Assembly: GCA_943326765.2 (NCBI GenBank)
Contig: CALPUN020000003.1
Coordinates: 1-35,366 of the forward strand
Length of the DNA: 35,366 nt
Reading direction: 5' to 3'
Origin: Bifidobacterium breve
GTDB taxonomy: Bacteria; Bacteroidota; Bacteroidia; Flavobacteriales; Flavobacteriaceae
Shown here: in pieces, positions 1 through 35,366 of the stretch
Layout: each line of letters opens with the position of its first letter
Numbering within the stretch: the first letter of the stretch is position 1
Notes under the pieces: generated by a model
What the model was told of the DNA's origin: nothing
What the model saw: the letters and a program-made list of their open reading frames with translations, nothing else
Database searches by the model: none
Translations under genes and position numbers: made by a program

Positions 1-2
1 AA

Positions 3-956
3 ATTCCAGCCATGGAAAGCACAACATCTGAATTAATCGAAGGTTTGCGAACGGCTTCCCTCAAAAAGAAAATGGCGCTTACTCCAGAAACGATTGTCAA
101 TTTAGAACGGGTTTTGCAGCAAGCCGATTTGGTGAAATTCGCCAAGTCGAAACCGCTCGATTTTGAAATTACGGAAGACCGTCAAAAAATTGAACGTGCC
201 ATCGTAACCTTAGACAAATCGATTCCAGTAGTCGTTGAAAATCAAGAAGAATTATTATTGAACGAATTGCAACGTCAAGAACAACTCAAAATACAATTGA
301 AGAAAAAACGCAAAGCACGCCTTTATACCGCTTCTGCTATTGTTGTTGGAGGTGTTATCGCGGTATTTATTTTCTTTGCCACCACCAGAGGACTCCCGTA
401 TGTTAAAGACGTGGTTTTTGGAAACACTTCCAAAGAATTGCTCGAAGGGGAATGGGTTCAAAGTGAATATGGAAATCCGAGTGTTGTCATTGAAACACCT
501 CAAGTGCTGAAAAGAGTCGACATGAGTAAACTACTCCCCAAAAACGGCATGGCCTTAATCAAAGAAATGCAATCGTTTCGATACGGTGGTTTTCTGGCTG
601 ATTTTCAATTAATGGTTTCTACCTATAAATTCAAACAAGAAAGCGAAATCGATTTGTCGAAATCCGTAGACGGTTCCATACAAGTCCTAGAATCACAAGG
701 AGCACAAAACATGCTTGTAAAAGAGGAAGAGTTCAACACTAAGCAAGGAATTCGAGGAATGAAAGCGTACGGAACGTTTTCTAGAATCAACACCGTTACC
801 AAAAGCAGTACGAAATATTATTATGAAATCTTGCTGTTCAATCAAGAAGGCGGATTGCAACAAATTTTAATTATGCATCAAGAAGGCGACCAATATGCCA
901 ATCAAATTGCAGAGCGCGTCTTGAATTCTGTAGAACTTAAAAAAGCAAGCGAATAA
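3..956 (+). CDS. Conserved Bat-locus membrane protein, 5'-truncated by window edge
   Basis: ORF listed from ATG at 12, but the frame is open upstream to the window edge (att-cca-gcc-ATG). One TM segment near aa 105-125. TAATG overlap with batA. Confidence 0.7.
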   Translation: MPAMESTTSELIEGLRTASLKKKMALTPETIVNLERVLQQADLVKFAKSKPLDFEITEDRQKIERAIVTLDKSIPVVVENQEELLLNELQRQEQLKIQLKKKRKARLYTASAIVVGGVIAVFIFFATTRGLPYVKDVVFGNTSKELLEGEWVQSEYGNPSVVIETPQVLKRVDMSKLLPKNGMALIKEMQSFRYGGFLADFQLMVSTYKFKQESEIDLSKSVDGSIQVLESQGAQNMLVKEEEFNTKQGIRGMKAYGTFSRINTVTKSSTKYYYEILLFNQEGGLQQILIMHQEGDQYANQIAERVLNSVELKKASE

Positions 957-1957
957 TGAAAGAAGTCACTTTTTTAAATCCACAGTTTTTTTGGCTATTT
1001 CTGTTGCTTCCGGGAGCGATCGCTTGGTTTTTATGGAAAAGAAAGCAACAATCGGCGACCTTAAAAATAAGTTCCTTGAAAGGTTTTCAAGGATCGAATT
1101 CGTTTTTAGCCAAATTAAAACCGATGCTTTTTGTGTTGCGATTACTAGCATTAAGTTCACTTATTGTAGCCATGGCGCGACCAAGAACGGTGGATGTGAG
1201 CAACAAAACCAAAACGACTAAAGGAATTGATATCGTAATTGCAGTAGACGTTTCCGGAAGTATGTTGGCCAAAGATTTGGTGCCCAACCGAATGGAAGCG
1301 TTAAAACGAGTTGCGTCTAATTTTGTGGAAGAACGTCCGAACGATCGCATTGGATTAGTGGTCTATGCGTCAGAAGCGTATACCAAAACACCTGTAACTA
1401 GTGACAAAGCCATTGTTTTGGATGCGATTAATAGCATTAAATACGACAATGTGTTGCAAGACGGAACGGGTATTGGAATGGGATTGACCACCGCTGTAAA
1501 CCGATTGAAAGATAGCAAAGCCAAAAGTAAAGTGGTTATTCTTTTGACCGATGGAGTGAACAATGCCGGATTTATAGAACCAGAAACGGCTTCCGATATT
1601 GCCGAACAATACGGAATTAAAGTGTATACGATTGGAATTGGAACCAATGGCATGGCGGAGTTCCCCTATGCAATTGCTCCCAACGGTCAATTTCTGTTTC
1701 GCATGATGCAAGTAGAAATCGACGAAAAATTATTGCAAAGCATTGCCAGAAAAACAGGTGGAAAATATTTCAGAGCGACAAGCAACAGCAAGTTGGCTAA
1801 AATTTATGAGGAAATCAACAAATTGGAAACTACCGAAATCGAGGAATTACGGTTTTACGATTACGACGAAAAATACCGACCTTTTGTTTATATCGCTGGG
1901 ATTTTGCTTTTGTTGGAAATAGGTTTGCGCAATACAATTTTTAGAAGTTTTATATAA
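956..1957 (+). CDS. batA: BatA: vWA-domain, aerotolerance operon
   Basis: MIDAS-type DVSGSM motif, N-terminal and C-terminal TM segments, followed by a second vWA protein and TPR genes (Bat operon order). Confidence 0.9.
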   Translation: MKEVTFLNPQFFWLFLLLPGAIAWFLWKRKQQSATLKISSLKGFQGSNSFLAKLKPMLFVLRLLALSSLIVAMARPRTVDVSNKTKTTKGIDIVIAVDVSGSMLAKDLVPNRMEALKRVASNFVEERPNDRIGLVVYASEAYTKTPVTSDKAIVLDAINSIKYDNVLQDGTGIGMGLTTAVNRLKDSKAKSKVVILLTDGVNNAGFIEPETASDIAEQYGIKVYTIGIGTNGMAEFPYAIAPNGQFLFRMMQVEIDEKLLQSIARKTGGKYFRATSNSKLAKIYEEINKLETTEIEELRFYDYDEKYRPFVYIAGILLLLEIGLRNTIFRSFI

Positions 1958-1962
1958 AAAGT

Positions 1963-3000
1963 ATGTACGAGTTAGAAGAAAAAGGCTATTTGTATCTTTT
2001 AGGAATCATCCCCATTTTGGTGGTGCTGTTCTTGTACATCCAGTTTTGGAAAAGAAAAAAGCAACGCGAATTTGGCGATTGGGATTTAGTAAAAAAATTA
2101 ACCCCAGAACGTTCCGTTTTTAAACCTATTTTAAAATTTGTCTTGATGCTTCTAGCATTGATTGGACTGATAGTAGGGCTAGTGAATCCAAAGATTGGCA
2201 CCAAAATGGAAACCGTCAAACGAGAAGGGATTGATATTGTTTTTGCCGTCGATGTTTCCAAAAGTATGCTAGCCGAAGATGTGGCACCAAGCCGCTTGGA
2301 GAAAAGTAAGCAAATCGTTTCGCAAATCATCAACCAATTAGGAAACGACCGCATCGGAATTATAGCGTATGCCGGAAGTGCCTTCCCTGTTTTGCCGATT
2401 ACTACGGATTATGGCGTGGCAAAAATGTTCTTGCAAAGCATGAATACAACCATGGTTTCTTCGCAAGGAACCTCGTTGGATGACGCGATTAAATTGTCTT
2501 CTACGTATTTTGATAAAGGAAACAAAACCAGCAAATTGTTGATTTTAATTTCAGACGGTGAAGATCATTCGGAAGGTGCAGAAGAAGCTGCGGCAGAAGC
2601 CAATAAAAACGGAATGAAAATCATTACCATTGGTGTCGGAACTGAAAAAGGGGGACCAATTCCATTAAAGCGAAATGGTGTGGTGGAGAGTTTTAAAAGA
2701 GACAACAACAACGAGGTGGTAATTACCAAATTGAATCCGGAAAGTTTAACGGCAATCGCAAAAAGCACGAAAGGCGGTTATATTAACGGGAACAATACCA
2801 AAGCCGTTCTAGAATACATCAAAAAAGCGTTGGAAAATATTCAAAAAACCGAGTTTGAAGCTACTGAAATGGCCGATTTCCAATCGCAATTTCAATGGTT
2901 TTTAGGCATCGCCTTTGTTCTTTTATTTTTAGATATTTTCTTATTAGACAAAACAACGAATTGGATTAAAAAGTTGAACTTATTTAACGAAAAAGAATAA
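1963..3000 (+). CDS. batB: BatB: vWA-domain, aerotolerance operon
   Basis: DVSKSM MIDAS-like motif, TM helices at both ends, position after batA. Confidence 0.9.
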   Translation: MYELEEKGYLYLLGIIPILVVLFLYIQFWKRKKQREFGDWDLVKKLTPERSVFKPILKFVLMLLALIGLIVGLVNPKIGTKMETVKREGIDIVFAVDVSKSMLAEDVAPSRLEKSKQIVSQIINQLGNDRIGIIAYAGSAFPVLPITTDYGVAKMFLQSMNTTMVSSQGTSLDDAIKLSSTYFDKGNKTSKLLILISDGEDHSEGAEEAAAEANKNGMKIITIGVGTEKGGPIPLKRNGVVESFKRDNNNEVVITKLNPESLTAIAKSTKGGYINGNNTKAVLEYIKKALENIQKTEFEATEMADFQSQFQWFLGIAFVLLFLDIFLLDKTTNWIKKLNLFNEKE

Positions 3001-3755
3001 TGAAGCAGCTACTACTATACAGTTTGTTTTTACTCTCTCTAGCAACTTTTGCTCAAGAGAAGGATAAGAATTTACCCAAAGGAAATGCCGAATTTGAAGC
3101 CAAAAAATATGATGAAGCGGAAGCAAATTACCGTATTTCACAAGCTAAAAAAGCAAAAAATGCGGCCGCTTCCTACAATTTAGGAAACGCTATTTATAGA
3201 CAAAATCAAGCCAGCGAAGCCAAGTTTTCATACTTGAAAGCCATCGAAAACACCAACGATAGAGCTCAAAAACACCAAGCGTTTCACAATTTGGGAAATG
3301 TCTTCATGAAAGAGAAAGACTACGGCAAAGCAGTAGAAGCCTTTAAAAATGCCTTACGAAACGACCCCAGTGATGAAGAATCTCGATACAATTTCGCTTT
3401 AGCAAAAAAACTGCTGAAAGATCATCCACCAAAAGACGACAAGAAAGACAAGAAGAAAGATAAAAAGGACGACAAGAAAGACGATAAAAAAGAGAAGGAC
3501 AAAGACAAAAAAGACGACAAGAAGGACGGTAAAGACAAGGATAAAGACAAGAAAGACGGCGATAAAGACAAGAAAGACGACCAAGGAAAAAACGACAAAC
3601 CAAACGGTCAACCACAACCTAAACCCGGAGGAATCTCTAAAGAAAGGTTGCAAAACTTACTCGACGCCGTAAACAACGAAGAGAAGAAAGTACAAGATAA
3701 AGTCAACGCTCAAAAAGTAAAAGGCAAACCAATTCAAACCGAAAAAGATTGGTAA
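3000..3755 (+). CDS. batC: BatC: TPR protein with K/D-rich low-complexity tail
   Basis: Signal peptide, TPR-like repeats, then a long KDKKDDKK linker. TAATG overlap with batB. Confidence 0.85.
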   Translation: MKQLLLYSLFLLSLATFAQEKDKNLPKGNAEFEAKKYDEAEANYRISQAKKAKNAAASYNLGNAIYRQNQASEAKFSYLKAIENTNDRAQKHQAFHNLGNVFMKEKDYGKAVEAFKNALRNDPSDEESRYNFALAKKLLKDHPPKDDKKDKKKDKKDDKKDDKKEKDKDKKDDKKDGKDKDKDKKDGDKDKKDDQGKNDKPNGQPQPKPGGISKERLQNLLDAVNNEEKKVQDKVNAQKVKGKPIQTEKDW

Positions 3756-3810
3756 TGTATTGGCCTAATTTGAGGGGGATATTTTTAGAAAAGGGGTAAG
3801 AAATACAAGA

Positions 3811-5574
3811 ATGAAAAAAGTTATAGTTTTATTTTTAATAAGTTTTCAAGGACTTTTGGCTCAAGTGCAATTTGAAGCTAAAGTCAGTAAGAATACTTTA
3901 GGTCTTAACGAAAGGCTGCGCGTCGACTTCACCATGAATGCCGATGGCGACAACTTTATGCCACCTTCCTTTGAAGGCTTCCGAATTGTTGGGGGTCCAA
4001 GTCAACAAGTCAGCCAATCCTGGATTAACGGAAGAAGTTCCTTTAATAAATCGTATTCTTATTTTTTATTGCCGACTCAAAAAGGAGCACTGACTATCAA
4101 ACAAGCGTCGGTTGAAATCAACGGGCAGATTTACAAAACCAATCCAATAAAAATCAACGTAACGGCAGCCGTTCCCCAACCGCGTGATCCGAATGACGAA
4201 CCTCAAGTGTCTACTAATGACGCCATTCATTTGGTGGCCGAAATCTCTAAAGGAAATCCCTATGTCAACGAACCAATCACAGTCGTTTATAAATTGTATT
4301 TCAGTTACAACATCGGGATTACGAATTGGCGTGAATTGAACAAACCAAAATACAATGATTTTTGGAGTCAGAACATCGATATCAAACAGTTGGTGGCAGA
4401 AGAAGGTCGGTATGAAGGTGAAAAATACCGTTGCGTAGTCTTGAGAAAAACGGTTTTATATCCTCAAAAATCGGGGAGACTTGAAATTGAGCCGCTATCA
4501 CTAGACATCGACGTGCAAGTACCCACGAACAGGCGCAATATTTTTGGGCAAGTTCAAGTAGTAGATGATAATAAAAGAGTTTCTGCCGGCAGCAAAACCA
4601 TTACCGTAAAACCATTGCCAGAAGCAGGCAAACCCGCAGATTTTTCGGGAGCTGTGGGCCGATTTAATTTTTCGGTAACGCCGTCCAAAACCAATATCAA
4701 AAACGGCGAATCACTCGATTTAAAAGTGGTTGCTTCAGGAACCGGAAATTTGAAATTATTTACCTTACCGAAACCGGTGGTGCCCAATTCGTTAGAGATG
4801 TACGATCCAGTGCATAAAGAACAAGTGCAAACACCACTTTCAGGAATGACCGGAAGCATTTCCGATTCGTATACGATAATTCCACAGTTTAAAGGGAAAT
4901 ATCCAATAAAACCGATGGTTTTTACCTATTTTGACTTGGGAACCCACAGCTATAAAGCGATAACTGCCCCCGAAATTATGATTAATGTGTTGGACGGACC
5001 AACGGCAGCGAACACAAATGCTGAAGCCAACTCTAGTAGTACTGGGGCTGCTAAAACGAAAGTATCCGCCAGCGAGCAATTTGAATTCATAAAACTAAAA
5101 ACAACTCTTACGGCACTGCATCCAAAAGATTTCTTAGGATCGACGTTGTTTTATTTGTTGCTGATTTTACCTTTTGTTTGTCTTCCAATAATTGTGGTGT
5201 TGAAAAAGAAGAAAGAAGCCATCGATGGCGATGTTGCGGGAAACAAAATTAAAATGTCGAATAGATTAGCGAAGAAATATTTATCCGAAGCCAAACAGCA
5301 CATCAACAACAAAGAACCATTTTATATTGCTCTGGAACGATCCATGCACAATTTCTTAAAAGCGAAGTTGAATATGGAAACTTCCGAAATGAGTAAAATA
5401 AAGATTGAGGAAATTCTACTGTCTAAAAATGCTAAAAACGAAACAGTTCAAGCCTTTCTTGATTTGACTCAAAATTGCGAATTGGCCCGCTATGCGCCAT
5501 CTTCTAGTGTTGCGATTCAACAAGATTATGACCAAGCAGTATCGATATTATCCGAATTAGAAAAACAGATTTAA
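3811..5574 (+). CDS. batD: BatD: oxygen-tolerance family protein
   Basis: Signal peptide, beta-rich extracytoplasmic region, TM near aa 440-465, Bat operon position. Confidence 0.88.
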   Translation: MKKVIVLFLISFQGLLAQVQFEAKVSKNTLGLNERLRVDFTMNADGDNFMPPSFEGFRIVGGPSQQVSQSWINGRSSFNKSYSYFLLPTQKGALTIKQASVEINGQIYKTNPIKINVTAAVPQPRDPNDEPQVSTNDAIHLVAEISKGNPYVNEPITVVYKLYFSYNIGITNWRELNKPKYNDFWSQNIDIKQLVAEEGRYEGEKYRCVVLRKTVLYPQKSGRLEIEPLSLDIDVQVPTNRRNIFGQVQVVDDNKRVSAGSKTITVKPLPEAGKPADFSGAVGRFNFSVTPSKTNIKNGESLDLKVVASGTGNLKLFTLPKPVVPNSLEMYDPVHKEQVQTPLSGMTGSISDSYTIIPQFKGKYPIKPMVFTYFDLGTHSYKAITAPEIMINVLDGPTAANTNAEANSSSTGAAKTKVSASEQFEFIKLKTTLTALHPKDFLGSTLFYLLLILPFVCLPIIVVLKKKKEAIDGDVAGNKIKMSNRLAKKYLSEAKQHINNKEPFYIALERSMHNFLKAKLNMETSEMSKIKIEEILLSKNAKNETVQAFLDLTQNCELARYAPSSSVAIQQDYDQAVSILSELEKQI

Positions 5575-5607
5575 GCGAGGAATCATTTACAATTGACAAC
5601 GAAAACG

Positions 5608-6351
5608 ATGAAAAAAATAGCGCTCTTACTGCTTCTACTCCCGCAAGTTTTCTTGGCACAAAGTAGCTTTGAAAAGGGCAATGCCTTGTATCAAAAAGGG
5701 AATTATGACCAAGCCATTACAGCTTATGAAAGTGTGTTTAGCACCAAAAAACAATCGGCCGAATTGTATTTTAATATGGCCAACTGTTATTATAAATTAA
5801 ACAAAGTAGCGCCTGCCATTTACAATTACGAAAAAGCATTGGTGTTGAGCCCGAATGATAAAACCATTCAAAACAATCTAAAATTCGCACAAAAATTGAC
5901 CATAGACGAAATTAAAGAAGTACCCAAAGTTGGTTTTGCCAAGCTTCTCAGGGACTTTACGGCCTACTTTCACTACGATACTTGGGCTTGGATTTCAGTC
6001 AGTTTTGCCATGTTGTTCTTGGTGTTTTTTATTGGGTATTATTTTTCACAATATACGGTATCGAAACGCATTTTCTTTTTCGGGATGTTTGTCTTGGTTT
6101 TTCTAATCTTGATTAGCGTAGCTGCGGCCCTCTTCGAGAAAAGTCATTTTGAAAACGAAAGACCTGCAATTGTTTTTGCGGAGGTAACTTCAGTAAAAAG
6201 CGAACCCAAAAAATCCGCTTCTGACGCTTATGTTTTGCACGAAGGCACCAAAGTCTATGTGCAAGAAACGTTAGACAATTGGAAAAAAATTGAATTGACG
6301 GATGGTTCGCAAGGGTGGATCGAAAGCAGCGCCATCAAAGAAGTAAAATAA
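5608..6351 (+). CDS. batE: BatE: TPR protein with C-terminal SH3-like domain
   Basis: Start set at internal ATG (MKKIALLLLLLPQVFLAQ signal peptide) rather than upstream TTG. TPR, two TMs, GWIESSAIK SH3-like end. Confidence 0.85.
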   Translation: MKKIALLLLLLPQVFLAQSSFEKGNALYQKGNYDQAITAYESVFSTKKQSAELYFNMANCYYKLNKVAPAIYNYEKALVLSPNDKTIQNNLKFAQKLTIDEIKEVPKVGFAKLLRDFTAYFHYDTWAWISVSFAMLFLVFFIGYYFSQYTVSKRIFFFGMFVLVFLILISVAAALFEKSHFENERPAIVFAEVTSVKSEPKKSASDAYVLHEGTKVYVQETLDNWKKIELTDGSQGWIESSAIKEVK

Positions 6352-6888
6352 CTAGACTTTTTTGTCGGAGTTTTCAAGTTTAAAATCGTTGGACTGAAAG
6401 ACTTCAAACCATTTGGAAATCGCGGGATATATAGTTTTAGACACTTCTTGAACTGGAAGATAAAGTTTCGATTGATTCCGAGTTTCTTCCGAAAGTAATT
6501 CGTTGTTGGGGTTTATTTTTTGGAACAAATTCAACAACACACTCAAAATCAAAATCGATTTTAAAACCCCAAAAACAGCGCCTAGGATACTATTCAAAAT
6601 TCCCAACGCAGCAAAATTTGCCAACGAAGTAAACACTTTTGCTAAAGTCGAAACCAAAATAATTACGCCAATAAAGGTAATAGCAAACGCCGTGACTTGA
6701 ATGGATTTCGGATTCCAAGAGACGTGATGCTCTAAATACGCTTTGGTAAGATAAGAGCATTTGATAGCAATGAAAATCCCCAAAAGCATCGACACCAATG
6801 AAGCCAATTCTACAAAAAAGCCATTTCGAAATCCTTTAAACAAGCCCAAAACTAAAAACAAACCCAAAAACCCATCTAAATAGTGCAT
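6352..6888 (-). CDS. CvpA family membrane protein
   Basis: MHYLDGFLGLFLVLGLFKGFRNGF...GFFVELASL pattern with four hydrophobic segments. Start at internal Met; stop abuts the batE stop. Confidence 0.75.
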   Translation of the reverse strand: MHYLDGFLGLFLVLGLFKGFRNGFFVELASLVSMLLGIFIAIKCSYLTKAYLEHHVSWNPKSIQVTAFAITFIGVIILVSTLAKVFTSLANFAALGILNSILGAVFGVLKSILILSVLLNLFQKINPNNELLSEETRNQSKLYLPVQEVSKTIYPAISKWFEVFQSNDFKLENSDKKV

Positions 6889-7029
6889 GCATTTCGTTTT
6901 AAAATTCCTCACAAATATAAAAGAATTGCAACGCATCGGATGTCAATTTCCAACTTCTTATCTTTGCTTCCGATTTCAGTCAAACAGTCCGAATTGTAAA
7001 TCTAAAATCCAAAATCTAAAATCCCTTTC

Positions 7030-7386
7030 ATGTCAAGAGATATACAACTTAAAGAACGCTGGGAACAGCTGGTTACACTACTTTCCAATCAATTTTCTCA
7101 AGGAGAAAATTTAGACTTGGACGCGATTATTTATTTAATTGGCGTGCAAGAACTCGGGAAAGTACATCAAAAATTCAAAAAAGACGAAAAGCTCAACCTG
7201 ATGCACATCGCCATTTGCCGGCTCCTAGAACCTTATGGGTTTTACGAATTTGAGTATTTCGACGACGAAGGCTGGCCGCATTACAAAATCAAAGAAGAAT
7301 TACCGCCATTAAAAGCCGGAGAGCAATCGGTTTTGATGAAAGAAGCCATTGTGAATTACTTTTTAGAACGCGATATCATTCAATAA
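7030..7386 (+). CDS. Small conserved hypothetical protein (118 aa)
   Basis: ATG start, balanced soluble composition, no overlap with other genes. Confidence 0.65.
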   Translation: MSRDIQLKERWEQLVTLLSNQFSQGENLDLDAIIYLIGVQELGKVHQKFKKDEKLNLMHIAICRLLEPYGFYEFEYFDDEGWPHYKIKEELPPLKAGEQSVLMKEAIVNYFLERDIIQ

Positions 7387-7472
7387 TTTTGCGTCTTTGC
7401 GAGAAGAAACAATGGCACTAACAAAACCGCGCAGACACAAAAAAAGTAAATAAATAAACCACACTAAAAACC

Positions 7473-7504
7473 TTGCGAACTTTGCGGTTAAATTCCTAAA
7501 TTTG
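7473..7504 (+). promoter_or_regulatory. Bacteroidota-type promoter upstream of pheS
   Basis: TAAATTTG (7497-7504) matches TAnnTTTG; TTG at 7473-7475 with 21-nt spacing. Confidence 0.45.
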
Positions 7505-7526
7505 CCCTTTACATTTCGAGAAGACC

Positions 7527-8546
7527 ATGATAGACAAAATCAAAGCATATACCGCAGAAGCCCAAGAATTCGCAACTCAAAACAAAGAAGAACTTGAAGC
7601 CTTCCGAATTAAGTTTTTAGGAAGCAAAGGCCTTCTAAAAGAGTTTTTTGCCGAATTCAAACACGTTCCCAACGAACAAAAAAAAGAATTTGGGCAAGTC
7701 ATGAATTTGCTAAAAACAGCTGCCGAAGAAAAAGTAAAAACCATTCAAGAAGCACTCGAAAGCAAGGAAGAAATTAAAGGCTTTTACGGCGATTTAACTC
7801 GTCCGAGCGAACCAATTAGCATCGGTTCGCGTCACCCTATTTCGTTGGTTAAAAACCAAATCATCGACATCTTTTCCAATATCGGTTTTAATGTTTCCGA
7901 AGGACCAGAAATAGAAGACGATTGGCACAATTTTACCGCATTGAATTTGCCCGAATACCATCCGGCGCGTGACATGCAAGACACGTTTTTTATTCAAACC
8001 AATCCCGATATTTTACTAAGAACCCACACATCATCGGTGCAAGTGCGTTACATGGAAAACAATAAACCACCAATTCGTACGATTTCTCCTGGACGAGTGT
8101 TCCGAAACGAAGCGATTTCTTCGCGTTCCCATTGTATTTTCCACCAAGTCGAAGGTTTGTATATTGATAAAGATGTTTCGTTTGCCGATTTAAAGCAAAC
8201 GCTCTTATATTTCACCAAAGAAATGTTCGGAAAGTCGAAAATTCGCTTGCGTCCATCCTATTTTCCGTTTACCGAACCTAGCGCTGAGGTTGATATTTAT
8301 TGGGGCTTGAAAACCGAAACCGATTACCGTATCACCAAAGGAACTGGCTGGTTAGAAATCATGGGTTGTGGCATGGTCGATCCGAATGTCTTGAAAAACT
8401 GCGGCATCAATCCCGACGAATACAACGGATTTGCCTTCGGAATGGGCATCGAAAGAATCGCGATGTTGCTCTATCAAATTGGCGACATCCGAATGTTTTA
8501 TGAAAACGACGTTCGTTTCTTAGAGCAATTCAAATCCAGCATTTAA
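7527..8546 (+). CDS. pheS: Phenylalanyl-tRNA synthetase alpha subunit
   Basis: Class II aaRS motifs ([52 protein letters not shown]). Confidence 0.97.
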
Positions 8547-8561
8547 ATTATTAATTGACTC

Positions 8562-8664
8562 AGGAGCTATTCCAGCTATCCACTATATCTTTTTAATAAG
8601 GCTTTCAGTCTTTAACGGCCTGAAAGCCTTATTAAAAAGGATGCCGTTCCTATCTGGGCTAAGG
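8562..8664 (+). repeat. Structured intergenic element, family A copy 1 (candidate RNA)
   Basis: Conserved arms aggagctattccagctatccactatatcttttt / aaaaaggatgccgttcctatctgggctaagg around a long hairpin (8587-8608 with 8620-8642). Homologous to 29358-29439 and to 11372-11460 minus. Confidence 0.8.
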
Positions 8665-8698
8665 AATTGCTGTAACATTTATTAACAACCAACCAATT

Positions 8699-9877
8699 AT
8701 GAAAAAAGCCATTCTAATCGTTACTATTTTTTTAGCTACTATTGCAACCACTCGTGCGCAATGGACGCCAATAACCGTAAATACTACGGCTAAATTGGAT
8801 GCTATTCATTTTATAGATGCTCAAACGGGTTTTTGTGGCGGAGGTTTCACGGGAGTTAGAAAAACCGTAAACGGCGGCACCACATGGACAACCGTTTCGA
8901 CACAAAATGCTAGAGATTTTAGTTTTTTCAATACCACTAATGCATACATTGCCTCTGTTGTGGGAAGTTCTATGGCGAAAACCATAAACGGAGGAACCAC
9001 CTGGACATCGATTACACCGCCCACTTCAAATTCCTTATGGGGCGTTGCGGCCACAAGTGCAACAACCGCTTACTTTATTGGAACAGGTGGGGTTTTGTGG
9101 AAAACGGCCAATGGCGGAACTACTGTTACGGTTTTAAATTCAGGCACTACCGGCCAATTAAACGATATTGTTTTTACCAATGCCACCACAGGCTATATTT
9201 TAGAGCAATCAGGAAAAATTAGAAAAACAACGAATAGCGGCACAACGTGGACCGTTGTTTATACCGGTACAATTTTATTTACAGAAATGTATTTTGTGGA
9301 TCAAAACATTGGATACGCCGTGGGCGCGGGAGGTAAAGTTTTAAAAACAATAGACGCGGGCGCTACTTGGAATCTTTTAACTACCAATAGCACGAGCTAT
9401 TTACAAGGAGTTAACTTCTTTGATGCCAATAGCGGAATCGTTGTGGGCACCGGCGGTACTATTCTTTATACTAGTGACGGCGGGCTTACATGGGTAGCTC
9501 AGACTTCCGGAACGACAAAAGACTTATATGATGTTGCGATGCTAACTGCTTCTAGTGCAGTTGTGGTTGGCGATACCGGGACAATTTTAAAAAGCGGCAA
9601 TCTGTTAAGCATTCCCGCTAATGATTTCTCAAACACAAAAATAACCATTCTGTCTAATCCAGTGGTTTCCGAATTGAAGATTGAATCCAAAAGTGACATC
9701 CAAAATATTCAAATTTTTGATCTTTTTGGAAAATCTTTATTTTCTGCAGACAAACCAATAAAAGGAGAAACGTATTCTTTTAATGTTGACTTTTTAAAAG
9801 AAGGGATTTATTTAGTGGTGATCAAGACAAGTGACAACCAATATGTTGTAGAAAAAATAGTAAAAACCGTTAAGTAG
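8699..9877 (+). CDS. Secreted Ycf48/BNR-like beta-propeller protein with T9SS type A sorting domain
   Basis: Signal peptide; about six (N/D)GG.TW repeats; C-terminal ILSNPVVSELKI...LFGKSLF...LKEGIYLVVIKTSDNQYVVEKIVK typical of the Por-secretion tail. Confidence 0.85.
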   Translation: MKKAILIVTIFLATIATTRAQWTPITVNTTAKLDAIHFIDAQTGFCGGGFTGVRKTVNGGTTWTTVSTQNARDFSFFNTTNAYIASVVGSSMAKTINGGTTWTSITPPTSNSLWGVAATSATTAYFIGTGGVLWKTANGGTTVTVLNSGTTGQLNDIVFTNATTGYILEQSGKIRKTTNSGTTWTVVYTGTILFTEMYFVDQNIGYAVGAGGKVLKTIDAGATWNLLTTNSTSYLQGVNFFDANSGIVVGTGGTILYTSDGGLTWVAQTSGTTKDLYDVAMLTASSAVVVGDTGTILKSGNLLSIPANDFSNTKITILSNPVVSELKIESKSDIQNIQIFDLFGKSLFSADKPIKGETYSFNVDFLKEGIYLVVIKTSDNQYVVEKIVKTVK

Positions 9878-9885
9878 TTGTTGGG

Positions 9886-10293
9886 ATGAAAAAAGACATT
9901 ACGATACCCGAAGTAGAGCATGTATTCTTAGCTGCCGTGCAAGAGTGGAGCGATGACTTTATGGAAAAGGTTTGGTACGTTTATTTAGTGAACGACAGTG
10001 ATTTTCAATTGGACGGCGTTATGTTGGTTTCCAAAGCCTTCGGAACCCTAAATGGAGAAATGAAAAAAACATCCTTATTGCGACACGCCTTTGTTGCAAT
10101 ACCACCTGTATCTGTTGTAAAAGTAGAAATGATAGAAAAAAGCGTCTTAGCCCTAAACAACGAGTTTATGGTGACGTTCTTTATCGGGAACACTTTATAT
10201 GATAAAAAGTATGTTTTTAAAGCGAATTCCATTACCGAAAACGCAGTAGAAGAAGTGCCGATATTGTTTGTTGATGGTGTAATCGTGAAATAG
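9886..10293 (+). CDS. Conserved hypothetical protein (135 aa)
   Basis: Intact ORF 8 nt after the preceding stop; no recognised catalytic motif. Confidence 0.6.
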   Translation: MKKDITIPEVEHVFLAAVQEWSDDFMEKVWYVYLVNDSDFQLDGVMLVSKAFGTLNGEMKKTSLLRHAFVAIPPVSVVKVEMIEKSVLALNNEFMVTFFIGNTLYDKKYVFKANSITENAVEEVPILFVDGVIVK

Positions 10294-10326
10294 AGAAAAG
10301 AATAAATAGACAAGAGCAAAGAATAG

Positions 10327-10353
10327 TCTTGCTTCTTTCATCTTGCTTCTTTC
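10327..10353. repeat. Direct repeat tcttgcttctttc x2 at convergent gene junction
   Basis: tcttgcttctttc-a-tcttgcttctttc read directly, between stops at 10293 (+) and 10363 (-). Confidence 0.7.
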
Positions 10354-10362
10354 TTCACGAAG

Positions 10363-11358
10363 TTAGTCTAACTTATCCGTTAGTTTCTTAAATACTTTTT
10401 TAGCTTCTTTTCCGTCGTATAAAATACTGTAAACGGCATCGATGATTGGCGTGTTGGCTCCGTATTTTTGATTCAATTCCCAGGCACTTTTCGTGGCATA
10501 ATAACCTTCAGCAACCATACTCATTTCCATCATAGCGCTTTTAACGGTGTAGCCTTTTCCAATCATGTTTCCAAACATCCGGTTTCTGGAAAACACAGAA
10601 TAACCCGTTACCAACAAATCGCCTAAGTACGCCGAGTTGTTGATGTTGCGTTTCATTTTGTGCACTTTTCGAATAAATTTTTTCATTTCGCGAATGCCAT
10701 TACTCATCAACACCGATTGAAAATTATCCCCATAACCCAAACCGTGAGCCATTCCGGCAGCAATTGCATAGATGTTTTTAAGCATCGCCGCATATTCCGT
10801 TCCGATGATGTCGTCTGTGATTTTCGCTTTGATATAATTGCTCGATAAATAGGTCGCTACAATTTTGGCTTTTTTGGCATCGCCACAAGCGATGGTTAAA
10901 TAAGACAAACGCTCTAATGCCACTTCTTCCGCATGACACGGCCCGGTAATTACACCAATATTTTCAAAAGGAATGTCGTAGATTTTATTGAAATGTTCGC
11001 CCACAATCAAACTGGTTTCGGGAACAATTCCTTTGATGGCCGAGAAGATCACTTTGCCTTGCAGCGACTCGGTTAATTTGGATAACTCGGTGCTTAAAAA
11101 AGCGGAGGGAATCGCAAAAATAATATAGTCGGCATACTTTACGGCCTCATTGATGTCGCTGGTGAGTTTGAGTTTTTCAACGTGAAACTCCACCGAACTT
11201 AAGTAGTTGGGGTTGTGATGTTGTGTTTTGAGGTGATCGATAGCCTCTTCGTTTCGCATGTACCATGAAATTTCAGGAAGGTTCACGCACAACATTTTTG
11301 CGATAGCAGTGGCCCAACTTCCTCCGCCAATTACTGCAAACTTTGGGTATTCTGTCAT
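10363..11358 (-). CDS. gpsA: Glycerol-3-phosphate dehydrogenase [NAD(P)+]
   Basis: N-terminal GGGSWATAIAKML, SAIKGIVPET, GPCHAEEVA, KNIYAIAAGMAHGLGYGDN motifs. Confidence 0.95.
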   Translation of the reverse strand: MTEYPKFAVIGGGSWATAIAKMLCVNLPEISWYMRNEEAIDHLKTQHHNPNYLSSVEFHVEKLKLTSDINEAVKYADYIIFAIPSAFLSTELSKLTESLQGKVIFSAIKGIVPETSLIVGEHFNKIYDIPFENIGVITGPCHAEEVALERLSYLTIACGDAKKAKIVATYLSSNYIKAKITDDIIGTEYAAMLKNIYAIAAGMAHGLGYGDNFQSVLMSNGIREMKKFIRKVHKMKRNINNSAYLGDLLVTGYSVFSRNRMFGNMIGKGYTVKSAMMEMSMVAEGYYATKSAWELNQKYGANTPIIDAVYSILYDGKEAKKVFKKLTDKLD

Positions 11359-11371
11359 TGTTTTATTTTTT

Positions 11372-11460
11372 TAGCCCCGATAGTAGCAAGTATCCTTTTT
11401 TGAGTGGCTCCGAAGGAAGCCGTCTTAAAAAAGATACTGCGAATAGCGGGAATAGCTCCT
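11372..11460 (-). repeat. Structured intergenic element, family A copy 3 (candidate RNA)
   Basis: Reverse complement reads aggagctattcccgctattcgcagtatctttttt...aaaaaaggatacttgctactatcggggcta, matching both arms of the other two copies. Confidence 0.78.
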
Positions 11461-11650
11461 GAAGAAAAAACAATTTGCACCGTTTGTTTCGACCTTTCAA
11501 AAGTAACCAAATTTTTATGATATAAAATAAAATCAAAAAGAAGAATCAACAGCCAAAAGTTCTTTTGGAGAGGAAAAACTTTAAAAGCGCCTACTTTTCA
11601 CGATTGTTAATACAATATAATCAAAAAAGCGTCATAGGATAACAAACTTT

Positions 11651-12817
11651 TTAGTAGCTCATTTCGACGATTTCTTTTACTTTTTCCAAAGTAATATTTT
11701 GACGTTCGCCAAGGGCTTTCCACCCTCGTTCTTCGAAACGATTCACTATAAAACCAGCTGTTTTAGCGTATTCTGGAGTGTATTCAGAAAGGTTGGTTTG
11801 CATGCCCATCGTGTGGAAAAAAGCGACTGTTTTCTCGATAGCATTGGTTGCTTTTTCGGCTACGGTCGTTCCTTGAACTTGCCAAACGCGTTCGCCATAT
11901 TGGGCTAATTTTTCTTTTTTAGTTTCAAAAAGAACACGGTACAAGTTCGGGGCGATGATGGCTAAAGTTCGGGCGTGATCGATATGGTATAACGCTGTTA
12001 GTTCGTGACCAATCATGTGCGTGGCCCAATCTACGGGAACGCCTTTGTTTAAAAGTCCGTTGAGTGCCATTGTGCAGCACCACATATAATTGGAAGCTAA
12101 CTTATAATCGGTTGGATTCTCGACGACATCAGGTCCGATTTCAATCAGGGTTTGTAGAATACTTTCGGCGATTCGGTCTTGCAAAAGCGCGTCATGCGGA
12201 TACGTTAAATACTGTTCCATCACGTGCGTAAAGGCATCGACAATGCCGTTTTGAATTTGTCTTTGGGGTAATGAAGCAATTACGGAAGGATCACAAATAG
12301 AGAATTTCGGAAACAAGGCGCTACCCCCAAAGGAAAGTTTTTCTTGGGTAGCTTGAATGGTGACCACTGACCCCGAATTCATTTCGCTTCCCGTTGCTGG
12401 TAAAGTTAAAACGGTTCCAAAAGGGATGACTTGTTTGGGATCTTTGATTAGCAATCTTTTTAGCAGAATGTCTTTTGGATCGCCTTCAAACTTTGCGGCA
12501 GCTGAAATAAATTTCACTCCATCGATAACGCTTCCACCGCCTACGGCTAAAAGAAACGTAATGTTTTGTTCGCGGACAATGGTGATGGCTTTTAGTAAGG
12601 TTTCGAAATGCGGATTGGGTTCGATACCGCCAAATTCGATCACTTCAAATCCTTGAAGCGCGGCAGTAACTTGTTTGTGAACCCCATTTTTGAAAATGCT
12701 TCCACCGCCATAAGCTAAGAGAATCTTGGCGTCTTTTGGGAGCAAGGCCGTTATTTTTTCGATTTGCCCTTTTCCGAAAATAAGGTTGGTTGGATTGTAT
12801 AATTCGAAGTTTAACAT
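11651..12817 (-). CDS. Iron-containing alcohol dehydrogenase (YqhD/butanol dehydrogenase type)
   Basis: YNPTNLIFGKGQ start, GGGSVIDGVKFI, metal-ligand region HVMEQYLT...DWATHMIGHELTALYHIDHA. Confidence 0.92.
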   Translation of the reverse strand: MLNFELYNPTNLIFGKGQIEKITALLPKDAKILLAYGGGSIFKNGVHKQVTAALQGFEVIEFGGIEPNPHFETLLKAITIVREQNITFLLAVGGGSVIDGVKFISAAAKFEGDPKDILLKRLLIKDPKQVIPFGTVLTLPATGSEMNSGSVVTIQATQEKLSFGGSALFPKFSICDPSVIASLPQRQIQNGIVDAFTHVMEQYLTYPHDALLQDRIAESILQTLIEIGPDVVENPTDYKLASNYMWCCTMALNGLLNKGVPVDWATHMIGHELTALYHIDHARTLAIIAPNLYRVLFETKKEKLAQYGERVWQVQGTTVAEKATNAIEKTVAFFHTMGMQTNLSEYTPEYAKTAGFIVNRFEERGWKALGERQNITLEKVKEIVEMSY

Positions 12818-12842
12818 AGCAATTGGTGTTATAATTAGAGTA

Positions 12843-12850
12843 CAAAACTA
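12843..12850 (-). promoter_or_regulatory. TAnnTTTG -7 element upstream of alcohol dehydrogenase
   Basis: caaaacta = TAGTTTTG on the minus strand, 26 nt upstream of ATG. Confidence 0.35.
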
Positions 12851-12972
12851 CAAAAGGAGTTGCGGAAGAGTCGTAAAACTATGTTAAGGAATGCAACAAA
12901 ATTTAGAAAAGTAAGAAAGTGAATATAGGAAGAAAATAGGGGCGGGACCTCTGTCTTTGTCAATTCAAAAAA

Positions 12973-13554
12973 TTACTTTTTATACAAATTATTGTAATCG
13001 ATAAACTCCCAAACTTTGAAAGGCAATAAAGGTTGTACGTTTTTTTTATTTTTAAGATTTTCTCGAATAAAAGTGGACGAAATCTCAACGATCGGCGCAT
13101 CGATTTGGTGCACTCGGGGATGATTTTTCAAATCCAATTCCGATAATTCTCCACTGATTCTTGGATAAACGTACAGGTCATAATTCTCTAAAATCACATC
13201 ATAATTTTTCCATTTGTGCAATGATTTCAGATTGTCTTCCCCCATGATTAAAGCAAATTCGTGCTGCGGATATTTGTCTTGCAAATGCGCTAAGGTGTTT
13301 ACGGTATAATTAGGTTGCGGCAATTTGAATTCGATATCGGAAGGTTTGATTTTAGGAAAATCTTCGGTGGCGATCGTTACTAATTGCATGCGTTTGAAAT
13401 CTTCAAGCAACGTATCTTTCTTTTTTAGCGGATTGTGAGGCGTGACGACCATCCAAACTTGTTCTAAATCGGAATATTCCGCCATGTGATTGGCGATAAT
13501 CATGTGACCAACATGAATGGGGTTAAACGTTCCGAAGTACAATCCGATTTTCAT
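12973..13554 (-). CDS. nadD: Nicotinate-nucleotide adenylyltransferase
   Basis: GTFNPIHVGHMIIANHM nucleotidyltransferase motif and C-terminal ISSTFIREN. Confidence 0.95.
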   Translation of the reverse strand: MKIGLYFGTFNPIHVGHMIIANHMAEYSDLEQVWMVVTPHNPLKKKDTLLEDFKRMQLVTIATEDFPKIKPSDIEFKLPQPNYTVNTLAHLQDKYPQHEFALIMGEDNLKSLHKWKNYDVILENYDLYVYPRISGELSELDLKNHPRVHQIDAPIVEISSTFIRENLKNKKNVQPLLPFKVWEFIDYNNLYKK

Positions 13555-13560
13555 AACCGT

Positions 13561-14133
13561 TTAGTCTTTTAAAAATGATTTCACCAATTGGTAGGCTTCT
13601 TCTTTAGCGACATCCAAATCATAATTCTTGATGATTTTATCAAACTGAGGTGCTGTGGCCAATTCTACAGAAGCTTTAGCAATACGCATGTTGATTTTAT
13701 CGTCGCTTTCGGTGGATCGTTTTTTGAGTCGAATTTTCAACTCATCAATACTAGGCGGCTTTACAAAAACAGCCAATGTTTCTTCCGGAAATTTTGATTT
13801 AATGCGCAGGCCACCGGCAACATCGATATCGAAAATTACATTTTTGCCTAAAGCCCAAATGCGTTCTACTTCGCTTTTCAAAGTTCCGTAGAAATTATCG
13901 CGGTATACTTCCTCCCATTCCAAAAAATCGGACGCTTTGATGTGTTTTTTGAAATCGGCTAACGCTATAAAATAATAATCTTTCCCGTTGATTTCTTCCC
14001 CTCGAGGTTCTCGAGAAGTCGCAGAAATAGAAAATTCTAAATTTAAATCGGGTTGTGCTAACAAATGGCGCACTATAGTTGTTTTTCCGGAACCGGAAGG
14101 TGCAGAAAAGACTAATAATTTTCCTTTTTTCAT
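13561..14133 (-). CDS. gmk: Guanylate kinase
   Basis: KLLVFSAPSGSGKTTIVRHLL P-loop, SATSREPRGEEINGKDYYF. Start placed at internal Met. Confidence 0.96.
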   Translation of the reverse strand: MKKGKLLVFSAPSGSGKTTIVRHLLAQPDLNLEFSISATSREPRGEEINGKDYYFIALADFKKHIKASDFLEWEEVYRDNFYGTLKSEVERIWALGKNVIFDIDVAGGLRIKSKFPEETLAVFVKPPSIDELKIRLKKRSTESDDKINMRIAKASVELATAPQFDKIIKNYDLDVAKEEAYQLVKSFLKD

Positions 14134-14160
14134 ATTGGTTGTTGCTTTGAACACCGCTTT

Positions 14161-15021
14161 TTAGAGCACGTTGAGAACCTGTTCTTTTATTTTTTCCAAT
14201 TCGTCTTTCATCATTACGACCAATTTTTGCATTTGTGCGTGATTGGCTTTCGATCCCATCGTATTGATTTCACGACCCATTTCTTGAGTGATAAAACCTA
14301 ATTTTCTTCCATTGGCTTCGGTTCCGTTGATGGTTTCAATGAAATAATCCAGATGGTTGGTCAAGCGCACTTTTTCTTCGGTAATGTCTAATTTTTCTAG
14401 GTAATAAATCAATTCTTGTTCGAAGCGATTCTCATCCACATTGACTTTCAACTCTGAAATCGCAGTTTGCAAACGGTCTTTGATGGCTTGCACTCTTTCG
14501 GGATCTAAGGCCAAAGCATCGGTCATGTATTGGCGAATGTTTCCAATGCGCAATTGGAATTCTTTTTCCAATGACTTGCCTTCATCTTGACGGAAATTGG
14601 CAATATTGTCTAACGCTTCTTTGATTACTTTTTGAATTTCCGTCCAATCATTTTCATCAATCTCATCGCGTTCCGTTTTAAGAGCATCCGGCATCCGAAC
14701 AGCCATTTTCATCAATTCGATTTCATCGGCATTGGCAATCACTTCACGCATTTGTTGGATATAGGCTTTTACGATGGGCACATTGACTTTAGTGGAAGTT
14801 TGTTCTCCAGTCATTTCTATATAAATTGAAAAATCAATTTTACCACGTTCTAGTTTTAAGGCAATTTCGTTGCGCAAACCCAACTCCATTTCGCGGTATA
14901 TTGAAGGCATTCGCACATTCAAATCCATTCCTTTGCTATTCAAAGATTTAACTTCCACGGTAATTTTTTTGGAGGGCAATTGCAAGGTTGCTTTGCCAAA
15001 ACCAGTCATTGATTGTATCAT
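14161..15021 (-). CDS. yicC: YicC/YloC family endoribonuclease-like protein
   Basis: MIQSMTGFGKA N-terminus; RLTNHLDYF...GRKLGFITQEMGREINTMGSKA signature. Confidence 0.93.
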   Translation of the reverse strand: MIQSMTGFGKATLQLPSKKITVEVKSLNSKGMDLNVRMPSIYREMELGLRNEIALKLERGKIDFSIYIEMTGEQTSTKVNVPIVKAYIQQMREVIANADEIELMKMAVRMPDALKTERDEIDENDWTEIQKVIKEALDNIANFRQDEGKSLEKEFQLRIGNIRQYMTDALALDPERVQAIKDRLQTAISELKVNVDENRFEQELIYYLEKLDITEEKVRLTNHLDYFIETINGTEANGRKLGFITQEMGREINTMGSKANHAQMQKLVVMMKDELEKIKEQVLNVL

Positions 15022-15067
15022 ATTTTTATACTAAAAAGAGTTCAAAGATACTAAAAATGAGGATTGG

Positions 15068-15964
15068 TTAGGAATCGATTTCGTTCGGTTTTATTTGAGT
15101 TACTAAATAAACGCCTACAAAGATCAATAGGGCCGAAATCGCTTTCACCCAAGTTAAAGAATCTTTTCCCAAACCAATCGCGATAATTGTAGCAAAAAAA
15201 GGTTGCAGGTAGATGAATACGGCTATGGTGGTTGGTTTTAATTCTCGCATCGACAATAAGTTGAGTAAGTAAGTAAAAAAGGTAGAAAACAACACTACAA
15301 ATCCAATTTTCCAATACAAATGGGGTGGAATAGTATGCCATGGAATGGCTTGGAATTCATTAAAGCCAAAAGGCAATACCATTAAAAAGCCAAAAGTGTA
15401 AATCCATTTTACAAAAGTGAAGGCATTGTATTTGTCCATTAATTTCTTAACGACAATCAAGTAAAACCCGTAAGTAGTGGCATTGATAAAAACCAAAAAG
15501 TTACCCAAACGAGCATTGGTAGCCGATCCGATGGATTTTCCGTACAAAATTAAAAATGCGGTTCCTAGTAACCCCAAAAGGATGCCGACTATTTTCCTTT
15601 GTTGCATTTTTTCTTTAAGGAGAATCGACGAAAAAACTAGTACAATAATGGGTGTGGTCACCATAATGACGGCTGCTGAGATAGGAGAAGTCAGGCTCAA
15701 TCCTTTAAAGAACGCTAACATATTAATAGCAACTCCAAAGGCAGCTGCTGCAATAATTCTAGGGAAATCTTCTAGGGCAATTTTTTCTTTTGGCCCCCAA
15801 AATCCGACGAGCCAAAACAAAGTGACCGCTCCACCAACACGCAAAACAATGAATCCAAACGGGGCAATGTAAAGCGGCATGACATCTTTAGCTATAGTGA
15901 ACGTCAAGCCGTAAATTAGCGATACTAACGTGGCGCCAATTAGCGCAAGAATTCTTTTTGACAT
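15068..15964 (-). CDS. EamA/DMT family transporter
   Basis: About ten hydrophobic helices in two halves, C-terminal FIYLQPFFATIIAIGLG typical of EamA. Confidence 0.88.
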   Translation of the reverse strand: MSKRILALIGATLVSLIYGLTFTIAKDVMPLYIAPFGFIVLRVGGAVTLFWLVGFWGPKEKIALEDFPRIIAAAAFGVAINMLAFFKGLSLTSPISAAVIMVTTPIIVLVFSSILLKEKMQQRKIVGILLGLLGTAFLILYGKSIGSATNARLGNFLVFINATTYGFYLIVVKKLMDKYNAFTFVKWIYTFGFLMVLPFGFNEFQAIPWHTIPPHLYWKIGFVVLFSTFFTYLLNLLSMRELKPTTIAVFIYLQPFFATIIAIGLGKDSLTWVKAISALLIFVGVYLVTQIKPNEIDS

Positions 15965-16314
15965 TAGGCTAAAGCTTGAAGCGCTTCGTGTATGTTTTTC
16001 GGGCTATTGCCAATAAACACTTTGTGGTTAATGATAAACACCGGGCGGCTTAAAAAAGTATAATGTTCTAACAAGTATTTTTTATAATCCAATTCCGTTA
16101 GGCTTTTCTTTTTCAAGTCTAACGATTTATACAATTGTGCTTTCTTGCTAAACAAGGCTTCGTAGCTTCCGGAAAGTTGAAAGAGTTCTTCCAATTCGGG
16201 TTCGGTAATTGGATTTTGTTTGATATCGTGATATACCAAATCGGCGTTTTTGGGTAAGGATTTTATGATTTTCCGACAAGTGTCGCAAGAGGCGAGGTAA
16301 TAGATTTTGTTCAT
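15964..16314 (-). CDS. ArsC/Spx-like thioredoxin-fold protein
   Basis: YYLASCDTCRKIIKSL CXXC near N-terminus, RPVFIINHKVFIG C-terminal motif. TAATG overlap with transporter. Confidence 0.8.
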   Translation of the reverse strand: MNKIYYLASCDTCRKIIKSLPKNADLVYHDIKQNPITEPELEELFQLSGSYEALFSKKAQLYKSLDLKKKSLTELDYKKYLLEHYTFLSRPVFIINHKVFIGNSPKNIHEALQALA

Positions 16315-16380
16315 TTGGAATTCTTTTTACAAAGAAAATTCTTTTGTTTTTGAAAATGCCTATTTTTATAAAAAAATAAC

Positions 16381-16836
16381 ATGCATCAAGTTTTTGAAAT
16401 CACCCGCACCAGCAGAAAAGTATTGGCTCAGTTTTTAGAGCAGTATACTTTGGAACAACTTAACAAAATTCCAGAAGGGTTCAAAAACAATTTAATATGG
16501 AATATTGGGCATTGCATCGTGGTGCAGCAAATGTTGGTTTATAAATTATCGGGGTTGCCGATGATGGTTTCAGAGGAACTGTTTGAAAAATATCGAAAGG
16601 GAACCCAGCCCGAAAGCGATGTTTCCCCAGCAGAACTGGAAGAACTAAAAAGATTACTTTTCGAAACGATCAATCAAACGAAAACCGATGTCGCGCGTAA
16701 AATTTTTAAAAGCTATGATGAATTTACCTCCCTATCAGGCTTTACGATGCGCAATGTTGAAGATGCGATAGCCTTCAATTATTACCATGAAGCCATGCAT
16801 ATTGGAATGATGATGAGTATCCGAAAATTTATTTAA
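16381..16836 (+). CDS. DinB family protein
   Basis: NLIWNIGHCIVVQQML and YYHEAMHIGMM spaced as in DinB/DUF664 four-helix proteins. Confidence 0.82.
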   Translation: MHQVFEITRTSRKVLAQFLEQYTLEQLNKIPEGFKNNLIWNIGHCIVVQQMLVYKLSGLPMMVSEELFEKYRKGTQPESDVSPAELEELKRLLFETINQTKTDVARKIFKSYDEFTSLSGFTMRNVEDAIAFNYYHEAMHIGMMMSIRKFI

Positions 16837-17590
16837 CCAACAAAAATTCCTCAACCATTTTGTAGGGCAATTCAATGTCGATCGGACCAGTGGCATAGGA
16901 AGCAACTTCATAAGGGTTGTAGTGAAAAACCAAATTTTGCTCTTTAAATAAGATGTTTTTTGGCAATACAAAAACGGAGTTGGGAAAAAAATAGCCTTCG
17001 TCGTTTAAGGAAGCGGCAGGAGAGATATTGAATTTTTTTCGAAATTCGTGCTCTACCAATTGCGTTACTTTTAGCGGGTCTGAAAAAAGCATGTTTACAG
17101 GAATGCTTTTACCTGTTTTCGGATTAAGGAGCAACGAACGAACGGCACCGATTCCGTGAGCTCCACCAGTAAAAATATAATATTCGATCACTACATTTAG
17201 TACATTTTTAGATTGAAATCCTAACGTTGCTGTAGCGGAAGCTTCCCAGGAAGTCGTTTCAGAAATACCGCTTAGTGCCAATTCTTTTTTTACTTGAGCA
17301 TAAGTGGAAATAAACGAATGGGTAAGTTCTTTATAATTGGTTACTTCTTTCGGATTCTCACCAGCGTAAACACTGTTTTTAACGGCATTAAAAACGGCTT
17401 TATTAATGCTGTCTGAAACCGTATTTTTGGAAGCGGCTTCCAAAACCTCCAATTTAATTTTGGCGCATCCTTGCGAAGCAATACAATTCCCGTTAGAACT
17501 TTCGGAATAAACTTTCGGTTCCAATTCCAGTTTTGCATGGCACGCTACTAAAACAAACGCTACTACTAGTAAAGTCCAACTTGTTTTCAT
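16829..17590 (-). CDS. DUF3298/DUF4163-type lipoprotein
   Basis: Lipobox LVAC at N-terminus, GGAHGIGAVRSLLLNPKTGKSIPVNMLF motif. 8-nt convergent overlap with DinB gene. Confidence 0.78.
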   Translation of the reverse strand: MKTSWTLLVVAFVLVACHAKLELEPKVYSESSNGNCIASQGCAKIKLEVLEAASKNTVSDSINKAVFNAVKNSVYAGENPKEVTNYKELTHSFISTYAQVKKELALSGISETTSWEASATATLGFQSKNVLNVVIEYYIFTGGAHGIGAVRSLLLNPKTGKSIPVNMLFSDPLKVTQLVEHEFRKKFNISPAASLNDEGYFFPNSVFVLPKNILFKEQNLVFHYNPYEVASYATGPIDIELPYKMVEEFLLVK

Positions 17591-17642
17591 TGCGAAAAGG
17601 TATTTATTTGTAAAGGTAGTTTTTCATTAAATAATTAAACAA

Positions 17643-17650
17643 TAACTTTG
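17643..17650 (+). promoter_or_regulatory. TAnnTTTG -7 element upstream of PLP enzyme
   Basis: TAACTTTG exact match; no clear -33 element. Confidence 0.4.
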
Positions 17651-17668
17651 GCAAAAATTCTAAGTTAC

Positions 17669-18814
17669 ATGAAATTTAATACGAAAACCATTCATGGTGG
17701 ACAACATCATGATCCTAGTACCGGAGCCGTAATGCCTCCAGTATATCAAACCTCAACGTTTGCGCAGGTTAGCCCGGGACAACCTGTAAATCCAGATTAC
17801 GAATACAGTAGAGCGGCCAATCCAACAAGGACGGCATTGGAACAGGCTTTGGCTAGTATCGAAAATGGAACCCGCGGATTGGCTTTTTCATCTGGATTAG
17901 CAGCAACCGATTGCTTGTTGCGTTCTTTCAAAGCTGGTGACGAAGTGATTGCCATGGATGATTTGTATGGAGGAACCTATAGAATGTTTACCAGAATTTA
18001 CAAAGATTCTGGCATCATATTTCATTTTGTTGACATGAATGATACCGCAAAATTCCAATCGTTGATAAATGAAAACACAAAATTGGTATGGGTAGAAACC
18101 CCAACCAATCCGTTGATGAAATTGGCCGACATTCAAGAAATTGCCAAGATCACGAAGGCTAATAAAATATTATTTGCCGTGGATAATACTTTCGCAACGC
18201 CTTATTTGCAACGCCCATTAGATTTAGGTGCCGATGTGGTGATGCATTCTGCTACCAAGTATTTAGGAGGACATTCGGATGTTATTGCCGGAGCCTTGAT
18301 TGTAAAAGACGAAGCGTTAGGCGAACAATTGCATTTTCAACAATTTGCAACAGGAGCGACTTTAGGGCCGATGGATAGTTTTTTAGTGTTAAGAGGAATC
18401 AAAACCTTGCATTTGCGTGTGCAAAGACATTGTGAAAATGGGGGGAAAGTAGCGGTGTTTTTAAGCAACCATCCCAAAATAAAAACCGTTTATTATCCAG
18501 GATTGCCAAGTCATCCTTTTCATGAAATCGCCAAAAAACAAATGAGTGGTTTTGGAGGAATGGTTTCTTTTACGTTTGCTTCTGGCAAGAAAGAAGACGC
18601 TGTAGCATTTTTGGAAAAACTAAAAGTATTTACGCTTGCGGAATCATTAGGAGGCGTAGAGTCGTTAGCGAATCACCCAGCATTAATGACGCATGCATCG
18701 ATTCCGGAAGACAAAAGAAAAGAAATTGGAATCACCGACGATTTGGTTCGGTTGAGTGTTGGAATCGAAGACGAAGAGGATTTAATAGCCGATTTGATAC
18801 AAGCGCTTCAATAA
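17669..18814 (+). CDS. Cystathionine gamma-synthase/lyase family PLP enzyme
   Basis: KFNTKTIHGGQ start, SRAANPTRTALEQALA, HSATKYLGGHSDVIAGAL PLP lysine motif. Start at ATG 17669 rather than TTG 17648. Confidence 0.92.
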   Translation: MKFNTKTIHGGQHHDPSTGAVMPPVYQTSTFAQVSPGQPVNPDYEYSRAANPTRTALEQALASIENGTRGLAFSSGLAATDCLLRSFKAGDEVIAMDDLYGGTYRMFTRIYKDSGIIFHFVDMNDTAKFQSLINENTKLVWVETPTNPLMKLADIQEIAKITKANKILFAVDNTFATPYLQRPLDLGADVVMHSATKYLGGHSDVIAGALIVKDEALGEQLHFQQFATGATLGPMDSFLVLRGIKTLHLRVQRHCENGGKVAVFLSNHPKIKTVYYPGLPSHPFHEIAKKQMSGFGGMVSFTFASGKKEDAVAFLEKLKVFTLAESLGGVESLANHPALMTHASIPEDKRKEIGITDDLVRLSVGIEDEEDLIADLIQALQ

Positions 18815-18827
18815 AAGGAATTCAAAC

Positions 18828-18858
18828 AAAAAACCAATACAAACGTATTGGTTTTTTG
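18828..18858. terminator. Bidirectional intrinsic terminator
   Basis: aaaaaaccaatac-aaac-gtattggtttttt perfect inverted repeat between convergent genes. Confidence 0.9.
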
Positions 18859-18878
18859 TTTTTATATGAGATTCGTTT

Positions 18879-19661
18879 TTATTGGATGTAGTAAATATAA
18901 CCCACATTAAACCAAACCAACCAATCGTTTGCTTTGTTTTCTGGATATAAAGAAGGATTAGGATTCAAACCATCCACCCAATTGGAAAAGTAATACTGCA
19001 AGCGCATGTCGACCATTAAATCTGACAATGGCGCTATTTTGTAACGAGTTCCAACACTACCTATGACAGACCAAACAGTTCCTCCAGCATTTTGAGTGGC
19101 ATTGTAATATTTTATAGGAGTCGTTGCAGGAGTATTTAATTTTCCTAATGTTGAAGACGCTTTCGGGTCGTAAAAACTAAATTGTCCTCCCAAACTAATA
19201 AAAGGAGCAAAAGCCCCAACAGTTGCTGTAAAATCACGAATGCTTAAAGGAAAATATTCCAACTGCATCCCAATATTGGTTACAGCAACACTTCCTTTCA
19301 TCGCTCTCAATTGATCGTTAAATAATTTTTTTCTTTTTGAATCCACCCATTCTCCAAAGTGCTTCAAATTACTTTTATTATACGACAATTCACTTCTCAA
19401 TTTGAAGTGATCGTTAAAATAAGTCTCCGGAGTATAACAGTTACAGTCGGCTTTGTAAGAGAAGTTTAGGTAGTGTATTAACCCAATTCCATACCCAGAA
19501 TTTCCTGCGTTTGTAGAAAAATCATGTCTTTCACCATAATCAGATTGAAAAGCAACAGGGCCAACAATAACACCGACTTCATGAGAAAAACCAAATTGTG
19601 CAAGAGTCTTATTTGAAAATCCAAATAAAAGTAAGACGGTTATAATAAGATATTTGGGCAT
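18879..19661 (-). CDS. THC0290_0291-like exported protein (outer membrane beta-barrel-like)
   Basis: Signal peptide MPKYLIITVLLLFGFSNKTLAQ; cysteine pair CNCYTPETYFNDHFKLR; beta-rich with terminal VGYIYYIQ. Family name from memory. Confidence 0.7.
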   Translation of the reverse strand: MPKYLIITVLLLFGFSNKTLAQFGFSHEVGVIVGPVAFQSDYGERHDFSTNAGNSGYGIGLIHYLNFSYKADCNCYTPETYFNDHFKLRSELSYNKSNLKHFGEWVDSKRKKLFNDQLRAMKGSVAVTNIGMQLEYFPLSIRDFTATVGAFAPFISLGGQFSFYDPKASSTLGKLNTPATTPIKYYNATQNAGGTVWSVIGSVGTRYKIAPLSDLMVDMRLQYYFSNWVDGLNPNPSLYPENKANDWLVWFNVGYIYYIQ

Positions 19662-19688
19662 TAGGATTCGGTTTAGTTCAATTATCGA

Positions 19689-19696
19689 CAAATATA
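19689..19696 (-). promoter_or_regulatory. TAnnTTTG -7 element for the exported protein gene
   Basis: caaatata = TATATTTG on minus strand, about 28 nt upstream of ATG. Confidence 0.45.
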
Positions 19697-19847
19697 TAAA
19701 AACATCATTCACTTATAAAATAAAATAAAAAAATACTTATTTATAAACAAGATTTAACACAAATACTTAAAAAATAGAGCATTAAAAGCTATTTTTTAAG
19801 TTTACAGATGAGGAATAAAATAAATCGGTTGAGATTCTAAAAAAAAG

Positions 19848-19878
19848 TTTACGGATATTTTTATAAAATGTATATTTG
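19848..19878 (+). promoter_or_regulatory. Bacteroidota-type promoter upstream of gdhA
   Basis: TATATTTG at 19871-19878; weak TTTA at 19848 with 19-nt spacing. Confidence 0.5.
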
Positions 19879-19926
19879 TCGCCAATTAACGAAAACGTTT
19901 TCTTAAACGGTAATAATCTAACAATC

Positions 19927-21270
19927 ATGTCACAAAGCATCAACACTTTTATTGAATCAGTTTCAAAAAGAAATCCAAACGAGCCTGAATTTATGCAGGC
20001 AGTTAAAGAAGTTGCTGAAACTGTAATCCCATTTATTGAACAAAATAAAAAATACCAAAACAAAATGCTTTTGGAGCGTATGGTGGAAGCCGAACGCATC
20101 ATTATGTTTCGTGTCACTTGGATCGATGACGCAGGAACAACTCTAGTGAACAGAGGATACAGAATTCAAATGAACTCTGCTATCGGACCTTACAAAGGCG
20201 GGATTCGTTTTCACCCATCGGTGAACTTAAGCATCTTAAAATTCCTAGCTTTCGAACAAACGTTTAAAAACAGCTTGACCACATTGCCAATGGGCGGTGG
20301 AAAAGGAGGCGCTGACTTTGATCCAAAAGGAAAATCAGATATCGAAATCATGCGTTTTTGCCAAGCATTCATGACCGAATTGTCAAAACATATCGGAGCC
20401 GATACAGACGTTCCAGCCGGAGATATCGGTGTTGGAGGTCGTGAAGTAGGATACATGTTCGGACAATATAAAAAATTAAGAAACGAATTTACTGGAGTTT
20501 TAACCGGAAAAGGAATTTCTTTCGGAGGATCATTAATTCGTCCAGAGGCAACAGGTTACGGCGATGTTTATTTCGCACAAAGCATGTTGGCTACAAAAGG
20601 AGATAGTTTTGCCGGAAAGACTGTTGTCATTTCTGGTTCTGGAAACGTAGCACAATACGCTGCCGAGAAAGCCACTCAATTGGGAGGGAAAGTTGTGACA
20701 ATGTCAGATTCTGCGGGATACATCTACGATGCTGACGGAATCAACGCTGAGAAATTGGGCTACGTTATGGAAATTAAAAATACCAACTATGGCAGAATTA
20801 GCGATTATTTAAACAAATATCCTAATGCAAAATACGTTGCAGGAAAACGTCCTTGGGAAGTAAAATGCGATGTTGCGTTGCCATGTGCTACTCAAAACGA
20901 ATTGAACGAAGCAGAAGCTAAAACGTTAGTAGCAAACGGTTGTATTTGTGTTGCGGAAGGAGCAAATATGCCTTCTACTCCGGAAGCCGTTGAAGTGTTC
21001 CAACATGCTAAAATCTTATTCGCACCAGGAAAAGCATCTAATGCAGGTGGTGTGGCTACTTCTGGTTTGGAAATGTCTCAAAACTCTTTGCGTTTGAGCT
21101 GGACCTCGGAAGAAGTTGACGAAAGATTAAAAAGAATTATGTTAGACATTCACAGTTCTTGCGTAAAATATGGTTCTGAAGCCAATGGATATGTTGACTA
21201 CGTAAAAGGAGCCAACATCGCCGGATTTGTTAAAGTTGCCGATGCTATGTTAGGACAAGGGGTGGTATAA
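19927..21270 (+). CDS. gdhA: NADP-specific glutamate dehydrogenase
   Basis: PYKGGIRFHPSVNLSILKFLAFEQTFKNSLTTLPMGGGKGG motif; start set at ATG 19927 (MSQSINTFIES). Confidence 0.96.
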   Translation: MSQSINTFIESVSKRNPNEPEFMQAVKEVAETVIPFIEQNKKYQNKMLLERMVEAERIIMFRVTWIDDAGTTLVNRGYRIQMNSAIGPYKGGIRFHPSVNLSILKFLAFEQTFKNSLTTLPMGGGKGGADFDPKGKSDIEIMRFCQAFMTELSKHIGADTDVPAGDIGVGGREVGYMFGQYKKLRNEFTGVLTGKGISFGGSLIRPEATGYGDVYFAQSMLATKGDSFAGKTVVISGSGNVAQYAAEKATQLGGKVVTMSDSAGYIYDADGINAEKLGYVMEIKNTNYGRISDYLNKYPNAKYVAGKRPWEVKCDVALPCATQNELNEAEAKTLVANGCICVAEGANMPSTPEAVEVFQHAKILFAPGKASNAGGVATSGLEMSQNSLRLSWTSEEVDERLKRIMLDIHSSCVKYGSEANGYVDYVKGANIAGFVKVADAMLGQGVV

Positions 21271-21288
21271 TTCCCTAAAATAAAATGT

Positions 21289-21331
21289 AAAAAAGCCTTT
21301 ATGCTGGTAAAACAGATTAAGGCTTTTTTTT
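21289..21331 (+). terminator. Intrinsic terminator after gdhA
   Basis: aaaaaagcctt(ta)...(ta)aaggctttttttt stem with U-tract. Confidence 0.85.
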
Positions 21332-21400
21332 GTTTGCTATATTAAAAAACAATTTTTTTCGTTTTGTAGTATATTTGTTTTAAATTCTTGATGCATTCTA

Positions 21401-23701
21401 ATGAAACGATATTGGCTACTACTGCTTTCCCTTTTGACCCTTTCGATGGGTTTCTCTCAAAACAATAAGTTGTGGAAAGGCTACTTCTCTTACAACGAAA
21501 TTAAAGACCTGTCTCAAAGTACTTCAAAGGTATTTGCGGCATCAGAAAATGCTTTTTTCTCTCAAGATATTTTATCGGGAACGATTAAAACGACCAATAC
21601 TATTGATGGACTTTCAGGCCAAACCATTACCTCTTTTTATCAAAGTCCAACGCTAAAAAAATCATTAATAGGCTATGAAAATGGGCTAATGATTGTCATT
21701 AATGAAGTAGACGGCAGCATGCTCAATGTGGTAGACATCATCAACAAATCTATTCCACAAAATGTAAAAAAAATCAACCATTTCATGGAATATAACGGGA
21801 TTGTTTATGTTTCTTGTGATTTTGGAATTGTGCAATACAACTTAGCAACTCTTCAGTTTGGAGACACTTATTTTATTGGATACAATGGCAATTTAATCAA
21901 CATTACCCAATCGGCTGTTTTTGAAGGCAAAATATACGCCGCAACAAGGTATAATGGAATTTTATCTGCGGAGATCAATAACCCGAACCTTAACGATTAC
22001 AACCAATGGACTACAATAGCTAATTCTGGGTGGTCCGGAATTGAAACTTTCGGCACTAATTTAATCGGAACAACCACAACCGGAAGTTTACAAAAATTAT
22101 CTGGAACTACATTTGTCCCAATTACACAGCTTCCACAACCAGCCATAGATTTAAGATCCAATGGAACGTATTTGACTATAACAACAAAAAATCACGTCTA
22201 CACTTACAATTCCAATTTAATTCAAACCGCCGATATTAATAGCAGTCAAATTCCAGAACCGGCTCTTGAATTTACATGCGCTACAGTCATCAACGACCTT
22301 GTTTTTATAGGAACCAAAGCCAACGGCCTTTTTAGTAAAAGCTTTACAGCGGCTACTTTTGACAATGGTACTCCCGACGGGCCTTTTAAAAACGCCATTT
22401 TTGCGATTAATGCGAGTACGAAAAATCTTTGGGCTGTTTATGGAGGGTATAATATTGATTACAATCCGTTTGTATACGATTCTTTTGGCACCGTCAACAC
22501 CTATGGCATTAGCAAACTTAAAGAAAATGGCTGGTTGAATATTCCGTATTCCGACATACAAGCGGCAGCAGGCCAACCGGTCAATTCCCTTGTTCGTATT
22601 ACGGTTAATCCAAACAATGAAAACCAAGTGTATGTCAGTTCGTATCATTCCGGGCTATTAAAAGTAGAAAACGAGGTGCCTACACTACTTTATGATGAAA
22701 ATAATAGCGGATTGGATCCGATGACCGGAACTGATTATATTCGAACGAACGGAACTGCATTTGATGACTCTGGAAATTTGTGGGTGACGAATGCTCGGGT
22801 GGCTAAAGGATTGAAAGTTTTTAAAACAAATGGCCAATGGCAAGCATTTACGGTCGATTTTAGTGCGATAAACGTGTTTGAAACCGGAAGATTGATTATC
22901 GATAAAAACGGAACCAAATGGATGACTACTGTAAATGACGGTGTATTAGCTTTCAACGAGCGTTATAACAATCGTTTCAAAACGTTAAAAGAAACGTCCG
23001 ACACAGGAAACCTTCCAATTAACGACGTAAGGGCGATGGCCATTGACAATAGAGACCAATTGTGGATCGGAACCCGGAAAGGCCTACGCGTCTTATCCAG
23101 CGTCGATGATTTTTTATCCGATGCCCAAATGACATCCGATGCCATTATTATTTTAGAAGAAAACTTGGCACAGGAATTACTGTACGAACAATCGATTACC
23201 GATATTTTTGTGGATGGTGCCAACAATAAATGGATAGGAACGGCAGATTCTGGAGTATTCTTAGTTTCCGCTGACGGGCAAAAAACCATCTATCATTTTA
23301 CCAGCAACAATTCACCTTTGCCGAGCAACAATATCAATGACATCGACATCAACGGGTTTACAGGCGAAGTTTTTTTTGCCACCACCAAAGGAATGGTTTC
23401 TTTCAAAGGGATATCCACCTTAGCCAATGATAATTTAAACAACGTTTTTGTTTATCCAAATCCAGTGCGACCAGAGTTTACCGGTACCGTAAAAGTTAGC
23501 GGTTTGATGGATAAAGTTCATGTAAAAATCACAGATATCGAAGGAAATTTAGTCAACGAATCCATTTCAGAAGGCGGAACTATCGAATGGGATACGACCG
23601 CTTTCGGAAAGTACAAAGTGGCTTCTGGGGTTTACATGATTTTTGTTTCTTCCGATGATGGAGCAGAAACCAAAGTAAAAAAAGTGATGATTATTCGATA
23701 A
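21401..23701 (+). CDS. porZ: PorZ-like T9SS component: two-component-regulator-type propeller with T9SS C-terminal domain
   Basis: N-terminal WKGYFSYNEIKDLSQSTSKVFAASENAFFSQD, propeller repeats (IDNRDQLWIGTRKGL, DGANNKWIGTADSGV), C-terminal VFVYPNPVRPEFTGTVKVSGL...YMIFVSSDDGAETKVKKVMIIR; adjacent to recO. Confidence 0.85.
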   Translation: MKRYWLLLLSLLTLSMGFSQNNKLWKGYFSYNEIKDLSQSTSKVFAASENAFFSQDILSGTIKTTNTIDGLSGQTITSFYQSPTLKKSLIGYENGLMIVINEVDGSMLNVVDIINKSIPQNVKKINHFMEYNGIVYVSCDFGIVQYNLATLQFGDTYFIGYNGNLINITQSAVFEGKIYAATRYNGILSAEINNPNLNDYNQWTTIANSGWSGIETFGTNLIGTTTTGSLQKLSGTTFVPITQLPQPAIDLRSNGTYLTITTKNHVYTYNSNLIQTADINSSQIPEPALEFTCATVINDLVFIGTKANGLFSKSFTAATFDNGTPDGPFKNAIFAINASTKNLWAVYGGYNIDYNPFVYDSFGTVNTYGISKLKENGWLNIPYSDIQAAAGQPVNSLVRITVNPNNENQVYVSSYHSGLLKVENEVPTLLYDENNSGLDPMTGTDYIRTNGTAFDDSGNLWVTNARVAKGLKVFKTNGQWQAFTVDFSAINVFETGRLIIDKNGTKWMTTVNDGVLAFNERYNNRFKTLKETSDTGNLPINDVRAMAIDNRDQLWIGTRKGLRVLSSVDDFLSDAQMTSDAIIILEENLAQELLYEQSITDIFVDGANNKWIGTADSGVFLVSADGQKTIYHFTSNNSPLPSNNINDIDINGFTGEVFFATTKGMVSFKGISTLANDNLNNVFVYPNPVRPEFTGTVKVSGLMDKVHVKITDIEGNLVNESISEGGTIEWDTTAFGKYKVASGVYMIFVSSDDGAETKVKKVMIIR

Positions 23702-23712
23702 AGAAGTTGGCC

Positions 23713-23841
23713 GTTGTGAGTTGTCGGTTGTCAGTTTCGAATAATCTATTTGAAACATTTACAGAGCTACCAATTACTCAGGATTTAATTCCAAAAAGGA
23801 ATCCCTTTTTAACGAACAACTCACAACTCACAACTGACAAC
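23713..23841. repeat. Inverted-repeat-flanked intergenic region (porZ/recO)
   Basis: gttgtgagttgtcggttgtcagtt (23713-23736) versus aacaactcacaactcacaactgacaac (23815-23841); at least 12-nt perfect complementarity. Confidence 0.75.
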
Positions 23842-23845
23842 CCCC

Positions 23846-24559
23846 ATGCAAGTCAAAACCAAAGCCATCGTCATTTCGTCATTAAAATACCAAGAGAAAA
23901 GCTTGATTGTAAAATGCTTTACGTTGTCCGACGGTTTAAAATCGTATTTCGTTCGCGATGCTTTTTCGGGTCGCAAATCCAATCAAAAGATTGCCTATTT
24001 TCAACCCTTGACGATTCTCGAAATTGAAGCCGTGCACAAAAATAAAGGCACTTTAGAAAGTTTCAAAGAAATAAAAATCGCAACACCCTTCCAAACGATT
24101 CATTCCGATGTGATTAAAAGCACCATCGTCATGTTTGTCTCCGAAATCTTGCACCATTCCATTCAAGAAGAAGAAAAAAACGAAGCGCTTTTTGCCTTTC
24201 TAGAAACCGCTTTAGATTGGTTAGATCATCACGAGGAAACGGTCAATTTTCATTTAATTTTGCTGCTTGAAATCACCAAACACCTCGGGTTTTATCCCGA
24301 TATTTCGGAGGCGAACTTTCATTATTTTGAAATGTCAGAAGGCGTTTTTACACCGTTACAGTCCATTAGCGCGCTCACGGAACACGAAACCCAGCTTTTC
24401 AAAAAACTCCTCGATTTAGACTTCACCAATACCCAAAAAATCTTTCATGTCATTGAACGGCAGTTGCTCCTTAAAATCCTTATCGAATACTACAGCATTC
24501 ATTTGGATGGCTTTAAAAAACCAAAATCATTGGAGGTTTTAAAAGAAGTTTTCTCTTAA
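23846..24559 (+). CDS. recO: DNA repair protein RecO
   Basis: KAIVISSLKYQEKSLIVKCFTLSDGLKSYFVRDAF OB-fold start, length and C-terminal helical domain. Confidence 0.92.
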   Translation: MQVKTKAIVISSLKYQEKSLIVKCFTLSDGLKSYFVRDAFSGRKSNQKIAYFQPLTILEIEAVHKNKGTLESFKEIKIATPFQTIHSDVIKSTIVMFVSEILHHSIQEEEKNEALFAFLETALDWLDHHEETVNFHLILLLEITKHLGFYPDISEANFHYFEMSEGVFTPLQSISALTEHETQLFKKLLDLDFTNTQKIFHVIERQLLLKILIEYYSIHLDGFKKPKSLEVLKEVFS

Positions 24560-24564
24560 AATTA

Positions 24565-24687
24565 GGGCGTGACCGCGCCGAAAAGGCGGGTCGGGTTTTT
24601 CGTTCCCAATCTTTTGCGCCACCCATTCAAAAGGGATGGAAAAAATAAGCCCAAGCGCAAAAGGATTTCCACTGCAACCCCTCACGC
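24565..24687 (+). repeat. Structured intergenic element, family B (candidate RNA)
   Basis: Closing arms gcgtga (24567-24572) / tcacgc (24682-24687); hairpin gaccgcgcc-gaaaa-ggcgggtc; second hairpin aatcttttgcgc...gcgcaaaaggatt with bulged G. Confidence 0.7.
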
Positions 24688-24876
24688 AAATTCTACCAGC
24701 AATTCGCGTTTTAAGGCCTTGTCACACCGAGCGCCGTCGAGAGGCTAACTATTTTCAATCCATCCCAAAATCCTAGCTATAAACGAAACAAGTACCCCCG
24801 TAAAAACTTGGCACTCATGCCCTATAACTCATAACAATTTATTACTTTCGCAACTCGATTTTTAGAAAAGGATATT

Positions 24877-27800
24877 ATGAGCACAAAATTTACAGAATAC
24901 AAGGGACTCGACTTGCCTAAAGTTGCTTCCGAAGTTCTTGATTTTTGGAAAAAAGAAAACATCTTCGAAAAAAGCATCACCTCGCGCGAAGGCCAACCGC
25001 CATTTGTGTTTTTTGAAGGACCACCTTCGGCGAACGGTTTGCCTGGAATTCACCACGTGATGGCACGCGCCATTAAAGATATATTTTGCCGCTATAAAAC
25101 TCAAAAAGGATTTCAAGTCAAACGCAAAGCAGGTTGGGATACACACGGTTTGCCAGTAGAATTAGGCACTGAAAAAGAATTAGGAATTACCAAAGAAGAT
25201 ATTGGAAAGAAAATTTCCATCGAAGAATACAATGAAGCCTGTAAAAAAACAGTCATGCGCTACACCGATGTGTGGAACGATTTGACCGAAAAAATGGGCT
25301 ACTGGGTCGATATGGAAAACCCATATGTAACCTACAAACCCAAATACATGGAAAGTGTTTGGTGGCTTTTAAAACAAATCTACAACAAGGATTTGATGTA
25401 CAAAGGGTACACCATTCAACCCTATTCTCCGAAAGCAGGAACAGGGTTAAGCTCTCACGAAGTAAACCAACCCGGAAGTTACCGCGATGTCACAGATACA
25501 ACGGTTGTGGCGCAATTTAAAGCAAAGCCGGAATCACTTCCCGATTTCTTGACAAGACATGGTGAAATTTATATTCTTGCGTGGACAACCACACCGTGGA
25601 CGTTGCCATCGAATACCGCATTAACCGTTGGTCCGAAAATCGATTATGTTCTAGTGCATACTTTCAATCAATATACTTTTCAACCAACGAAAGTGGTATT
25701 GGCTAAGAACTTAGTCGGGAAGCAATTTGGAAAAACATTTTTTGAAAGCACCGAACCGAGCGATTTTGAAAATTTCAAAGAAGGCGATAAAAAAATCCCG
25801 TATCAAATCTTGACAGAATGCAAAGGGACTGATTTAGTCGGGATTCGCTACGAACAACTCTTACCATTTGCGCTTCCGTATCAAAATCCAGAAAATGCTT
25901 TTCGGGTAATTTTGGGAGATTTTGTCACAACAGAAGACGGAACCGGAATCGTACACACGGCGCCAACGTTTGGCGCAGATGATGCCAAAGTAGCCAAAGA
26001 AGCCATTCCAGAAGTACCGCCAATGTTGGTTTTAGATGAAAACGGAACGCCAGTGCCGCTAGTCAATTTACAAGGGAAATTCACGGCGCACCTGGGCGAG
26101 TATGCGGGTAAATATGTAAAAAACGAATATTATACAGACAATGATGCTCCAGAACGTTCGATCGATGTTGAATTAGCCATCCGCCTCAAAGAAGAAAACA
26201 AAGCGTTCAAAGTTGAAAAATACATACACAGTTACCCACATTGCTGGAGAACCGACACTCCCATTTTATATTATCCACTCGATTCATGGTTCATCAAAGT
26301 AACCGAAATCCGAGACCGAATGTTCGACCTGAACGAAACCATCAACTGGAAGCCCAAAGCAACTGGTGAAGGACGTTTCGGAAATTGGCTGAAAAATGCC
26401 AATGATTGGAATTTATCTCGTTCAAGATATTGGGGAATTCCATTGCCCATCTGGAGAACCGAAGACGGAACGGAAGAAATTCTAATTGGTTCTGTGGAAG
26501 AATTATACAACGAAATTGAAAAAGCTATCGCGGCAGGTTTCCAAAAGGCAAATCCGTTTCAAGGATTTCAAGTTGGAAATATGAGCGAAGAAAACTACGA
26601 TTTAGTCGATTTGCATAAAAATGTAGTCGACGAAATCACGCTGGTTTCCGCTTCTGGAAAAGAAATGAAACGCGAATCCGATTTGATAGATGTTTGGTTC
26701 GATTCAGGTGCCATGCCTTATGCACAATGGCATTATCCGTTTGAAAATAAAGATAAAATTGACGAGAATAAAGATTTTCCTGCCGATTTCATTGCCGAAG
26801 GTGTCGATCAAACGCGAGGTTGGTTTTATACTTTGCACGCCATCGGAACCTTAGTGTTCGATAAAATTGCCTATAAAAACGTGGTGTCTAACGGATTGGT
26901 TTTAGATAAAAACGGTCAGAAAATGTCCAAACGGTTGGGCAATGCTGTAGATCCGTTTACGACCTTGTCAGAATACGGTCCAGATGCGACTCGTTGGTAC
27001 ATGATTTCCAATGCGAATCCCTGGGACAACTTAAAATTTGATATGGAAGGCATCGCTGAGGTGCGTCGAAAATTCTTTGGAACACTATACAATACCTATT
27101 CGTTCTTTGCTTTGTATGCCAACATCGACCAGTTTAAATACGAAGAAGCCGAAGTGCCTTTGAACGAAAGACCGGAAATTGATCGTTGGATTATCTCCGA
27201 ATTGAATACGTTGGTTAAAGAGGTAGATGGGTTTTACGCCGATTACGAACCTACCAAAGCAGCGCGAGCGATAGCTGATTTTGTTCAAGAAAACTTAAGC
27301 AATTGGTACGTGCGTTTGTGTCGCCGTCGCTTCTGGAAAGGCGATTATGCACAAGATAAAATTGCAGCTTATCAAACGCTTTATACTTGTTTAATAACGA
27401 TTAGTAAATTGGGCGCGCCGATCGCTCCATTCTTTATGGACAAGCTTTACCGCGATTTAACTCAAGCCACTTCGTTAGAAAAATGGGACAGCGTGCATTT
27501 GGCAGATTTCCCTAAATTCGTTGAAAACTTTGTTGATAAATCATTAGAGAGCAAAATGCAGAAAGCACAAACCATTTCTTCATTAGTGTTGTCGCTTAGA
27601 AAAAAGGAAATGATCAAAGTGCGTCAACCACTGCAAAAGATAATGATACCAATACTTGACGACCATCAACGCCTTGAAATTGAGGCTATTTCCGACCTTA
27701 TCAAAGCCGAAGTGAATGTTAAAGAAATTGAACTTTTAGACGATGCCTCCGGTATTTTGGTGAAACAAATAAAACCCAATTTCAAGACTTTAGGACCTCG

Positions 27801-28278
27801 ATTCGGAAAAGACATGGGGTTGATTTCCAAACAGATACAAGCCTTCACGCCAGAACAAATCAACCAATTGGATACGTTAGGGGAACTGAATATTGAAATC
27901 TCAGGAAATACTATAACTTTATCACAAGCAGACGTGGAGATTTCCTCGCAAGATATTGAAGGTTGGTTAGTTGCCAATGCTAACGGAATCACAGTAGCGT
28001 TGGATATTTCCATCTCCGAAGAATTAAAAGAAGAAGGCATCGCCAGAGAATTGGTCAACCGAATTCAAAACATCCGAAAAGATTCAGGTTTTGAAGTGAC
28101 CGATAAAATAAAAGTGTCGTTACAAAAAAATGCCGATTTAGAGAAAGCCGTTAAAGCCAACGAAACCTATATCAAATCGGAAACCCTAACGGAAACTTTA
28201 GTCTTTGTAGACACAATTAACAACGGATTTGAAATAGAATTCGACGAAATAAAAACAAGAATACTAATAACAAAATAA
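24877..28278 (+). CDS. ileS: Isoleucyl-tRNA synthetase
   Basis: Class I aaRS: PSANGLPGIHHVMAR (HIGH-like), NGQKMSKRLGN (KMSKS), 1133 aa. Confidence 0.97.
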   Translation: MSTKFTEYKGLDLPKVASEVLDFWKKENIFEKSITSREGQPPFVFFEGPPSANGLPGIHHVMARAIKDIFCRYKTQKGFQVKRKAGWDTHGLPVELGTEKELGITKEDIGKKISIEEYNEACKKTVMRYTDVWNDLTEKMGYWVDMENPYVTYKPKYMESVWWLLKQIYNKDLMYKGYTIQPYSPKAGTGLSSHEVNQPGSYRDVTDTTVVAQFKAKPESLPDFLTRHGEIYILAWTTTPWTLPSNTALTVGPKIDYVLVHTFNQYTFQPTKVVLAKNLVGKQFGKTFFESTEPSDFENFKEGDKKIPYQILTECKGTDLVGIRYEQLLPFALPYQNPENAFRVILGDFVTTEDGTGIVHTAPTFGADDAKVAKEAIPEVPPMLVLDENGTPVPLVNLQGKFTAHLGEYAGKYVKNEYYTDNDAPERSIDVELAIRLKEENKAFKVEKYIHSYPHCWRTDTPILYYPLDSWFIKVTEIRDRMFDLNETINWKPKATGEGRFGNWLKNANDWNLSRSRYWGIPLPIWRTEDGTEEILIGSVEELYNEIEKAIAAGFQKANPFQGFQVGNMSEENYDLVDLHKNVVDEITLVSASGKEMKRESDLIDVWFDSGAMPYAQWHYPFENKDKIDENKDFPADFIAEGVDQTRGWFYTLHAIGTLVFDKIAYKNVVSNGLVLDKNGQKMSKRLGNAVDPFTTLSEYGPDATRWYMISNANPWDNLKFDMEGIAEVRRKFFGTLYNTYSFFALYANIDQFKYEEAEVPLNERPEIDRWIISELNTLVKEVDGFYADYEPTKAARAIADFVQENLSNWYVRLCRRRFWKGDYAQDKIAAYQTLYTCLITISKLGAPIAPFFMDKLYRDLTQATSLEKWDSVHLADFPKFVENFVDKSLESKMQKAQTISSLVLSLRKKEMIKVRQPLQKIMIPILDDHQRLEIEAISDLIKAEVNVKEIELLDDASGILVKQIKPNFKTLGPRFGKDMGLISKQIQAFTPEQINQLDTLGELNIEISGNTITLSQADVEISSQDIEGWLVANANGITVALDISISEELKEEGIARELVNRIQNIRKDSGFEVTDKIKVSLQKNADLEKAVKANETYIKSETLTETLVFVDTINNGFEIEFDEIKTRILITK

Positions 28279-28285
28279 GAAGAAC

Positions 28286-28666
28286 ATGGTAGATGAAATT
28301 GCAAGATACTCGGATGCTGACTTAGCGGAGTTCAAAGAATTAATCCTGAAAAAAATTAACAAAGCACAATCTGATTTAGATTTAATCAAAAGTGCCTATA
28401 TGAATGACTTAAACAACGGAACGGATGACACCTCCCCCACCTTCAAAGCCTTTGAGGAAGGAAGTGAAACTATGTCAAAAGAAGCCAACTCCCAATTGGC
28501 TATCCGTCAAGAAAAATTCATTCGCGACTTAAAAAATGCATTGTTCCGTGTTGAAAACAAAACCTATGGCGTTTGCAAAGTCACGGGAAAACTAATCAGC
28601 AAAGAACGCTTAATGATTGTGCCTCACGCCACTATGAGTATTGAAGCAAAAAACATGCAACGTTAA
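28286..28666 (+). CDS. DksA/TraR C4-type zinc-finger-like protein (degenerate finger)
   Basis: Coiled-coil-like N-terminus, ALFRVENKTYGVCKVTGKLISKERLMIVPHATMSIEAK. Confidence 0.9.
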   Translation: MVDEIARYSDADLAEFKELILKKINKAQSDLDLIKSAYMNDLNNGTDDTSPTFKAFEEGSETMSKEANSQLAIRQEKFIRDLKNALFRVENKTYGVCKVTGKLISKERLMIVPHATMSIEAKNMQR

Positions 28667-28687
28667 GTAAGAATTAATACAATAATT

Positions 28688-28713
28688 AACGCTCCACTAG
28701 GAGCGTTTTTTTT
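28688..28713 (+). terminator. Intrinsic terminator after dksA-like gene
   Basis: aacgctcc-acta-ggagcgtttttttt. Confidence 0.92.
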
Positions 28714-28725
28714 AGAAAATAATAG

Positions 28726-28733
28726 TATTTTTG
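28726..28733 (+). promoter_or_regulatory. TAnnTTTG -7 element upstream of lspA
   Basis: TATTTTTG exact match 19 nt before ATG; no clear -33. Confidence 0.4.
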
Positions 28734-28752
28734 GCCCATTAAAAAAATAAAA

Positions 28753-29352
28753 ATGTCCTTACGAAAAGCATACCTCTTAATTTTCATTATTTTACTGGTA
28801 GACCAACTGACTAAAATTTACATCAAGACCAATTTTGTCCTAGGTGAAGAAGTGAGTGTTTTTGGATGGTTCAAAATTCTCTTTATTGAGAACGAAGGGA
28901 TGGCTTGGGGAACCGAAATTCCTGGAGCTTACGGCAAATTATTTCTAACGCTATTCCGTTTGGTTGCCGTAACGGCTATTGGCTATTGGCTATGGGATTC
29001 GGTGCATAAAAACAGCTCTAACTATTTAGTGGTTGCGATTGCCTTAATCTTGGCAGGCGCTTTCGGAAACATCATCGATTCAGTCTTCTACGGCATCTTT
29101 TTCGACGATAGCCACCAACATTTGGCCACCCTTTTCTCCGACAAACCATACGGAAAAGTATTCCACGGAAAAGTAGTCGACATGCTTTATTTTCCGATCT
29201 ATGAAGGTTATTTCCCGAATTGGCTTCCGGTTTGGGGCGGTAAAGATTTCAAATTCTTCAACGCTATTTTCAACATTGCCGATATGGCGATTTCTACAGG
29301 AGTCGGCATTCTAATTGTCTTCAATAAAAAAGCGTTCCACAAACCAGCTTAA
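28753..29352 (+). CDS. lspA: Lipoprotein signal peptidase (signal peptidase II)
   Basis: LVDQLTKIYIKTNF, ENEGMAWG, AGAFGNIIDSVFYG, VVDMLYFP, FNIADMAIS. Confidence 0.95.
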   Translation: MSLRKAYLLIFIILLVDQLTKIYIKTNFVLGEEVSVFGWFKILFIENEGMAWGTEIPGAYGKLFLTLFRLVAVTAIGYWLWDSVHKNSSNYLVVAIALILAGAFGNIIDSVFYGIFFDDSHQHLATLFSDKPYGKVFHGKVVDMLYFPIYEGYFPNWLPVWGGKDFKFFNAIFNIADMAISTGVGILIVFNKKAFHKPA

Positions 29353-29357
29353 TTTTT

Positions 29358-29439
29358 AGGAGCTTTTTCCCGCTATCCACTTTATCTTTTGCTGGCTAAA
29401 GAAGCCAGCAAAAGGATGCCGTTGCTATCGGGGCTAGGA
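29358..29439 (+). repeat. Structured intergenic element, family A copy 2 (candidate RNA)
   Basis: aggagctttttcccgctatccactttatctttt / aaaaggatgccgttgctatcggggctagg around gctggct-aaaga-agccagc. Confidence 0.82.
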
Positions 29440-29440
29440 T

Positions 29441-30004
29441 TTAGAACTCGTAAATACGTTTGGGAGTAACACAATAATCCAACTTAATATCGCTTTCAAA
29501 AACATCCTCGATGCCGACTTCTGCTTCAAAGAAGGACAATCCAATTTTGAGGGTTTCGGGTCGGCATTCCGATAAAAACTGATCGTAAATTCCTTTGCCA
29601 TATCCCACGCGATGCCCTTGTTGGTCAAATGCCAGCAGCGGTACAAATACCACATCAATTTTAGAAACAGGAACTTCCAAACCGTCTACTGGTTCTGGAA
29701 TGGAATAAGAATTATTTTTAATTTTAGTGTTGTCGGTCAGCAAATAATGCGTCATTTTTCGCGTAGCAAAATCACTTTTCGAAAGCACGACTTCTTTGTC
29801 TTTGCCCGCTAACAGGTGCAAAAGGAATTCTGTATCCACTTCTTTTTGTGACTGAATCGGAAGAAACACATGAAAATAGGTTTTCTCCCATATAGGAAGT
29901 GTCAGCACCGCATTGGCAATAGCCAAACTACTTTCTTCCAAATCAGTTTCGGAAAGTTGCTGCCGCAATTCTTTGTATTGATGTCTTAATTCGGTTTTAA
30001 GCAT
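29441..30004 (-). CDS. 5-formyltetrahydrofolate cyclo-ligase
   Basis: LKTELRHQYKELRQQLS start; DVVFVPLLAFDQQGHRVGYGKGIYDQFL motif. Confidence 0.93.
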   Translation of the reverse strand: MLKTELRHQYKELRQQLSETDLEESSLAIANAVLTLPIWEKTYFHVFLPIQSQKEVDTEFLLHLLAGKDKEVVLSKSDFATRKMTHYLLTDNTKIKNNSYSIPEPVDGLEVPVSKIDVVFVPLLAFDQQGHRVGYGKGIYDQFLSECRPETLKIGLSFFEAEVGIEDVFESDIKLDYCVTPKRIYEF

Positions 30005-31236
30005 AGTAGCGACTGTTTCAAATCGGCTATAAAAGTAGTTAAATGCGACACTTCTACGTGATGCATCACCACAATTTTATACCAATGGTTGTCGCCGTGA
30101 TGGTTTTCTGGAACCAAGTGGTATTTTGCAGCAAGCGTTTTCGGAATGCTTTCGGCGGCTATAGTAACAATATTCATAAAAGGCTCCCGAAAATACGACA
30201 CGTTAAGTTTGTCCAATTCATTGCATAAAAATTGAGTGCGCATTTGCAAGATGCTTACTTTTTCAAACCAACCATACGGTCCGTAAGTAAACAAAATCAT
30301 CCAAACGGCAACGGCATTGGCTCCAGATCGACTGCCGCACAGTGTTAAATCCATCCCTTCTACATAAGCGGCTTCACGGGTTAGTACGTTTTCGATTAAT
30401 CCTTTTCGGCAAATAAAAACACCCGTGCCGTAGGGCGCTTGCAACATTTTGTGTGCGTCAATGGTAATCGAACTAATCTTCGGATTTTCAAAAGTAATGT
30501 CCGATTGTTCGTTGCTAAACGGATACACAAAACCACCGTAAGCACCGTCAATATGGAGTTTGTATTCTAGATTCTGTTTTTCTAAAGCGGAGGTATAGTC
30601 CAAAGGATCATCAACCGAACCAAACATCGTGGTTCCCATATTGGCAACGACGATAAAGTATTTTTTGCCTTGTTGTTTGGCTTCGAGCACTAACGATTCT
30701 AAAGCTATTTTGTTCAGCCTTCGATTCTCAAAAGCAACGGGGACCTTAATCCAATCCAATTGCAACACATTAGCGCCTTTCGGAATCGAATAATGCGTGT
30801 CTTCGGAGGCTAGTATTACAATTTCCTGCAATGAAGCGCCTTTTTGGTATTGAAAGTAATTGCGGTACATCCACAAAGCTTGTATGTTGGCTTCGGTTCC
30901 GCCTGGTGAAATATACCCGTCGAAGGAATCGGGTTTTGCTTTAAAAACATCGACCGCCAAGACATTCAACACTTCTTTTTCAATTTCTTGAGTGCCGCTA
31001 AAAATATTTTCAGAATCGCCTAAAGTATGACAGCCAATATGGTTCGGATTAGCAACAAAGGTTAACAATGTGGGCGCTTCTTTCAAAAAGGGTGCGTCAT
31101 CATAAAACACTTTTCCATCTAATTTTGACGCTGGATAGCCTAAAGAAATGTCTTTCGAGAAATTGATATTTTCCGATAGAGCTTCTTGAATCCTATTTTT
31201 TCGTTCTTCTTGCGATATTTTTTTCCAATACAACAT
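29986..31236 (-). CDS. Group II PLP-dependent decarboxylase family protein
   Basis: GYISPGGTEANIQALWMYR, HIDGAYGGFVYPF, SITIDAHKMLQAPYGTGVFICRK (PLP lysine). Confidence 0.88.
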   Translation of the reverse strand: MLYWKKISQEERKNRIQEALSENINFSKDISLGYPASKLDGKVFYDDAPFLKEAPTLLTFVANPNHIGCHTLGDSENIFSGTQEIEKEVLNVLAVDVFKAKPDSFDGYISPGGTEANIQALWMYRNYFQYQKGASLQEIVILASEDTHYSIPKGANVLQLDWIKVPVAFENRRLNKIALESLVLEAKQQGKKYFIVVANMGTTMFGSVDDPLDYTSALEKQNLEYKLHIDGAYGGFVYPFSNEQSDITFENPKISSITIDAHKMLQAPYGTGVFICRKGLIENVLTREAAYVEGMDLTLCGSRSGANAVAVWMILFTYGPYGWFEKVSILQMRTQFLCNELDKLNVSYFREPFMNIVTIAAESIPKTLAAKYHLVPENHHGDNHWYKIVVMHHVEVSHLTTFIADLKQSLLCLKPN

Positions 31237-31308
31237 GAGTGTAAATTTTTCTCAAAACTAAGGCGTTCCTTTCAAACAAAACATGATAATTGTTAGGTGT
31301 ACGGACTC

Positions 31309-31338
31309 TTGTATTTTGAAACATTTAAAGTAACTTTG
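31309..31338 (+). promoter_or_regulatory. Bacteroidota-type promoter abutting uvrC start
   Basis: TTG at 31309-31311, 19-nt spacer, TAACTTTG at 31331-31338; ATG at 31343. Confidence 0.55.
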
Positions 31339-31342
31339 TGGT

Positions 31343-33142
31343 ATGCAAAAACCGCCTTTAGAACTTCAAATACAATCGCTTCCTGACAGCCCGGGGGTGT
31401 ATCAATATTATGATAAAGAGGATAAGATTTTGTATGTAGGCAAAGCAAAAAACCTTAAAAAACGGGTATCGTCGTATTTCAATAAAATTCACGATACGGC
31501 TAAAACGAATGTGCTGGTCAAGAAAATTGTAACGATCAAGCACATTGTCGTTCCTACTGAAACCGATGCCTTATTGCTCGAGAATAACTTAATCAAAAAA
31601 TTACAACCCCGCTACAATGTCTTGCTACGGGACGATAAAAGTTATCCTTGGCTTTGCATCAAAAAAGAACCATTTCCGAGAGTGTTTTCTACAAGAAGAA
31701 TGGTGAAAGATGGCTCGGAATACTTCGGACCGTATACCAGTTTCAAAACCGTTAGTACGATATTAGATTTGATTAAAGAATTGTATCCGTTGCGCACCTG
31801 CAACTACGATTTGAATCAAAACAACATTAAGAACCACAAGTTTAAAGTGTGTTTAGAATACCATATTGGCAATTGCAAAGGACCTTGTGAAGGCTATGAA
31901 TCAGTAGAAAATTACCAAACGCAAGTAGAGGCCATTCGCGAAATTTTGAAAGGGAATTTCAAAGCCAGCTTAAAAGATTTTAAAATAAAAATGTCCGATA
32001 GGGCCGCGGCTCTGCATTTTGAAGAAGCGCAAAAAATCAAAGAAAAGATTGAAGTCTTAGAAAATTACCAATCGAGATCTACGATTATCAACCCGAAAAT
32101 CACGAATATCGATGTGTTTTCTATTGTTTCAGATGAAGGTGCCGCGTATGTCAATTTTCTTCAAATTGCACACGGATCTATTATTCGATCGCACACGTTG
32201 GAAATCAAAAAGAAACTTGACGAAACTGATGAAGAATTATTAGAATTGGCCATTATTGAATTGCGGGAGCGGTTTCATTTACTATCCAAAGAAATTATCG
32301 TTCCGTTTGAAGTTGAAGTTGGAGAGCATATCAAAGTTACGGTACCGCAATTGGGCGATAAAAAACAAATTTTAGAATTGTCCATTCGCAATGCTAAATT
32401 TTACAGAATCGAACAATTAAAGCAACTGCAAATCTTAGATCCAGATCGACACACGAACCGCATTATGGCGCAAATGCAAAAAGACTTGCGCTTGCACGTG
32501 GAGCCGAGACATATTGAATGTTTTGACAACTCTAACATTCAAGGAACCAATCCTGTCGCGGCTTGTGTGGTTTTTAAAGATGGCAAACCAAGCAAAAAAG
32601 ACTACCGCCATTTTAATATTAAATCAGTGGAAGGTCCCAATGATTTTGCTTCGATGGAAGAAGTCGTATACCGCCGCTACAAAAGAATGCTCGACGAACA
32701 ACAACCGTTGCCCCAACTCATTATTATCGATGGAGGAAAAGGGCAATTATCTTCGGCACTTAAAAGCATCGACGCTCTTGAATTGAGAGGAAAAATAGCC
32801 ATTGTGGGTATTGCCAAGCGGTTAGAAGAATTATTTTATCCTGGCGATTCGGCACCATTGTATTTGGATAAAAAGTCGGAAAGCCTAAAGGTTATCCAGT
32901 ATTTGCGTAACGAAGCGCACCGTTTCGGAATTACATTTCACCGCGACAAGCGAAGTCAATCGGCATTGAATTCGTCGATAGAATCGATTCCGGGAATTGG
33001 TGAAAAAACGATGTTGGTGTTAATTCAACATTTCAAAAGTGTTAAAAGATTGAAATTGGCTCCCGAAAAGGAAATTTCTGAAGTGGTAGGTGTTTCAAAA
33101 GCCAAAAAAATTACCGACTTTTACCGAACATCTAATCCGTAG
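31343..33142 (+). CDS. uvrC: Excinuclease ABC subunit C
   Basis: GIY-YIG domain (SPGVYQYYDKEDKILYVGKAKNLKKRVSSYF), CSxG-like linker, HhH at C-terminus (SIPGIGEKTMLVLIQHF). Confidence 0.97.
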   Translation: MQKPPLELQIQSLPDSPGVYQYYDKEDKILYVGKAKNLKKRVSSYFNKIHDTAKTNVLVKKIVTIKHIVVPTETDALLLENNLIKKLQPRYNVLLRDDKSYPWLCIKKEPFPRVFSTRRMVKDGSEYFGPYTSFKTVSTILDLIKELYPLRTCNYDLNQNNIKNHKFKVCLEYHIGNCKGPCEGYESVENYQTQVEAIREILKGNFKASLKDFKIKMSDRAAALHFEEAQKIKEKIEVLENYQSRSTIINPKITNIDVFSIVSDEGAAYVNFLQIAHGSIIRSHTLEIKKKLDETDEELLELAIIELRERFHLLSKEIIVPFEVEVGEHIKVTVPQLGDKKQILELSIRNAKFYRIEQLKQLQILDPDRHTNRIMAQMQKDLRLHVEPRHIECFDNSNIQGTNPVAACVVFKDGKPSKKDYRHFNIKSVEGPNDFASMEEVVYRRYKRMLDEQQPLPQLIIIDGGKGQLSSALKSIDALELRGKIAIVGIAKRLEELFYPGDSAPLYLDKKSESLKVIQYLRNEAHRFGITFHRDKRSQSALNSSIESIPGIGEKTMLVLIQHFKSVKRLKLAPEKEISEVVGVSKAKKITDFYRTSNP

Positions 33143-33149
33143 CTTTTCA

Positions 33150-35357
33150 ATGAAAAAAATGGCTTTATTCATTATAGCATTTTTTACTTTAATGAATTTG
33201 TATTCCCAAGAACAAGAAAACCGAAAACCAAAAATTGGATTGGTTCTCAGTGGTGGTGGCGCGAAAGGATTTGCACACATTGGGGTTTTGAAAGTGTTGG
33301 AAAAAGCGGGCGTCAAAATTGATTATATTGGAGGAACAAGTATGGGCGCTGTTGTCGGAGGGTTATATGCCTCTGGATACAAGGCGAGTCAAATTGACTC
33401 CATTTTCAAAACCACTAATTTTGATAACTTGTTGAGCGACTATATTCCAAGATCATCTAAGAATTTTTACGAAAAAAGGAATGACGAAATGTATGCTTTT
33501 TCGTTGCCTTTTAACAAACTTAAAATCGGAATACCCACATCGATTTCAAAAGGGATTTACAATTACAATTTGTTAAACAAACTCACTTATAAAGTCCGAC
33601 ACATTCGCGACTTTAACCAACTATCCATTCCCTTTTTTTGCATTGCCACCGATATCGAAACGGGAGAAGATGTTACACTAAATAAAGGGTATTTGGCACA
33701 AGCCATGTTAGCCAGTAGTGCTTTTCCAACCCTTTTTTCTCCAGTAGAAATTAATGGAAGATTGCTCGTAGATGGAGGTGTAACCAATAATTTCCCAGTA
33801 GATGAAATAAAAAAACTCGGAGCAGATATTATCATTGGCGTTGACGTACAAGACGATTTGAAAGACCGAAAATCATTGAAAGATGCCACGAAAATTTTGG
33901 TTCAAATATCGAATCTGCAAATGATTGAGAAGTTGAAGCAAAAGATTAAAGACATCGATATTTACATCAAACCCGATATTAGTGATTTTAGTGTGATTTC
34001 TTTCGACGAAGGTCAAGCGATTGTTCAAAAAGGGGAAGAAGCCGCCTTCGCTCAATACGAAAAAATCATAAAACTCGGAGATTCTACTAAGGTAAATACT
34101 CCAAATTCCTCGATGAAACCCGATAGTTTGGACTTGAATTTTATTAACATCAAACCTTTAAAAAACTATACGCGATCTTATATTATTGGAAAACTCCGAT
34201 TTAAACCTAACAGCAAAATTACGTATGAAGATTTAAAAATTGGAATAAATAATTTGATGGCAACACAAAACTTCAACACCATTAGTTACACCATTGAAAA
34301 GGATAAAGACAAGGATGATTTATTGCTTGACCTTTCTGAAAATCCAAACAAGACCTTTTTAAAGTTTGCGCTACATTATGATGGATTGTATAAAAGCGGG
34401 TTTTTGGTGAATTTAACTCAGAAGAAAGCTTTATTTAAAAACGACATTACCTCCTTAGATCTTGTTTTGGGAGACAATCTACGATACAATTTTGATTATT
34501 ATATTGACAATGGTTTTTATTGGAGTTTTGGCTTGAAATCAAGGTTCAGCACGTTTAATAGAAACACGAAAAACGATTTTAACGAAAGTAAATTTTTGAA
34601 TATATTAAAAATCAATTCTATCAATATTGATTACTCCGACTTGACAAATCAAGCCTACATGCAAACCATATTCATCCAAAAATTTTTGATAGGAACAGGT
34701 TTGGAATGGAAGCATTTAAAAATAAAATCAAAGACGATAGAAAATGCGACTTCCGTTTTTGAAAATAGTGATTATGCTAGTATTTTCGGGTATTTAAAAT
34801 ACGATTCGTTAGACAATAAGTACTTCCCAAAAACGGGTTGGTATTTCTCGAGCGATTTTCAGACCTATTTTTATTCGTCTAATTTTTCTGGGAAATTCAA
34901 CAAATATTCCATTGCAAAAAGTGATCTGGAATTTGCGAGAACTATTTTTAAATCGGCTACTTTTAAATTCAATTCCGAAGCCGGATTTGTCGTTGGAAAA
35001 GAAAGCAATCCCTACTTAGATTTTGCACTAGGGGGTTATGGCTTTAATCCGGTTAACAATTTTAGACCCTTTTACGGATATGATTTTCTGAGCATTTCAG
35101 GAGATAGTTATATTAAGTCGACACTAACAGTCGATTACGAGATCTTTAAAAAGAACCATATAAATCTTTCGGCAAATTATGCCAATATGGAGGATAATCT
35201 TTTTGATTCGTCAAAATGGTTCACCAAAGTGCGGTATTCGGGGTATGCCGTAGGGTATGGAATTGAATCTATTCTTGGTCCCATTGAATTCAAATATTCT
35301 TGGTCACCTGAATTAGGTAAAGGATTTGCTTGGTTCGCGGTTGGTTTTTGGTTCTAG
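33150..35357 (+). CDS. Patatin-like phospholipase with POTRA-like region and C-terminal outer-membrane beta-barrel
   Basis: Signal peptide from MKKMALFIIAFFTLMNLYSQ; GLVLSGGGAKGFAHIGVLKVL, GTSMGA (GXSXG), VDGGVTNNFP (DGG); C-terminal beta-rich 350 aa ending in ...FAVGFWF. Confidence 0.9.
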   Translation: MKKMALFIIAFFTLMNLYSQEQENRKPKIGLVLSGGGAKGFAHIGVLKVLEKAGVKIDYIGGTSMGAVVGGLYASGYKASQIDSIFKTTNFDNLLSDYIPRSSKNFYEKRNDEMYAFSLPFNKLKIGIPTSISKGIYNYNLLNKLTYKVRHIRDFNQLSIPFFCIATDIETGEDVTLNKGYLAQAMLASSAFPTLFSPVEINGRLLVDGGVTNNFPVDEIKKLGADIIIGVDVQDDLKDRKSLKDATKILVQISNLQMIEKLKQKIKDIDIYIKPDISDFSVISFDEGQAIVQKGEEAAFAQYEKIIKLGDSTKVNTPNSSMKPDSLDLNFINIKPLKNYTRSYIIGKLRFKPNSKITYEDLKIGINNLMATQNFNTISYTIEKDKDKDDLLLDLSENPNKTFLKFALHYDGLYKSGFLVNLTQKKALFKNDITSLDLVLGDNLRYNFDYYIDNGFYWSFGLKSRFSTFNRNTKNDFNESKFLNILKINSINIDYSDLTNQAYMQTIFIQKFLIGTGLEWKHLKIKSKTIENATSVFENSDYASIFGYLKYDSLDNKYFPKTGWYFSSDFQTYFYSSNFSGKFNKYSIAKSDLEFARTIFKSATFKFNSEAGFVVGKESNPYLDFALGGYGFNPVNNFRPFYGYDFLSISGDSYIKSTLTVDYEIFKKNHINLSANYANMEDNLFDSSKWFTKVRYSGYAVGYGIESILGPIEFKYSWSPELGKGFAWFAVGFWF

Positions 35358-35366
35358 AAATTTACG

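Follow-up and report, generated by a model that had tools for sequence, protein, structure and literature searches.

What is the folded element that recurs between the genes of this window (the whole stretch of DNA analysed, 35,366 nucleotides), and does it act as RNA or as DNA? A sequence-only reading had proposed three copies of a structured family, one of them at 8562-8664, and had named Flavo-1 as the first Rfam family to check. That suggestion was correct: the window elements are Flavo-1 (Rfam RF01705), an already known family, and RF01705 matches all three copies. The reading had itself listed an existing Rfam match as a point against it, and this match takes away its novelty while the call stands. 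All three copies are real, although a diverged fourth, at 24565-24688, had been overlooked. All four reach the RF01705 gathering score (a covariance-model score of 42 bits; the model has 76 positions), and the Flavo-1 consensus hairpin, with internal loops and a variable apical stem, was found in the copies both by cmscan alignment and by sequence-only MAFFT with RNAalifold.

Flavo-1 copies in the window and across genomes

Copy 1 (8560..8670, minus strand, class A; RF01705 65.9 bits at 8565-8664, 72 bits at 8560-8670 with our own model, R1) was confirmed in sequence at the place first described, and carries a long apical stem, AATAAGGCTTTCAG/CTGAAAGCCTTATT. Its upstream neighbour is pheS (phenylalanyl-tRNA synthetase alpha, 7527..8546, plus strand; PF01409 at 1.5e-99 and PF02912), while the gene on the other side encodes a type IX secretion sorting domain (Pfam). 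Both sister copies were also recovered, the third in the opposite orientation. Copy 2 (29356..29445, minus strand, class A; RF01705 77.7 bits at 29362-29439, R1 93.9 bits) occupies the whole gap between convergent genes for signal peptidase II and 5-FTHF cyclo-ligase (ORFs, Pfam), and copy 3 (11363..11462, plus strand, class A; RF01705 53.3 bits at 11369-11457, R1 58 bits) lies some 10 bases upstream of where a glycerol-3-phosphate dehydrogenase gene on the minus strand starts (Pfam). Copy 4 (24565..24688, minus strand, class B, diverged; RF01705 46.3 bits at 24585-24692, R1 25.7 bits for the core only, 24594-24680) combines the core hairpin with a 3' side hairpin and the outer stem GCGTGA/TCACGC; its neighbours are recO and an isoleucyl-tRNA-synthetase-like gene (Pfam). 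A repeat-like TTGTCACACCGAGCGCCGTCGAGAGG sequence stands after this copy, at 24718-24745.

A 19-base piece of the arm has 2 matches in the window at up to 3 mismatches against 0.00 expected in shuffles; because of this expectation, and because three copies score above the curated Rfam threshold, chance is ruled out for the window copies. On either strand the three class A copies of the window have a better fold than their shuffles, and the z-scores are lower for the Rfam strand. Several details of the earlier description were borne out, namely the outer pairs (CCAG/CTGG in copy 1, CCCG/CGGG in both sister copies), the bulged base next to the T/A tracts, and apical stems that are unrelated and self-complementary, with the correction that the apical stem of copy 3 carries a bulged base. 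The arms it called common vary among the copies: copy 2 has GGAGCTTTTTCCCGCTATCCACTTTATC, and copy 3 has TTCGCAGTATC and GGATACTTGCTACTATC.

Flavo-1 was catalogued in 2010 as RNA by Weinberg et al. (PMC2864571), where its entry reads 'y, n, n', interpreted here as likely RNA, not cis-regulatory and not a switch; Rfam types RF01705 as sRNA, and a published count ranks it with the most abundant families of small RNA (PMC9029176). The draft genome (2.4 Mb in 227 contigs, 92% complete) contains 105 RF01705 matches, 97 of them above the cut-off, and none was found in 14 control genomes. Across 25 genomes of the genus, including the draft genome itself, copy numbers range between 0 and at least 88. 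Among 393 sampled Bacteroidota genomes, 61 have a match with E no worse than 0.001 and 50 exceed the cut-off, with matches in 25 of the 26 sampled genus genomes and a patchy distribution over the other Bacteroidota. In an exact-pattern scan, the named genomes among the matches listed were mainly Flavobacterium, with Chryseobacterium, Halpernia, Paenimyroides, Tamlana, Polaribacter and Algibacter also present; the matches listed further included a Chitinophaga-labelled MAG and two spirochaete MAGs, which are leads, as MAG labels can be wrong. This scattered occurrence in other taxa fits horizontal spread, if the spirochaete MAG bins are clean. Carriage by phages was rejected, as two exact core patterns matched only 2 and 5 viral contigs.

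Constraint on the fold and inheritance by position

The copies are imperfect hairpins, about 60-150 bases long, with invariant bases in the arms and a variable apical stem, and class A copies have ends of the form TAGCCC...AATAGCTCC (also TAGCCC...AATAGC). In alignment A1 (51 copies aligned by MAFFT from sequence alone, chosen among high-scoring matches and favouring intact stems), RNAalifold gave a hairpin of 23 pairs, 15 of which vary on both sides. In this alignment, 97.7% of cells are paired and the covariation score is 0.692 versus 0.203 when shuffled and 0.09-0.15 when slid; the shuffle count is not a probability, the copies being related, yet the slid controls retain that relatedness and score far lower. 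Two genomes, G005 and G046, gave a similar picture (95.6% paired, covariation 0.706) in an alignment of 91 rows that was model-aligned and hence leans to the model. Four mismatches are kept in A1 (A.G in 51/51, G.A in 51/51, A.G in 49/51 and G.A in 51/51), as is a bulged C (50/51 copies). Over 12 arm pairs, Watson-Crick cells number 606, 1018 and 855 in alignments A1, A2 and A3, respectively, against 4, 13 and 8 G.T cells and 0, 3 and 11 A.C cells, ten of the last 11 in a single column. Folded as DNA, the strand with the purine mismatches (the Rfam strand) is more stable than its complement in 46 of the 51 copies. The hairpin fold is thus under strong constraint, a conclusion strongly supported by these data, and the earlier proposal of selection on single-strand structure is likewise strongly supported by the covariation in alignments of copies.

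Some copies, including copy 4 of the window, lack the TAGCCC...AATAGC ends and instead have ends of the GCGTNAGGG...AGCCCGACC...GGNACGCC type (class B). In 62 of 68 of these, the reverse complement of the first five bases occurs within 70 bases past the core, whereas 500 shuffles gave 18.5 on average and at most 28; this 5-base test, with a tighter element pattern, was picked after a 6-base outer-stem test had succeeded in 14/73 only, so that the margin and not the threshold carries the claim, and the set contains orthologous copies, so that independence is overstated. The outer-stem variants seen were GCGTT/AACGC, GCGTG/CACGC, GCATG/CATGC and GCGGC/GCCGC. Class B is thus a larger variant, marked by an extra covarying outer stem beyond class A. 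Class A copies do not differ from RF01705 and match the full model above the gathering score, whereas the class B outer stem lies outside the 76-position model and is hence uncovered by Rfam.

The gene pheS, present in 61/61 genus genomes searched, served as the anchor for comparison across species. An element follows it at 7 of the 30 loci examined, in a single orientation throughout, and six of the seven have CCAG/CTGG outer pairs in common, with differing apical stems. For a closer pair, G005 and G046 (pheS DNA 93% identical), about 27 of the 35 G046 loci fetched match a G005 element locus over at least 300 bases, a few via repeated flanks only, and elsewhere in synteny one genome has the element where the other lacks it. 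The comparison shows that, between two species, about three quarters of the copies are common by position; copies are thus inherited in place, with some gained or lost. At the syntenic sites that lack the element, the flanks were too diverged for a target-site duplication to be visible. Identical copies flanked by unrelated sequence were not seen. Within genomes, sets of copies equal in length and alike in their apical stems occur at unrelated loci, their arms often differing by compensated pairs.

In 23 position-matched pairs, the arm-pair cells comprised 230 unchanged, 22 double-changed and 4 single-changed. Nineteen of the 22 double changes sit in four pairs in which the inner arms and the apical stem changed jointly (the orthology of one, L230/L253, is doubtful), and these block changes look like exchange of an inner module, consisting of the inner stem and loop, at some orthologous sites. 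Isolated compensated pairs, one or two in number, were found in L209/L200 and L228/L267. Other sequences were seen in or around individual copies. In Flavobacterium sp. Leaf82 (L332:5140-5510), one Flavo-1 copy and its flanks are part of a tandem duplication of about 221 bases. Two copies, in L230 and L232 (both G046), have a CCTGTCTGCCGACAGGCAGG palindrome inserted in the 5' arm at the identical point, GA/TAG, as if a second palindromic element targeted Flavo-1, and other dispersed repeats of the CTGAGCNNNGTCGAAGG and GCTGCGCCAGTTCGCTT types lie inside the apical part (L058, L181, L183, L227/L266 and L254) or the arms (L015).

Candidate partners and known hairpin systems

The REP of a RAYT is a palindrome of 20-40 bp ending in GTAG or CGTC (PMC3733652), and REP/RAYT systems (TnpA_REP; Bacteroidetes subclass 2.6, PMC6006769) resemble Flavo-1 in consisting of short intergenic imperfect hairpins present in tens per genome. 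Flavo-1 differs in length (about 60-150 bases against 20-40; about 60-146 where it was set against the REP definition), in having no GTAG/CGTC tag, and in not adjoining RAYT genes and being abundant in genomes free of them. No RF01705 match at the gathering score was found in 11 Y1/RAYT loci, copy number did not track RAYT (Pfam PF01797 and a profile from seven RAYT proteins), and the RAYT-free genomes G000, G004, G006, G010, G011, G012 and G016 hold 12 to about 100 Flavo-1 copies. We rejected the RAYT link on the absence of Flavo-1 from these loci and the lack of copy-number tracking. The RAYT-like genes of Flavobacterium have flanking repeats of their own, for example CCCGATAGCGCGGATTTGCAATCCGTGCCC (L104, L106-L108, L111, L118 and L119), and the CCCCGATAG / CCCGCTA foot of these repeats resembles Flavo-1 ends, which is an unproven lead.

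In architecture attC sites are similar to Flavo-1, as imperfect hairpins with fixed unpaired bases, a terminal structure variable in length and sequence, and a preferred strand; unlike them, Flavo-1 comes without an integrase or cassette arrays, and no RYYYAAC or GTTRRRY boxes were seen by eye in the 51-copy class A alignment. An integron partner was rejected, since the integrase model TIGR02249 gave 0/40 genomes above the cut-off, with weaker matches also in all control genomes. MITE-like repeats (ERIC, Correia/NEMIS) are non-coding, intergenic, dispersed and folded, as is Flavo-1, for which, in contrast to them, neither a matching transposase nor a target-site duplication was found. The ORF layout next to Flavo-1 in distant taxa pointed to no obvious partner gene. 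Neither RAYT nor integron systems fitted when tested as partners; we therefore say that Flavo-1 probably works like a REP- or attC-style hairpin and is a member of neither class.

Gene context and the nature of the folded molecule

In two sets of copies compared with their neighbouring genes, tandem contexts split into 60 antisense and 32 sense copies, a modest excess that includes orthologues and depends on genes called as longest ORFs without annotation; 34 further contexts were divergent and 20 convergent. An earlier mixed sample gave a tandem split of 18/17, and the distances to stop and start codons revealed no fixed position. An own promoter was rejected, the flavobacterial box TAnnTTTG not being enriched upstream of the element (14/166) versus its other side (16/166). 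A replication-strand bias was also rejected in G010, where the top matches seemed perfectly split and the full list gave 31/28 with no clear split; no replichore bias in orientation was found in a single-contig genome, although a model of lagging-strand transposition would predict one. The G060 chromosome, one of two genomes examined, has a skewed orientation of 58 to 28 over its entire record (nominal p 0.0016), which follows no replichore pattern.

The placement of the copies and the way they change suggest that the fold of this dispersed repeat acts in DNA. As the likeliest reading, and at about an even bet (roughly 0.5), we propose that Flavo-1 works at the DNA level, its hairpin read by a protein as in REP or attC. 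In its favour we count the Rfam matches, the covariation with few wobbles, the kept mismatches and bulged C, the greater DNA stability of the mismatch-bearing strand, the mixed orientation and context, the unenriched promoter box, the published RNA-seq, the similar equal-length copies at unrelated loci, the position-matched comparison of G005 with G046, and the scattered occurrence in other taxa. We infer a folded molecule made of DNA, a protein that reads it, and a spread of copies in trans: one strand would fold when single-stranded, during replication, repair or cruciform extrusion, and a putative protein would then recognise the folded strand, as with REP or attC hairpins. A narrower version, in which Flavo-1 is no sRNA but a strand-specific folded-DNA element of classes A and B, with an exchangeable apical module and a putative protein reader other than a RAYT or an integron integrase, is offered more tentatively. 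Counted against the DNA reading are that no partner was found, no target-site duplication demonstrated, no identical copies seen between unrelated flanks and no replichore bias seen. Two further observations would fit RNA as well, namely a weak excess of G.T over A.C cells in A1 and A2 (17 to 3; A3 has 8 to 11) and the weak antisense excess in tandem contexts.

It is possible, but rather doubtful, that Flavo-1 is instead a structured RNA, either an mRNA hairpin or a small RNA that is protein-bound or processed. The family was discovered as a structured RNA candidate and is typed as sRNA by Rfam, mismatch type and stability both favour one strand, tandem contexts show a weak orientation bias, and several 5' transcribed regions of F. 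psychrophilum overlap Flavo-1 matches (PMC9723704); yet copies occur in both orientations and in every gene context, the promoter box is not enriched, G.U makes up about 1% of arm pairs, and RNA-seq in F. psychrophilum covers matches in sense and antisense alike, with many copies outside transcripts (PMC9723704). On the same grounds of mixed orientation and context, promoter box, few wobbles and published RNA-seq, the label of candidate ncRNA or structured 3'UTR in the sequence-only reading is unsupported, while of the two options in its phrase 'RNA or single-stranded DNA structure' our analysis favours DNA.

A role for the hairpins as bidirectional terminators, or as insulators, at the ends of genes is improbable: copies 1, 2 and 4 of the window do lie close behind stop codons, and other hairpins often stand at the same site downstream of pheS in other species (by eye), but the tracts run T-stem-A rather than A-stem-T, so that no U-tract follows the Flavo-1 stem, convergent gaps are not favoured (20 against 34 divergent), and a terminator would not need the invariant mismatches and arm bases. 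Slightly less probable still is an origin without selection, in which quasi-palindrome correction, a mutational process, or gene conversion among copies would produce the complementarity. The double changes that separate orthologues do mostly fall in blocks of 4-6, accompanied by a new apical stem, as inner-module exchange would leave them; palindrome correction, however, would repair the A.G/G.A mismatches, which are invariant, and the isolated compensated pairs in two orthologous pairs also speak against such an origin.

If the DNA reading is true, a non-coding feature that ranks among the most numerous in Flavobacterium, including the fish pathogen F. psychrophilum, would be a hairpin repeat, and annotating its copies as sRNA genes should be avoided. 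With fixed purine mismatches framed by near-perfect covariation, Flavo-1 is a good bait for pull-down experiments.
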